The position numbers and the translations under genes were made by a program. Under the pieces are notes generated by a model. It did not search any database. It was not told the origin of the DNA and was given only the letters and a program-made list of their open reading frames with translations. This document shows, one piece after another, positions 1 to 54,235 of a stretch of 54,235 nt of DNA (its first letter is position 1; each line of letters starts with the position of its first letter). The stretch covers positions 26,080-80,314 of the forward strand of contig JAAUTZ010000002.1 of assembly GCA_012031225.1 (NCBI GenBank), read 5' to 3'. Source of the DNA: Chloroflexaceae bacterium (GTDB lineage Bacteria > Chloroflexota > Chloroflexia > Chloroflexales > Chloroflexaceae).

Positions 1-224
1 CGGCGTGGATTGCTGACGCTGATTTCGCCCCGTCGTCGCAGGAGTTCAAGCATAATCGTCGGATTGCCCCGATGTGCATACAGATAGATCGCTTCAAGCA
101 CGCTCGTCTTGCCGGTATTGTTTCGACCCACCAGCAGATTGACGTGCTGAAGCTGGGCGATTTCGAGCTGCTCAAACAGCCGAAAGCCCTTGATGTGCAA
201 TGCGTCGAGGTGTGGGCCTGTCAT
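1..224 (-). CDS. AAA family ATPase, N-terminal part (runs off left edge)
   Basis: Only the first 74 codons lie in the window. They read MTGPHLDALHIKGFRLFEQL and continue to a Walker A motif, GRNNTGKT, followed by SVLEAIYLYA. This N-terminus (short beta strand, I-K-G-F-R, then N-x-L-V-G-R-N-N-x-G-K-T) is typical of the RecF/SMC-like ATPases grouped as AAA_15/AAA_21, which include OLD-family nucleases and many defence or repair ATPases. A ribosome site (GGGAGGT) precedes the ATG at 224. The gene lies 180 bp downstream of sufB on the same strand and is probably a separate unit. The C-terminal part that would tell an OLD nuclease from a plain ATPase is missing, so no specific function is proposed. 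Confidence 0.8.
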   Translation of the reverse strand, partial: MTGPHLDALHIKGFRLFEQLEIAQLQHVNLLVGRNNTGKTSVLEAIYLYAHRGNPTIMLELLRRRGEISVSNPR

Positions 225-327
225 CGCGCTACCTCCCGTGCCGTATCTATTGCATCCATCATGTCTATCGTATCCCGCGCTGCATCGTGTGCGAACCTAC
301 GGTGTAGTATACACGGATTACACCAAT

Positions 328-359
328 ATCGCCCATCCTCGCTGATGAGAATGGGCGAT
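328..359 (-). terminator. Hairpin downstream of sufB
   Basis: Inverted repeat ATCGCCCAT ... ATGGGCGAT (9-bp arms), with an inner CTC/GAG continuation and a loop of about 6 nt. It lies 46 bp beyond the sufB stop. There is no clear T-run after it on the minus strand, so factor-independent termination is uncertain. Confidence 0.4.
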
Positions 360-404
360 CCCGATATACGCTCCGCACCGATTACGAGCTGCTGTGGCGC
401 AATC

Positions 405-1817
405 CTAGCCCACTGAGCCTTCCATCTCCATCTGGATCAGACGGTTTAGCTCCAGTGCGTACTCCATTGGTAGCTCGCGGGTGAATGGCTCCATAAAGCC
501 TAGCACGATCATCGAGAGGGCATCGGCTTCGGGAATGCCGCGACTCGTTAGGTAGAAGAGTTGCTCTTCGCCAATGCGTCCGACAGTGGCTTCGTGGGCC
601 AGCGTGGTCTGCTCTTCTTCGATCTCGATGTACGGGATCGTGTCGCTAGCAGAATGTTCGTCGAGGATCAGCGCATCGCAGTTGACGTTGATCTTCGAGT
701 TGATTGCGCCCGGGGCCACCTTCGCCAAGCCGCGATAGGTCGTCTTGCCGCCATCCTTGCTCACCGACTTGTTGGTGATGCGGCTGGTAGTATCCGGCGC
801 AATGTGTACCATTTTCGCGCCGGCATCTTGGTGCTGCCCGCGCCCCGCATACGCCACGCTCAATACCTCGCCGCGTGCGCCACGCCCCATCAGGTAGACC
901 GAGGGGTACTTCATCGTCAGGCGGCTGCCGATGTTGCCGTCCACCCATTCCATCTGGGCATCTTCGTAGGCAATCGCCCGCTTGGTGACAAGGTTGAAGA
1001 TGTTGTTGGCCCAGTTCTGGATCGTGGTGTAGCGGAACTTGCCGCCCTTCTTGACGACGATCTCAACCACCGCCGAGTGCAGCGAATTGGTGCTGTAGAC
1101 AGGCGCGGTGCAACCTTCGATGTAGTGCGCTTCGGCCCCTTCCTCAATGATGATCAGGGTGCGCTCGAACTGGCCCATGTTCTCGGCATTGATGCGGAAG
1201 TAGGCTTGCAGGGGGATGTCCACCTTCACGCCGGCGGGCACATACACAAACGATCCGCCCGACCAGACGGCGGTGTTCAGGGCCGCGTACTTGTTATCAG
1301 CGGCGGGAATGATCGTGCCGAAATACTGCTTGAACAGTTCGGGTTGCTCGTGCAAGGCCGTATCGGTATCGAGGAAGATCACGCCCAGCTTCTGCCACTC
1401 CTCACGCAGCGAGTGATAAACCACTTCACTTTCGTATTGTGCGCCCACGCCGGCAAGGAACTTGCGCTCGGCTTCGGGAATGCCAAGCCGCTCGAAGGTG
1501 TTCTTGATCTCTTGTGGCACAGCATCCCAATCGTGTTGGGGCTTTTCGCCCGCCCGCACGAAGTAGTGAATCTGGTCGTAGTCTAGATTAGCCAGATCAG
1601 CATTGGCCCACATACCGGTGAGCGGCACGGGCTTTTGCAAGAAGATACGCAGTGCCTTGAGCCGCCGTTGCAGCATCCATTCCGGCTCATTCTTCATGGC
1701 CGAAAGCTCACGCACAACTTCTTCGGTCAGCCCCTTCGGAGCCTTGTATATATAGTTCTCTTCGTCGCGGAAGCCATACTTGGAATAGTCGAAATCAAGG
1801 TTTAGCTCTGCTACCAT
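405..1817 (-). CDS. sufB: Fe-S cluster assembly scaffold SufB
   Basis: SufB is the core of the SufBCD scaffold on which Fe-S clusters are assembled with sulfur from SufS/SufU. The 470-residue product has the usual SufB length. It carries the C-terminal beta-helix signature, with [11 protein letters not shown] (conserved cysteine), [20 protein letters not shown] and [14 protein letters not shown]. The start at 1817 follows a GAGGAGG ribosome site. Unlike many suf operons, sufB is last, after sufU. The 103-bp gap before it contains its own promoter and a copy of the box found before sufR, so it can probably be transcribed separately from sufCDSU. Identification is very secure. Confidence 0.97.
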
Positions 1818-1860
1818 TGACTGCTGTCCTCCTCAGATAGTTGTTTATAACTTAACTACT

Positions 1861-1890
1861 AGTATACCAAAGGTGCGCGTATTTTGTCAA
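1861..1890 (-). promoter_or_regulatory. Promoter of sufB
   Basis: On the minus strand a perfect -35 TTGACA (1885-1890) and -10 TATACT (1861-1866) are separated by 18 bp. The -10 lies about 43 bp upstream of the sufB ATG. The promoter is inside the suf gene cluster, between sufU and sufB. Confidence 0.75.
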
Positions 1891-1899
1891 TTTTGACAG
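1882..1899 (-). promoter_or_regulatory. Candidate SufR operator at sufB
   Basis: Plus-strand TTTTGTCAATT, three variable bases, then ACAG covers the -35 element. The same arrangement occurs at 6355-6372 before sufR. Here it also contains the inverted repeat TGTCAA-N2-TTGACA (1885-1898). Binding by SufR is inferred from the sharing and the position. Confidence 0.6.
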
Positions 1900-1920
1900 G
1901 TTTTTCTGTCGAAATTCAGG

Positions 1921-2307
1921 CTAGCCCGTTGCGTCGGGGATGTCGTACAGCCCGGCTTTCAGGGCCTTGAGCGCAAGCAGGGCACACTTCAGGCGCACCG
2001 GATTGCGCTGTAACGGGATACCGATGAGTTCGAGCAGATCATCTTTGTCGAACTGCTGCACCCACTGCAAGGGTTGCCCTAGCACCACTTCGGTCAGCAT
2101 TGATGCTGAGGCCATGCTGATCGCGCAGCCCTTGCCCGAAAACTTCACCTGCTGCACCACATCATCGGCGACAATCAGGTCTATCCGCACTTTGTCGCCG
2201 CACAGGGGATTGACCGCCTCGAAGCTATGCGTGGCGTGTTCGAGTGTGCCAAAGTTGCTTGGATAGCGGCTATGCTCCAGTATCTCTTCGCTGTACAGTT
2301 CGTTCAT
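1921..2307 (-). CDS. sufU: SufU-type sulfur-transfer protein
   Basis: This 128-residue NifU/IscU-fold protein accepts persulfide sulfur from SufS in SUF systems of the Gram-positive type. The three conserved cysteines are visible in NPLCGDKVRI, GKGCAIS and RLKCALLALKAL. The last motif, together with the roughly 18-residue insertion before it typical of SufU rather than IscU, supports the assignment. An AGGGG ribosome site lies 6 nt before ATG 2307. The gene follows sufS by 19 bp. It probably binds zinc and activates SufS rather than being the main scaffold, as known for Bacillus SufU. Confidence 0.93.
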   Translation of the reverse strand: MNELYSEEILEHSRYPSNFGTLEHATHSFEAVNPLCGDKVRIDLIVADDVVQQVKFSGKGCAISMASASMLTEVVLGQPLQWVQQFDKDDLLELIGIPLQRNPVRLKCALLALKALKAGLYDIPDATG

Positions 2308-2326
2308 CTCTGACCCCTACGCTTGG

Positions 2327-3583
2327 CTAGCCCAGCACGCGCTGAACATGGGCTAAGCCGGCCACCAGCCGATCTAGCTCATCCGCCGTGTTATACAGAT
2401 ACATACTCGCCCGCACGGTTGCGGGCACATCCAGCAAGCGGTGCAGGGGCTGCGTGCAGTGATGCCCAGCCCGTACTGCAATGCCCTGCTGATCGAGCAC
2501 GGCGGCAATATCGTGCGGGTGGATATTGCCGAGCGTAAAGGCAAGCGCAGCCCCGCGTTGTTCTGCGGCACGAGGTCCATACAGGGTCAGATTGGGCACG
2601 GTGGCAAGCTGCTGCAAGGCATGCTGCACCAGCTCTTGCTCGTGGTGGTAGATTGCATCCATGCCGATGCCGTTCAGGAAATCCACCGCCGCCCCCAATG
2701 CAATCGCCTCACCAATCGCGGGCGTGCCTGCCTCAAAGCGTTGGGGCACATCGGCGTAGGTGCTGCGCTGCTCATCTACGTAGCTGATCATGGAGCCGCC
2801 ACCGAGAAACGGGTGCATCGTGCTGAGGATGTCATACCGCCCCCACAGCACGCCCACGCCGGTAGGCCCACACATTTTGTGCCCACTGAAGGCGAGGAAA
2901 TCGGCTCCTAGTTCAGCCACATTGACCGGCATGTGCGGCACGCTTTGCGCTCCATCCACCACCACCAGCGCACCGACAGCGTGGGCCCGAGCGGCAATCG
3001 TGGCCACGGGATTGATCGTGCCCAACACATTCGACTGATGCGTGAAGGCAACGATGCGGGTGCGCTCGGTGAGGAGCTGATCGAGACTGTCGAGGTCAAG
3101 CCGTCCGTCGGCATCTAGCGTGACATAATCTAGCACTGCGCCGCGCCGCTCGGCGAGCAATTGCCACGCCACGATGTTTGAATGATGCTCCATCAGCGTG
3201 AGCAGAATCCGATCTCCTGCCTGCACATGGGCATCGCCCCACGCATATGCGACAAGATTGATGGCCTCGGTTGTATTGCGCGTGAAGATGATCTCCTCCG
3301 GGCGGCGTGCGCCAATGAAGTGGGCCACCTTCTCGCGGGCTTGCTCATAGGCGTAGGTGGCTTCCTCGCTCAGCCAGTAAACCCCGCGATGCACATTGGC
3401 ATGATAACGGGACATGTAGTCAGCGAGGGCGTGGATCACATGGTGCGGACGCTGCGATGATGCCGCCGAGTCGAGGAAGATGAGCGGCTGCCCATGCATC
3501 TGCTGCTGCAAGATCGGGAAGGCTTCCCGCACGGCAGCCATATCGCTTAGGCGTGTGCTGATCGGGGTGTCTCCACTGCTCAT
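2327..3583 (-). CDS. sufS: Cysteine desulfurase SufS
   Basis: SufS is a PLP-dependent desulfurase that takes sulfur from L-cysteine for Fe-S assembly. The PLP lysine sits in FSGHKMCGPTG, the cofactor-contacting segment is VDGAQSVPHM, and the catalytic cysteine is in RAGHHCTQPL. The ATG at 3583 (MSSGDTPISTRL) is chosen because it lies 13 bp after the sufD stop. A longer in-frame form starting at 3646 would overlap sufD. The resulting 418 residues match group II desulfurases. Confidence 0.95.
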   Translation of the reverse strand: MSSGDTPISTRLSDMAAVREAFPILQQQMHGQPLIFLDSAASSQRPHHVIHALADYMSRYHANVHRGVYWLSEEATYAYEQAREKVAHFIGARRPEEIIFTRNTTEAINLVAYAWGDAHVQAGDRILLTLMEHHSNIVAWQLLAERRGAVLDYVTLDADGRLDLDSLDQLLTERTRIVAFTHQSNVLGTINPVATIAARAHAVGALVVVDGAQSVPHMPVNVAELGADFLAFSGHKMCGPTGVGVLWGRYDILSTMHPFLGGGSMISYVDEQRSTYADVPQRFEAGTPAIGEAIALGAAVDFLNGIGMDAIYHHEQELVQHALQQLATVPNLTLYGPRAAEQRGAALAFTLGNIHPHDIAAVLDQQGIAVRAGHHCTQPLHRLLDVPATVRASMYLYNTADELDRLVAGLAHVQRVLG

Positions 3584-3596
3584 CGGCTTGCTCTTT

Positions 3597-4832
3597 CTAG
3601 ATGCGCCCTTCGATATGCGCGGCAACCTGCTCGCGGGTGATTTCATGCGGGATCGCGCTCAGGGCAGTTTCAAAGAAGCCCATCACGATCAGCCGCTTGG
3701 CATCTGCTGGATTGATCCCGCGTGCCTGCATATAGAAGATCTGCTCCTCATCCACCTGCCCGCTGGTGCTGGCGTGGCCCGCTTTGGCTACGTCGTTGGT
3801 GTCAATCATCAAGCCGGGGATTGAGTCGCTGCGCGAATTTGGGGTCAGGTGGATAGCATGCTCCTCAAGGCGCGTGCTAGTCGCATGCGAGTCGTGTTCG
3901 ATCTTGATCATGCCATCGAAGACGCTGTAGCCTTGATCCGCGACAACAGTCTTAAAATCAAGGTGGCTCTCAGTGGCGGTGCCGATATGGCGCAGCCACG
4001 GCACAATCACAAGGTTCTGCTGCTCGGTGGCAAAGGTTGCGCCGTGCCACTCAATGCGGCTGCCATCGCCCTGCATGCGGGCTTCGGCTTCGATGTGCTG
4101 CACCTTGCCGCCCAAGCCAAACGAGACCCATTCGCCGCTTGCATCCCGATCCAGCGTGATGACTTGCCCGCCAATGTGGTAGGTGGTGCGGTTCTGCTGC
4201 TGGATGCTGGCATAGCGGATGGCTGCCCCCGCCCCGATGAACAACTCGGTGGTGGCTCCGGTCAGGGTGGCTGTAGCACTCTCGACGGAGATATGCTCCT
4301 CGATCAGGCTGACCCGCGCATTGGCTTCGACAATCACCAGTGTATACGGGAAGTGCGCTTGCTCGCCTGCCGGTAGGGTATAGCGAATATGCAACGGGGC
4401 TTCGAGTTCCACATTGCGGGGCACATACAGAAACGTGCCGTTCTGCCAGAGTGCCGCCCGCAGTGCGCTGTAGCGATTGGCGAGTGGAGGCACACCCTGC
4501 CCCATCTTGCTGCCGATCAGGTCGGCGTGGGTGGTGAGGGCATCCCGCAGCGGCACAAAGATTGCACCCTGTTCCGCCGCTTTATCTGCGCCGAGCAGTT
4601 CGGGGGCGTGCGGGTGGGCGGCAAGCTGCAACGTCTCAAGGTGCAGCTCGTCGAGCCGCGTGCGGCGCCATTTGGGGGCTTCCATTTGCTGGAAGGCACT
4701 CCATGCCGCGCCACGCATTTCTGTCAGCCACGCGGGTTCGTTGGCAGCCTGCGAGTGTTCGAGAACCTGCGCGACGCTCAGCGTGCCCAACGTGCCGAGT
4801 GGGGAGGTGCTGCCGTTAGTTAAGACTGCCAA
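3597..4832 (-). CDS. sufD: Fe-S assembly protein SufD
   Basis: SufD is the SufB paralogue in the SufBC2D complex. The C-terminal signature is [15 protein letters not shown] followed by [16 protein letters not shown], with the conserved histidine in AGHAS. The best start is a TTG at 4832 (or the adjacent TTG at 4835). It lies six bases after a perfect AGGAGG inside the end of sufC, giving about 411 residues. An ATG exists at 4871, but it lacks a comparable ribosome site and lies deeper in sufC. The reading frame overlaps sufC by about 17 bp, consistent with translational coupling. Confidence 0.93.
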
Positions 4833-5598
4833 CAACTTCCTCCTTGATCCAATCGTAGCCGCGCTCCTCAAGCTCTAGGGCCAGCTCCGGCCCACCCGAA
4901 CGCACGATGCGCCCCTCCATCATCACCGACACAAACTGCGGCTTGATGTAGTTGAGCAAGCGTTGGTAGTGGGTAATCACGAGCACGCCCATGTCTGGGT
5001 TGAGCAAGCGGTTGACACCTTCCGATACCACCCGCAGCGCATCAATATCCAAGCCGGAGTCGGTCTCATCCATCACCGCCATCGAGGGCTGCAACATGCT
5101 CATCTGAAGAATTTCAAGCCGTTTCTTCTCACCCCCACTGAAGCCTTCGTTGAGGTAGCGGCGGGCAAAGCCATCATCCATACTCAGGTCTTGCATCGCG
5201 GCTTTGATTTGCTTGCGGAACTGGGCCATCGGGATTGCCGTCTCTTTTGGGTCTACATTGGGTTGGGCGCGATGCGCGTTAAGTGCTGCCCGCAGGAAGT
5301 TAGCGACGGTGACACCGGGGACAGCGACGGGGTATTGGAAGGCGAGGAAGATGCCGAGCTTGCTGCGCTCAGCTGGATCCAATTCAAGAATGTTTTCGCC
5401 TTTGTAGATCACTTCACCGCCGGTTACGACATAGTTGGGGTGGCCCGCAATCGCGTAAGCCAGTGTGCTTTTGCCACTGCCATTTGGCCCCATCACGGCA
5501 TGCACCGTGCCGGGTTGGATCGTCAAATTGACCCCTTTGAGAATCTCTTGTCCTTTGACTTCAACGCGCAAATCTTTGATGTGCAATTCGTTTGGCAT
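4816..5598 (-). CDS. sufC: SUF system ATPase SufC
   Basis: SufC is an ABC-type ATPase that powers conformational change in SufBCD. The 260 residues include Walker [10 protein letters not shown], the ABC signature FSGGEKKR and Walker [13 protein letters not shown], all intact. The start at 5598 ([14 protein letters not shown]) follows GAGGAAGG. Upstream in-frame codons to 5796 overlap sufR and are not SufC-like. sufC is the first structural gene after sufR, 68 bp downstream, on the same transcript. Confidence 0.97.
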
Positions 5599-5666
5599 AA
5601 CCTTCCTCGTAGTAGATATTCCGTGTCCAGTGGGGTTTACGCACGGCATAGCGCAAACCTTCGATA

Positions 5667-6308
5667 TTATCCATCTGCTTTTGGTTCGGCTCCATGCACG
5701 CGAAACCAACAGTGATGATGCCCTTCGCGGATCGAGTGTTCCAGCACCACCTGTGCCCCTAGCACCTGTTCCAGCATCCGCTGTTCCATCGTACACACGC
5801 TAGCATGTTCCTGTGCGACTTCGTGATAGGGGCACGCGAGGATTTTGAAGCCAGCGTGGTCAGTGCGGATTTCAGCAGGCACGCCGCGTGCTTCCAGCGT
5901 GCTGCGAAGTTCATCTAGCCGGACCTCCAAATCTTCCGCATTGACGTGTTCGCCATAATCGTGCTTGAGCCGTTCACCTACCCGTTGCAGCAAGCGGGCC
6001 ACCTGTTCGGTGCCATCGGCTGAAAGTTCGTCAAGGATCAGGTTGATCAGCAGATCATAGTGGCGCGGGAAGTAATCTTCGGCTTTGTCCGTCAAGGTGT
6101 AGACAAGGCGCGGTCGGCCGGGCCCGTGCCGCAGGGTACTTGTCTGCACCAGCCCATTGGTATGTAGGTGCGCGAGATGCTCTCGCACAGCAGTGGTGCT
6201 GACTCCAAGTACCTGTTCAAGTTCCTTGATTGTCGCCTGACCGCTGCGGCGCAAGTGTTGCAGGATGATGCCTGCGGGACTGGATGATCGAAATCCAAGA
6301 ACTTCCAT
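5667..6308 (-). CDS. sufR: SufR-type Fe-S-sensing repressor of the suf operon
   Basis: This is a DeoR/ArsR-like winged-helix regulator of 213 residues. The DNA-binding domain covers residues 10-70 ([19 protein letters not shown], then the wing [13 protein letters not shown]). Three cysteines, C159, C172 and C200, follow a C-X12-C-X27-C pattern that matches the [4Fe-4S] site of characterised SufR proteins. In those, holo-SufR represses suf and loss of the cluster relieves repression. It is first in the operon sufR-C-D-S-U-B, so autoregulation is expected. A perfect sigma-70 type promoter with an inverted repeat over the -35 lies just upstream, and the same box precedes sufB. Confidence 0.92.
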
Positions 6309-6334
6309 GCTGCATTCCTCCGTATTCTACATGG

Positions 6335-6363
6335 AGTATACCGAGATGTTCCTGTTTTGTCAA
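6335..6363 (-). promoter_or_regulatory. Promoter of the suf operon
   Basis: Minus strand -35 TTGACA (6358-6363), 17-bp spacer, -10 TATACT (6335-6340), 26 bp before the sufR ATG. It is nearly consensus and therefore likely to need repression. Confidence 0.85.
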
Positions 6364-6372
6364 TTAAAACAG
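6352..6372 (-). promoter_or_regulatory. Candidate SufR operator
   Basis: Perfect inverted repeat CTGTTTT-N7-AAAACAG centred on the -35 hexamer. Its right part shares TTTTGTCAATT-N3-ACAG with the site before sufB (1882-1899). Binding by SufR is inferred. Confidence 0.65.
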
Positions 6373-6415
6373 TGAAAACCGCGAAAACTGGAGGGAGCCG
6401 CTAGAAGCGTGCGGG

Positions 6416-7723
6416 CTAATCGTTGTGGCGACGGGGCGGGAAGAGCAACCCGCGCTGCCCAAAAGCCGTCACCTCGCGGTCTTGTTCGCGGGGGCGTTCG
6501 GGGTCGGGGGTAGTGCTGCGTCCGGTGCTGTGGTGCAGGCGCACACTCGGCGTAGCCAGATCCCGCCCGCCGCCATAGCGGGCTTCATCGGCGATGCGTA
6601 GCTCTTCGGCAACCTGCTTCAGTTCAGGGGCAGCGCGGTAGTAGAATTCAATCGCCTGCCCGTAGGCTATCGTGCCAGTTGCCGCCACAGTGACTTTGCT
6701 GCCACGCGGAATGCCGCCGGATGCAATCATATCAGCCAGTGGTGCATCTAGTTCTTTGAGGAGGCATTGGCGCAAGGGGCGTGCGCCGAAGCGCGCATCG
6801 AAGCCTTTTTCGAGAAAGTAGCTCCGGGCAGCAGAGGTCAGTTCGACGTGGATGCCTTGCCAGAGGTATTGCTGATTGCTTTCATAGAGCATTCGCTCAA
6901 GCACCTGCGCGAGGATGTCGCTGGACAGTGGCCTGAACGCCACAATCTCATCAATGCGATTGATCCACTCCGGCGCAAAGACACGCTGCAACGCCTCTAG
7001 CCCGATCTGGTAGATTTGCCGCCCGGTCGCTTCAACATCAGTGCGGGAGGTGCGAAAGCCGATCACGCGCTGGTCAAGGAAGTCTACCATTTCTTGGGCA
7101 CCGACGTTGGTGGTGAGGATCACGATGCTGCTGTGAAAGGAGATGCGCCGCCCGCCATTCAGCAGCAGGATCTCGCCGTCTTCCATGATCTGGAGCAGCA
7201 GGTTCCATAGTTCGGGTTTGCCCTTTTCGATCTCGTCAAAGAGGATGACACTATCCGGCTGTTCGATAATCTCTGGATTGAGCAGGGGCTTCTGATCGCG
7301 CCCGATGTAGGATGGCGGCGCACCGACCAGTGCTGAGACTTCGTGCCCTTGACTAAACATAGAGCAGTCTATTTTGAGGAATGCGCCGCGCTCATCGGCA
7401 TGCAGCAGACGGGCGAGGGTGCGGGCGGTTTCGGTTTTGCCCACCCCAGTTGGGCCAAGAAAGAGGAGCACCGCCTGTGGGCGGCGACCATTGCCCGCCG
7501 CAAAGCCAAGCCGAGCGCGGTTGAGGGCCCGCACGATGCTTTCGATAGCACGATCTTGCCCAAAGACGTGCTGGCGCAGATCGCGCTCGATGGGATCGAG
7601 CGGGTTCTGCGTGCCGCGCATTGCCTTTTGCAAGGGCGGTGCGGTATCGGCATAGGCGGGGTCGGTATGGATGTCCGGTGTGCTCCCTACCTGTCTGGGC
7701 TGCGGTGGCTGATCTGGTTCCAT
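6416..7723 (-). CDS. Single-ring Clp/Hsp100-type AAA+ unfoldase (D2 domain only)
   Basis: This 435-residue protein corresponds to the second ATPase domain of ClpA/ClpC plus the small C-terminal domain. There is no Clp N-domain and no D1. Visible parts: GPTGVGKT (Walker A, 90-97), pore loop GAPPSYIG (Tyr139), VILFDEIEK (Walker B), ILTTN (sensor 1), WINRID (arginine finger) and GARPL (sensor 2, 313-317). Between sensor 1 and the arginine finger lies IGF (221-223), where ClpA and ClpC carry the loop that docks ClpP; ClpB has none. The last about 80 residues are charged and low complexity. The start at 7723 lies 19 bp after the preceding gene's stop, so the two are probably cotranscribed. Substrate and protease partner are unknown. 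Confidence 0.85.
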   Translation of the reverse strand: MEPDQPPQPRQVGSTPDIHTDPAYADTAPPLQKAMRGTQNPLDPIERDLRQHVFGQDRAIESIVRALNRARLGFAAGNGRRPQAVLLFLGPTGVGKTETARTLARLLHADERGAFLKIDCSMFSQGHEVSALVGAPPSYIGRDQKPLLNPEIIEQPDSVILFDEIEKGKPELWNLLLQIMEDGEILLLNGGRRISFHSSIVILTTNVGAQEMVDFLDQRVIGFRTSRTDVEATGRQIYQIGLEALQRVFAPEWINRIDEIVAFRPLSSDILAQVLERMLYESNQQYLWQGIHVELTSAARSYFLEKGFDARFGARPLRQCLLKELDAPLADMIASGGIPRGSKVTVAATGTIAYGQAIEFYYRAAPELKQVAEELRIADEARYGGGRDLATPSVRLHHSTGRSTTPDPERPREQDREVTAFGQRGLLFPPRRHND

Positions 7724-7742
7724 AGCTAAAAGGGTTCCCCGC

Positions 7743-8576
7743 TTAACGTAGCCGTGCAACGGTGGTTGAGATGCACAACACAGTAAAAATACCAACAATG
7801 AGCAGCGTAAAGCCTCCAGCAATCACACCGACCAAGAGCGTCGGCGATAGCCCTAGCACCAAGCCAACACTCGCGGCGATCTGCATATTCTGCCCACGCT
7901 TGGCGCGGGTGAGCCGATCCAGCAACCGCACAAAGAGTTCGGCGTAGGCGGGGGCGGCAATGAAGGCGATGATAATTCCGAAGAAGGGGATATTGAGGAC
8001 GAAGAGGAGCATGCCCAGTGTCGCCAGAAAGCCCGCGCCAATTGCGGCGATGGTGGCGATGATCGTATCTTTGGGGGAGACTTGGTAGTTGCGCGGGCGG
8101 CGTTGCAGGGCACAGTCGGGGCACAGCTGCCCGACAGCGGCGGGGCGCACGCATTCGACACAGATTGGGTTCTCGCACTGGATGCAGTGCAGCAGGGTCT
8201 CCCGATCTGGGTGGCGATAGCAATAGGCAACTTCCGGCGAGGCTGGCTCAGCTTCGGGCGTACCCTCTGGCACGGGCGGCAAGATGCGGGGCGCAAGCAG
8301 CTCACCGGCTTCGATCCGCGCTTCGACCTCGGCCAGCATCGTTTGGGCGGCTTGGTGATCTGGTTCAAGTTCCAGCACGCGCAGCAAGAGGTTGCGTTTC
8401 TCTTGGTAGGGGCGGACCGAGCGGGCAATCCCTAGCCACGCGGCAGCATTCTGCGGATCTGTTTCGGTTATTTGGCGAAAAAGGTTCCGCGCCTCAATCG
8501 TATCGCCGGCCCGGAGGGCCCGTTCGCCTTCTTCAAGAAGTGCCGCAAGCGGCGTGGGAGTTTCAGTTTGGTGCAT
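7743..8576 (-). CDS. TPR and B-box zinc-finger membrane protein
   Basis: The protein has 277 residues. Residues 10-90 form TPR-like helices (GERALRAGDTIEARNLFRQI, then AAWLGIAR). A proline-rich linker follows. A cysteine/histidine cluster (C119, H122, H130, C131, C134, C139, C142, C152, C155) resembles a B-box/treble-clef zinc finger. About four hydrophobic segments fill residues 170-272. An inner-membrane protein with a cytosolic protein-binding head is the simplest reading. Proteins of this build are common and uncharacterised in Chloroflexota. It directly precedes the Clp-type unfoldase, and a role as its membrane adaptor is a guess from adjacency. No function is claimed. Confidence 0.75.
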   Translation of the reverse strand: MHQTETPTPLAALLEEGERALRAGDTIEARNLFRQITETDPQNAAAWLGIARSVRPYQEKRNLLLRVLELEPDHQAAQTMLAEVEARIEAGELLAPRILPPVPEGTPEAEPASPEVAYCYRHPDRETLLHCIQCENPICVECVRPAAVGQLCPDCALQRRPRNYQVSPKDTIIATIAAIGAGFLATLGMLLFVLNIPFFGIIIAFIAAPAYAELFVRLLDRLTRAKRGQNMQIAASVGLVLGLSPTLLVGVIAGGFTLLIVGIFTVLCISTTVARLR

Positions 8577-8615
8577 ACGGTTTTCGTACCAAATAATTCG
8601 GCAACTATATTCTCT

Positions 8616-8621
8616 ATTATA
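8616..8621 (-). promoter_or_regulatory. Possible -10 for the TPR/B-box gene
   Basis: Consensus TATAAT on the minus strand, 39 bp before ATG 8576, in AT-rich sequence. No good -35 at 16-18 bp. Confidence 0.4.
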
Positions 8622-8643
8622 GCCTAAGATTGGCGATCAAGCA

Positions 8644-11600
8644 TCAGAGTTTTTGATTGAGTTTGATTCGCTCGTAGAGTTCGGTTGTCTCCGGCAGCGG
8701 CTCGATTCCCAATTCGCCCTCTAGGGCCTGCACACAGCGGGTGTAGGTGCGTAGGGCCTGTGATCGGCTGCCAGTGCGGATGTATGCGAGCATCAGCACT
8801 TGGTAGGCTTCCTCGTAGCAGCGGTCGCGGCGCAAGACTTGCTCGCATAGCTCAATGGCCTGCTGCACATCGCCACGTTCGACGAGGGCCCCCGCGAGGG
8901 CCGTGGTGGTATTTAGGTAACGCGCCAGCAGGCGTTCGCGCTCCTCCAGTGTCCACGAATCGTACAGGGCTTCGGCAAGGTAATCGCCGCGATACAGCCC
9001 AACGGAGATCATCCGATTGCGGAGCATAAAAGCCGCATCGCCCTGTGCAATGCGGGTGGTGCGTAGCTCAAATTCGTCTACGTCAATCCAGCAGCCGTAG
9101 GACGGGGCAAAGCTGTAGGCAAGCCCCTGCCGGCGCACAAAGAAGGGCATGGTGCGTGGGGGCCGTAGCGGCTCTAGCGCGGTGTTAAGGGCATTGAGCG
9201 TGACTTTGAATTGCCGTTCGGCGGATTCAAGGTCGCTATCGGGCCAGAGCCACATGCAGATCTGTTCTCGTTGTAGCCATTGCCCGCGATAGGTGAGGAG
9301 CAGTTGCAGCAGTTGGCGGGCTTTCTCGCGCTGCCACTCGCGGGTCTGAATTTCGTGAATGCCCCGCCACACGCGAAAGCTGCCGAGCATCTGCACGCGC
9401 AGGGTGAAGCCGGGGTGGTACTCCTCGACAACATCATCGGCGGCAATCGAAGGGAATGCTGCACGGAGCAGTTGCTGAACATAGGTGGTATGTTCGGGCA
9501 GATGTTTGCCGCGTAGCAGCAATGGGATCAGCATGGCGAGGTCTCGTGGCCCAAACAGGGTAGGAGCAGTGAGTAAGCCTTCGTAGCTGTGCTGGCGGGC
9601 GAGATCAAGCACCCGCTGCACATGGCTTTCGCCCTGCCCTTCGCTATCGTGCTGCAAATACCACAGCACGAGCCACAGCGCAACAAGGGCTTGGCCATAG
9701 TTGTCTTGCCCGCGTAGGAAGCGTTGCTGAGCCTGTTCGAGCCATGCGGGGGCGCGGGCATCGCGGTTGGCTACAGCCGAGCTGCCAAGTGCCAGCCACA
9801 CCAGCGCACTGATCCACTCGTCGCCGGCCCTTTCGGCAATTTCGAGGGCTTGGTAGGCGAGCATCTCGGCGGTTGCCAGATCGCCGTTGTGCCCGTGCAG
9901 GAGCACCAAGCCCATCAGGGCTTCAACGCGGGTGCGCTCAATGCCAATCGCATCAATGATCTCTAGGGCCTGCTGGTAGTGGCGCCGGGCGGCGTGTTCA
10001 TCCAGCGGCGTGACCACCTGATAGGCGTGCCCGACGCGGATGTGGGCAATCGCTTCGGTGAGCTGGGAACCGCTCTGCTGGGCTTCGAGCAAGCCGCGCC
10101 GCGCTGTGGCAAGGGCCCGCGCATCTTTGCCGAGCAAGCAGTAGACGAATGCCAGCAACAGCGAGGGTTCGCGGTGGGCAAGCACATAGGTCGGCTGTTC
10201 AAATTCGGTAGCGTGTTCCAGATCGGCTTCAAGCTGTTGCAACGATTCTTGCAGCTGCCCGCTCCGCAGCATCAGGCGCGGCAGCAGGAGCGGCACAAGA
10301 CTGGCCGTGGGCAGGGCTTCACTAATTACGCCGCGTGCGCTGGCTTCTTGCACCACCTCGCGGGCGCGGGTTTCCAATTCGAGGGCAACATCGGCTCGCC
10401 CTAAGTTGGCCCAATTCTCGGCTTGCAGCAAGAGGATCTGCACCCGCTCGACATAATGATCGCCGGGTAAGAGTTCTAGGGCCCGCTTGAGTAGCTCTAC
10501 GGCTGGCGCAGGCTGCACGGTGTCGAGATACACTTCGGCTTGCCCGCGTAGCACGCGCACCTGCCCATCGGTATCGCCCTGTGTTTCGTAGGTGGTAGCC
10601 GCCTGCTGATACAGCGCGAGGGCTTGCTCGAACCGGCCTTGCTTGTGGGCGGCTCCGGCTTGCGCTTCGAGCAGGCGTGGTCGCTGGCGGTAGGCTTCGG
10701 GCAGGCGGTTGATCCACGTCATGATCCGTCCCGATTGCCCTTGTTGGAGCCAGAGGCTCACGATGGACTCGAGCAAATTGGCGGCTTCCTCGATCTTGCC
10801 CAGCGCACACAGATGATACAAGGCTTCGCTGTATTCGGTGTGGGTGGTGTAGTAGTCGGCGGCCCGCTGGTGGATCGGATCCAGATCATAGTGCTGGCTA
10901 GCGGTGTAGCGGCGCAGGACGTGGTGAAAGAGGGGCTGCCATGCGAGCCGTTCGGGGGCTTCGGCTACCGGCTCCATAAAGAGCAGATCGCGCCGCGCAC
11001 GATCCAGTAGGGCAGCGGCATCGGGCACGCCCAGTTCTTGGGCGCACAGCTGCGGGTCAATCCAGCGCAGGCCGGCACTCGCCTTGAGCAGATCGTGCAG
11101 CGCATCCGGCAGATCGGCAAGCACTTCACGGGCGATATAGGCATCAATCAGGGGCAGTTGGCGTTCGATCAAGGGGCGGAGCGCGGCGGGGGGGTAGTCA
11201 AAGGTAAGATCAGCACATAGCTCGGTACGTGCAGTGAGGGGGATGCCGTTGCCCAGTGGATCGCGCAGGTTGTCTGCTGCTGCCAGTTGGAGGGCTAAGG
11301 CTAACCCGCGACAGTAGCTGGTAAGTTCGGTGAGGACGGGGAGCGGTTGCCCTTCCCGTACCAGCGTGTGATCGTACAGCTCAAACAGGGCGAGCGTCTC
11401 GGCAACCGTGAATGCCAGATCGTCTGCGTCAAGTTCAAGAACCTCGCCCCGCGCCCGGGCAATCGGCAGGTGGTCGAGGGTGGGGCTACGGCGGGTGGCC
11501 AGCACAATATGCAGGTAGCGCGGCTGTAGCCGAAGTAGCCGTTCGATGAGCGAACGCATATCGGGAGTACGATCAATCAAGTGGTAATCATCCAGCACGA

Positions 11601-12009
11601 GAATCACTGGCTCTGCTAATTCTGTCACCAGTGCATTCACGATCTGATCAAGGGCAACCTGCGGCGAGTGCGATAGCTGCAAGCCGTTACGCTCACGTTC
11701 ATGCGGTTCGGGTTCGGGTTGCCCGTGCAGGATGCGCTGACACGCTGCCGCGAGATGATGCACAAAGCTGGCAGGGGTATCATCGGCGGCAGCCCGACAC
11801 CAGATGATGGGAGTTGCTGTGTGGTTTTGCAGGTTGGCAAGGGCGGTCGTTTTGCCACTCCCTGCGGGCCCAATGATAATGCTGAGGGGATACTCGACGA
11901 TCCCGGTTAGTTGGGTCAGGACGCGCTGCCGTGTAAGCAGGCGCGTTTGCTGCGGGGGTGGTTCTAGCCGTGTCCTTAGGATACGCTGCTCCAATGCAGA
12001 CTTCATCAT
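8644..12009 (-). CDS. Large ATP-binding transcriptional regulator (MalT-like ATPase, TPR, BTAD)
   Basis: The protein has about 1,121 residues. The N-terminal STAND-type ATPase has IIGPAGSGKTTAL (Walker A) and PVILVLDDYHLID (Walker B). The middle 600 residues are helical TPR repeats (for example QGRFEQALALYQQAATTYET). The C-terminus has an OmpR-like winged helix (REKARQLLQLLL, WLQREQICMWLWPD) followed by a bacterial transcriptional activation domain (LGIEPLPETTELYERI). This is the SARP/AfsR-like layout with the DNA-binding part at the C-terminus. Tandem ATGs at 12009/12006 are the likely start; earlier in-frame codons overlap the promoter. It is transcribed divergently from the phasin gene, with two palindromes between, so control of PHA genes is plausible but unproven. 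Confidence 0.85.
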   Translation of the reverse strand: MMKSALEQRILRTRLEPPPQQTRLLTRQRVLTQLTGIVEYPLSIIIGPAGSGKTTALANLQNHTATPIIWCRAAADDTPASFVHHLAAACQRILHGQPEPEPHERERNGLQLSHSPQVALDQIVNALVTELAEPVILVLDDYHLIDRTPDMRSLIERLLRLQPRYLHIVLATRRSPTLDHLPIARARGEVLELDADDLAFTVAETLALFELYDHTLVREGQPLPVLTELTSYCRGLALALQLAAADNLRDPLGNGIPLTARTELCADLTFDYPPAALRPLIERQLPLIDAYIAREVLADLPDALHDLLKASAGLRWIDPQLCAQELGVPDAAALLDRARRDLLFMEPVAEAPERLAWQPLFHHVLRRYTASQHYDLDPIHQRAADYYTTHTEYSEALYHLCALGKIEEAANLLESIVSLWLQQGQSGRIMTWINRLPEAYRQRPRLLEAQAGAAHKQGRFEQALALYQQAATTYETQGDTDGQVRVLRGQAEVYLDTVQPAPAVELLKRALELLPGDHYVERVQILLLQAENWANLGRADVALELETRAREVVQEASARGVISEALPTASLVPLLLPRLMLRSGQLQESLQQLEADLEHATEFEQPTYVLAHREPSLLLAFVYCLLGKDARALATARRGLLEAQQSGSQLTEAIAHIRVGHAYQVVTPLDEHAARRHYQQALEIIDAIGIERTRVEALMGLVLLHGHNGDLATAEMLAYQALEIAERAGDEWISALVWLALGSSAVANRDARAPAWLEQAQQRFLRGQDNYGQALVALWLVLWYLQHDSEGQGESHVQRVLDLARQHSYEGLLTAPTLFGPRDLAMLIPLLLRGKHLPEHTTYVQQLLRAAFPSIAADDVVEEYHPGFTLRVQMLGSFRVWRGIHEIQTREWQREKARQLLQLLLTYRGQWLQREQICMWLWPDSDLESAERQFKVTLNALNTALEPLRPPRTMPFFVRRQGLAYSFAPSYGCWIDVDEFELRTTRIAQGDAAFMLRNRMISVGLYRGDYLAEALYDSWTLEERERLLARYLNTTTALAGALVERGDVQQAIELCEQVLRRDRCYEEAYQVLMLAYIRTGSRSQALRTYTRCVQALEGELGIEPLPETTELYERIKLNQKL

Positions 12010-12040
12010 GCCAGTGAACTCTCGTGTAACTGTTTTTCGT

Positions 12041-12046
12041 ATTATA
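12041..12046 (-). promoter_or_regulatory. -10 element of the BTAD regulator
   Basis: TATAAT on the minus strand in the context TTATGGGTATAATACG, 31 bp before the start. No strong -35; the region upstream is occupied by a palindrome. Confidence 0.6.
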
Positions 12047-12053
12047 CCCATAA

Positions 12054-12069
12054 CAAGCACGGGTGCTTG
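12054..12069. promoter_or_regulatory. Palindrome CAAGCAC-GG-GTGCTTG
   Basis: Perfect 7-bp inverted arms around 2 bp, centred about 15 bp upstream of the regulator's -10 element. Likely operator position; the protein is unknown. Confidence 0.5.
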
Positions 12070-12106
12070 CTTAGAGATGAGTTCAGCTGCGCACAGGCAG
12101 CCAATT

Positions 12107-12127
12107 ACGATACGTGCTGTGTATCGT
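12107..12127. promoter_or_regulatory. Palindrome ACGATAC-N7-GTATCGT
   Basis: Perfect 7-bp arms with a 7-bp spacer in the divergent region between the BTAD regulator and the phasin gene, about 64 bp before the phasin ATG. Candidate operator. Confidence 0.5.
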
Positions 12128-12190
12128 TCGGTACTCTCTCCATAATACATGCAAATCGTTATTTATGAAAGTGAAAACAAGGAGTAAATC

Positions 12191-12490
12191 ATGACGGATA
12201 CACCAGTACGCGAAGCCCGTGAACAGATGCAGAAGCAGTTTACAGAGGCACAGGATTACACCAAGAAGTCGTTGAACATTTGGAATGAATTGGTGGCAAC
12301 CAGCACCGACATGGCGTTTGATGTCGTGTTGAAGAACTGGAACTACAGCCGCAGCCTGCGGAGTTCGACGGAACAGGCGGTTGAGGATGCGATCAAGACG
12401 CAGCACCGCTTGAACAATGAGATGATGCAGGTCTGGCGGGGCTACACCAGCTCGGTGCAGGATATTATCGCCAAGTCGGTAGACAAGTAG
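12191..12490 (+). CDS. Small phasin-like protein
   Basis: The product is 99 residues, almost entirely helical and amphipathic, with no cysteine, and rich in Gln/Asn/Thr (SLNIWNELVATSTDMAFDVV, then SLRSSTEQAVEDAIKTQHRL). Length, helicity and composition fit PHA granule-coating phasins. The neighbours phaA and phaB and the coiled-coil PhaE-like gene support this. The ribosome site AAGGAG precedes ATG 12191. The gene faces away from the BTAD regulator and converges on phaA across a hairpin terminator. Another helical PHA-associated protein cannot be excluded. Confidence 0.7.
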   Translation: MTDTPVREAREQMQKQFTEAQDYTKKSLNIWNELVATSTDMAFDVVLKNWNYSRSLRSSTEQAVEDAIKTQHRLNNEMMQVWRGYTSSVQDIIAKSVDK

Positions 12491-12514
12491 GTCGCCCGGC
12501 TCCGGCAACAAGAA

Positions 12515-12546
12515 AGCACGCACCCGCATATGGCAAGGTGCGTGCT
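12515..12546. terminator. Bidirectional terminator between phasin gene and phaA
   Basis: Inverted repeat AGCACGCACC ... GGTGCGTGCT (10-bp arms, 12-nt loop) between convergent genes. On the minus strand it is followed by TTCTTGTT, so it terminates phaA best. Confidence 0.75.
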
Positions 12547-12576
12547 GTTGCCCGCTGGCGAATGGCACGGGTTGCC

Positions 12577-13755
12577 TTAGATGCGCTCGAAGATTGCGGC
12601 GATGCCTTGTCCGCCCCCGATACACATCGAAACCAAGCCGTAGCGTCCGCCGGTACGCTGCAATTCGTAGACGACTTTGACCGTCAGCATTGCACCGGTT
12701 GCCCCGATGGGGTGCCCAATCGAAATCCCACTCCCGTTCGGGTTGACTTTATCGGCAGGCAGGTTGAGGTCTTTCATCACGGCTAATGCTTGTGCTGCGA
12801 AGGCTTCATTCAGCTCAATCACATCTATATCAGCTACCGTCAAGCTGGCTCGCTCAAGGACTTGCTGGATCGCAGGAATGGGGCCAATGCCCATGTAGCG
12901 CGGATCAACGCCCACACAGCTATACGCAACAAGCCGCGCCATCGGCTTCAAGCCTTGCTTCTCGGCTGTCTCGCGGTTCATCAGCACCACCGCGGCGGCG
13001 GCATCGTTCACGCCCGAAGCGTTACCGGGTGTCACAGAGCCGTCTTTCTTAAAGGCGGGGCGGAGCTTGCTCAGAGCCTCAATGCTGCTGTCAGCCCGCA
13101 CAAACTCATCCGTATCGAAGATCCGCACGCTCTTGCGTTCCTGAATCTCAACCGGCATGATCTGGTCTTTGAAGTACCCTTCCGCAATCGCTTTGGCTGC
13201 ACGGTGGTGGCTTTGTACGGCCAGCGCATCCTGCTCCTCGCGGGTGATCTCCCACTTCTCAGCAACATTCTCCGCCGTAATGCCCATGTGGACATCATCA
13301 AACGGATCGCTCAAGGCACCGACCATCGCATCAATGACGCTGCCATCATTCATGCGCTGCCCCCAGCGCATCGCCGGAACCCAGTACATCGAATGGCTCA
13401 TACACTCTGCGCCACCAGCAATTGCGGTCTCCACGTCGCCAGTCTGGATCTGCTGCGAAGCCGAAATGATGGCTTGCAATCCACTTCCGCACAAGCGGTT
13501 GAGGGTAAAGGCGGGCGTAGCGTGGGGCAAGCCGCCCTTGATAGCGGCATAACGGGCGAGGTAGTGATCGTGGACGCTGGTGTGGATGACGTTGCCAAAT
13601 ACGGCATGCTGCACCTGTTCAGGGCTAATGCCGGCCCGCTTGACGGCTTCTGGCACCACCATCGCAGCCAGTTCAGAGGCGGGGAAATCTTGCAGGCTAC
13701 CCCCATATTTACCAACGGCGGTACGGACACCACTCAATACGACGACTTCATTCAT
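12577..13755 (-). CDS. phaA: Acetyl-CoA acetyltransferase (beta-ketothiolase)
   Basis: Thiolase that condenses two acetyl-CoA to acetoacetyl-CoA, the first step of PHB synthesis; the reaction is reversible. The 392 residues match the family length. The nucleophilic cysteine is in NRLCGSGLQAI, the active-site histidine in GNPIGATGA-like GHPIGATGA, and the second catalytic cysteine in SMCIGGGQG. The ribosome site GAAGGAG precedes ATG 13755. It lies 71 bp downstream of phaB on the same strand, so phaB-phaA form an operon. The first step of the acetoacetyl-CoA route makes the phaA label reasonable, although biosynthetic and degradative thiolases are hard to separate by sequence. Confidence 0.9.
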   Translation of the reverse strand: MNEVVVLSGVRTAVGKYGGSLQDFPASELAAMVVPEAVKRAGISPEQVQHAVFGNVIHTSVHDHYLARYAAIKGGLPHATPAFTLNRLCGSGLQAIISASQQIQTGDVETAIAGGAECMSHSMYWVPAMRWGQRMNDGSVIDAMVGALSDPFDDVHMGITAENVAEKWEITREEQDALAVQSHHRAAKAIAEGYFKDQIMPVEIQERKSVRIFDTDEFVRADSSIEALSKLRPAFKKDGSVTPGNASGVNDAAAAVVLMNRETAEKQGLKPMARLVAYSCVGVDPRYMGIGPIPAIQQVLERASLTVADIDVIELNEAFAAQALAVMKDLNLPADKVNPNGSGISIGHPIGATGAMLTVKVVYELQRTGGRYGLVSMCIGGGQGIAAIFERI

Positions 13756-13826
13756 GCTTATGATACTCCTTCACAGTAGCTCTTGGTAGAATATGCACCT
13801 TGTCGCTAGAGATTGAGCGGTGGTGC

Positions 13827-14573
13827 TTACACGCGCAGCAAGCCGCCATTCACCGCAATCACCTGACCCGTCACGAACGATGATTCGTCGGAGGCGAGGA
13901 ACAGATACGCATTGGCAATATCCTCAGGCTTGGCCAAGCGGCGTAGCGGAGTCTTCCCGCGAATGTCATCGAGCACCTTTTCGGGTACGCTCTCAAGCAT
14001 CGGGGTCTCGGTGAAGCCCGGCGCAATGGCATTAACGCGCACACCCTTCGGACCCAATTCGATGGACCACGTATAGGTCATTGCAATCACGCCACCTTTG
14101 GTTGCGGCGTAGTTGCTCTGCCCAAAGTTGCCATACAAACCAACAATCGAGGTAGCATTGGCAATCGAGCCACCGCCCTGCTCGCGCATCACTTTGGCAA
14201 CCGCCTGCCCGCACAGGAACACGCCCTTCAGGTTGACAGCAATCACGGCATCCCACTGCGCTTCAGTCATCTTCACCAGTTGGGCATCTTTGGTAATGCC
14301 AGCATTGTTGATGAGCGCATCAATCCGCCCGCCACCCCACTCCAATGTTTTGGCAACCAGCGCATCAACAGATGCTTGCTCGGTAACGTTGACATACACC
14401 GCCAATGCCTGCCCGCCGGCGGCAGTGATCTTCTCGGCGGCCGCGTGAGCCGCCTGATCGTTGATGTCGGCGACAACAACCTTTGCCCCTTCACGCGCAA
14501 AGATTTCGCACGTCGTCTGTCCAATTCCTTGACCACCGCCAGTAACGATGGTTACTTTGTCTTTTAGACGCAT
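13827..14573 (-). CDS. phaB: Acetoacetyl-CoA reductase (SDR family)
   Basis: Short-chain dehydrogenase of 248 residues. The Rossmann motif is TGGGQGIG, with NNAG, the catalytic Tyr/Lys in YAATKGG, and a serine in NATSIVG. Reduction of acetoacetyl-CoA to 3-hydroxybutyryl-CoA is assigned from the pairing with phaA and the nearby granule proteins; by sequence alone a FabG-type 3-oxoacyl-ACP reductase is equally possible. The start at 14573 (MRLKDKVTIVTGGGQG) follows AAGGAG by about 9 nt. Upstream in-frame residues to 14675 are not SDR-like. Confidence 0.85.
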   Translation of the reverse strand: MRLKDKVTIVTGGGQGIGQTTCEIFAREGAKVVVADINDQAAHAAAEKITAAGGQALAVYVNVTEQASVDALVAKTLEWGGGRIDALINNAGITKDAQLVKMTEAQWDAVIAVNLKGVFLCGQAVAKVMREQGGGSIANATSIVGLYGNFGQSNYAATKGGVIAMTYTWSIELGPKGVRVNAIAPGFTETPMLESVPEKVLDDIRGKTPLRRLAKPEDIANAYLFLASDESSFVTGQVIAVNGGLLRV

Positions 14574-14630
14574 GGTATGTACTCCTTTGTCTTCATACGT
14601 AACACAGTACTCCGTAGGGCTACGCTGCCT

Positions 14631-14639
14631 ATGATACCA
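14631..14639 (-). promoter_or_regulatory. Extended -10 promoter of phaB-phaA
   Basis: Minus strand TATGGTATCAT: TG-G-TATCAT, 58 bp before ATG 14573. It matches the extended -10 type found throughout the window. Confidence 0.55.
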
Positions 14640-14744
14640 TAGAATTGCTGTTGCTTGAGTTTGATACAAAGTCAAGCATCGTGCGGCACTCTTTCCATAT
14701 TGAGCCGAAATTAAGCCGAATCAATCCGCACCCGATCCATCGTA

Positions 14745-15665
14745 TCATTGCTTCTCTGGGTTAATCGTGCGGAGCAGTTGCTCGGCTTTCTGGTCAAGGC
14801 TCTGCACGCTCGTCAGGAGGGTCGTGGGCAAGCTGGCGGTGCTATTGGCAAGCTGTTCCAGCTGCGTGCCTAGCTGCCCTAGCCGCGTCTCTAGCGCATC
14901 CATCCGGTGCTGCATCGCATCGAGGGCGGCTTGTTCACGCCCGCTCGCACTGGCAATCTGCTCCTGCTGGGCTTGCAGACGGTGGCTCACTTCGACCATG
15001 CGATCCTGCTGCGTTTGCATCTGGCGGCTCAGATCAGCATCCTGCTTCTGCTGGGTCTGGAGTTGTCCGCCTAGCTCGCCGAGTTGCTGCTCCAGCCGCG
15101 TGAGTTGCTCGTGCATGCCCGCAACCCGGGTGATGGTCTGTTCGTGGTTACTCTCCAAATTGGCTACGTTGGGGCTTTGGCGATCTACTGCTAATGATAG
15201 CCCATCCACAAACTTGGACATATTCTGGATTTTCCAATCGAATGCCTGCGACACACTATCAATGTACTCCGACATTGCCTGCACCTGCTCCTGCATCGCC
15301 TGAATGCGCTCATCGTTGGCACTTGCCGTGGATTGTCGCCCCGTTGCTTGTTCGCGGCGCAGCTGCTCAAACTGTTCCTCGATCCGCAGCATGCGCTGCT
15401 CGTAGCGGCTCAGTTCGCCCCGCGAGGGCAGGCTGAAGCCAGCCAGCCAGAAATCCACATACTGCTCAAGCATCTGGCGAAACGGGGTCGAACTCATGAA
15501 ATACGTTTCCATGTAGTTATTCATCGAGTCGATAAAGGGGCGCGTGCTAAACAGTTCAGCGATGCTGCGTGACCAGAGATCCATGTTGCTTTCGTACATC
15601 GTCAGCCACATCTCGTAGGGGTTACGCATGCTGCCCGTATCGGGGCTTTGGTCTTGCTCGCTCAT
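14745..15665 (-). CDS. PhaE-like coiled-coil PHA-associated protein
   Basis: The product is 306 residues. The N-terminal 85 residues (NPYEMWLTMYESNMDLWSRS, later LPSRGELSRYEQRMLRIEEQ) resemble PhaE and related synthase-associated proteins. A short Pro-x-Arg element followed by a coiled coil also occurs in the other PhaE-like proteins of this window. Residues 90-300 are long coiled coil. It includes three exact 14-residue units beginning QLQTQQ, QMQTQQ and RLQAQQ. No signal peptide or membrane segment. It lies upstream of phaB-phaA on the same strand, with a hairpin in its leader. It is probably granule-surface or synthase-modulating; direct evidence is lacking. Confidence 0.7.
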   Translation of the reverse strand: MSEQDQSPDTGSMRNPYEMWLTMYESNMDLWSRSIAELFSTRPFIDSMNNYMETYFMSSTPFRQMLEQYVDFWLAGFSLPSRGELSRYEQRMLRIEEQFEQLRREQATGRQSTASANDERIQAMQEQVQAMSEYIDSVSQAFDWKIQNMSKFVDGLSLAVDRQSPNVANLESNHEQTITRVAGMHEQLTRLEQQLGELGGQLQTQQKQDADLSRQMQTQQDRMVEVSHRLQAQQEQIASASGREQAALDAMQHRMDALETRLGQLGTQLEQLANSTASLPTTLLTSVQSLDQKAEQLLRTINPEKQ

Positions 15666-15683
15666 CGGGTGTCCTCTCTGCGT

Positions 15684-15707
15684 GCAGGATGTACTTACCG
15701 ATCCTGC
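15684..15707 (-). promoter_or_regulatory. Leader hairpin before the PhaE-like gene
   Basis: GCAGGAT-N10-ATCCTGC, perfect 7-bp arms, ending about 18 nt from the ATG at 15665. It could be a terminator of rodA or an RNA/protein binding site in the leader. No T-run is seen. Confidence 0.35.
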
Positions 15708-15836
15708 GTATCAGTCACAATTACGTCCGCTCGTCGTTCACCGTCGGTCTGTCCTGCGTGCCACAAACGCCCATCGCGGTGTGGGCGGTATGCTGTGCTC
15801 CTGTCACGGCTATCACGGTTCTTGTCGCTGGCGTAC

Positions 15837-16973
15837 TTAGTAGAAGGTGAGCCGATGCCGATACAAACGAATGCTTTGCAATAGCCCAATCGCCGCCAAT
15901 GATGTAATCATAAAACTGCCCCCATACGATACAAAGGGCATGGGTAAGCCGGTAACCGGTAGGATGCTCATGGTCATGCCGATGTTCACCAACATATGGC
16001 TGAGGAACATGCCGAAGATGCCGAGTGCCAGCAACCGCCCAAACAGATCACCCGCTTCGTGGGCTATATTGAGCGTGAGCCAGAGCAGCAGGGCTTGAAA
16101 CAGAATCAGCACTGTGCCGCCCACAAAGCCGAGTTCCTCGGCAATGACGGCAAACAGGAAGTCGGTATACTGAACCGGGATGTAGTTGCCTTGACTGAGC
16201 AGGCCTTCGGTGAAGCCCGCTCCGAATAGCCCGCCAGCGCGGATTGCATTCAGCGATTGGATAATATTGTAGCCAGCATCGGGATCAACCTGCTGGGGGT
16301 CATTCAGGAGCCAGTAGAAGGTCAGTAGGCGCGTGTGTTGGTAATCATCAAGGACTTCATTCCAGCCGAACCATGCTACTGGTACCGTCAGGAGGGTAAC
16401 TGCCGCTAGCTGCCACCAGCGCATGCCTGCGCCCCACGCCATGCACAGCCAGATCACTGCGAACACGACGGTTGTGCCCAGATCAGGCTGCACCAGCACC
16501 AGTAGCATAGGCCCGCTCATCAGCACCAGCGCACCAGCCTGCACCAGCCAGTGCTGGCGGCGATCTGCAAGGGCGGCCCAGTAGGCGGCTAAGACGAGCA
16601 TCAAGGCGAGTTTGACAAATTCGGAAGGTTGCAGCGTGCGCGTGCCCAGCACCAGCCAACTCTGGGCCCCTTCACTGACCCGCCCTAGCAACAGCACAGC
16701 CCCAAGAATGACGACGGAGCCGATGTACACGGGGATGGCAAGGCTCGCAAGGGTGCGGTAATCGAGTAAGGTTAGCCCGATCATGGCCAGCAGGCCTACC
16801 CCGATATTGATCAGGTGGCGTGGGAACAGCACACTGAGCGGTGTGCCGTAAGCAGTAATACTATTGAGCGTAGCACTATAGACAGCAACGACGCTGATTA
16901 CCAACAGGATGGCTACACAGCCGAGTAGAAATGGATTGTACTCACGCCAAATGCGTCCACCCATAGATCGCAA
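15837..16973 (-). CDS. SEDS-family cell-wall protein (RodA/FtsW)
   Basis: Polytopic membrane protein of 378 residues with about ten hydrophobic segments. SEDS landmarks: LGTRTLQPSEFVKLALML, VLVQPDLGTTVVF, FTEGLLSQGNYIPVQYTDFL-type loop, FAVIAEELGFVG and TGLPMPFVSYGGS. These define the peptidoglycan glycosyltransferase/polymerase family. RodA (elongation) is more likely than FtsW because no division genes are adjacent, but no class B PBP is nearby either. The ATG at 16973 is 7 bp after the stop of the two-HTH regulator, so the two are one transcription unit. Confidence 0.9.
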   Translation of the reverse strand: MRSMGGRIWREYNPFLLGCVAILLVISVVAVYSATLNSITAYGTPLSVLFPRHLINIGVGLLAMIGLTLLDYRTLASLAIPVYIGSVVILGAVLLLGRVSEGAQSWLVLGTRTLQPSEFVKLALMLVLAAYWAALADRRQHWLVQAGALVLMSGPMLLVLVQPDLGTTVVFAVIWLCMAWGAGMRWWQLAAVTLLTVPVAWFGWNEVLDDYQHTRLLTFYWLLNDPQQVDPDAGYNIIQSLNAIRAGGLFGAGFTEGLLSQGNYIPVQYTDFLFAVIAEELGFVGGTVLILFQALLLWLTLNIAHEAGDLFGRLLALGIFGMFLSHMLVNIGMTMSILPVTGLPMPFVSYGGSFMITSLAAIGLLQSIRLYRHRLTFY

Positions 16974-16980
16974 AGCCTCT

Positions 16981-17751
16981 CTAGAATTCGGCTAGTAGCC
17001 CCGCAATGTAGTTGAGGGTTGCCCGCCGCCCCTGTGGGTGCAGCCGCCGCCAAAGCGTCAGCAGGCGACGTTCCTCAGCCGGATCAGCGCGTTCGTACTC
17101 AGGCACAACACGGTCAACCACATGCTCATTATACTCGCTATAGTCATTCTGTGGGAACGGTGAAAACGGAGGCACGTTGGCATGCACGGGGTGACGTTCG
17201 ACGTGGCTCGCAGGTAGCTCAGCCGAGCCATTCAGGGCAGGTGGCGCGAGCGGCTCCGGCAAGGTTATGCCACTTTGCATTACCATATGATTGGCAACGA
17301 GAATTTGGGCGAGTTCAAGCGGGTCAACTTGAAATGCCTGTGCCAGCCGTTGCGCCTGATCGGTATCGGGTAAGGTTTGCCCATCGAGATAATTCCGCAA
17401 GGCTCCATCGCTAATGCCAGTTTCGCGGTTCAGGCGGGCCCGCGAGAAGCCGTTCTCCATTTGGGCCTGTAGCCATTCAGCGAAGGGCGGCGCGGCATTC
17501 GGCAGCAGCGCATTGCGGTGGCGTACCTCACTGACACTGATGCCGAGGGCCTCAGAGAGGATGGCAAGCGTCTTTTCGCGGGGGCGTTGGGTTTTGCCAT
17601 TGATAAATTGCCGTAACGATAGGGGGCTGATGTCAAGCTGCTCGGCATACTTGCTCAGTGCCAGTTCTTGGTGCATTGCGGCAGAAAAGAGCATTACCGC
17701 GAGTGGCATGGGTTGCTCTTGAAGCACGCTATCCGATCCTGCTGCATCCAT
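16981..17751 (-). CDS. Two-HTH XRE-family regulator
   Basis: A 256-residue cytosolic protein with two XRE-type helix-turn-helix domains in tandem. The first covers about residues 20-75 (LSKYAEQLDISPLSLRQFI, TQRPREKTLAILSEALG). The second covers about 90-145 (SRARLNRETGISDGALRNYL, TDQAQRLAQAFQVDPLELA). A proline-rich linker and a short helical C-terminus (RRLLTLWRRLHPQGRRATLN) follow. The start at 17751 has AGGAG eight bases upstream; the longer form to 17814 is unlikely. It is cotranscribed with the SEDS gene and has a strong consensus promoter. No membrane segment, so it is not a RodZ despite the HTH plus rodA pairing. Confidence 0.8.
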   Translation of the reverse strand: MDAAGSDSVLQEQPMPLAVMLFSAAMHQELALSKYAEQLDISPLSLRQFINGKTQRPREKTLAILSEALGISVSEVRHRNALLPNAAPPFAEWLQAQMENGFSRARLNRETGISDGALRNYLDGQTLPDTDQAQRLAQAFQVDPLELAQILVANHMVMQSGITLPEPLAPPALNGSAELPASHVERHPVHANVPPFSPFPQNDYSEYNEHVVDRVVPEYERADPAEERRLLTLWRRLHPQGRRATLNYIAGLLAEF

Positions 17752-17868
17752 AGTATTACTCCTACATCCACGTTTCAGGTGAATCGACGTGATTCGGTAC
17801 GCATTCGATAGCAACCATATATCGTTTTGACACTGATGATATGTGCTTGCACGCGAAGTTTGGTTGAG

Positions 17869-17897
17869 AGTATACGTGCTTTAGGCAGTTGTGTCAA
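17869..17897 (-). promoter_or_regulatory. Promoter of the XRE-rodA unit
   Basis: Minus strand TTGACA (17892-17897), 17-bp spacer, TATACT (17869-17874). One of the best promoters in the window; the leader is about 110 nt. Confidence 0.8.
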
Positions 17898-18065
17898 GGT
17901 ATGTTAAGGATTGCCTGATGATTGTCGCTGCTATTCCACACGAAATCACATGCGGGTGGGGTTTCTTGGTAGGAATCGCCGTTAGACGGGGGCGCACGCG
18001 CACGGCATGGGCGGCGGTGGGGCAGCGGTGATTGGCTCAGGGTGCTGAGGATTGTGGGGCGAATA

Positions 18066-18074
18066 TGGTACAAT
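18066..18074 (+). promoter_or_regulatory. Extended -10 promoter of the small helical gene
   Basis: TATGGTACAAT context: TG-G-TACAAT with no clear -35, about 103 bp before ATG 18177. Confidence 0.5.
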
Positions 18075-18176
18075 ACCAACGAGTAGTGCAGGGCATTGCG
18101 TTGCTCCCCACGCATGCTCGGCAAGCCGCCGGATGTCGGCAATGGTAAGGCACTTGAAGGCTAAGGAAGGTTGCAC

Positions 18177-18470
18177 ATGGCTGATCAGGGACCTCGTACC
18201 GATCCTCAGAATTGGGATGCGCTGACACCGCAGCAGGTGTTGCATACGCTTGCCTACGAATTGTATCATCCCGTCAGTATGTTAGGAAGCCACATTAATC
18301 GCTTGGTCTCCGAAGATGATCCGCTCACCGAAGATGATTACGAGCAGATCTTTGAGCAGATGCAGGATGCAGTGCGCCAACTGAGCCGCACGGTGGTGCA
18401 TCTCAAGCAATATGCCCAAGCCCACGCTCCGCCCGCGCCACCGGATGCCGATGCAATGGCTGAGGCGTAA
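18177..18470 (+). CDS. Small helical protein resembling a histidine-kinase dimerisation hairpin
   Basis: This 97-residue product starts at ATG 18177, seven bases after AAGGAAGG (a TTG at 18171 is also in frame). It is predicted helical. The run LAYELYHPVSMLGSHINRLV, then a second helix ending AVRQLSRTVVHLKQY, has the spacing of a HisKA two-helix hairpin. However, the H-box HELxxP is replaced by YELYHP and no ATPase domain follows. The C-terminus is a Pro/Ala tail. It precedes the HDAC-fold gene by 39 bp on the same strand. I do not recognise a named family; the HisKA resemblance is by eye. Confidence 0.6.
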   Translation: MADQGPRTDPQNWDALTPQQVLHTLAYELYHPVSMLGSHINRLVSEDDPLTEDDYEQIFEQMQDAVRQLSRTVVHLKQYAQAHAPPAPPDADAMAEA

Positions 18471-18495
18471 CACTGCAAGCCGCTGCGCCTAGAAG

Positions 18496-18501
18496 TATAC
18501 T
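18496..18501 (+). promoter_or_regulatory. -10 element directly before the HDAC-fold gene
   Basis: TATACT ends 8 nt before ATG 18510, and no ribosome site is visible. If used, the transcript would start at or within two bases of the ATG (leaderless). Confidence 0.45.
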
Positions 18502-18509
18502 GATGCCCC

Positions 18510-19433
18510 ATGCACATCTTCTACACGGATTGTTACGTCCTGCCGCTGCCCGCTACGCATCGGTTCCCGATGCAGAAGTACACGCTCCTGCGCGAGCGCG
18601 TACAATCCGCAGCGTGGGCTACGTCGGCGGCTTTGCACAGCCCCCCCGCCGCCACCGATCAGCAGTTGCTCTTGGCTCACGATGCCACCTATCTGGAGCG
18701 GGTTATCACGGGCACCCTACAGCCCCAAGAGGTGCGCCGGATTGGGTTTCCGTGGTCACCCGCGCTCGTCGAGCGTTCGCGCCGTTCAAGCGGAGCAACA
18801 CTCGCTGCATGCCGCGCCGCGCTCACCGATGGGATTGGTGTGAATCTTGCGGGCGGTACGCACCACGCCTTCGCAGATCGGGGCGAGGGCTACTGCCTCT
18901 TCAATGACAGCATCGTGGCGGCTCGCACCCTGCAAGCGGAAGGCGTGGTGGAGCGGGTGGCGATCATTGACTGTGATGTGCATCAGGGCAACGGGACGGC
19001 CGCAATTGCCCGCGACGACCCAACGATTTTCACATTATCGGTGCATGGGGCAAAGAACTTCCCCTTTCACAAAGAAACCAGCGATCTTGACCTTGCGCTG
19101 CCGGATGATGCCGATGATGCAACCTTTCTGGCGGCAGTGGAGCGTGGGGTATATGCGGCGTTGCAGAGTGTGCTACCGGATCTCGTGATCTACATTGCGG
19201 GGGCTGATCCGTTTATCGGGGATCGCTTGGGCCGGCTGGCGGTGAGCAAAGCCGGGCTAGCCCAGCGGGATCAGGTGGTGTTGGACTATTGCCGCGCTGC
19301 ACAGTTGCCCGTTGCCGTCTCGATGGCTGGGGGCTACGCCCGCCACGTTCACGATACGGTAGACATCCATTTTGCGACGGTGCAACAGTGTGCTGCTTAC
19401 TCCACAGCATATCGCCCCCGCTCCGCAAATTAG
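18510..19433 (+). CDS. Histone deacetylase-fold amidohydrolase
   Basis: Zn-dependent deacetylase of the HDAC/AcuC/acetylpolyamine amidohydrolase superfamily, 307 residues. The active site is intact: His118-His119 in GGTHHA, GYCLFND, zinc ligands Asp156 and His158 in DCDVHQGNGT, third ligand Asp233 in GADP, and the transition-state tyrosine in MAGGYA. The N-terminus IFYTDCYVLPLPATHRFPM is typical of the short bacterial branch that includes plant HDA2/HDA14-like enzymes. The substrate (acetyl-lysine protein, acetylpolyamine or small molecule) cannot be deduced. The gene is apparently leaderless. Confidence 0.9.
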   Translation: MHIFYTDCYVLPLPATHRFPMQKYTLLRERVQSAAWATSAALHSPPAATDQQLLLAHDATYLERVITGTLQPQEVRRIGFPWSPALVERSRRSSGATLAACRAALTDGIGVNLAGGTHHAFADRGEGYCLFNDSIVAARTLQAEGVVERVAIIDCDVHQGNGTAAIARDDPTIFTLSVHGAKNFPFHKETSDLDLALPDDADDATFLAAVERGVYAALQSVLPDLVIYIAGADPFIGDRLGRLAVSKAGLAQRDQVVLDYCRAAQLPVAVSMAGGYARHVHDTVDIHFATVQQCAAYSTAYRPRSAN

Positions 19434-19484
19434 CACCGGCAAATGGGTACGCTCTGGATGCTAGGGCAGACTGCCCGGCGACGT

Positions 19485-19513
19485 TTGCCAGAACGGGCAA
19501 CGCCGCCTATACT
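19485..19513 (+). promoter_or_regulatory. Promoter of the phosphofructokinase gene
   Basis: -35 TTGCCA (19485-19490), 17-bp spacer, -10 TATACT (19508-19513). The leader is about 145 nt and ends in two purine-rich ribosome-site-like stretches. Confidence 0.65.
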
Positions 19514-19665
19514 GGCATATAACCAATAACCGTAGAGTATGCCTTGCGTTGTTGCAGTGGCAAGCGGCAGCGAGTCAGCCAATACCGTATGGCAGCGCAA
19601 CGATCTAGCGTGCGCTCGCGTTTCAGTTTCGGAGGAGCGCACGAGTACGGAGGAGGGGTGATGCG

Positions 19666-21939
19666 ATGAGTGGGCAAACAAGGAACGAACAATACGAACA
19701 GCGCATCGGGGTGCTAACGAGTGGTGGCGATGCACCGGGCATGAATGCCGCATTGCGAGCGGTTGTCCGCACCGCGATAGATAAAGGCGTAGCCGTCTAT
19801 GCCATCTATGAAGGCTACAAGGGGATGGTCGAAGGCGGCAATCGCATCCGCCGGATGAAGTGGGAAGACGTAGGCGGGATCATGCATCGGGGTGGCACGA
19901 TCATCGGTACTGCGCGATGCGCCGAGTTCCGCGAGCGCAGTGGGCGGCTTACGGCAGCCCGCAATCTGCTGGAGCATGGCATTGATCGGCTCGTGGTGAT
20001 TGGCGGCGACGGTAGCTTGACGGGGGCGAATGCCTTCCGCGAGGAGTGGTCCGGCTTAGTGCAGGAGCTAGCGGAGCGCGGCGAGGTTCCACCCACCCTC
20101 GCCCAGCAGCACCCGCACCTGTATATTATCGGCTTGGTCGGCTCGATTGACAACGATATGTATGGCACGGATATGACGATTGGCGCAGATACAGCCCTGC
20201 ACCGCATCACCGATGCGATTGATGCGATTAGCAGCACAGCCTCTAGCCATCAACGCAGCTTCGTCGTCGAGGTAATGGGGCGCAACTGCGGCTACCTCGC
20301 CCTGATGAGTGCGATTGCCACTGAAGCGAACTGGGTCTTTCTGCCGGAAAGCCCGCCCAATACGGATGACTGGGAATCGCTGATGTGCCGCGAGCTGAAG
20401 GCTGGGCGCGAATCCGGGCGGCGCGAGAGTATTGTGATTGTTGCCGAAGGCGCACGGGATCGGCAAGGCAACCCGATCAAGAGCGACTATGTGAAGCAGG
20501 TGCTAGAGGAACGGCTCGGCGAAGATACCCGCGTGACGATCCTTGGCCATGTGCAGCGCGGTGGTTCGCCGAGTGCCTTTGACCGCAACATGAGTACGCT
20601 CTCTGGCTATGCCGCCGTTGAGGAGTTGCTCAAAGCCACCCCAGAGACGGAAGCCAAGCTGGTCGGGATCGTCGGCAACCGGATCGTGAGTTCGCCGCTG
20701 ATGTACTGTGTGCAGCAGACCCACGCCGTTGCGGAGGCGATAGCCCGCCGTGATTACGAACGGGCTATGGATCTGCGCGGGAGTAGTTTCAAGGAAGCCT
20801 TTGCCACGCTGCAAACGCTGGTGCGTGGTGCGCCCCACCCGCCCCAAGCAGGCCAGCGCCGCATGCGGATTGCGGTGCTGAATGCCGGTGGGGTTGCGCC
20901 CGGCATGAATACCGCCGCCCGTGCCGCCACGCGCTACGCCCTTGATCAGGGGCACTATGTCTTGGGTGTACAGAATGGCTTTATCGGCTTGATCGAAAAC
21001 GATATGCGTGAGATGGAGTGGATGTCAGTTGAGGATTGGACGAGTGTGGGCGGTGCAGAACTTGGTACAACGCGCAAAATCCCGACGGGGGCAGAGCTGT
21101 ATGCCATTGCCCGTAACATCGAGGAGTTGCAGATTGATGCGCTGTTGGTGATCGGTGGCTCGGAAGGCTACCAAGCGGTGCTGCGCCTGACCCAAGAGCG
21201 GCACACCTTCCCCGCCTTCAATATTCCGATGGTCTGCCTACCCGCCACGATCAACAACGATCTGCCCGGCTCGGAGTTGAGCGTCGGTGCGGACACCGCC
21301 CTGAATGGCATTGTTGAGGTGGTGGACAAGATCAAGCAGTCGGCAGTTGCCTCACGGCGGTGTTTTGTGGTGGAAGTGATGGGCCGCTACTGCGGCTATC
21401 TGGCGTTGATGAGCGGGATGGCAACGGGGGCAGAGCGGGTGTATATGCACGAAGAAGGGATCACGCTCGCTGATCTGCAAAATGATCTGGAGCACCTGAT
21501 TCGTGGTTTCCGGCAAGGCAAGCGGCTAGGCTTGCTGATCCGCAACGAGAAATCGCATCCGGTCTATACCACGGCATTTATGTCCGAGCTGTTTGCCACC
21601 GAAGGCAAAGGCTATTTTGAGGTGCGCCACGCCATTCTGGGGCACTTGCAACAGGGCGGCAACCCGACTCCGTTTGATCGGATTCAAGCCACCCGTATGG
21701 CAACCCATTGTATGCAGTATCTGATCCAAGAAGATCCCAAGCCAACGCCCGGCTCCGGCTTTCTGGGGCGCACGGGGGCAAGCCGGGTCTACCCGATTGA
21801 GGAGTGGCCCCGTATGGTGGATTTTGCCCACGACCGGCCGCGTTCGCAGTGGTGGCTAGAGATTTGTGCGCCGATTGCGAAAGCTCTTGCCAAGCCTGAT
21901 CCTGATACCCCAATGGGCACGGTGCATGGCTTTGCGTAG
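19666..21939 (+). CDS. Tandem-domain 6-phosphofructokinase, eukaryote-like
   Basis: The product is 757 residues, twice the length of E. coli PfkA, made of two fused PFK domains (about 13-365 and 395-725). The N-half is complete: SGGDAPGMNAA, GTARCAEF, GGDGSLTGA (Gly after GGD, as in ATP enzymes), VGSIDNDMYGTDMTIGADTA with catalytic Asp, MGRNCGYLAL and LGHVQRGGSP. The C-half keeps the sugar-binding residues (MGRYCGYLAL) but has GGSEG for GGDGS, INND for IDND (catalytic Asp lost) and LQQGG for IQRGG. A catalytic N-half and a regulatory C-half are also the arrangement of animal and fungal PFK-1, and the motif wording is strikingly similar. ATP rather than PPi use is inferred. SD-like GGAGGAGGGG lies just upstream. 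Confidence 0.92.
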   Translation: MSGQTRNEQYEQRIGVLTSGGDAPGMNAALRAVVRTAIDKGVAVYAIYEGYKGMVEGGNRIRRMKWEDVGGIMHRGGTIIGTARCAEFRERSGRLTAARNLLEHGIDRLVVIGGDGSLTGANAFREEWSGLVQELAERGEVPPTLAQQHPHLYIIGLVGSIDNDMYGTDMTIGADTALHRITDAIDAISSTASSHQRSFVVEVMGRNCGYLALMSAIATEANWVFLPESPPNTDDWESLMCRELKAGRESGRRESIVIVAEGARDRQGNPIKSDYVKQVLEERLGEDTRVTILGHVQRGGSPSAFDRNMSTLSGYAAVEELLKATPETEAKLVGIVGNRIVSSPLMYCVQQTHAVAEAIARRDYERAMDLRGSSFKEAFATLQTLVRGAPHPPQAGQRRMRIAVLNAGGVAPGMNTAARAATRYALDQGHYVLGVQNGFIGLIENDMREMEWMSVEDWTSVGGAELGTTRKIPTGAELYAIARNIEELQIDALLVIGGSEGYQAVLRLTQERHTFPAFNIPMVCLPATINNDLPGSELSVGADTALNGIVEVVDKIKQSAVASRRCFVVEVMGRYCGYLALMSGMATGAERVYMHEEGITLADLQNDLEHLIRGFRQGKRLGLLIRNEKSHPVYTTAFMSELFATEGKGYFEVRHAILGHLQQGGNPTPFDRIQATRMATHCMQYLIQEDPKPTPGSGFLGRTGASRVYPIEEWPRMVDFAHDRPRSQWWLEICAPIAKALAKPDPDTPMGTVHGFA

Positions 21940-22047
21940 GCGGGCCATGCTGGGCATCGCATGTTGGGCGGGGCAGGAACGTTGGAAGTATGCCGGAAGG
22001 CAGGCAAGCAGCAGCGTGGCTGGCAAACACAGGGTAGGAATGAGCAT

Positions 22048-22710
22048 ATGCCAGACACGTTGACGATCCAAGTTTGTGGTGAGGCGTTACAGTTATTGCC
22101 GGAGCGCGGGATCTTCTGGGAACGGCGCGAGACGTTGTTCATCGCTGATCCCCATTTCGGCAATACCGAACGCCTGCACGCCCCGTCGGATATGCCCGCA
22201 GAGGGCAATACTACCGTTGATCTCGTGCGGCTAGATCAGGTCCTCAAACGCACGCACGCCCAGCATCTTGTTATTCTTGGCGATTTCATCCACGCTCGCG
22301 GCGGGCAGACCCCGCGAACCCTCGCCCTGCTGCAAGCGTGGCGCGAGAGCCATCCCGCGCTGCATATGATCTTGATTCGGGGCAACCATGACCATGTGAT
22401 CGGCGACCCGCCAGCTGAACTCGGTATTCAATGTGTAGATGAGCCATACAGCTACAGTCCCTTTGCCCTGCGCCACTACCCCGTGCCAAATAGCAGCGGT
22501 GTGACCCTTGCCGGACACCTTCACCCGATGGTGCGCTACACTGACCGTGAGACGGCGTGGGAGCCACTGTCGGTGTTTGTGCGCCGCGACAAGGTGTTGA
22601 TCCTGCCGGCCTTTGGCAGCTTCCTGCGTCAGCCCGCGTTGATCCCCCTCCGCAACGAAACAGTGTACATCATCAACAAGGCGCGGGTGAGCCTGTATGC
22701 CAGCACCTAG
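22048..22710 (+). CDS. PdeM-like metallophosphoesterase
   Basis: Calcineurin-like phosphoesterase of 220 residues with the five dimetal motifs: FIADPHFGN, ILGDFIHAR, IRGNHDH, and H/GH motifs ending LAGHLHP. The order and length match the ligase-associated DNA damage response phosphoesterase PdeM family. The usual partners (ligase, helicase) are not next door, so the substrate is open. The ATG at 22048 (MPDTLTIQVCGEAL) is preferred over an upstream in-frame start because of TAGGAATGAG before it. The 3' end overlaps the YraN gene by 14 bp. Confidence 0.85.
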   Translation: MPDTLTIQVCGEALQLLPERGIFWERRETLFIADPHFGNTERLHAPSDMPAEGNTTVDLVRLDQVLKRTHAQHLVILGDFIHARGGQTPRTLALLQAWRESHPALHMILIRGNHDHVIGDPPAELGIQCVDEPYSYSPFALRHYPVPNSSGVTLAGHLHPMVRYTDRETAWEPLSVFVRRDKVLILPAFGSFLRQPALIPLRNETVYIINKARVSLYAST

Positions 22711-23110
22711 CTTGGCGCAGGCACGGCGCACGCTCGGCAAGCTAGGTGAAGCGGCTGCGCTCGCTTATCTGCAAGCTCAAGGCTACACCCTGCTTCAGCG
22801 CAACTGGCGTTGTCGCTACGGCGAACTTGATCTGGTGATGGAGCAAGAGGATGAAGTGGTGTTTGTCGAAGTCCGCACGCGGCGTAGCCCAACGACGAGT
22901 GCCCCCGAAGAATCGCTCAATGCCACCAAGCAAGCCCGCCTGATTGCCCTTGCCCAACACTACCTCGCGGCACAGGTGCAAGCAACGAGTGCGCTTAGCT
23001 TGCCCGCCGCAGAGCCTCCCGTGTGGCGGATTGATGTGATCTTGCTCGAAATCAATCGCAAAGGTGAGATTACCCGCCTTGAACATCTCTGCCACGCAAT
23101 TGAGGGGTGA
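22697..23110 (+). CDS. YraN/UPF0102 family nuclease-like protein
   Basis: The protein has 137 residues. It contains the UPF0102 signature GKLGEAAALAYLQAQGYTLL, then NWRCRYGELDLVMEQ and VVFVEVRTRR, i.e. the E-x-D-L ... F-V-E-V-[KR] core of a PD-(D/E)XK nuclease fold. The family is nearly universal in bacteria and has been linked to DNA processing and Holliday-junction-like activity, but its role is not settled. The start overlaps the end of the PdeM-like gene, indicating coupling. Confidence 0.9.
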   Translation: MPAPSLAQARRTLGKLGEAAALAYLQAQGYTLLQRNWRCRYGELDLVMEQEDEVVFVEVRTRRSPTTSAPEESLNATKQARLIALAQHYLAAQVQATSALSLPAAEPPVWRIDVILLEINRKGEITRLEHLCHAIEG

Positions 23111-23140
23111 CGCAGGCGGCACTTGACAGGAAAAACAAGG

Positions 23141-23169
23141 ACAGCAGGGACACATGGTGTCCCTGCTGT
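23141..23169 (-). terminator. Terminator of tRNA-Cys
   Basis: 13-bp perfect stem ACAGCAGGGACAC / GTGTCCCTGCTGT with a 3-nt loop. On the minus strand it is followed by CCTTGTTTTTCC. It also lies downstream of yraN on the plus strand. Confidence 0.85.
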
Positions 23170-23181
23170 GCGTGTCTGGAT

Positions 23182-23256
23182 TGGAGGCGACGGCGAGACT
23201 CGAACCCGCGAGTGGCGGTTTTGCAGACCGCTGCCTTACCACTTGGCTACGTCGCC
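23182..23256 (-). tRNA. tRNA-Cys (GCA)
   Basis: Complete cloverleaf on the minus strand: acceptor GGCGACG/CGTCGCC, 3-bp D stem, anticodon arm GCGGT-CTGCAAA-ACCGC with anticodon GCA, T loop TTCGAGT, discriminator U73 (a cysteine identity base) and encoded CCA (23182-23184). The tRNA body is 72 nt (23185-23256). Confidence 0.97.
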
Positions 23257-23267
23257 CTACCCTTAGG

Positions 23268-23296
23268 ATTGTAGCACAGTCGCGCAGGGGTTGCAA
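23268..23296 (-). promoter_or_regulatory. Promoter of tRNA-Cys
   Basis: Minus strand -35 TTGCAA (23291-23296), 17-bp spacer, extended -10 TGC-TACAAT (TACAAT 23268-23273), 11 bp before the tRNA 5' end. Confidence 0.75.
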
Positions 23297-23327
23297 GTAA
23301 GGCAATGCTGTCTATGGATTGGAATGC

Positions 23328-23356
23328 TTGACAAGCTACGGTCAATCTGCTACACT
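23328..23356 (+). promoter_or_regulatory. Promoter of the FmdB-COG0523 unit
   Basis: -35 TTGACA (23328-23333), 17-bp spacer, -10 TACACT (23351-23356) preceded by TGC (extended -10). Strong match. Confidence 0.8.
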
Positions 23357-23366
23357 TTCTTTGTTA

Positions 23367-23383
23367 TTGATACTATGTATCAA
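23367..23383. promoter_or_regulatory. Candidate Zur/Fur box
   Basis: TTGATAC-TAT-GTATCAA, perfect 7-bp arms, just downstream of the expected transcription start of the zinc-ribbon/COG0523 unit. The TGATA...TATCA form resembles Fur-family operators, and a Fur-family gene lies at the other end of the unit. Confidence 0.55.
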
Positions 23384-23403
23384 GAAAGATTGGTGACCTG
23401 CGT

Positions 23404-23649
23404 ATGCCGCTCTATGTGTATGCCTGTGCAACGTGCGAAATCGAGATTGAGCTATTGCGCTCTGCCGCAAGTGCTGATCTGTTTCCGGTTGAATGCCCGC
23501 TATGCCACGGGTTATGCCAACGCGAAGTGAGCCTGCCGCACATGCATCGCCCAGATCAGGCCGCAACTGCCCGTCTCGTGCAGGCAACAGCGCATGCGCG
23601 TGCCACTCCCCACGCTCCCGATTGTGCGTGCTGTGGCGGGCGCAAGTAG
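23404..23649 (+). CDS. FmdB-type zinc-ribbon protein
   Basis: An 81-residue protein beginning MPLYVYACATC, the hallmark of the FmdB/CxxC_CxxC_SSSS family. Cysteine pairs appear in CATC, CPLC and the C-terminal CACCGG, with His-rich sequence between. The family is of uncertain function and binds one zinc. The gene is followed 37 bp later by a COG0523 GTPase, suggesting a shared response to metal supply. The ribosome site is weak. Confidence 0.8.
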   Translation: MPLYVYACATCEIEIELLRSAASADLFPVECPLCHGLCQREVSLPHMHRPDQAATARLVQATAHARATPHAPDCACCGGRK

Positions 23650-23686
23650 GCTGCACCTACTCTGAAATAAAGTGAGGATCGAAGCT

Positions 23687-24907
23687 ATGCAGAAACTTCC
23701 CGTAACTGTCCTGTCGGGCTTTCTCGGTGCAGGCAAAACAACCCTCCTCAACCATGTACTGCACAATCGGCAGGGCATGCGGGTTGCCGTGATTGTCAAC
23801 GATATGAGTGAGATCAACATAGATGCGGCATTGGTACGTGAGGGCGGCGCACAGCTCAGCCGCACCGATGAGCAATTGGTAGAGCTGACCAACGGCTGCA
23901 TTTGCTGTACCCTGCGTGACGATTTGCTGCAAGAAGTGTCTCGGCTAGCGCGTGAGAGCCGCTTTGACTACCTCTTGATTGAGGCTACAGGCATCTCGGA
24001 GCCACTGCCAGTTGCGATGACCTTCACCTTTGCCGATGAGCAGGGGCAGTCGCTCGGTGATTTGGCTGTACTGGACACAATGGTAACTGTCGTAGATGCC
24101 AAGAACTTCCTGCCTGATTTCGGCTCAGTCGAGGAATTGCGGGATCGGCAACTGGGCATGCACGAGCAGGATGACCGCTCGATTGTGGATCTGCTCGTAG
24201 ATCAGATTGAATTCGCCAATGTGATTATTCTCAATAAAACCGATCTGGTAGAGCCAGACCAGCTCGCTGCGCTGCACGCTATGCTTTATCATCTCAACCC
24301 GGATGCCCAGATCCTGCATGCGACGTTTGGGCAGGTTCCGCTAGATGCAATCCTGCATACCCATCGCTTTGATCTGGAGCAAGCGCAGCAATCGCCCGCA
24401 TGGGCGAAGGAGTTGCAGGGCGAACATATCCCTGAAACGGAGGAGTACGGCATCAGCAGCTTTGTCTACCGCGCTCGTCGCCCGTTGCACCCCGCCCGCT
24501 TCTGGGAGTTCATCAACGCGGAATGGGAAGGCGTAATCCGCTCTAAAGGAATCTTCTGGCTCGCATCGCGGATGGACTGGATTGGGCTATGGTCGCAGGC
24601 GGGTGGGGTTGCCCGCACCGAGCCGGGCGGCTTCTGGTGGGCTGCTGCCAGCGATCTTCCCGATGATCCCGAAACCCGTGCCGAGATCGCTGAGGTGTGG
24701 GCAGAGCCATTCGGAGATCGGCGGCAGGAACTCGTTGTGATCGGGATTGATGTGGATCGAGCGTGGTTTGAGGAGCGGATGAACGCCTGCCTACTAACTG
24801 ATGCAGAACTGCAAGCAGGGCCTGCTGGGTGGGCAATATACCCCGATCCGTTTGGCGTATGGGATGCTGCCGCTGAGCCGGATGATGATGGCAGCGTGGT
24901 TGCCTAG
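23687..24907 (+). CDS. COG0523/CobW-family GTPase (zinc metallochaperone type)
   Basis: G3E GTPase of 406 residues. P-loop [10 protein letters not shown], metal site [12 protein letters not shown] (CxCC), switch [21 protein letters not shown], and a CobW C-terminal domain (about 240-390). Proteins of this type move Zn (ZigA/ZNG1-like) or Co/Fe to client enzymes. The zinc version fits the neighbouring zinc ribbon and convergent Fur-family gene, whereas cobalamin genes are absent. The start at 23687 ([14 protein letters not shown]) is chosen over a GTG at 23672. The stop shares a CTAG with the stop of the opposing gene. Confidence 0.88.
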
Positions 24908-25362
24908 CGGCATACGCGGCACACGCCAAACAGTTCAAGAATGTGCCCCCGCACCTCGAAGCCCTCATCGGCGAGCAGGCTAGTCAGGCTTTGCAGAGCC
25001 TCACAGCCGGGCACAACGAGCGTCGTGCCACAATCGGTACAGATCGCGTGGTGGTAGTGGCCCGGCAGCATGCGAGCATAGGTATGTTCATGCCCGTCAC
25101 TCTGCACACGGGCGATCCAACCCGTGTTACGGAGCCAATCTACAGTCCGGTAGACAGTTGGACGGCTGCTGGCGTGGCGTTGGTCGGCAAGCTCTGCCAC
25201 CAACATTTCGGCGGTAAACGGAGCGGATGACTGGGCAATCCACGCGAGGATCGCCGTGCGGGGGGCGGTCAGGCGTTGCCCTTGTGCCACGAGCATCTGC
25301 TCGACGCGACTCCGCCAGACGTTGCCATCAATCTCAATTGGTGCGTTTGGTAGCTCACTCAT
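24904..25362 (-). CDS. Fur-family regulator, probably Zur
   Basis: The product is 152 residues. The winged helix lies at about 20-80 ([28 protein letters not shown]), then [10 protein letters not shown] and CRVCR, giving the two CxxC pairs of the structural zinc site and the His-rich sensory site. Zur rather than Fur or PerR is suggested by the convergent COG0523 GTPase gene and the palindrome before that operon; sequence alone does not decide. The start ATG at 25362 overlaps the stop of the upstream nuclease gene (ATGA), so translation is coupled. Confidence 0.8.
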
Positions 25363-26315
25363 TGTGGTCTCTGGATCTCGTTCAAAAGGTGCTGTGCCAA
25401 CCACTGCTGCACATCGGCGGAGGTCGTGAAATCGAGCAAGGCATCGGTGAGGCGGCGCAACTGTTCCACCGACAACGCACCAATCTGGGCTTGGATGGTG
25501 GCATCGAGGCTCCCGAAGCGGCGCGTGAGCAGACGCAGGGCGGCTTCGGCAAGCCCTTCCTCGCGCCCTTCCTCGCGCCCTTGCATCTGTCCAATGGTAA
25601 TACCTTCCTCGCGCCCGATGCTGCGCCCTTCCTCGCGCAGTTTACGCATCATCGGGGTTTCTGGAAGCCGGTTGCGTTCAATTAAACGTTCTGCCATAGC
25701 CGCAATCTCCTCATTGCTACAGAGTAAGAGTAGTTCCTCCAATAATCGGTACTGTAGCTCGCCGCTCGTCTCGGTTTTGATCCGCGTAATCGCTTGCGCG
25801 AGGGTTTGCTCTGGTTGGTGCAGGCGTGTTTGCCCAATCAGACTGAGCAGCGCCGTGCGCGGCGATTGCAGCAACACCTCTGCATCGAGCCGCCACAGGT
25901 GCAGCACGGTGTAGTTCCACGCTAGCCGCACGACTTGCTGCCCATCCCGATCCAGACCATAGACAGCATGTCTGCCTGTGTCATTGCGCCCCGCTCGGGC
26001 AAGATAGATTACCACGCTCTCGATACGAATACCGCGATATTCCTGCACAATCCGGCTGAGGTAGTCCAGCATCCGCAGGGGCATCGGCTTGCGACTGCCG
26101 GGAGCTTGAAACTCGATGTGCAGAAGTAGCTGCGTCCCATCTTTGAGCGTGACTAAGAGCAGGAGATCAGTGTCAATCGGATCAGGATCGGCGGTCAGTT
26201 CGCCACCTACCGCCGTGACCTGCACGATCTGTACGTCATCGCCGAGCAACCACGCGGCGAAGTCTTCTTTGTTGTCGAGTACCAACCGTTTCAGGGGATG
26301 GTCTGTTTCACCCAT
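25359..26315 (-). CDS. Rpn/PD-(D/E)XK nuclease-like protein with C-terminal DUF4351-type repeats
   Basis: The 318-residue protein has the Rpn-type nuclease core (DPIDTDLLLLVTLKDG ... LLHIEFQAPGSRK ... MLDYLSRIV) with the Asp ... Glu-x-Gln triad of recombination-promoting nucleases once called transposase_31. The C-terminal third has charged REEG repeats (IGREEG, GREEGREEG) and LTRRFG, typical of DUF4351. The REEG run is encoded by imperfect short DNA repeats (25550-25640). Such genes are often multicopy. Here it is coupled to the Fur-family gene. Activity and physiological role are unknown. Confidence 0.75.
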   Translation of the reverse strand: MGETDHPLKRLVLDNKEDFAAWLLGDDVQIVQVTAVGGELTADPDPIDTDLLLLVTLKDGTQLLLHIEFQAPGSRKPMPLRMLDYLSRIVQEYRGIRIESVVIYLARAGRNDTGRHAVYGLDRDGQQVVRLAWNYTVLHLWRLDAEVLLQSPRTALLSLIGQTRLHQPEQTLAQAITRIKTETSGELQYRLLEELLLLCSNEEIAAMAERLIERNRLPETPMMRKLREEGRSIGREEGITIGQMQGREEGREEGLAEAALRLLTRRFGSLDATIQAQIGALSVEQLRRLTDALLDFTTSADVQQWLAQHLLNEIQRPQ

Positions 26316-26351
26316 TGTTAACCTACCAGCACTACCGCACCTGCTCCTATT

Positions 26352-26360
26352 ATTGTAGCA
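26352..26360 (-). promoter_or_regulatory. Extended -10 promoter of the nuclease-Fur unit
   Basis: Minus strand TGC-TACAAT, 37 bp before ATG 26315. No good -35. Confidence 0.5.
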
Positions 26361-26369
26361 TGATGTGGC

Positions 26370-27860
26370 CTAGTGTGGGTGCCCGCCCGGCGGATGCGTG
26401 CCACACAGATTCAGCCACTCGCGCCCACTGCAACGCAGTAGCTCGTGCCCCGCATCCGGGCCCCAGCTCCCGTAAGCATAGCGGTGTACTGGCAGGCGGT
26501 CATCCTGTTCGTAGGCGGCAATGATTGGATCAACCAACGCCCACGCCATCTCAATCGCATCGCCGCGAATGAATAGGGCTGCATCACCAATTAGGGCATC
26601 CATCAGGAGGCGTTCATAGGCTTCCGGCAGCGTGCTGAATTCGCCCAGATCGGCATAGTGGAAGGTCATGTCTACGGAACGGGTTTCGGCAATCGTGCCG
26701 GGCAGTTTCGCATCGATGCGGAAGTGAATGCCCTCATCTGGTTGGATGCACAGGCTGAGGACATCCGGGTTGAGGCTGTGGCGCGTTTCCGGCGGGAAGA
26801 TTGCCCGTGGTGGCTCGCGGAACTGGATTGCAATCTCGCTCACTTTGGTCTGCATAGCTTTGCCAGAGCGCAGGTAGAATGGCACGCCCTGCCACCGCCA
26901 ATTGTCAATATAGAGACAGAGCGCGGCGTAGGTTGGCGTGCGCGAGTTGGGGCGCACGCGCTCAGTCTGGCAGTAGCCGGTATACTGCCCCAACACGACC
27001 TGTTCGGGCAGGGTTTCGGGGGTGAGGGGGCGCACGGCTGAGAGCACTTTGGCAATCTCGTTGCGAATGGGGGTAGCTTTGAAGGATGCGGGCGGTTCCA
27101 TTGCCACTTGGGCCAGCAGTTGCAGCAGGTGGTTCTGGAACATATCGCGCAGCACGCCAGAGCCATCGTAGTAGCCAGCGCGGTTGCCGACATCTACCGT
27201 CTCGGCTACGGTAATCTGCACATGGTCTATGTAGTTGCGGTTCCACACATTCTCAAAGACGGTATTGCCAAACCGAAAGTAGGCGATATTCTGAGCCGTC
27301 TCCTTACCGAGATAGTGGTCAATACGGTAGACTTGTTGCTCGGCAAAGGCAGCAAGCACCGTGCGGTTGAGGGCTTGGGCCGAGGCCAGATCATGCCCAA
27401 ACGGTTTCTCAATGACGATCCGGCGCGGGGCGGTGTCCTCAGTGGCCATCCCCTGCGCTGCCAGCAGTTCGACACACGGCGCGTAGAATTCGGGCGCGGT
27501 GGCAAGGTAGTACAGCCGGCTGATGTTCGCGCCGCCTTCCCGTTCGCGCAGGAACTCGTCAAGGCGGGTGTAGTCTTCAGCAAGATTGAGGTTGCCTTGT
27601 ACATACGACAGGCGTGGCGCGAAGTTCGCCCATGCGACATCGCTGTAACTGGCAGGGGTGAACTGTTTGACAGCCGCGTGCATCAGCGTGCGAAACTCGG
27701 CGTGGCTATAGGGCCGCCGCGCAAAGCCGATGATGCGCGTACTCGGATCGAGCCGCTCACGCACACAGAGATTGTATAGGGCGGGTATGAGCTTGCGTTG
27801 GGTCAAATCGCCGGATGCACCGAAGATCACGATGGATGTAGGCGGGGTACTGATTGGCAT
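26370..27860 (-). CDS. zwf: Glucose-6-phosphate dehydrogenase
   Basis: The 496-residue enzyme starts at 27860 (MPISTPPTSIVIFGASGDLT), nine bases after AAGGAG. The NADP-binding GASGDLTQRK and the active site RIDHYLGKETAQNI are intact, with VIEKPFGHDL and YGSWGPDAG near the C-terminus. It opens the oxidative pentose phosphate route and makes NADPH. It follows gnd by 25 bp on the same strand; the usual lactonase gene is not here. NADPH supply to PhaB is a reasonable inference for this PHA-forming organism. Confidence 0.97.
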   Translation of the reverse strand: MPISTPPTSIVIFGASGDLTQRKLIPALYNLCVRERLDPSTRIIGFARRPYSHAEFRTLMHAAVKQFTPASYSDVAWANFAPRLSYVQGNLNLAEDYTRLDEFLREREGGANISRLYYLATAPEFYAPCVELLAAQGMATEDTAPRRIVIEKPFGHDLASAQALNRTVLAAFAEQQVYRIDHYLGKETAQNIAYFRFGNTVFENVWNRNYIDHVQITVAETVDVGNRAGYYDGSGVLRDMFQNHLLQLLAQVAMEPPASFKATPIRNEIAKVLSAVRPLTPETLPEQVVLGQYTGYCQTERVRPNSRTPTYAALCLYIDNWRWQGVPFYLRSGKAMQTKVSEIAIQFREPPRAIFPPETRHSLNPDVLSLCIQPDEGIHFRIDAKLPGTIAETRSVDMTFHYADLGEFSTLPEAYERLLMDALIGDAALFIRGDAIEMAWALVDPIIAAYEQDDRLPVHRYAYGSWGPDAGHELLRCSGREWLNLCGTHPPGGHPH

Positions 27861-27885
27861 TGCGAGAACTCCTTGTCGGTAGAGC

Positions 27886-28803
27886 TTAAGCCGGATCGTC
27901 GGTTGGCTTGATCGCGTGCCCGCCAAACTGGTTCCGCATTGCGGCGAGGAGCTTGTCACCAAATGGTTGCTCCGAGCGCGAACGGAAGCGGTTTTGCAAT
28001 GCGAGCGTGATCACCGGCAACGCCACAGCCAGATCTACCGCTTCCTGCACTGTCCAACGCCCCTCGCCGGAATCGGGTACGTAGGCGGCGATGCCGTCCA
28101 GATGGGGGTTCTCGGTCAGGGCGCGGGCGGTCAGGTCGAGCAGCCACGAACGCACGACGCTGCCGTGCTGCCAGATGGTGGCGATCTGGGCCAGATCGAG
28201 CGCGAGTTCAGTTTTGTGCTGCATTAGCTCGAAGCCTTCGGCGTAGGCTTGCATCAACCCGTATTCGATCCCGTTGTGGACCATTTTGACGAAGTGTCCC
28301 GCACCGGCTGGGCCAACATGGCCCCAGCCGCGATCTGGGGCGGGGGCCAGCGTCGCAAAGATCAGGTTCAGGCGTTGCACTGCTTCTGGCGCACCCCCGA
28401 TCATCAGGCTGTAGCCTTCGTTTAAGCCCCAGATGCCGCCACTTGTGCCAACATCTATGAAGTGGATGCCCTGTGCCTTGAGCAGGTCAGCGCGGCGTTG
28501 GCTATCTTTGTAGTTGCTGTTGCCGCCATCGAGGATGATGTCATCTGCACTGAGTAGAGCCGCTAGCTCGTGAATGGTCTGTTCGGTGGGATCACCCGCC
28601 GGAACCATCACCCACACCGCACGCGGCGCGGCGAGTTGGCTAACGAGTTCGGCGAGGGTGGTACTCGCAATTGCTCCTCCGGCTGCTGCCGCCTGTACTG
28701 CTTCGGGGTTGCGATCATAGACAACCAGCGTATGCCCGCCCTGTATCAGGCGCGTGGTCATATTCGCGCCCATTTTACCTAGCCCGATCATTCCGAGTTG
28801 CAT
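27886..28803 (-). CDS. gnd: 6-phosphogluconate dehydrogenase (short, decarboxylating type)
   Basis: A 305-residue protein of the GndA/YqeC short branch rather than the 470-residue type. Rossmann GLGKMGANM, DGGNSNYKDS, substrate motif DVGTSGGIWGLNEGYSLMIGG split over 108-130, the lysine motif GAGHFVKMVHNGIEYG and the C-terminal GEGRWTVQEA are present. It is the first gene of gnd-zwf and shares a 145-bp divergent region with an aldehyde dehydrogenase. Confidence 0.95.
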   Translation of the reverse strand: MQLGMIGLGKMGANMTTRLIQGGHTLVVYDRNPEAVQAAAAGGAIASTTLAELVSQLAAPRAVWVMVPAGDPTEQTIHELAALLSADDIILDGGNSNYKDSQRRADLLKAQGIHFIDVGTSGGIWGLNEGYSLMIGGAPEAVQRLNLIFATLAPAPDRGWGHVGPAGAGHFVKMVHNGIEYGLMQAYAEGFELMQHKTELALDLAQIATIWQHGSVVRSWLLDLTARALTENPHLDGIAAYVPDSGEGRWTVQEAVDLAVALPVITLALQNRFRSRSEQPFGDKLLAAMRNQFGGHAIKPTDDPA

Positions 28804-28837
28804 ACTTGCTCCTTGTGCTAGTGATTACTCTAGCAGT

Positions 28838-28846
28838 ATTGTAGCA
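28838..28846 (-). promoter_or_regulatory. Extended -10 promoter of gnd-zwf
   Basis: Minus strand TGC-TACAAT, 34 bp before the gnd ATG, without a clear -35. Confidence 0.55.
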
Positions 28847-28908
28847 CTGCGCCACTGCCTGTGTTGGTGGTATTGTTTACATTGTTTCGAGGCGGGCAAC
28901 CCTCGCGT

Positions 28909-28917
28909 GCTATAATC
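28909..28917 (+). promoter_or_regulatory. Extended -10 promoter of the aldehyde dehydrogenase
   Basis: TGC-TATAAT (consensus extended -10), 30 bp before ATG 28948. Confidence 0.7.
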
Positions 28918-28947
28918 AGCAATAAAGGATTAACAGGAGGAACTGCA

Positions 28948-30432
28948 ATGAGTACAGTTGTGATGCATAATTTGATCGGGGGTGAATGGCTCCCCGCGCA
29001 GACTGGGGTAACCTTTGAGAATCGCAATCCTGCCGATCAGGACGATCTGGTGGGGGTGTTTCCGGCGAGTGGCGCGGCGGATATTGATCGCGCTGTGGCG
29101 GCAGCTGCACAGGCCTATCAGGATTGGCGGCTCGTGCCCGCTCCCCGCCGCGCCGAGATTTTGTTCCGCGCTGCACACCTGCTCACTGAACGCAAGGAGC
29201 AGTATGCCCACGCGATGACCCGCGAGATGGGCAAGGTGCTGGAAGAAACTCGGGGCGATGTGCAAGAGGCGATTGATATGGCCTACTATATGGCGGGTGA
29301 AGGGCGGCGGCTGTTCGGGCAGACAACGCCGAGCGAGATGCCCAACAAGTTTCAGATGAGTGTGCGTGCGCCAATTGGCGTGGTTGGCTTGATTACCCCG
29401 TGGAACTTCCCGATGGCCATTCCTTCGTGGAAGATCCTGCCCGCTCTTGTGGCCGGCAATACCGTCGTGATTAAGCCCGCCGAAGATACGCCACTCAGCA
29501 CGGTGCATTTCGTGCAGACGCTGATAGATGCAGGCTTGCCGCCGGGGGTGGTCAATATTGTGATGGGCGATGGGCCGAGTGCCGGTGAGCCGTTGGTGCT
29601 GCACCCGCAAGTGCCCGTACTCTCGTTTACGGGTAGTGTTGCGACGGGTACGCATGTGGCCACGCTTGGCGCACAGCACCGCAAGCGGGTGGCCTTGGAG
29701 CTGGGCGGCAAGAACCCGATTATTGTGATGCATGATGCCGATCTTGATTTGGTGCTAAACGGGGTCCTGTGGGGTGCATTCGGCACGACTGGGCAACGCT
29801 GCACAGCTACTAGCCGCCTGATTGTCCAGCGAGACGTGCTTGATGAATTGACCACGCGCTTGCTGGCACAGGTGCAAGCATTGGTGGTGGGCAATGGGCT
29901 ACAGCCCGGCGTGCAGGTGGGCCCGGTGATTAACCAGCAGCAGTTGGAGACAATCAGCCGCTATGTGGCGATTGGGCAAGCGGAAGGAGCCGAGCTGTTG
30001 ATCGGGGGGCAGCAGCTGCGCGAGCCGCCCTACGACAGAGGCTCCTTCTTCGCCCCGACGATCTTTGGTGGGGTGCGCCGCACGATGCAGATCGCCCAAG
30101 AGGAGATTTTCGGGCCGGTCCTGTGCATTATTGCGGTAGATGATTTCGATGAGGCGATAGCAGTTGCCAACGATGTGCCATACGGCTTGTCGGCATCAAT
30201 CTATACCCGCGACGTGAATCGTGCATTTCGGGCGATGCGGGATCTCGATACAGGCATTGTGTACATCAACGCTCCGACGATTGGGGCGGAGGTTCATTTG
30301 CCCTTTGGGGGCACGGGTGCGACAGGCAATGGCCACCGCGAGAGTGGCACGGCAACCTTTGAGGTATTTACCGAGTGGAAGAGCATTTACATTGACTATA
30401 GTGGGACGCTGCAACGGGCCCAGATTGATTAG
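28948..30432 (+). CDS. NAD(P)-dependent aldehyde dehydrogenase
   Basis: ALDH-superfamily enzyme of 494 residues. [26 protein letters not shown], the catalytic Glu in LELGGKNP and catalytic Cys in GQRCTATSR are present. The last motif and the N-terminal [20 protein letters not shown] resemble alpha-ketoglutaric semialdehyde/succinate semialdehyde-type dehydrogenases, but the substrate is not certain. The start at 28948 follows CAGGAGG. The stop codon TAG (30430-30432) touches a heptamer repeat array. It is divergent from gnd-zwf. Confidence 0.88.
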
Positions 30433-30468
30433 GTGACAGGGGCTAGGTGACAGGTGGCGGGTGGGTGG
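30431..30468. repeat. Heptanucleotide repeat array A
   Basis: About five units of 7 bp: AGGTGAC, AGGGGCT, AGGTGAC, AGGTGGC, GGGTGGG. Starts at the stop codon of the aldehyde dehydrogenase gene. Same family as the arrays at 37.4, 38.3 and 39.8 kb. Confidence 0.7.
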
Positions 30469-30494
30469 GAGCTTGCCCTCGCCGGCAATGCGAA

Positions 30495-30519
30495 GCGGGG
30501 CGGTAATGTGCCGCCCCGC
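30495..30519. terminator. Hairpin between ALDH and ftsH
   Basis: GCGGGGCGG-N7-CCGCCCCGC (9-bp GC stem) between convergent genes. No long T-run on either side; probably the shared end of both transcripts. Confidence 0.55.
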
Positions 30520-30536
30520 CCGTAAGATCTAAGCCC

Positions 30537-32495
30537 CTAGCCCGGCAGCAAGCCCGGCGTGGGCGGAATGCTCGGTGGCGGCGGAGCCTGTGGGCCGCCA
30601 TTCAGCCGCTTCTCAAAGGTGTGCATGCGGCTATCAATATCAATGCTGAGTGGCTCAACGTTACTGAGCAGATCCCGCAGCTGTGCGCCTTCGAGGGTCT
30701 CGATTTCAAGCAGTGCATTGGCCATATCATCGAGGATGGAGCGGTTGCGGATCAGAATCTCGCGTGCTCGCTCGAAGGCTTCGGACGCAAGGCGTTGCAC
30801 CTCTTCGTCAATCTGGCGAGCGATCTCATCACTATAGTTGCGCTGTTCGCTGATCTCACGCCCCAAGAAGATCAACTCCTCTTTCTCACCGAACACAACC
30901 GGCCCAAACTTTTCACTCATCGCAAAGCGGGTAACCATTGCGCGAGCAGTGCGGGTGACGTGAACCAGATCGCTGGATGCACCGGTGGTGATTTCGTCGG
31001 AGCCGAAGATGATCTCCTCAGCCAAACGCCCACCGAGCGCAATCGCCATGTCCGCTTTGAACTGGGCAAGGCTCTGCAACTCAAACATATCCTCATCCGG
31101 CAGATACAGGGCATAGCCGCCGGCCCGCCCACGCGGGATGATCGTCACCTTTTGCACCACCTTACGGGCCTGTGGCAAGGCTGCCCCAACGATGGCATGG
31201 CCCCCTTCGTGATAGGCCACAATCAGCTTCTTGCGATCCGTCATCACGCGGCTGCGCCGTTCAGGCCCACCGAAGGCAACTCGCTCGACGGCATCTTGCA
31301 GTTCGCTGGTGCTGATCTGCTTCTTTGAACGCCGGGCAGCGAGGATGGCGGCTTCGTTGACAACATTGGCAAGGTCTGCCCCAGAGAAGCCGGGGGTTTG
31401 CTTGGCAATCACTTCCAAGTCAATATCTTCAGTCATCGGCTTGCCCTTGCTGTGTACGCGCAGAATGTCAATCCGGCCACGTACATCGGGGGCATCCAGC
31501 ACAACTTGGCGATCAAACCGACCGGGGCGGATCAACGCGGGATCAAGTACGTCGGGGCGGTTGGTCGCAGCAATGATGATGACATTGGTGTTCGTATCGA
31601 AGCCGTCCATCTCGACCAGAATCTGGTTGAGGGTCTGTTCACGCTCATCGTGGGAACCACCGAGACCTGCGCCACGTTGCCGCCCAACGGCATCAATTTC
31701 ATCAATAAAGACGATACAGGGGGCGTTGCGCTTGGCTTGATCGAACAAGTCACGCACGCGGCTGGCCCCGACTCCAACGAACATCTCGACGAATTCAGAG
31801 CCGCTGATCGAGAAGAAGGGCACGCCTGCTTCGCCCGCCACAGCGCGGGAGAGCAGCGTCTTGCCGGTGCCGGGAGGTCCGACCATCAGCACGCCGCGCG
31901 GGATGCGTGCGCCAAGGGCGGCGAACTTGTCAGGGAACTTGAGGAACTCGACCACTTCGGTCAAATCCTGCTTGGCTTCTTCCTGCCCGGCGACATCGGC
32001 AAACGTCACCGTCGGCTTGTCGCCCGCAAACATCCGGGCCCGGCTCTTGCCGAACGAGAGGGCTTGGTTGTTGCTGCCTTGGGCTTGGCGCATAAAGAAG
32101 AAGAAGAAGCCAATCAGCAGCAACGTCGGGAGCAGGATCGTGAAGGCACTCAGCAAGCCGCCCCACGCGGGGCGCGGGCTGACATTGACTTCCGGCCCAT
32201 CTTCGGTGGGCAACGGTACGCCAAAGCGGGCAAAGAGGCTCATCACACTATCGTTGCTCTCGATGCGCGAGTTATAGCTTGTGCCATCACGATATTCAAC
32301 ATCAATTCGTTCGTCGCCTGCTTGGGCGCGGATTTCAGCGATACGCCCAGCTTTGGCATCGGCAACGACCTGCGCGATGCCGCGCTCGTCAGTTGCACTT
32401 GCAGGGCCACCGAAATACTGAAAAAACAGAGCCAACGCAGCGACCAGAATGATCAAGTATACAAAGCTGTTTTTCAGCCAGCGATTATCACCCAT
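30537..32495 (-). CDS. ftsH: ATP-dependent zinc metalloprotease FtsH
   Basis: Membrane-bound AAA+ protease, 652 residues. TM1 at about 10-28, periplasmic/extracytoplasmic loop, TM2 at about 118-138, Walker A GPPGTGKT (206-213), Walker [17 protein letters not shown], second region of homology [17 protein letters not shown], zinc site HEGGH and the distal Asp in the M41 domain. A proline-rich tail ends the protein. The start at 32495 ([10 protein letters not shown]) gives normal length; an open frame continues to 32660 but is non-homologous. It is the last gene of tilS-hpt-ftsH, the same order as in Bacillus, but a 228-bp gap with its own promoter precedes it. Confidence 0.97.
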
Positions 32496-32551
32496 GCCTG
32501 TGTGTCTTTCCTTTCGGGAGCATTGATTTGCTCGGTATACGGGAATTGTGC

Positions 32552-32571
32552 GCTGACCAGCGTCGGTCAGC
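32552..32571 (-). promoter_or_regulatory. Leader hairpin of ftsH
   Basis: GCTGACC-N6-GGTCAGC, perfect 7-bp arms, in the approximately 130-nt ftsH leader, 56 bp before the ATG. Possible operator or RNA structure. Confidence 0.4.
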
Positions 32572-32631
32572 TCGATTTGTTTAAAATAGGGTGCAACGTA
32601 TGAGCTTTGGCAAGCACATGCATCCATAGCT

Positions 32632-32660
32632 ATTATAGCAGATGCACAGGGCTGATTCAA
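32632..32660 (-). promoter_or_regulatory. Promoter of ftsH
   Basis: Minus strand -35 TTGAAT (32655-32660), 17-bp spacer, extended -10 TGC-TATAAT (TATAAT 32632-32637). Confidence 0.75.
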
Positions 32661-32723
32661 GGTGACTAGATTACATGCACGTCAGTATTTCGGGTGATAA
32701 AGTGAATCTGCGCGACCCGGCTG

Positions 32724-33290
32724 CTAGTGTGCGGGGCGGGTGTAAACTTCTGGTTTGAGGACACCGATATAGGGCAGGTTGCGGTAGCGTTCGGCGTAAT
32801 CTAGCCCGTAGCCGACGACAAACTCATTTGGGATGTCGAAGCCGATGTAGTCTACGGGCACGTCCGCTTGGCGGCGTTCAGGTTTGTTAAGCAGGGTGCA
32901 GATGCGGAGGCTGGCGGGGTTGCGCCGTTCGAGCTGGCTTCGCAGGTAGGCGAGGGTCAGGCCGCTATCAATAATATCTTCGATGATGAGGATGTGGCGC
33001 CCGGCAATGTCGGTGTCGAGGTCTTTCAGCAGGCGCACCACGCCACTCGATTCGGTGCTTTGCCCATAACTAGAGATGGCGATGAAGTCTATCGCAATAT
33101 GGATGTTGACGTGTACCGCTAGCTCAACCAGAAACATGGTGCAGCCTTTCAGCACCCCGACAAACAGGGGATCGCTGTGGGCTTGGTAATCGTGGCTGAT
33201 CTGGGCACCGAGTTCGGCAACCCGTTGCTGAATCTGGGCGGCGGTAATCAAGATCCGTTCAATATCCGCGTGGGGATCGGCTGTAGACAT
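32724..33290 (-). CDS. hpt: Hypoxanthine phosphoribosyltransferase
   Basis: Purine salvage enzyme converting hypoxanthine/guanine plus PRPP to IMP/GMP, 188 residues. The PRPP loop is ILIIEDIIDSGLTLAYL and the purine-binding segment VDYIGFDIPNEFVVGYGLDY. The start at 33290 (MSTADPHADIERILIT) follows AAGGAGG. It is 22 bp downstream of tilS. The tilS-hpt-ftsH order is conserved in many bacteria, which supports all three calls. Confidence 0.95.
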   Translation of the reverse strand: MSTADPHADIERILITAAQIQQRVAELGAQISHDYQAHSDPLFVGVLKGCTMFLVELAVHVNIHIAIDFIAISSYGQSTESSGVVRLLKDLDTDIAGRHILIIEDIIDSGLTLAYLRSQLERRNPASLRICTLLNKPERRQADVPVDYIGFDIPNEFVVGYGLDYAERYRNLPYIGVLKPEVYTRPAH

Positions 33291-33312
33291 AACGTGGCTC
33301 CTCCTTATGGGT

Positions 33313-34842
33313 TCATTCTGCTTCACTCTGCATTGTAGCACCACTTGGGGCGGTGGCCGTCAAACGCACGCGGAGTACCTGTGGGCTGTGCGGCTGGGCA
33401 AGGACGTGCGGGTCGGCCCGCACGCCGACGACCCAGATCAGCCGCTCGCCGAGCCAGAGCAGGGGCAGGTGCAGGCGCAGGGTGCGCGGCACTTTGGCAT
33501 CTACCAGCAGGTCTTGCACGCGGCGCGAACCGGTTCCGATAGACAGGCGATCCCCGGCCTGCCGCCAGCGTAGCCACAGGGCGGCGGTGATCTGTTCGGC
33601 GGCGAGGTGGAGTTCCCACGCGCTGGGTGGGGGCAGATTGGCTGAAGGGGTGAGCAGTTCGGTGGTAAGCTGCCAGTAGGGGGCAATCTGAAGCTGGCTG
33701 GGGACTGGCACAGGCAGCGGGGCGTGGGCTAGCTGGGGCAGTGGGGTGGGGGCGTGCCAGATCGCGGTGGGCTGACGGGGATCGCTGATGACGATGCGTC
33801 CGTGTTCAACGCGCAGCATAAGGCTCGCGCCGAGTGCATGCTGATAGCCGGTGGGGTGGGTCGTGGCGGCACAGCCGGCCTTGATCTGAGCCGCGCTGAG
33901 CTGGGTCTGGGTGAGCTGGGCGGCAGCCCGCCGCAGGGCGTAGCGTTGCAGGGTTGGATCGAGGGCGTGCCAGTGGGCGGCATCGAAGTGGATTGCGGCG
34001 GGATAGACGGTAGCAAGGGCGGGCCAATGCTGATCGAGTTGGCGTTGGATGTAGGCATAGTCGTCACTCAGCAGTTCGGCGGTGCGCCCCAAAGCCGCAC
34101 TGATTTGGGGGTTGTAGCTGGCAAGGATTGGGAGGAGGTGGTGGCGGATACGGTTGCGGGTGGCTTGCTGGTCGTGGTTACTCGGATCGTGGCGCGGCCC
34201 AAGCTGGTGCTGGGTGCAGTAGGCTTCGAGTTCAACCCGACGGGTATCGAGCAGGGGGCGCAGCAGCACTGCGCCAGCGGGGCCCGTTGCACTGGTGGAG
34301 TAGGGGGCGGCCCATGCGCTCCATACAGACCACGGCGTTGCGAGCTGCATGCCGCGCAAGCCGGCGCTGCCGGAGCCGTGGAGCAGGTGCAGCAGCACCG
34401 TTTCGGCTTGGTCATCGGCGTGGTGGGCGAGCAGTACGGCATCGGCATGCAACTGCGCGGCGAGGGTGGCCAAGAAGCGGTAGCGGGCGGCCCGGGCGGC
34501 AGCCGCTTTGTTGATCCCGGAGCCGAGCTGGGCGGGCAGATTGCCGCTCGCAACGGTGACAGGTAGCTGCCATGCGGTGGCGGTATCGGCAACAAACGCG
34601 GCTTCGGCAGCGGATTGAGATCCACGCAGTTGGTGGTCGAAGTGGGCAACATGCAGCGTGAAGGGTTGCTGGCTGCGGAGCTGCCAGAGCATGTGGAGGA
34701 GCGCCAGTGAATCGGTGCCGCCCGAAACAGCAACAATCAGGTGGGCTGTGCTGTGCCAGAGTTGATGGGCAGACAGATAGGCTTGGACGCGAGTATGCAG
34801 CAGGTCAGTGCGGATCGGTGGGTTATCTCGTGGGCGGGTCAT
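33313..34842 (-). CDS. tilS: tRNA(Ile)-lysidine synthetase TilS
   Basis: TilS converts C34 of the CAU anticodon of tRNA-Ile2 to lysidine using ATP and lysine. The PP-loop is AVSGGTDSLALLHML, followed by HFDHQLRG and LAHHADDQAETVLLHLLHGSG; a C-terminal TilS substrate-binding domain follows (ends in YSG-like ...). 509 residues is the longer, two-domain form. The start at 34842 has only a weak ribosome site. It lies 21 nt after the 3' end of a CAU-anticodon tRNA on the same strand and is probably cotranscribed with it, then hpt. Confidence 0.94.
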   Translation of the reverse strand: MTRPRDNPPIRTDLLHTRVQAYLSAHQLWHSTAHLIVAVSGGTDSLALLHMLWQLRSQQPFTLHVAHFDHQLRGSQSAAEAAFVADTATAWQLPVTVASGNLPAQLGSGINKAAAARAARYRFLATLAAQLHADAVLLAHHADDQAETVLLHLLHGSGSAGLRGMQLATPWSVWSAWAAPYSTSATGPAGAVLLRPLLDTRRVELEAYCTQHQLGPRHDPSNHDQQATRNRIRHHLLPILASYNPQISAALGRTAELLSDDYAYIQRQLDQHWPALATVYPAAIHFDAAHWHALDPTLQRYALRRAAAQLTQTQLSAAQIKAGCAATTHPTGYQHALGASLMLRVEHGRIVISDPRQPTAIWHAPTPLPQLAHAPLPVPVPSQLQIAPYWQLTTELLTPSANLPPPSAWELHLAAEQITAALWLRWRQAGDRLSIGTGSRRVQDLLVDAKVPRTLRLHLPLLWLGERLIWVVGVRADPHVLAQPHSPQVLRVRLTATAPSGATMQSEAE

Positions 34843-34863
34843 CGTGTGGCTGCTACCAATGCA

Positions 34864-34939
34864 TGGTACCGGGGACGAGATTTGAACTCGTGACCTATTG
34901 ATTATGAATCAATCGCTCTAACCGCTGAGCTACCCCGGC
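34864..34939 (-). tRNA. tRNA with CAU anticodon (elongator Met or Ile2)
   Basis: Full cloverleaf: acceptor GCCGGGG/CCCCGGT with a G1-U72 wobble, D stem GCTC/GAGC with an 8-nt loop, anticodon arm ATTGA-TTCATAA-TCAAT, variable AGGTC, T arm ACGAG-TTCAAAT-CTCGT, A73 and encoded CCA. Not the initiator: no GC-rich anticodon stem, no C1 x A72 mismatch. The T29-A41 pair matches E. coli elongator Met, while the short D loop (AGCGGTTA) is like Ile2. The identity is left open; the gene sits directly before tilS, whose substrate is tRNA-Ile2. Confidence 0.9.
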
Positions 34940-34952
34940 GTGCTGCTAGTTT

Positions 34953-34981
34953 AGGGTAGCTGAAAACTAGGCACTTGTCAA
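34953..34981 (-). promoter_or_regulatory. Promoter of tRNA(CAU)-tilS-hpt
   Basis: Minus strand -35 TTGACA (34976-34981), 17-bp spacer, -10 TACCCT (34953-34958), 13 bp before the tRNA 5' end. Confidence 0.65.
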
Positions 34982-35063
34982 GTCTCCCAGCACGCACGGC
35001 TCCCAGTAACAGGCTCTTGTTGTTTCAAATAATCGCAGTCATTAACCAAAAACCGAATGAATA

Positions 35064-35072
35064 TGGTATAAT
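35064..35072 (+). promoter_or_regulatory. Extended -10 promoter of the TPR gene
   Basis: TATGGTATAAT, i.e. TG-G-TATAAT, followed by GTGGAAAA. The same TATGGTATAAT plus TGGAAAA occurs before phaE at 44246-44262. Confidence 0.7.
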
Positions 35073-35093
35073 GTGGAAAAGCGAAAACTATGT

Positions 35094-36401
35094 ATGCTAC
35101 CACCATCAAGCCCAGCCGAGCGTGCCATGATTGACTTACAGAAACGCGATGAAGGCTTACGCCACTACTATCGGGGCTTGGCATTTGAGCAAGCCAATCG
35201 TATGCCCGAAGCGGTTGAAGAGTATCGCCTCGCGATAGCGGTGTATCCGCATTTGCGTGAAGCCCACGCCGCACTTGGCTTCTACTACCAACGCGCGGGC
35301 TTGCTCGCCAAAGCCGCCGATCAGTTTCAGACGGTGGTTAATCTCGAAGGCGATTTCCTCGCCTACTTCAATCTCGGCTATGTGCTGATCGAGCTTGAAC
35401 GCTACGAAGAAGCCCTGCATGCGTTTGAAGCCTGCCTGCAACTGATGCCGGATGACCCCGCCACGCACTACGAAGTGGCCTTCATCAAATCTAGCCACCA
35501 CCAGAACTACACCGACGCGCTGCGCCATCTGAAATACCCCCTAGCGAGCTACGCCGATGATTGGGAGATCCACAATCTGCACGGGCAATGCTTGCTGGGT
35601 CTGCGCCGCTACGATGAAGCCCTGACCGCATTTGGGCAAGCCCTCCTACTTGCGGCGACGGCGGGCCCTGAAGTGCAGACTGAGCTGATCGAGAATATCA
35701 CCGCAGTCGAACGCTACCGCGAGTTCCGGGCCCTCAACACCGTCAAAGATCAGATGTATGCCAATGAAGGCGTAGTCTACATCGGCTCGGCTCAAGATAA
35801 CGGGTTAGCGGTGACCGAGACCAAAGATTACCACTTCACCTACCCCGACATTGGCACGACGCTGCAACGCCTGATGGCACTGGTGCGCGGGAGTGAATGG
35901 GATTTCACGGCCCTGTGCGCCGCCGATCTGGTAGCGCGGCCGTTGGTGCTAGCATTGGGGCAGTTGCTCGAACGTCCGGTTCGCACGATTGAACAGCTTC
36001 AGCCCGATGATGCCGTGTTGTTGGTGCTGGCTGTGGGGCGCGAAGTTGAGCTGTTGCAGGTTGCGAGTGAGCGGATTCCGTGTCGGCATGTGGCTTTCTG
36101 CATGGGCTTGAACTGGCTGCGCCACAGCCGGACTTTGCCGGAGATTGTCGGGATTGTCGCGCATGGGGTATGCAGTGTGCCGTGGGAAGCCGAACTGCGG
36201 CGGCTACGGGCGGATGGGGCTACCAATGCCGTGCTGCAACAGAGCATCGAACACGCCACCGAACGGATTCTGCAAGCCACGCAAGAAGTCCCGCGTGAGC
36301 GCAACCTCTCGCGCCAAGTGCGCTACTACACCCGTACCCATCGGCGACTCAGCTTTGACCCAAGCAGCAGTCATGGTTTCACCAGCCCCGCCAACTCTTA
36401 G
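35094..36401 (+). CDS. TPR protein with unrecognised C-terminal domain
   Basis: About 435 residues. Residues 20-200 form TPR repeats (LAFEQANRMPEAVEEYRLAI, AHAALGFYYQRAGLLAKAAD, LGYVLIELERYEEALHAFEA). The C-terminal 220 residues (starting near YIGSAQDNGLAVTETKDYHF) form an alpha/beta region that I cannot assign. A GTG at 35073 is in frame but lies directly after the -10 element, so it cannot be on the transcript; ATG 35094 (MLPPSSPAERAMIDL) or ATG 35127 is the start. The end overlaps the uvsE-like gene by about 29 bp. Function unknown. Confidence 0.7.
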   Translation: MLPPSSPAERAMIDLQKRDEGLRHYYRGLAFEQANRMPEAVEEYRLAIAVYPHLREAHAALGFYYQRAGLLAKAADQFQTVVNLEGDFLAYFNLGYVLIELERYEEALHAFEACLQLMPDDPATHYEVAFIKSSHHQNYTDALRHLKYPLASYADDWEIHNLHGQCLLGLRRYDEALTAFGQALLLAATAGPEVQTELIENITAVERYREFRALNTVKDQMYANEGVVYIGSAQDNGLAVTETKDYHFTYPDIGTTLQRLMALVRGSEWDFTALCAADLVARPLVLALGQLLERPVRTIEQLQPDDAVLLVLAVGREVELLQVASERIPCRHVAFCMGLNWLRHSRTLPEIVGIVAHGVCSVPWEAELRRLRADGATNAVLQQSIEHATERILQATQEVPRERNLSRQVRYYTRTHRRLSFDPSSSHGFTSPANS

Positions 36402-37419
36402 GAAGCACGCTCGCACGGATCAGCCCCAGCCAGTGCGTTTGCGGGAGGCGGGCCGGCCGGGCTACGCGCCGCAACCAATCCCCGCGTCGCCGCGGCTGGG
36501 CTTTGCGGTGCGGGTGGTGGGGCAACCGAGCCTGCGGAGCCACGCCCCACGGGCCGCAGCGCAGCAGCAGCTTGGCTTGGGTTTGCTCATGCTCCGCGAT
36601 ATTCTGCACTACCTCCAGCACCAGCAGATCAGCTACTACCGCCTCGATCCAGCCTTGCTGCCGCTGCACGATCTGGCTTTGGCGGGGAGCCAGTTGGCCG
36701 CACAGCAGGCTACGCTGGCGGTGCTGGCGGCCCAGATCGCGCAGCAGCAGGTGCGTCTGACGCTCCACGCCGGGCCGCATGTGGTGTTGGGCACGGCTGA
36801 TCCTGCGCTTGCGCGAGCCAGCCAAGCTGAACTGACGCTGCTTGCGGCGTTGCTGGAAGCCCTGCACCCAGATCCATCCGGCTGCATTGTGGTGCATGTG
36901 GGTGGCTCCAGTGGGCCTGCCGCCCGGCGAACCAGTCTGGAGCAGTTTGCCATGCACTATACCCAGCTTCCGGCGGCGGTGCGGCGGCGGGTGGTTGTTG
37001 AGCATGATCACGCTGGCTTTGATCTGGCCGATCTGCTCTGGTTGCATCAACAGTGTGGTGTGGCTATCGTCTTCGATTATCTGCACTGGCTGCTGCACAA
37101 TCAGCACGCGCTCCCGCTCGCGCTCGCGTTGGGCTTGGCAACGGCTACATGGTCACCGGGGGTGCGCCCCGAAGTGCATCTCAGCACGGCCCGCACCGAA
37201 GCCCACCTGTTACCGCCGCAGGGCAAGCAGCCAGCGCGGGTGCTTGCGCCGCGCCACGGGCAGCACGCTGATTTCGTCAATCCGCACGACCTGCTAGCGG
37301 TGCTGCACGCTGGGCGCGGCTTGCCGCCTTTCGATCTGCTGCTGGAAGCGAAAGCGGGCGATCTGGCCGTCTTGCGCTTGCGGCACGCGCTGGAGCGAGA
37401 GCTAGGTTTCAGGTGCTAG
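36373..37419 (+). CDS. uvsE: UV damage endonuclease UvsE (divergent)
   Basis: Up to 348 residues; the conserved core begins at about 41 (RLGFAVRVVG). The TIM-barrel metal ligands of UvsE/Uve1 can be placed: His132 in LHAGPH, His175 in VVHVGG, Glu210 in VVVEHDH, Asp235 and His238 in FDYLH, His269 in RPEVHLS, His298 in GQHADF and Glu325 in LLLEAK. The enzyme nicks 5' of UV photoproducts. Deviations: HPGQY, whose Gln-Tyr probe the lesion in Thermus UVDE, is HAGPH; the lysine two residues before the HYS-type histidine is Glu267. The start is uncertain (36373-36500). The last residues LGFRC and the stop are encoded inside a heptamer repeat array. Confidence 0.85.
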   Translation: MVSPAPPTLRKHARTDQPQPVRLREAGRPGYAPQPIPASPRLGFAVRVVGQPSLRSHAPRAAAQQQLGLGLLMLRDILHYLQHQQISYYRLDPALLPLHDLALAGSQLAAQQATLAVLAAQIAQQQVRLTLHAGPHVVLGTADPALARASQAELTLLAALLEALHPDPSGCIVVHVGGSSGPAARRTSLEQFAMHYTQLPAAVRRRVVVEHDHAGFDLADLLWLHQQCGVAIVFDYLHWLLHNQHALPLALALGLATATWSPGVRPEVHLSTARTEAHLLPPQGKQPARVLAPRHGQHADFVNPHDLLAVLHAGRGLPPFDLLLEAKAGDLAVLRLRHALERELGFRC

Positions 37420-37445
37420 GTTTCAGGTGCTAGGTTTCAGGATAG
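37404..37445. repeat. Heptanucleotide repeat array B1
   Basis: Six 7-bp units alternating AGGTTTC and AGGTGCT (a 14-bp higher-order unit), last unit AGGATAG. It contains the uvsE stop codon. Confidence 0.85.
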
Positions 37446-37455
37446 GAAGACACAC

Positions 37456-37482
37456 CACGAAGAACGCGAAGGACACGAAGGG
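37456..37482. repeat. Nonanucleotide repeat CACGAAGRA x3
   Basis: CACGAAGAA, CGCGAAGGA, CACGAAGGG in direct tandem between two heptamer arrays. Confidence 0.7.
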
Positions 37483-37485
37483 GGC

Positions 37486-37520
37486 AGGTGTGAGGTAACA
37501 GGTGACAGGTTTTAGGGGGC
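37486..37520. repeat. Heptanucleotide repeat array B2
   Basis: Five 7-bp units: AGGTGTG, AGGTAAC, AGGTGAC, AGGTTTT, AGGGGGC. Confidence 0.75.
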
Positions 37521-37559
37521 GAGCTGGATTGGTGATTGGCTAGCGTGGGCTAGGCCCGG

Positions 37560-37586
37560 CACCCGCCAGAGCTAATCTGGCGGGTG
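37560..37586. terminator. Hairpin at the end of the DUF5684 gene
   Basis: CACCCGCCAGA-N5-TCTGGCGGGTG, perfect 11-bp arms, 27 bp beyond the stop at 37614 on the minus strand. No T-run. Confidence 0.6.
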
Positions 37587-37613
37587 GTGTCTGGGCTGAG
37601 CGTGAGCTGCCGC

Positions 37614-38000
37614 TTAGGCCGCCGCTGGACCGACGTACTTGGCATCGCTGAAGCCCAACAAGGGATAGAAGATGATCCCTAAGAGGAACAGCCCAAATGC
37701 ATAGGCAATGCCTTTGCCAAACGACTTGGCCGTATCATTGGAGATCAGGAACAGAATGACAAGGTTGACGAGTGGGATCAAGAGCAAGAGCAGCCACCAA
37801 CCCGGCCGACCAACGATCTTGAGCAGGATGAAAAAGTTGTAGATTGGGATCAAGGCTTTCCAGCCAGCTTCTCCGGCCTTCTCGAACAGTTTCCACTGCC
37901 CGACCACAACCCCAACATAGAAGGCAAACGTGAATAGGTTGCTAAACCAGCCGCCGCCGTCATTCGCCTGTGCCAATACCGTTGCAAGCGTAAATTCCAT
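37614..38000 (-). CDS. DUF5684-type small membrane protein
   Basis: A 128-residue protein with about three to four membrane segments. The wording GWKALIPIYNFFILLKIVGR, then WWLLLLLIPLVNLVILF and AKSFGKGIAYAFGLFLLGII, ending FSDAKY, is the DUF5684 pattern seen alone or next to signal peptidase genes in many bacteria. A hydrophobic N-terminus (TLATVLAQANDGGG) may be a signal or signal anchor. Function unknown. It is transcribed alone from a good promoter 139 bp upstream. Confidence 0.8.
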   Translation of the reverse strand: MEFTLATVLAQANDGGGWFSNLFTFAFYVGVVVGQWKLFEKAGEAGWKALIPIYNFFILLKIVGRPGWWLLLLLIPLVNLVILFLISNDTAKSFGKGIAYAFGLFLLGIIFYPLLGFSDAKYVGPAAA

Positions 38001-38138
38001 TGCATTCCCCTCTCATGTACATAGGCCCACCAAGCCTGATGCTAGTGCGCCATGCGACAATACTTCCCCAACTGAAGTTACACAAGTCACACTTGGACGT
38101 ACTCCGGATCTGAACTTTGCATCATTGCTGTACAGATC

Positions 38139-38167
38139 ATGGTAGCACAGGGCTAACTATTTGGCAA
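38139..38167 (-). promoter_or_regulatory. Promoter of the DUF5684 gene
   Basis: Minus strand -35 TTGCCA (38162-38167), 17-bp spacer, extended -10 TGC-TACCAT (TACCAT 38139-38144). Confidence 0.6.
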
Positions 38168-38173
38168 GTAACC

Positions 38174-38316
38174 TTACTTGGTCACTTCAAGCACGACGTA
38201 GCCATCCAGTTCGGTTACAAAGTGCAGGCGCGGTTCCTGTTCAATTTGAGGGGCTAGATCAGCCCATTCGCAAGGCTTGGGCCACCCAGCCGGTAATATA
38301 GGCCTCCGCCCCAACC
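38174..38316 (-). pseudogene. Remnant of a protein C-terminus with a frameshift
   Basis: Two minus-strand frames together read like one protein end: WVGAEAYITGWVAQALRMG and then, after a one-base shift, ADLAPQIEQEPRLHFVTELD followed by GYVVLEVTK and a TAA at 38174. There is no start codon or upstream domain; a heptamer array replaces what should lie upstream. The parent family is not recognised. Confidence 0.45.
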
Positions 38317-38319
38317 CAA

Positions 38320-38397
38320 TCACCTAACCTTAATCACCTAGCACCCGCCACCTACCACCTAACACCTGCCACCTCGCACCTGCCACCCAGTCACCTG
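38320..38397. repeat. Heptanucleotide repeat array C
   Basis: About eleven 7-bp units of the type NCACCTR on the plus strand (TCACCTA, CCACCTA, ACACCTG, GCACCTG and others), i.e. the reverse complement of the AGGTGNN arrays. It directly abuts the stop of the deaminase gene. Confidence 0.85.
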
Positions 38398-38402
38398 CCC
38401 CG

Positions 38403-39782
38403 CTACAGCGGATGCCGGGCCACCATGTCGGCGGCGATGGCATTGTGGCGGGCAATCAGCGCGGGCAGATCAAGCCCCTGTAATACCCCATCGCGCAGCA
38501 CCACGCGCCCATGAATAACCGACAGGTCTACCCGCTCAATCGCACACAGCAGCAACGCCGCCAGCGGATCATGCACCGCGCCGCCGGACATCGCGAGCGT
38601 GTGCAGGTTCACGCCGATGATGTCAGCCGCCTTGCCGACGGCAAGCACGCCCAACTCATCACGCCCCAAGACGGCGGCACTGCCGCGTGTCGCTAGCTGG
38701 AGGCCTTCGGCTACGCTGAAGCGTTCAGCACCGAGCTGCACGCGCTGCAACAGCACGGCGGTGCGGGCTTCGTTGAGGATGTGCCCAGTATCGTTGCTCG
38801 CCGAGCCGTCTACGCCGATGCCGACTTTCACACCGTGATCGAGCATAGCCCGCACGCGGCAGATCCCCGAACCAAGCCGCATGTTCGAGGCGGGGCAATG
38901 GGCTACACCGGTGCCTGTCTCAGCCAGCAGGCGGATTTCAGCATCGTTGAGAAAGATTGCGTGGGCCCACCACACATCCGCACCCGTCCAACCCAATTCG
39001 TGCATGTAGGCGGCGGGGCGTTTGCCAAAGCGGGCAAGGCAGAAATCCTCCTCGTCGGCGGTTTCGGCAACGTGGGTGTGCAGCATAACATTGGGGTAGG
39101 CGCGGGCAAGGCGGGCCGTCTCGCGCATCAGCTGCGGCGTAACCGAGAAGGGCGAACAGGGCGCAAGCGCAATCCGCAAGAGCGACCCCGGCTGCGGATC
39201 GTGGTACTGCTCGATCACCCGTTGGCAATCGCGCAGAATGTCTGCTTCGGCTTGGACGACGTGATCGGGCGGCAAGCCGCCTTGACTGCGCCCTAGCGAC
39301 ATCGAGCCGCGTGTGGCGTGGAAGCGCATGCCCAAGGTCTGGGCAGCACGGATTTGGGCATCGAGCGTGGAGTCGTTGGGGAACAGGTACAGGTGATCGC
39401 TGCTGGTGGTGCAGCCAGAGCGGATCAGTTCGGCCATTGCGGTCAGGCTGCTGATATAGACGGCTTCGTCGGTTAGTTCGCCCCAGATCGGGTAGAGCCG
39501 CACCAGCCAATCAAACAGCTTCTGATCCTGTGCGCCGGGCACAGCGCGGGTTAGCGTTTGGTAGAAGTGGTGGTGGGTGTTGATCAGGCCCGGCAGCAAG
39601 GCCAAGCCGCGTGCATCGAGTACCTCATCGGCGGTAGCTTCCACAGCCGGTGGCAGGTCGGGTGGATCAAAAATCTGCACGATCCAGCCATCGCGGATGA
39701 GGATGCTGCCGCCGGCAATGCGCGGACGGGTGGCATCCATTGTCAGCACCACATCAGCGTGCTTGAGGAGAAGTGAGGGCAT
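38403..39782 (-). CDS. Amidohydrolase, 8-oxoguanine/guanine-type deaminase
   Basis: Cytosine/guanine deaminase-like enzyme of the amidohydrolase superfamily, 459 residues. Metal ligands are in LINTHHHFYQTLTRA, TLHTHVAET and GVDGSASND. The substrate-site sequence AHCPASNMRLGSGI and the Phe-Tyr-Gln after HHH match the 8-oxoguanine deaminase (Pa0142-like) group; AtzB/TrzN-like hydrolases are close relatives. The role would be guanine or oxidised-guanine deamination. It lies between two heptamer arrays and alone on its strand unit, with no purine genes nearby. Confidence 0.8.
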   Translation of the reverse strand: MPSLLLKHADVVLTMDATRPRIAGGSILIRDGWIVQIFDPPDLPPAVEATADEVLDARGLALLPGLINTHHHFYQTLTRAVPGAQDQKLFDWLVRLYPIWGELTDEAVYISSLTAMAELIRSGCTTSSDHLYLFPNDSTLDAQIRAAQTLGMRFHATRGSMSLGRSQGGLPPDHVVQAEADILRDCQRVIEQYHDPQPGSLLRIALAPCSPFSVTPQLMRETARLARAYPNVMLHTHVAETADEEDFCLARFGKRPAAYMHELGWTGADVWWAHAIFLNDAEIRLLAETGTGVAHCPASNMRLGSGICRVRAMLDHGVKVGIGVDGSASNDTGHILNEARTAVLLQRVQLGAERFSVAEGLQLATRGSAAVLGRDELGVLAVGKAADIIGVNLHTLAMSGGAVHDPLAALLLCAIERVDLSVIHGRVVLRDGVLQGLDLPALIARHNAIAADMVARHPL

Positions 39783-39800
39783 CGGTTTGTCCTTCGTGGT

Positions 39801-39828
39801 AGGTGTCAGGTGTCGGGTGTCAGGTGGT
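39801..39828. repeat. Heptanucleotide repeat array D1
   Basis: Four 7-bp units AGGTGTC, AGGTGTC, GGGTGTC, AGGTGGT, located upstream of the deaminase start. Confidence 0.8.
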
Positions 39829-39880
39829 ACGTTATAGGTAAACCCGTACAGCTTTGCTGCTCCCTAGTCACGCCTCGCTG

Positions 39881-39922
39881 ATACCTAGCACCTGACACCT
39901 GACACCTAGCACCCAATACCTG
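39881..39922. repeat. Heptanucleotide repeat array D2
   Basis: Six units: ATACCTA, GCACCTG, ACACCTG, ACACCTA, GCACCCA, ATACCTG, in the opposite orientation to array D1, 52 bp away, so the two can pair. Confidence 0.85.
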
Positions 39923-39924
39923 CT

Positions 39925-40809
39925 TTAGCGTTCCTCAATCGAAATGGCGATGATCTCCTCGCCGGGCGTGGTAGCCGTCATCGGGTCGCGCAGGGGGATA
40001 CCCTCTGCGATCTCCTGCCCAGCGATCACCTCGCCAAAGACGGTGTACTGACCCGTCAAGTGGGCGGCGGGTGCAGTGGTGATGAAGAACTGCGAACTGG
40101 CACTGTTGGGATCGTTGGCACGGGCCATGGCAAGGATGCCGGGCCGATCAAAAGCGACCTCGTTGGTAAACTCGGCGGGCACATTGTAGCCTGCGCCGCC
40201 TGTGCCCGTGCCGAGCGGATCGCCGCCCTGCGCCATAAAGCCCTCGATCACGCGATGCCATGTCAGCCCATCGTAGAAGCCCTCATTGGCGAGGAACACA
40301 AAGCTGTTCACCGTCTGAGGCGCAAGGTCGGGGCGCAGTTGGGCGACAATCTCGCCGCGCGGGGTGGTGATCGTGGCGAGATACTCGCGGCTTGGGTCAA
40401 TCGTCATGGGTGGCAGCTCAGTAAAGATTGGGCGGCTCTCCGGTGCATCTACCCGATCTGGTGCAGCAGCGGTGGGGGCTAGCGCCTGTTCAGTCAAGGC
40501 TTGCAGGGCGAGGTCGTTGATTGCGGCGGGCACGTCATCCGCCACAGCAGCAGCCTGTTCGGGGGGGGTGCTCCGCCCAAACAGCATAAAGCCGAGCAAT
40601 GCCAGCACCCCCAGCACGGCTGCACCAGAGAGAATAGCTGGCCAGTTGGGGCTGGGCTTGGGGGGCTGGGCAAGGGCCGCGGTGGTGCGGCTTTTGCCTG
40701 TGGGCGGTGCGGGGGGGGACGTTTTGCTCGCAGGGGCGGCGGGCTGTACCGATTTGGGCATAGCGACGGTGCCCTTCTGCTTTCCACGACGGCGTTGTGA
40801 GCGACTCAC
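39925..40809 (-). CDS. Membrane-anchored cyclophilin-type peptidyl-prolyl isomerase
   Basis: The 294-residue protein has a basic, Pro/Ala-rich cytosolic N-terminus and one TM segment at about 57-75 (AILSGAAVLGVLALLGFMLF). A low-complexity linker follows, then a cyclophilin domain from about 135 with FVFLANEGFYDGLTWHRVIE, FMAQGGDPLGTGTGG and ANDPNSASSQFFIT. The catalytic-site FHR/W equivalents (WHRV) and the QFF motif are present. It would fold exported proteins at the outer face of the membrane. Confidence 0.9.
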   Translation of the reverse strand: MSRSQRRRGKQKGTVAMPKSVQPAAPASKTSPPAPPTGKSRTTAALAQPPKPSPNWPAILSGAAVLGVLALLGFMLFGRSTPPEQAAAVADDVPAAINDLALQALTEQALAPTAAAPDRVDAPESRPIFTELPPMTIDPSREYLATITTPRGEIVAQLRPDLAPQTVNSFVFLANEGFYDGLTWHRVIEGFMAQGGDPLGTGTGGAGYNVPAEFTNEVAFDRPGILAMARANDPNSASSQFFITTAPAAHLTGQYTVFGEVIAGQEIAEGIPLRDPMTATTPGEEIIAISIEER

Positions 40810-40878
40810 AGCAACACTCCTTTATAAGATGTTCATAGTCAGCGGCGAATCCATAACTTGAGGAATAGTATAGCACGC

Positions 40879-42990
40879 TCAAGGGGTAGCTACTGGCACC
40901 ACCCGCAGATCCGCGATGAGCAGATGCAGCATGCGCGGATCACGCGCATCGCCGAGCCGGGCGGCGGGCTGGGCTGGCTCGGCTACTGTGAACTGGAGCA
41001 CCGAATCACCTGCTGGCAGCCACACCGGCCCCACCCGCAGCTCGCGCTCGGCCGTGATGCTGGTTTCCGTGAGCGGCTGCCCATTCAGGGCCAGCGTGAG
41101 CGTGGTGGTTGGCTGGACACTGGCGGCGACCCGAAAGCTGAGCATGGCGGCCTGTGGCTGGACCGTCTCAAGGTACAGCGCGGCGGGGGCCACCATCCAG
41201 TAGCGCGGCTGTGCATGGTGTAGCTCACAGGGATACCAACCAGCCCCATAGGTCATGCGAATATAGTCGGGAGTACGTTTGCCATGAATGTACACCTCTC
41301 CAATAGCAGCACCACTGGGAGGAATCGGGTTGCGAATCACGATCTGGAGAAAGCGCGTTGATACTGGCGCAAAGGCAATTTCCTGCAACCGTTGTTGGTC
41401 ACTGCGGTAGTGCTGGTTTGCTACGGGCAACCAGCAGTTGCCATCGTTGGAAACGGTGACATCGAGGTCAAATGGTGGCAAGGGCTGAGTCAGATCATGC
41501 ACGAACGTCACCTGCTCGATAGTATTGGTCTGTGCCATATCAATGACCATGCGCGTGCCTGACGGTAGATTAGGCGGCAGTGCCACCCCAGTGAAGGCTA
41601 ATCCGTCGCGTAATAAAGGATTGTACCGGGGGGTAGCGGTAAATTGGTACGCGGCATCATCCGCAGCGCGGATTGTCATCTGCCAGCGAAACCGCTCAAG
41701 TACGTGCCGTGGATCGGGGGTTGGTTTGGCAAGGTGGGCGTAGCCATACAACCCACCCACAAACACCAATGGGATGGCTAGCCCACCAGCGATACGCCAA
41801 CGTTCACGCGCATCACGCAGATCGCTCTGCACAAGGGCGATAACCCCGACTACTCCCGCCGTCGTAAGGAAGGGAACCCACGGCAGAAAGAACCGCATCG
41901 CGTTGTATTTGATATGCTCCTGCCCCGTAAATTCATAGGTTCCATAATAGACAAAGGCGAGCAGGAGACTTGCCCCTGCCGCGCCAATGAGTGCCGGACG
42001 CGCCTGTGCCATTGTGAGCAGGCCTAGCCCGACGAAGATCAGGATGAAGAGCGCAGCGGCCAAACTTGCCACATCCGGCTCATAGATTGCATTCTGATAG
42101 AATACGTGGGGATTGATGAACATGCTAAACAGGTGATAGCCGAGAAAATCCCATGAACGGCTCTCTAGTCCGGCAACACTGTTGCCAAAGGTGGGGCTAG
42201 GGACGGCGTGGTAGGGCGTGATGAACGGCGAGCCAAAAGCAACCTGATGCACATAGCCAGTGAAGATCACAAGCGGCAGCGATGCCAAACCCGCCACCAC
42301 CGTGAGGGTAAAACGTTCGCGCCATGTCGGGGCAAGGTTGTACAGCACGAGCAGCGCGAGTGGCACGAGCAACACCACATCGCCGTAGCGCGTGGCTAGC
42401 ACCCAACTCATCAGCACCCCCACCGCCCCGGCACTTGCTAAACGCCAGCGTGGGCCAACATCGCTGAGGATGAGCAGGCTCATGCAGGCAAACGCGACTA
42501 CCGTGTTATTCCATGTGTTGTAGAAGAACTCGGCGAAATGCGTGCTGTGGCTCAAGAGGATGACCGCAAGCACGCTGATTTCAATCGGCAAGAACCAGTG
42601 CAACAGGCGCAGCGTCAGCAGCATCGTGCCCACGTAGAGTAGCAGCAAAGGTATCAGGAACGGATCATTCGGCATCAGGACCGTGAATGGGGCAATGAAT
42701 AACGCCATGCCGGGCCCGTGCTGCACGGTGCTGATCGTCCCGTGGATTAGCTCGTGGGCGAGGGTTGCGTAGCTCTGCTGATCAAACCAGCCATACCAGC
42801 CGCGATCAACGCCCGCCCGCCAGCGTGGGTGAAAGGGGCTATTCCAGCGCAGGAAAAGGAAATGAGCGGTACTGTACAGGGCCACAAGGATGGCTGCACG
42901 GCGCAGTGAAAGCAGGTGCGATCTATCTGCCAACGGATGGGGTACGGGGGATTGGTTTGGGGTTGGCGAATTGTCAGTGCTCGTTGGCAT
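40879..42990 (-). CDS. Multi-pass membrane glycosyltransferase-like protein with C-terminal discoidin-like domain
   Basis: The product is 703 residues. Residues 30-440 contain about ten hydrophobic segments and a loop with Asp/Arg near the start (WRAGVDRGWYGWFDQQSY), resembling GT39/GT83-type (ArnT/PMT-like) lipid-linked sugar transferases. The C-terminal 250 residues are soluble and beta-rich. SNDGNCWLPVANQHY ... FLQIVIRNP ... IGEVYIHGKR looks like an F5/8C (discoidin) carbohydrate-binding fold. The start at 42990 lies only 9 bp after a -10 element, so the mRNA may be leaderless. Substrate unknown. Confidence 0.7.
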   Translation of the reverse strand: MPTSTDNSPTPNQSPVPHPLADRSHLLSLRRAAILVALYSTAHFLFLRWNSPFHPRWRAGVDRGWYGWFDQQSYATLAHELIHGTISTVQHGPGMALFIAPFTVLMPNDPFLIPLLLLYVGTMLLTLRLLHWFLPIEISVLAVILLSHSTHFAEFFYNTWNNTVVAFACMSLLILSDVGPRWRLASAGAVGVLMSWVLATRYGDVVLLVPLALLVLYNLAPTWRERFTLTVVAGLASLPLVIFTGYVHQVAFGSPFITPYHAVPSPTFGNSVAGLESRSWDFLGYHLFSMFINPHVFYQNAIYEPDVASLAAALFILIFVGLGLLTMAQARPALIGAAGASLLLAFVYYGTYEFTGQEHIKYNAMRFFLPWVPFLTTAGVVGVIALVQSDLRDARERWRIAGGLAIPLVFVGGLYGYAHLAKPTPDPRHVLERFRWQMTIRAADDAAYQFTATPRYNPLLRDGLAFTGVALPPNLPSGTRMVIDMAQTNTIEQVTFVHDLTQPLPPFDLDVTVSNDGNCWLPVANQHYRSDQQRLQEIAFAPVSTRFLQIVIRNPIPPSGAAIGEVYIHGKRTPDYIRMTYGAGWYPCELHHAQPRYWMVAPAALYLETVQPQAAMLSFRVAASVQPTTTLTLALNGQPLTETSITAERELRVGPVWLPAGDSVLQFTVAEPAQPAARLGDARDPRMLHLLIADLRVVPVATP

Positions 42991-42999
42991 TGCGTGGCA

Positions 43000-43008
43000 A
43001 GTATACCA
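43000..43008 (-). promoter_or_regulatory. Extended -10 promoter, proximal, of the glycosyltransferase-like gene
   Basis: Minus strand TATGGTATACT: TG-G-TATACT (TATACT 43000-43005), 9 bp before ATG 42990 and no ribosome site. Confidence 0.6.
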
Positions 43009-43071
43009 TAGCGTGTTGGTTATGCGGTGCAGCGCAAGTTATGGGCAACGCTGATCCACTGTTCGGCTGCC

Positions 43072-43080
43072 AGTATACCA
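43072..43080 (-). promoter_or_regulatory. Extended -10 promoter, distal, of the glycosyltransferase-like gene
   Basis: A second minus-strand GCTATGGTATACT, identical over 13 bp to the proximal copy and 72 bp upstream of it. Confidence 0.5.
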
Positions 43081-43148
43081 TAGCTTGGCTGCGGATTGGC
43101 TACGGGCTAAGGATTCATCTGCGCTTAAGCCTTGCACCTTGCGCGAAG

Positions 43149-43157
43149 TGTTATACT
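43149..43157 (+). promoter_or_regulatory. Extended -10 promoter of the DUF305 gene
   Basis: TG-T-TATACT, 18 bp before ATG 43176, short leader with a GAAGGAG-like site. Confidence 0.55.
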
Positions 43158-43175
43158 CTTAAGTAATGGATAGAA

Positions 43176-43748
43176 ATGAAGGAGAACTGTATACAACAGA
43201 TTGTGATCGCATGGCTGCTGCTTGGGCTGCTGGGTGCGTGTGCCGCACCCGCTCCTCCCGCAGCGGATACGCCGGAACAGAGCGGGCAGGCTGGACACAG
43301 GATGGGGGCAAGCGACGAACCCTACGACGCGCTGTTCATTGATAGTATGATCGTGCATCATCAAGGCGCACTCGATATGGCTGAAGCGGCTCTGGCGGAA
43401 GCCCAACGCCCCGAACTGCGCGAGATGGCCACGGCGATCCTCGCTACGCAGCAAGCCGAGATCGAGCAGATGCAGGCGTGGCGAGCGCAGTGGTACCCCG
43501 ATCTGCCGCCCACCAGCGGCATGGATATGGATATGGGCCCGATGGAAGTTGCCACCGACAGCCCCGATCCGTTTGAGATCCGCTTCATTGATGCGATGAT
43601 CCCGCATCATGAAGGGGCGGTGCATATGGCTGAGGATGCCCTGAACAATGCCGAACACGCCGAACTGAAAGCAATGGCAACTGAGATTATCGCGGCCCAG
43701 CAAGCCGAGATTGCTCAGATGCGCCAGTGGCGCGAACAGTGGCAGTAG
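43176..43748 (+). CDS. DUF305 lipoprotein with two DUF305 halves
   Basis: A 190-residue protein beginning with a signal peptide and lipobox (LLLGLLGACAAP; Cys about 22). It has two repeats of the same four-helix-like unit: FIDSMIVHHQGALDMAEAAL and FIDAMIPHHEGAVHMAEDAL, each followed by AEL...MATxI...QQAEIxQM. The paired HH motifs and a Met-rich linker (MDMDMGPM) suggest copper or another metal; DUF305 proteins often sit with copper genes. It is anchored outside the cytoplasmic membrane. Function otherwise unknown. Confidence 0.88.
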   Translation: MKENCIQQIVIAWLLLGLLGACAAPAPPAADTPEQSGQAGHRMGASDEPYDALFIDSMIVHHQGALDMAEAALAEAQRPELREMATAILATQQAEIEQMQAWRAQWYPDLPPTSGMDMDMGPMEVATDSPDPFEIRFIDAMIPHHEGAVHMAEDALNNAEHAELKAMATEIIAAQQAEIAQMRQWREQWQ

Positions 43749-43759
43749 CCACGTCTAGT

Positions 43760-43777
43760 TTGTGAGCAATTGTGAGC
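43760..43777 (+). repeat. Direct repeat TTGTGAGC-AA-TTGTGAGC
   Basis: Two identical octamers one helical turn (10 bp) apart, 19 bp before the RidA ATG, within the likely leader or promoter. Confidence 0.5.
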
Positions 43778-43795
43778 GTATGAAGGAGAAACATC

Positions 43796-44191
43796 ATGAC
43801 CCGCACCGTGATCCATGCAGCGCACGCGCCGCCTGCCCTAGGCCCCTATTCCCACGCGATCCGCACCGAGCAGTTCGTGTTTGCCTCTGGGCAGGTGCCG
43901 CTTGATCCCGCGACCAATCAGCTTGTCGCAGGTGATGTTGCTGCCCAGACGCGACAGGTCCTGCTCAATGTGCAGGCGATCCTGACAGCGGCAGGTACAT
44001 CGCTAGCGAATGTGGTCAAGACTACCGTATTCCTCGCGGATATAGCCGACTTCGCCGCGATGAATGCCGTCTATGCCGAATTCTTCCCTGCCGATCCGCC
44101 CGCCCGTTCGACGTTTCAAGTTGCAGCCCTGCCCCTCGGCGCACAGGTTGAGATCGAAGTCGTTGCGCTGGTGGCAGTGCCGCCTGCGTAA
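43796..44191 (+). CDS. RidA-family enamine/imine deaminase
   Basis: A 131-residue YjgF/YER057c/UK114 protein. GPYSHAIRTEQFVFASGQVP, VVKTTVFLADIADFAAMNAVYAEFF-type helix and PPARSTFQVAALPLGAQVEI (with the conserved active-site Arg) are present. RidA hydrolyses reactive 2-aminoacrylate-type imines from PLP enzymes. AAGGAG precedes the ATG. It is unlinked by function to the neighbours. Confidence 0.93.
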   Translation: MTRTVIHAAHAPPALGPYSHAIRTEQFVFASGQVPLDPATNQLVAGDVAAQTRQVLLNVQAILTAAGTSLANVVKTTVFLADIADFAAMNAVYAEFFPADPPARSTFQVAALPLGAQVEIEVVALVAVPPA

Positions 44192-44247
44192 TCGGGAACG
44201 ATAGCCCTGACAGTGATTCGTGGTTGTGCAGTAGCCGCATTAAGCTA

Positions 44248-44256
44248 TGGTATAAT
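44248..44256 (+). promoter_or_regulatory. Extended -10 promoter of phaE-phaC
   Basis: TATGGTATAAT followed by TTGGAAAA, the same 17-bp pattern (one mismatch) as the promoter at 35062-35078. No clear -35. Confidence 0.65.
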
Positions 44257-44426
44257 TTGGAAAACATTCTCGCAAGCATGCGTCAACTGGCGGAACCAAA
44301 CGTGAGCTTCGCTGGGTGTGGCTGGCGTGCAGCTGCACCTATATCGGTGGTAGCAATGATGCTGCTTACTCCTGTGCATTGGTCAAGCGAGCATGTTCTG
44401 GACGAGTGTAACGACCCGGACTACCC

Positions 44427-44448
44427 TGACAGCAGGGTTATGCTGTCA
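44427..44448 (+). promoter_or_regulatory. Leader hairpin before phaE
   Basis: TGACAGCA-N6-TGCTGTCA, perfect 8-bp arms, about 70 nt before the phaE ATG. No T-run after it, so a binding site or RNA structure is as likely as an attenuator. Confidence 0.45.
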
Positions 44449-44516
44449 CATCGTTAAGATGAGGCAAGGCACGCATACCAAACCGAACCGCGATAGCCGT
44501 GTAAGGAGGAATACGA

Positions 44517-45614
44517 ATGACATGGCGTGAACAAGCAGACTCAATGTCGAAACTCTGGATGGACAGCCAACGACAACTCATCACCAACTGGGCTGATCTG
44601 ATGCAAAGCGGCACCGTAATGCCAAATAGCATGCCAATGATGGGTGCGTACCCGGATTTGATTGAGCCGTGGCGGAAGCTCTATGGGCAGAGCATGGATA
44701 CGATGCTGTCAGATAGCAGTGCCCTCTCGCGTGAATTTGCCCAGCAGATCACCACGAGCCAAGCCACGATGATGCGCTTGATCGAGATGACCACGCGGGC
44801 ATGGCAGACGCTGGTTCCGCGTCTTGATGCCGGTGAAGATTGGACGACTGCCCTAAGCGGCTATATGGCGCAGATACGCCAGCAGACCCTTGACCAGAAT
44901 GGGATTATGCACGCCGCGAAAAGCACCAATGAATTGTGGGCACTCTACCTTGAGCAGATGCAATTCCTCAGCCGCCCCTACATGGATGCCTTCAAGCAGA
45001 TGCCCGGTTCGATGAGCAATACCCTTGTTGGCAATGCCAATTCGAGTGACGTGTCCAACTTGTACTGGACAGCCTATCAAGAGACGTTTGGACGGCTCGT
45101 CAATATGCCCGGCTTCGGCTTCACCCGCGAGCTTCAGCAGAAAGTGCTAACTGGGTTTGGCGCGTGGACGGAACTCCGCCGGGCTAGCGTAGACTTCCAA
45201 CTGGCTCTGGCAACAGCATGGGAGACGATCTACGAGAAGGTGCTGAATGAGATGATGATGCGTTCGGAGCAGGGCAACCCGATTACCAGCATCGCGGACC
45301 TCACGCGCCTGTGGACAGCAGCGGCTGACCAAGGCTTGGAGCAGGTGTTCCGCTCAGACCAGTATCTTGAGGCCCAGCGCAACTTTGTCAATGCAGCGAT
45401 GAAGTATCGCCTGCATGAGCGCGAGGTGTATGAAACCTTTGCCCAGATGAGCAATATTCCCACCCGCACCGAAGTGGATGAAGCCCATCGCAACATTTAC
45501 GAGCTGCGCCGTGAATTGCGGGCATTAAAGAAGCAACTCAAGTCGGTAGCTAATGCCGCTGCAACCAATGGACAGCAGACTGAGGCTCCTGAAGTCGCTA
45601 GCCCCACCGAGTAA
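44517..45614 (+). CDS. phaE: Class III PHA synthase subunit PhaE
   Basis: The product is 365 residues, helical and Met/Gln-rich, starting MTWREQADSMSKLWMDSQRQ after GTAAGGAGG. PhaE features: W-rich N-terminus (WAD, WRKLYGQ), the region LQQKVLTGFGAWTELRRASV, and the C-terminal IPTRTEVDEAHRNIYELRRE with a coiled coil LRALKKQL. PhaE partners PhaC in class III synthases. phaC follows after 102 bp, which fixes the assignment. The E subunit stimulates and stabilises PhaC; no catalytic residues are expected. Confidence 0.93.
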   Translation: MTWREQADSMSKLWMDSQRQLITNWADLMQSGTVMPNSMPMMGAYPDLIEPWRKLYGQSMDTMLSDSSALSREFAQQITTSQATMMRLIEMTTRAWQTLVPRLDAGEDWTTALSGYMAQIRQQTLDQNGIMHAAKSTNELWALYLEQMQFLSRPYMDAFKQMPGSMSNTLVGNANSSDVSNLYWTAYQETFGRLVNMPGFGFTRELQQKVLTGFGAWTELRRASVDFQLALATAWETIYEKVLNEMMMRSEQGNPITSIADLTRLWTAAADQGLEQVFRSDQYLEAQRNFVNAAMKYRLHEREVYETFAQMSNIPTRTEVDEAHRNIYELRRELRALKKQLKSVANAAATNGQQTEAPEVASPTE

Positions 45615-45628
45615 TCGCGCTGCGCGAT
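45614..45628 (+). promoter_or_regulatory. Small hairpin in the phaE-phaC gap
   Basis: ATCGCG-CTG-CGCGAT, 6-bp arms, right after the phaE stop. Possibly RNA processing or 3' protection. Confidence 0.3.
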
Positions 45629-45716
45629 ATTCAGTGGAGAGATTGTAACCCTAACCAACGATGGTTTCACGATAGTGCCAATTGTGCCTAGACATACTAG
45701 GGAGGAAGTAGTTACG

Positions 45717-46817
45717 ATGAAAACATTTCCGATCCAAATCAGCCCCGAAGATGCCACCCAAGAGCTGGCTGAGATGAACCAGAAAGTGGTGCGCGGGCTG
45801 CGTACCCTGAGCCGCCTGACCCACGATGACGTGCAAGTGGGCACGGCTCCGAAAGAGGCCGTGTACCGCGATGGCAAGCTCATCTTGTATCGCCACACCC
45901 CAGTTCTGCCCGAAGCCGACCTGTTCCCGATCCCAGTCCTGATCAGCTATGCGCTTGTCAATCGTCCGGCAGTCGCCGATCTGCAAGAGAATCGCTCGCT
46001 GATCCGCAATCTCGTTAAGCTCGGCCTTGATGTCTACCTGATTGACTGGGGCTACCCTTCCCGCGCTGATCGCTGGTTGTCCCTCGATGATTATGTGAAC
46101 GGCTTCATTGATGGCTGTGTAGAATTCATCTGCGAATCACGCGGGCTGGACCAGATCAACCTGCTGGGGATCTGTCAGGGGGGCACGATGAGCCTGTGCT
46201 ATACCTCGCTGCACCCCGAAAAGATCAAGAACCTGATCGTCATGGTTACGCCGGTAGACTTCCACGCGCCTGCGGCGGATGGCACCCCGCCGGGCTTGCT
46301 CAATGTGTGGGGCAGAGGCATGGATGTCAACCTGATGGTTGAGGCAATGGGCAACGTGCCCGGCGACTTGATGAACTTCGGCTTCCTGATGTTGCAGCCG
46401 TTTGGCTTGAATGTCCAGAAGTATACCGATGTGGTAGATATTATGGAGGATGAAGGCAAGTTGCTCAACTTCCTGCGGATGGAAGAGTGGATCTTTGACA
46501 GCCCCGATCAAGCTGGTGTCATGTTTGCCCAGTTCGTCACCGAGTTCTTCCAAAAGAATAAGCTGATCAAGGGCGAAGTCCAGATCGCGAATGAGACCGT
46601 GAACTTGGCGAACATCAAGCAGCCCGTGCTGAACATCTTCGCCGAGAAGGATCACCTCGTCCCACCGCCTGCATCAAAGGCTCTCGCCCAGATCGTCGGT
46701 GCCGAAGACTACACCGAAGTGGCGTTCCCCGTTGGGCACATCGGCATGTACGTCAGTGGCAAAGCCCAAAAGGATTTAGCCCCCCTGATCAACGATTGGG
46801 TGCGGGCCCACGCCTAA
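45717..46817 (+). CDS. phaC: Class III poly(3-hydroxyalkanoate) synthase PhaC
   Basis: The product is 366 residues, alpha/beta-hydrolase fold. The lipase-box-like active site is GICQGG with Cys153, preceded by LVKLGLDVYLIDWGYPSRAD. Catalytic Asp is in FAEKDHLVPP and catalytic His in VGHIGMYVSG. The short length (versus about 570 residues for class I) and adjacency to PhaE make this class III, using 3-hydroxybutyryl-CoA. The start at 45717 has GGGAGGAAG; an earlier in-frame ATG at 45675 is not homologous. Expected on granule surfaces. Confidence 0.96.
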   Translation: MKTFPIQISPEDATQELAEMNQKVVRGLRTLSRLTHDDVQVGTAPKEAVYRDGKLILYRHTPVLPEADLFPIPVLISYALVNRPAVADLQENRSLIRNLVKLGLDVYLIDWGYPSRADRWLSLDDYVNGFIDGCVEFICESRGLDQINLLGICQGGTMSLCYTSLHPEKIKNLIVMVTPVDFHAPAADGTPPGLLNVWGRGMDVNLMVEAMGNVPGDLMNFGFLMLQPFGLNVQKYTDVVDIMEDEGKLLNFLRMEEWIFDSPDQAGVMFAQFVTEFFQKNKLIKGEVQIANETVNLANIKQPVLNIFAEKDHLVPPPASKALAQIVGAEDYTEVAFPVGHIGMYVSGKAQKDLAPLINDWVRAHA

Positions 46818-46887
46818 CCCGCCTAATGGGCGCGGACCATTGCACTACTACGTCACCGTAGGACTGAACCCAGATCGAAGGGTATGA

Positions 46888-46915
46888 CAGGGAAGGAGCC
46901 ACTGCCTTCCCTGTT
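46888..46915 (+). terminator. Hairpin between phaC and the third pha gene
   Basis: ACAGGGAAGG-N8-CCTTCCCTGT, perfect 10-bp arms, 30 bp before ATG 46946. Not followed by a T-run; partial terminator or mRNA stabiliser. Confidence 0.5.
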
Positions 46916-46945
46916 GTACCCCGCTGAGGAACGAGGAGAACCAGT

Positions 46946-47470
46946 ATGACACCGAATGTCTTTATGGAAGCATGGTTGCGGATGATTACCGAAGGTGCCC
47001 GCGGCAGTACCGATGCCCTTGATACGATGAAGCTGATGACCACCACCCCCACCTCCCCCGACGATATGCTGCGCCTGATGCGCCGCTTTATGCCCACTGG
47101 GACTAGCCTGCCGATGACCCCGGATGGCTTGACCTCGACCATGGAAGAGTATTGGGGGATGCTAGGGGTTGTACCGCGCTATCGCTATCTAGAGGTGCTT
47201 GAGCGCAACGAGCAACTGCGCCGCCGTTTGGATGAAGCTGAGCGCAAGCTCAACCAGATGCGCCAACTCTCTGGGGCCCGTGAGCAGACCACCGAAGAAG
47301 CGCAGAAGATGTTCACCCTCTGGTCATCTATGATGGCGGAGACGGTGCGGATGCAGAATGAGTGGGTGCGCTCGGTTTCAAGCCTTGGGAAAGGCGCAAG
47401 TGAAACTGAAACAGCAGCCAGCCTTGAGGCGGCGGATCACCCCGAACCGACCTCGCCGAGCAACACCTAG
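46946..47470 (+). CDS. PhaE-like/phasin-type helical protein
   Basis: The product is 174 residues, Met-rich at the N-terminus. It has VVPRYRYLEVLERNEQLRRR followed by a coiled coil (LDEAERKLNQMRQL), then WSSMMAETVRMQNEWVRSVS. The Pro-x-Arg plus coiled coil and the MxW...EWV helix repeat themes from PhaE (44517) and the protein at 14745. It is third in the phaE-phaC operon with AGGAG before the ATG. A granule-binding or synthase-accessory role is inferred. A terminator follows and converges with argC. Confidence 0.7.
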   Translation: MTPNVFMEAWLRMITEGARGSTDALDTMKLMTTTPTSPDDMLRLMRRFMPTGTSLPMTPDGLTSTMEEYWGMLGVVPRYRYLEVLERNEQLRRRLDEAERKLNQMRQLSGAREQTTEEAQKMFTLWSSMMAETVRMQNEWVRSVSSLGKGASETETAASLEAADHPEPTSPSNT

Positions 47471-47496
47471 TAGCTTCAGCTGTGGGTAGCGCAATG

Positions 47497-47521
47497 CCAC
47501 CGGACTACAGCAGTCCGGTGG
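47497..47521. terminator. Terminator of the phaE-phaC operon
   Basis: CCACCGGACT-N5-AGTCCGGTGG followed by TTTC. It overlaps the last codons of the convergent argC gene, so the hairpin sequence also codes. Confidence 0.75.
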
Positions 47522-48500
47522 TTTCATCATAGCCAAACATAATGTTCATGTTCTGCACCGCCTGCCCCGATGCACCTTTGAGAAGGTTATCTTCCACCGA
47601 GACGAGGATATATTGCCCACGGGCAACATCCACCACCTGCACGCCAATCACGCACAGGTTGGTGTTGACAACGTGGCGTAGTTCGGGCAGTGTGCCATGC
47701 GGCAACACACGCACAAACGGCTCATCATGATAGGTGGCATAGGCGGCAAGCATAGTTGCCGGATCGGTAGCGGGCTGGAGGCTGACATACAGCGTCGAGA
47801 GGATGCCCCGAAACACGGGCAGCATGTGCGGCGCAAAGGTGATCTGGCAGCCCGTCTCCTGCTCCATCTCGGCAATGTGGCGGTGGCTGTAGCCCACATT
47901 GTAGGCACTGAAGTTATCGTACCGTTCGCCAAAGTGCGTTTTGAGGGAGACGGAACGCCCCGCGCCAGAGATGCCCGATTTGCTATCTACAATCACGCTG
48001 GGGCTAGCCAGCAAGCCGGCCTGCACCAGTGGCCCAAGCGCAAGGATCACGCTGGTCGGGTAGCAGCCCGGATTGGCTACGAGGCGAGCCGTGCGAATAC
48101 GTGCGCGGTACCGTTCGGGTAGCCCGTACACCGCTTCATCTAGGAGCTGCGGGGCGGTGTGTTCGCTGCCATACCAACGCTGATAGGCGGCGGCAGAATG
48201 CAGGCGAAAGTCGGCACTCAGGTCAATGACACGCACACCGGCGGCCAATGCCTGTTGCACCGTCGGGATCGTTGTGCCGTGTGGCAAGCAACAAAAGACA
48301 ACATCTACCCCATCTAGATCTACCTGCTCAGCACTGATTAGGGGCACATCAAGGACCGTCGGGTACACATCGGCGAGGCGTTGCCCGGCAGCCGAACGCG
48401 CCGTGGCAAAGCCCAGCCGGACGTGCGGGTGGCGGTGCAGAAGCTGCACCAATTCAACCCCGGTGTAGCCTGTTGCGCCGTAGATGCCTGCGGTAATCAT
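47505..48500 (-). CDS. argC: N-acetyl-gamma-glutamyl-phosphate reductase
   Basis: Arginine pathway enzyme (331 residues) reducing N-acetylglutamyl phosphate with NADPH. NADP motif GATGYTGVELVQLL, catalytic cysteine in VANPGCYPTSV, and HRHIAEMEQE / HMLPVFRGILST are intact. The stop lies in the terminator stem of the opposing operon. No other arg gene is visible, so it is a lone arg gene here, as in many Chloroflexota. Confidence 0.96.
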   Translation of the reverse strand: MITAGIYGATGYTGVELVQLLHRHPHVRLGFATARSAAGQRLADVYPTVLDVPLISAEQVDLDGVDVVFCCLPHGTTIPTVQQALAAGVRVIDLSADFRLHSAAAYQRWYGSEHTAPQLLDEAVYGLPERYRARIRTARLVANPGCYPTSVILALGPLVQAGLLASPSVIVDSKSGISGAGRSVSLKTHFGERYDNFSAYNVGYSHRHIAEMEQETGCQITFAPHMLPVFRGILSTLYVSLQPATDPATMLAAYATYHDEPFVRVLPHGTLPELRHVVNTNLCVIGVQVVDVARGQYILVSVEDNLLKGASGQAVQNMNIMFGYDETTGLL

Positions 48501-48540
48501 TGCTTGCTCCCTTCCTGTTCACGCTTTCACACCATGCGCT

Positions 48541-48549
48541 ATTGTAGCA
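48541..48549 (-). promoter_or_regulatory. Extended -10 promoter of argC
   Basis: Minus strand TATGCTACAAT (TGC-TACAAT), 40 bp before ATG 48500. Confidence 0.55.
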
Positions 48550-48626
48550 TAGCTTGTCGCTTTGGGCGGGCTGTGCTACGATGCATGAGCATAAACTGAA
48601 TTGCAATTGCGGTGGAGGAACAACCT

Positions 48627-49679
48627 ATGCAGAATCGCTTGACCATGATGACAGCCTTGATGTTCGTGATGATCCTGAGTCTTGTTGGGCTACCCGCGCC
48701 AGCCCCCGCGACCCACGCCCAGACCGACGAACTCTGCTTTGCCGAGACGGGCTACTGTATCAGTGGGCGGATTCGCCAGTATTGGCAGCTCTATGGTGGG
48801 CTACCCGTGTTCGGCTTCCCGATTAGCGCACAAGGCGAAGCCCAGATCGAAGATCAAGTCCTGACCGTACAATGGTTTGAACGCAACCGGCTCGAACTGC
48901 ACCCAGCGAATCCGCGCCCCTTCGATGTCCTCATCGGGCGTATCGGCGTGGAGCGGCTAGAGCAGCAGGGGCGTGATTGGCAAGCCTTCCCACGCGAGAC
49001 GGAAGAACGCCCCGGCTGCCGCTTCTTCCCCGAAACGGGGCAGAATGTGTGTGGTGAGATTCTCGCCGCGTGGCGTGCTAATGGGCTTGAGCTGGATGGT
49101 GTCGTCGGCTTCATTGAGCGCGAGAACCTTGCCCTGTATGGCTTGCCGATCAGCCCCTTGATCGAAGAAGAGCTAGACGGGCGACGCTATCAGGTCCAGT
49201 GGTTTGAGCGGGCCCGCTTCGAGCTGCACCCCGAAAATGCCCCCCCGTTCAATGTGCTGCTAGGGCGGCTAGGTGCTGAGGTGCGGAATGCAGCAAGCGT
49301 CAGTACCGACCTGCTAGTGGATGTACGCGGCGATGACTTTGCCTTTGTACCTGAGCAGCTAAACGTTGCCCCCGCTATAGCCGTGAATATCACGTTCCTC
49401 AATACCGCTCAGAGCTACCCCCACAATTGGGTGCTGCTCAACACGGGTGATCTGTCCGTCGCGCAGGAGTTTAATACTGCTGCTGGCCGGGCTGGGCGGG
49501 CAAACAACTTCCTGCCGCCTGATCAATCGCTGGTGCTTGCCGCAAGCACCGTGCTGAATCCGGGTGCGTTTGAGGTGATCAGCTTCACCACGCCTACCGA
49601 TGGCGGCGACTATCTCTACATCTGCACCGTGCCGGGCCACTTTGCGGCAGGCATGTACGGCGTACTGAGCGTGCGCTAA
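48627..49679 (+). CDS. Exported auracyanin-like blue copper protein with N-terminal repeat module
   Basis: A 350-residue protein with an N-terminal signal peptide (about 1-30, ending THAQ). Two copies of an approximately 105-residue module follow; each ends QWFERxRxELHP ... FxVLxGRxG. The C-terminal 110 residues are a cupredoxin. The first His is in SYPHNWVLL; Cys, His and Met come as CTVPGHFAAGM (C-X4-H-X4-M). That is the type 1 copper site of auracyanin/plastocyanin, so electron transfer outside the membrane is likely. The ATG at 48627 follows GGAGGAAC. The repeat module is common in Chloroflexota secreted proteins; its role is unknown. Confidence 0.85.
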   Translation: MQNRLTMMTALMFVMILSLVGLPAPAPATHAQTDELCFAETGYCISGRIRQYWQLYGGLPVFGFPISAQGEAQIEDQVLTVQWFERNRLELHPANPRPFDVLIGRIGVERLEQQGRDWQAFPRETEERPGCRFFPETGQNVCGEILAAWRANGLELDGVVGFIERENLALYGLPISPLIEEELDGRRYQVQWFERARFELHPENAPPFNVLLGRLGAEVRNAASVSTDLLVDVRGDDFAFVPEQLNVAPAIAVNITFLNTAQSYPHNWVLLNTGDLSVAQEFNTAAGRAGRANNFLPPDQSLVLAASTVLNPGAFEVISFTTPTDGGDYLYICTVPGHFAAGMYGVLSVR

Positions 49680-49776
49680 GGGACTGTTCGCAGATTGGGT
49701 GGGAGATCGCTAGCGGCTTCCCGCCCAACCGAGAACCGAGCAGCGCATACCGAACACGTAGCAAGGAGTACCAAGC

Positions 49777-51126
49777 GTGACCCCTGAACCACAAGCACTT
49801 GAACCCCAACCATCCGCTAATCTGGCTAATCCGGCTAATCCGGCTGATCCATTCATCCCGGTCGAAGCCAGCCTACGCGATGTGGCTGCCTACTACACCC
49901 GTTTAGGCTTTACCGCATTTGGGGGGCCTGCGGCGCATATTGCCCTGATGCAGCAAGACTTGGTGGAGAAACGCCGCTGGCTCAGCCAGCAACGGTTCCT
50001 CGATACGCTGGGGGCAACGCAGCTGGTGCCGGGCCCCAATTCAACCGAGATGGTCATTCACGTCGGCTACATCAAACGCGGCGTGCCGGGCATGCTCGTG
50101 GCCGGCTTGTGTTTTATCCTACCAGCGTTCTTTATCACGGTGGTGATCGCCTACTTCTATGTTGCGCTGGGCACTCTGCCGCAGACAGCGGCGGTGTTCT
50201 ATGGCATCCAGCCCGTGATTGTGGCGATTATCTTGATGGCCGCGTACAAGCTCGGTTTGGCGGCGTGTCGCACCGCAACCATGATCGGCTTGGCCCTACT
50301 CGGCTTGTTGCTCACCCTATTCACCCCGATCAATACCGTCTGGGTGATTGTCGGTGGGGGCGTGCTAGGGGTGCTGCTCGCTCTCGTACAGCGTGGGCGG
50401 GGGTCGCTCGCCGTGTGGCTCCTGCCGCTCGGTGCATTCGGGGGGGGCGTGGCTCCCGCCCTGCACGATGCGCTGCAACGGATCATGCCCCAATCTACGG
50501 TAGATAACGTCGTCGCGCCGCTCTGGGAATTAGGGTGGTTCTTCCTTGTGGTGGGGGCTACCCTGATGGGCAGCGGCTATGTGCTGGTGAGCTACATGCA
50601 AGCTGGACTAATCCCCCCCGGTTGGCTCACCGAGCAGCAAGTCCTCGATGCGATTGCAGTTGGGCAGATGACCCCGGGCCCCGTGTTCACGACGGCGGCG
50701 TTTGTCGGCTACATCAATCAAGCGCAAACCGCTGCCGGGCACGATGTTGGAGCCGGCCTGATCGGCGCAGCAGTTGCCGCCTTTGCGATCTTCTTCCCGT
50801 CCTTCATCATTGTGCTGCTGCTCTCACCGTGGATCGAGCGGATCCGCGATTCGGTCGTTGCCAGCAGCTTTCTCGATGGCGTGAATGCGGTGGTGGTGGG
50901 CAGCATCGTCGCAACCTCATTCACGCTGCTGATCAGCACCAGCCTAAACCTTGCCAATCCGGTGTTGCCGGTAGGGGTTGGGGCAGCGCATCTGGATCTG
51001 TTTGCGCTGCTGCTATTTGGCGCGGCGGGGGTAGTATTGGTGCGCCTACCCAAGCTGAATAACGTCTGGCTGATTCTCACGGGGGCGGTGATTGGGGTGA
51101 GTGTGGGCGCGATAGCCGGGTTCTAA
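49777..51126 (+). CDS. chrA: Chromate transporter ChrA (long, two CHR domains)
   Basis: A 449-residue polytopic protein with two homologous CHR halves. The first carries YYTRLGFTAFGGPAAHIALM, LPGPNS-like LVPGPNSTEMVIHVGY; the second WFFLVVGATLMGSGYVLVSY and GQMTPGPVFTTAAFVGY. The family exports chromate by proton antiport or works on other oxyanions. The start is a GTG (49777) with AAGGAG nine bases before it. The N-terminal 20 residues include NLANPANPAD, from a 12-nt DNA repeat. Confidence 0.92.
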   Translation: MTPEPQALEPQPSANLANPANPADPFIPVEASLRDVAAYYTRLGFTAFGGPAAHIALMQQDLVEKRRWLSQQRFLDTLGATQLVPGPNSTEMVIHVGYIKRGVPGMLVAGLCFILPAFFITVVIAYFYVALGTLPQTAAVFYGIQPVIVAIILMAAYKLGLAACRTATMIGLALLGLLLTLFTPINTVWVIVGGGVLGVLLALVQRGRGSLAVWLLPLGAFGGGVAPALHDALQRIMPQSTVDNVVAPLWELGWFFLVVGATLMGSGYVLVSYMQAGLIPPGWLTEQQVLDAIAVGQMTPGPVFTTAAFVGYINQAQTAAGHDVGAGLIGAAVAAFAIFFPSFIIVLLLSPWIERIRDSVVASSFLDGVNAVVVGSIVATSFTLLISTSLNLANPVLPVGVGAAHLDLFALLLFGAAGVVLVRLPKLNNVWLILTGAVIGVSVGAIAGF

Positions 51127-51134
51127 TGGCAACG

Positions 51135-51178
51135 GGGTGCAGGTTGGGTGCGGTTTGGGTGTGGTTTGGGTGCGGTTT
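51135..51178. repeat. 11-bp tandem repeat, four copies
   Basis: Units GGGTGCAGGTT, GGGTGCGGTTT, GGGTGTGGTTT, GGGTGCGGTTT, immediately upstream of the promoter and palindrome at 51181-51213. Confidence 0.9.
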
Positions 51179-51180
51179 GA

Positions 51181-51213
51181 TGGTATACTGGCTACAGGAA
51201 CGTAGCCAGTATA
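51181..51213 (+). promoter_or_regulatory. Extended -10 promoter overlapping a 30-bp palindrome
   Basis: TG-G-TATACT (51181-51189). From the -10 onward a perfect inverted repeat TATACTGGCTAC-N6-GTAGCCAGTATA spans 51184-51213, centred on the expected transcription start. It looks like an operator. As a chrA terminator it would lack a T-run. Confidence 0.6.
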
Positions 51214-51229
51214 GAAAGCCTGCCACTGC

Positions 51230-51454
51230 ATGATCTATGGCTCCAACAACCTACCTGTCGAGCTAACGCTCAAAGTACGCCCCGCTGCCCGCCCCGATCT
51301 GCACCTCAAAGTCGCTGAGTATATTGCCGATTTCTGTAGCCAGAATGGGATCACCGAGCAGATGATCCGCGATATTACGATGGAAGAGACCCATCACGGG
51401 ACAGACATCGAAGGCTCATTTAGCCAAGTATTGGTGCGCTTCTTTTACACCTAG
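51230..51454 (+). CDS. Small unrecognised protein
   Basis: A 74-residue soluble protein (MIYGSNNLPVELTLKVRPAA, then LHLKVAEYIADFCSQNGITE). Mixed alpha/beta, one cysteine, no membrane segment. No strong ribosome site before the ATG, but it has its own extended -10 promoter with a palindrome. Its end overlaps the 3' end of the opposing PAS-GGDEF-EAL gene by 39 bp. I do not recognise a family. Confidence 0.55.
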   Translation: MIYGSNNLPVELTLKVRPAARPDLHLKVAEYIADFCSQNGITEQMIRDITMEETHHGTDIEGSFSQVLVRFFYT

Positions 51455-54235
51455 CCCCTGTGTGAGCCGTAGCTCAATGGCACTCGCTGGCAGGGGGCGG
51501 CTCAGCTCGTAGCCCTGCGCGGCATCGCACTCCAGATGGCGCAGCGTTGAGATCTGCGCGGCGGTCTCAACACCTTCGGCAACCACTTGTAAATGGAAGT
51601 TGTGAGCCAGTGTGATCATCGCACTAACCAGCGCCACCCCATCGGGCGAGAGACTATGCATGTTTTCCGGTTCGCGCAGGATGCGCTGGATGAAGACCTG
51701 ATCAATCTTGAGTACGTCTACCGGCAGCTGTTGCAGGTGGGCCAGCGATGAGTAGCCCGTGCCGAAATCATCAATCGCAATTCGCACCCCTAGCTGGCGG
51801 AGTTGGTGCAGTTGGCTAGCGGCAAGCTGATAATCACGCATGAGCAGGCTTTCCGTCAACTCCAGTTCGAGCCAGTGCGGAGCTATGCGATACTCATGCA
51901 ACACCTGCTGCACTTGTCGCACGAAATCTACCTGTGCCAGTTGGAGTGCAGAGATGTTGACGGCCACCCGCACAGGGGCAATCTGTTGCTGCTGCCACAC
52001 AGCGGCTTGGCGGCACGCGGCCCGCAACACCCACTGCCCCACGTCAAGGATCAGGTTGCTCTCTTCGGCAATCGGGATAAACTCACTCGGCGGGAGTAGC
52101 TCCCCGTCGGGTAGCTGCCAGCGTACCAGTGCCTCTAGCCCGATCAGCTTGTTGGTCAGCAGATCGTATTGCGGTTGGTAGTGTAGCACCAATTCATTGC
52201 GCTGAATCGCCCGCCGCAGTTGGCGTTCACGCGAGAGGCGTTGCAAGGTGCGGGCGGTCATATCCGGCGCAAAGCACATCACATTATGGTGGGGATGCCG
52301 TCGCGCCTGCTGCAAGGCGTTGTCGGCCCGTTCGAGCAGCAAAAAGGCATTGCTGCCATCGGTGGGATAGAAGCTGATGCCGATATGCACCTGCACCGAG
52401 ACTTCGTGTTCGCCGAGCCGGAACGGTTCGAGTACATGGTCAGTCAGATTTTGCGCTTCGCGCACGGCATCCGGCTCGGAAGCAACGTTGCTGATGACCC
52501 ACGCAAACTCATCATTGCTGGTGCGGGCCAGCAGGTCTTGTTCAGGCAGCAGCATGGTGATCCGATCTGCTACCATACACAGCAGTTGATCGCCTGCGGC
52601 GTGCCCGTAGAACTCGTTGATCTGGGTGAAGTTGTCCAGATCAATCAAGGCGACGGCCAGCAATTGCTGTGGGCGGCGCGTGCTGATGATCGCCTGCTGG
52701 ATGTACTCCAGACAGCGGGTGCGGTTGGGCAGCCCTGTCAGGTCATCTTGGTGGGTGTGGTACACGAGCCGGCGGCTCAGGTGCTCGTGTTCTATCGCTA
52801 GCGCGATCAAGCGGGTCGCTGTCTCAAAGTGGCTCCCGTCGTGGACCGTCAATGGCTCCGCGTGTTCGCTATAGCAGCGCAATTCGCCAGCCACAACCTG
52901 ATCCTTGAGGACGATCTGAAACTGCTCCCAATCCACTGCTTGGGCTACCGATGGGGGCGGTGCAGACGTGCGTTGGGGATACAGCGAGTTCAGCGGTGCA
53001 AGCGTGGGTGAGTTGAATGCCATCAAGCGCGGCATGGTTGCAGTGATGTGCTGCTGCTCGGCATGGGTGTAGAGATGCACCCGGATCCGCCGCTGCGGGT
53101 GTTGGTGTTCAAGGCTCGCAACGACACGGGTGATGATCTCGGTGAGTGGTTGCCCGCGTGCAATCAGCTCCAATATCTCGTGCTGATCTAGCTCGAACTG
53201 ATGCGCGCGGGCTTGGCGGGTCTGATCGCGCTGCACCGAGACATAGTGGGTGATCCGCCCCTGCGCGTTCCGCAGCACGGAGATTGACCAATTGACATAA
53301 TATGACGTGCCATCTTTGCGATAGTTGATCGTCTGCCCCTCGAAGTTCTCGCCGCAGGTGAGCTTCGCCCGCAATTCATCCAACGTCCGGCGGTCGGTCA
53401 GGGGTCCTTGCAGGATGCGCGGCGTTTGGCCTAGCACCTCTTCCGCAGGGTAGCCGGTCATCTGGGTAAAGGCGGCATTCACAAACAGGATGCGCGGGCC
53501 CGGCAGCTCCAGTTCGGCATCCGTGATGACGACCGCATCAGAGGAGTGTTCAATGGCTTTCGTGAGCAGCTGCATCTGCTCGTGCTGCTCGTGCTGCTCA
53601 GTAATATCCTGCCCCACTGCGTAGGTCAGCTGGGTGTCGCGGTGGTAGGTGGCGTGCCAGCGCACCCAGCGATAGGAGCCATTGCAGTGGCGCACACGGG
53701 CTTCCCATTCGTGGAGCGTGCCAGTGGCTTGGAGCTGCAACCACGCTTGCTGATTCCGTTCATCCTCATCTGGGTGGAGCAGGTCGCTCATCAAGGTATT
53801 CACGAGTTGCTCTGACGCATAGCCCAGAATGCGCTGCCATGCCGGATTGACTTGGTGGATTACGCCGGTATCCATCGTGATCACGGCAAGCAGATTCTGC
53901 GCGGTATTGAACATCTGGTCACGCTCACGAAGTGCCCGCCAATGCTCTGTCACATCCCGCGCATGCACGACAATCCCTTGAATCGTGGGGTGATCGAGCA
54001 GGTTTTTGGAGTGGGCTTCCATCACGCGCCAGCTGCCGTTGCGGTGGCGGAGCCGAAAGACGACATAACGACCGGGATGCTTACATTCAGTATAGGCTTT
54101 ATACCCGTCTTGCACCTCAGCCAGATCATCGGGGTGCAGGTAATCGGTGCTTTCCCGTCCGAGCATTTCTTCCGGTTTGTAGCCCAGAATCTGTTCGACC
54201 GATGGGCTGACATACCGCACGATGCCGTGTGCATC
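51416..54235 (-). CDS. PAS-GGDEF-EAL cyclic di-GMP protein (5' end outside window)
   Basis: At least 939 residues, cut off by the right edge; the reading frame continues upstream of the first visible Met as DAHGIVRYVSPS. Order: three PAS domains (about 1-330), a short linker/GAF-like region, a GGDEF domain with SNDEF in place of GGDEF (LARTSNDEF), and an EAL domain. The EAL domain has GLEALVRW, VNISALQL, LTES, DDFGTGYSS, LKIDQVFI, VVAEGVET and QGYELSRPLP. The EAL catalytic set looks complete, so it is predicted to be a phosphodiesterase; the degenerate GGDEF may bind GTP as a regulator. No signal peptide or TM in the visible part. Confidence 0.93.
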   Translation of the reverse strand, partial: DAHGIVRYVSPSVEQILGYKPEEMLGRESTDYLHPDDLAEVQDGYKAYTECKHPGRYVVFRLRHRNGSWRVMEAHSKNLLDHPTIQGIVVHARDVTEHWRALRERDQMFNTAQNLLAVITMDTGVIHQVNPAWQRILGYASEQLVNTLMSDLLHPDEDERNQQAWLQLQATGTLHEWEARVRHCNGSYRWVRWHATYHRDTQLTYAVGQDITEQHEQHEQMQLLTKAIEHSSDAVVITDAELELPGPRILFVNAAFTQMTGYPAEEVLGQTPRILQGPLTDRRTLDELRAKLTCGENFEGQTINYRKDGTSYYVNWSISVLRNAQGRITHYVSVQRDQTRQARAHQFELDQHEILELIARGQPLTEIITRVVASLEHQHPQRRIRVHLYTHAEQQHITATMPRLMAFNSPTLAPLNSLYPQRTSAPPPSVAQAVDWEQFQIVLKDQVVAGELRCYSEHAEPLTVHDGSHFETATRLIALAIEHEHLSRRLVYHTHQDDLTGLPNRTRCLEYIQQAIISTRRPQQLLAVALIDLDNFTQINEFYGHAAGDQLLCMVADRITMLLPEQDLLARTSNDEFAWVISNVASEPDAVREAQNLTDHVLEPFRLGEHEVSVQVHIGISFYPTDGSNAFLLLERADNALQQARRHPHHNVMCFAPDMTARTLQRLSRERQLRRAIQRNELVLHYQPQYDLLTNKLIGLEALVRWQLPDGELLPPSEFIPIAEESNLILDVGQWVLRAACRQAAVWQQQQIAPVRVAVNISALQLAQVDFVRQVQQVLHEYRIAPHWLELELTESLLMRDYQLAASQLHQLRQLGVRIAIDDFGTGYSSLAHLQQLPVDVLKIDQVFIQRILREPENMHSLSPDGVALVSAMITLAHNFHLQVVAEGVETAAQISTLRHLECDAAQGYELSRPLPASAIELRLTQGLGVKEAHQYLAK

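Follow-up and report, generated by a model that had tools for sequence, protein, structure and literature searches.

The sufR promoters of the Chloroflexales carry a conserved, symmetric element of 28 bp that ends in the first bases of the -35 box. We propose with good confidence that this element is the SufR operator of the order, at which cluster-loaded SufR would repress suf and, in the clade of the window (the whole stretch of 54,235 nucleotides that was analysed), also an internal sufB promoter and mrp. What is observed directly is the symmetric element with its conservation, where it sits in the promoter, its reappearance at Fe-S genes of this genome, the operon and the invariance of the cysteines.

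In the window, the suf genes lie on the minus strand in the order sufR-C-D-S-U-B, and a strong promoter, TTGACA-17-TATACT, sits in the 107-bp gap between a ClpB-like gene upstream and the start of sufR at 6308. An earlier note on this DNA had reported this near-consensus promoter and had placed a SufR with the motif C-X12-C-X27-C at the head of the operon. Both descriptions are correct: TTGACA at 6363-6358 and TATACT at 6340-6335 are spaced by 17 bp on the minus strand, the motif is present and the gene is SufR-like. The genes and promoter boxes are:
5667-6308, minus strand: sufR, 213 aa, with a helix-turn-helix and C-X12-C-X27-C
4816-5796, minus strand: sufC open reading frame (ABC_tran); the true start is internal and the first part of the frame overlaps sufR
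3597-4871, minus strand: sufD (SUFBD_core)
2327-3646, minus strand: sufS, cysteine desulfurase (Aminotran_5)
1921-2307, minus strand: sufU (NifU_N)
405-1817, minus strand: sufB (SUFBD_core)
6358-6363, minus strand: -35 box TTGACA of the sufR promoter, read from the sequence; TTGAC is conserved at 99-100% by genus weight
6335-6340, minus strand: -10 box TATACT of the sufR promoter, from the sequence and column conservation; the conserved form is TGGTATACT-like

In SufR (P0001), HTH_DeoR and HTH_5 score above cut-off and mark an N-terminal helix-turn-helix DNA-binding domain, and the cluster cysteines C159, C172 and C200, which lie in the C-terminal half, are invariant in 17 diverse orthologues. 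The cysteine spacing C-X12-C-X27-C equals that of C203, C216 and C244 in M. tuberculosis Rv1460, each of which is required for function (PMC6034842). TIGR02702 (SufR_cyano) matches with 73.1 bits (E 2.5e-20) and does not reach the curated cut-off of 178.8; thus, SufR is not filed in the cyanobacterial equivalog subfamily. The AlphaFold model (pLDDT 72, pTM 0.47) is confident only in the helix-turn-helix domain and matches only generic winged-helix proteins, and no solved SufR structure was found by sequence search. Linkage to suf is found throughout: sufR is the first gene of sufRCDSUB, and in the loci of the order sufC is the next gene after sufR on every contig that extends far enough. SufR-like proteins occur in 76 of the 82 genomes of the order, with weaker second hits that represent a paralogue, here named SufR2; when the presence and absence of the box was compared with that of sufR, most genomes without sufR also proved to be without sufC. 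At the far end of the operon, SufB in G020:C280, G036, G037:C60, G041:C1 and G049:C207 gives a two-piece match, split near residue 230 within one long open frame, which is the pattern that would be expected of an intein in SufB.

Across the order, 74 sufR promoters that represent 30 genera were sampled by genus and lined up on the -35 box. The order consensus reads AATAAAaACAG-N6-CTGTTTTTATT with the spacer tttttn, and its last two bases are the first two of the -35 box. The two palindromes at the sufR promoter of the window are:
6362-6389, minus strand: proposed SufR operator, AGTTTTCGCGG-TTTTCA-CTGTTTTAATT, from the aligned promoters of 30 genera; arms 6379-6389 and 6362-6372, spacer 6373-6378
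6352-6372, no strand assigned: the palindrome CTGTTTT-N7-AAAACAG of the earlier note; present, but only its arm 6366-6372 belongs to the conserved operator

Only one strong symmetry peak, that of the 11-6-11 geometry, appears in the promoter; it reaches 0.66, and no other centre exceeds 0.44. Pairing in this geometry is 0.678 versus 0.614 with permuted partners, a value reached by 0.002 of permutations, and the excess persists when similar boxes are thinned to 43, 24 and 11 (z 4.1, 2.6 and 2.2); because the permutation leaves some shared ancestry in these statistics, the p-values serve as guides. The strongest pair is pair 9, at 0.88 versus 0.50 expected among the 24 thinned boxes, and position 9 is also the best covarying pair (C-G/A-T). 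Moreover, two variants, AATTTCGAAAG-TTTTTG-CTTTCGAAATT (L026) and TTTCGACAG-TCTTTG-CTGTCGAAA (L283), are changed on both sides with the symmetry kept. The boxes of genus g34 have diverged, and the copy at sufR in the window keeps 6 of 11 pairs with a weak upstream arm. Upstream of sufC in G061 (L283, about 2575-2610; a MAG 84% complete) there is a perfect SufR-type box with no adjacent sufR.

A conserved stretch at this place could also be a UP element or a curved T-tract that strengthens the promoter. It is A/T-rich and located where contacts of the alpha-subunit are expected, and the copy at sufR in the window can be read as a 9-bp tandem, GTTTTCGCG-GTTTTCACT-GTTTTAATT. We regard this explanation as very unlikely given that position 9, a C-G/A-T pair, covaries best, that L026, L283 and the copy before sufB described below retain inverted symmetry without the T-tract pattern, and that the box at mrp in the genome G019 overlaps the -10 region and the start site, where a UP element would not act. 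The stretch may nevertheless serve in both ways, as operator and as promoter-strengthening element.

The earlier note had taken CTGTTTT-N7-AAAACAG as the operator. This repeat is present at 6352-6372 as described (sequence CTGTTTTGTCAATTAAAACAG, overlying the TTGACA of the -35 box), and 6352-6372 is the sole exact match of the CTGTTTTGTCAATTAAAACAG pattern in the 4.2 Mb genome. With three mismatches allowed, the genome holds 71 matches versus 66 for the reversed control pattern; perfect inverted repeats of this kind (arms of 7 bp, spacers of 3-12 bp) number 76 in the window, and one arises in 4.6% of shuffled versions of the 107-bp gap. Judged by symmetry alone, the repeat is therefore modest. 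The expectation that it would be conserved upstream of sufR orthologues failed, with a pairing of 0.423 versus 0.420 in permuted controls across the same 74 promoters and 30 genera, and it was rejected as the conserved operator on this ground. Its second arm, between the -35 and -10 boxes, is not kept among the aligned sufR promoters, and a genome of the same genus already has AAAACTG there. Since the CTGTTTT arm, on the minus strand, pairs with the upstream arm across N6, the conserved operator abuts the -35 box and is not centred on it. Thus, there is a putative SufR-type operator here, conserved across the Chloroflexales, with other boundaries (6362-6389) than those first drawn; likewise, a lineage-specific motif unlike the published CAAC-N6-GTTG box exists, but CTGTTTT-N7-AAAACAG itself is not the conserved element.

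A narrower version of the original idea holds that in this genus the upstream arm has decayed and a new symmetric site over the -35 box has become the operator. The repeat is perfect (7/7) in the window, whereas the conserved palindrome keeps 6/11, and the genome of the same genus retains 6 of the 7 pairs. This version is nonetheless highly improbable: the symmetry of the repeat is not conserved across genera, shuffled gaps carry its like at the frequency given above, and the operator before sufB has the shifted geometry with 10/11 pairs, while the sequence behind its -35 box, AAATACGC, fails to complete the repeat.

The proposed SufR operator has a second copy in the window, in the gap between sufU and sufB:
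1889-1916, minus strand: second operator, at the internal promoter before sufB, AATTTCGACAG-AAAAAC-CTGTCAAAATT, 10/11 pairs, read from the sequence; arms 1906-1916 and 1889-1899
1885-1890, minus strand: -35 box TTGACA of the internal sufB promoter, from the sequence; its first two bases are the operator's last two
1861-1866, minus strand: -10 box TATACT of the internal sufB promoter, from the sequence; 18 bp from the -35 box

Relative to the -35 box this copy, AATTTCGACAG-N6-CTGTCAAAATT(GACA), is placed as the copy at sufR and is better paired, and sufB starts at 1817, downstream of the internal promoter. A box of this type is found in the same place in the genomes G022 and G019 and was not found in the other genera compared; thus, the internal sufB promoter is assigned to the genus of the window and its sister genus.

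Across the genome of 4.2 Mb, exact matches of the pattern CRG-N6-CTGTNNWAWTTGACA are confined to the promoters of sufR and sufB, and WWNNACAG-N6-CTGTNNWW has two exact matches, one in front of sufB and one 118 bp ahead of mrp, the gene of an Fe-S carrier ATPase; the reversed control pattern gives 5 hits. It is very unlikely that both matches landed at Fe-S genes by chance. The same WWNNACAG-N6-CTGTNNWW pattern has 7 hits in G019, which include those at sufR, sufB and mrp. For G022 and G019, the remaining exact hits fall either within coding sequence or at genes that are unrelated, and were treated as chance. As the boxes of relatives had guided the design of both patterns and the mrp site was first seen in G019, the scan is a confirmation in a second genome and not a blind test.

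When mrp promoters were scanned spacer by spacer, exact ACAG-N6-CTGT appeared only at spacer 6 and in the window's genome, G022 and G019. In other genera, from two families, the mrp promoters aligned on the -10 box show a different N6 palindrome, TTTCGATAG-N6-CTTTCGAAA, located 14 or 17 bp upstream, with a peak of 0.40 at N6 versus roughly 0.26. This palindrome fits the SufR2 paralogue better: genus g27, in which SufR2 is present and no SufR was found, has a perfect mrp palindrome, TTTCGCAAG-GGAACG-CTTGCGAAA; the promoter of SufR2 itself in G057 has a related half-site, TTTCGCAAG-CACGTT-CTTGACAAT; and in Chloroflexus-type genomes SufR2 and mrp are divergently oriented. On these grounds SufR2 probably controls mrp outside the clade of the window, while within this clade mrp has the letters of the suf box, which suggests that control has passed to SufR. 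The presence of SufR2 in most genomes, its orientation next to mrp and the perfect palindrome in g27 also raise the question whether SufR2 is the main binder of all these sites, including those at suf. We hold this to be very unlikely: throughout the order, the box at suf goes together with sufR, and its ACAG letters are not those of the mrp palindrome seen in other genera. Some SufR2-like genes (upstream regions L092, L214 and L223) have an AAGTCAA-N8-TTGACTT palindrome at their promoter.

Known SufR acts as a cluster-loaded dimer that represses suf at CAAC-N6-GTTG (PMC8593673; PMC13421787; PMC11995493). As in the cyanobacterial system (Synechocystis sll0088), a SufR homologue is combined here with two half-sites separated by N6 at a suf promoter and with proposed control of suf. 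Unlike the cyanobacterial CAAC/GTTG, however, the half-sites are ACAG/CTGT inside 11-bp A/T-rich arms; sufR is the first gene of the operon, whereas it is divergent in cyanobacteria; and the protein has three cysteines in C-X12-C-X27-C, in contrast to C-X12-C-X13-C-X14-C in cyanobacterial SufR, which has four (PMC8593673). The position of sufR at the head of the suf operon is shared with actinobacteria (M. tuberculosis Rv1460; sufR of S. avermitilis and C. glutamicum), and S. avermitilis and C. glutamicum likewise have an N6 inverted repeat; N6 is also the spacing of the CAAC-N6-GTTG box known from cyanobacteria and Streptomyces. The actinobacterial CAAC or GAAC-N6-GTTG overlaps the -10 box and the start site, while the suf site here lies upstream, touches the -35 box and has other letters. 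The Chloroflexales site thus has the N6 inverted repeat at the suf promoter and lacks the letters CAAC/GTTG. Searches of the literature turned up no SufR motif for Chloroflexus or from RegPrecise. In total, the lineage-specific operator is probably a version of the known switch, novel in its letters, arm length and promoter position.

Palindromes at related genes were also seen elsewhere. The -10 region of the sufR promoters of Herpetosiphonaceae (L062-L069) is overlaid by a Fur-box-like TGATTATCGATTTATAATCATTCTCA, which suggests added iron control. Close to a gene for a FecCD-type iron transporter, Herpetosiphon genomes share a palindrome that resembles the SufR-type boxes, AATAAAGACAG-ATTAAA-TTGTCTTTATT (L241, about 1500-1526). 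In other classes of the Chloroflexota (L184, L186, L191 and L202), a SufR-like gene is divergent from a SufC homologue, and the upstream regions share a palindrome, TGTCAATATT...AATATTGACA, that covers both -35 boxes.

From geometry, placement and homology we infer SufR as the binder, binding as repression and the cluster as the signal. Because the N6 spacing beside strong promoters matches known SufR sites, the same holo-repressor logic is suggested. An Fe-S-loaded SufR dimer would bind the 28-bp operator with one winged helix per half-site, and bound holo-SufR would cover the edge of the -35 box together with the A/T-rich stretch upstream, block upstream contacts of the polymerase and thereby shut down an otherwise strong promoter. 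Iron scarcity or loss of the cluster would release SufR, and sufRCDSUB would then be expressed until the cluster supply has recovered; in the clade of the window, the second operator would govern the internal sufB promoter and a third would act at the mrp promoter.

At a constant N6, the letters run from ACAG/CTGT at suf in the Chloroflexales through TTTCGATAG/CTTTCGAAA at mrp (SufR2) and ACTA/TAGT in a relative of another class to CAAC/GTTG in cyanobacteria and actinobacteria. It is conceivable, if somewhat doubtful, that SufR-type regulators keep the N6 dimer geometry while the letters of the half-sites drift, and that the mrp promoter in the clade of the window swapped a SufR2-type for a SufR-type box and so joined the suf regulon along with the new internal sufB promoter. 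The case shows how a motif drawn from a single genome can be put right by comparing relatives. The three operator copies in one genome offer concrete sites for testing the control of Fe-S cluster assembly in this phototroph lineage, and they suggest that the Fe-S carrier gene mrp is co-regulated.
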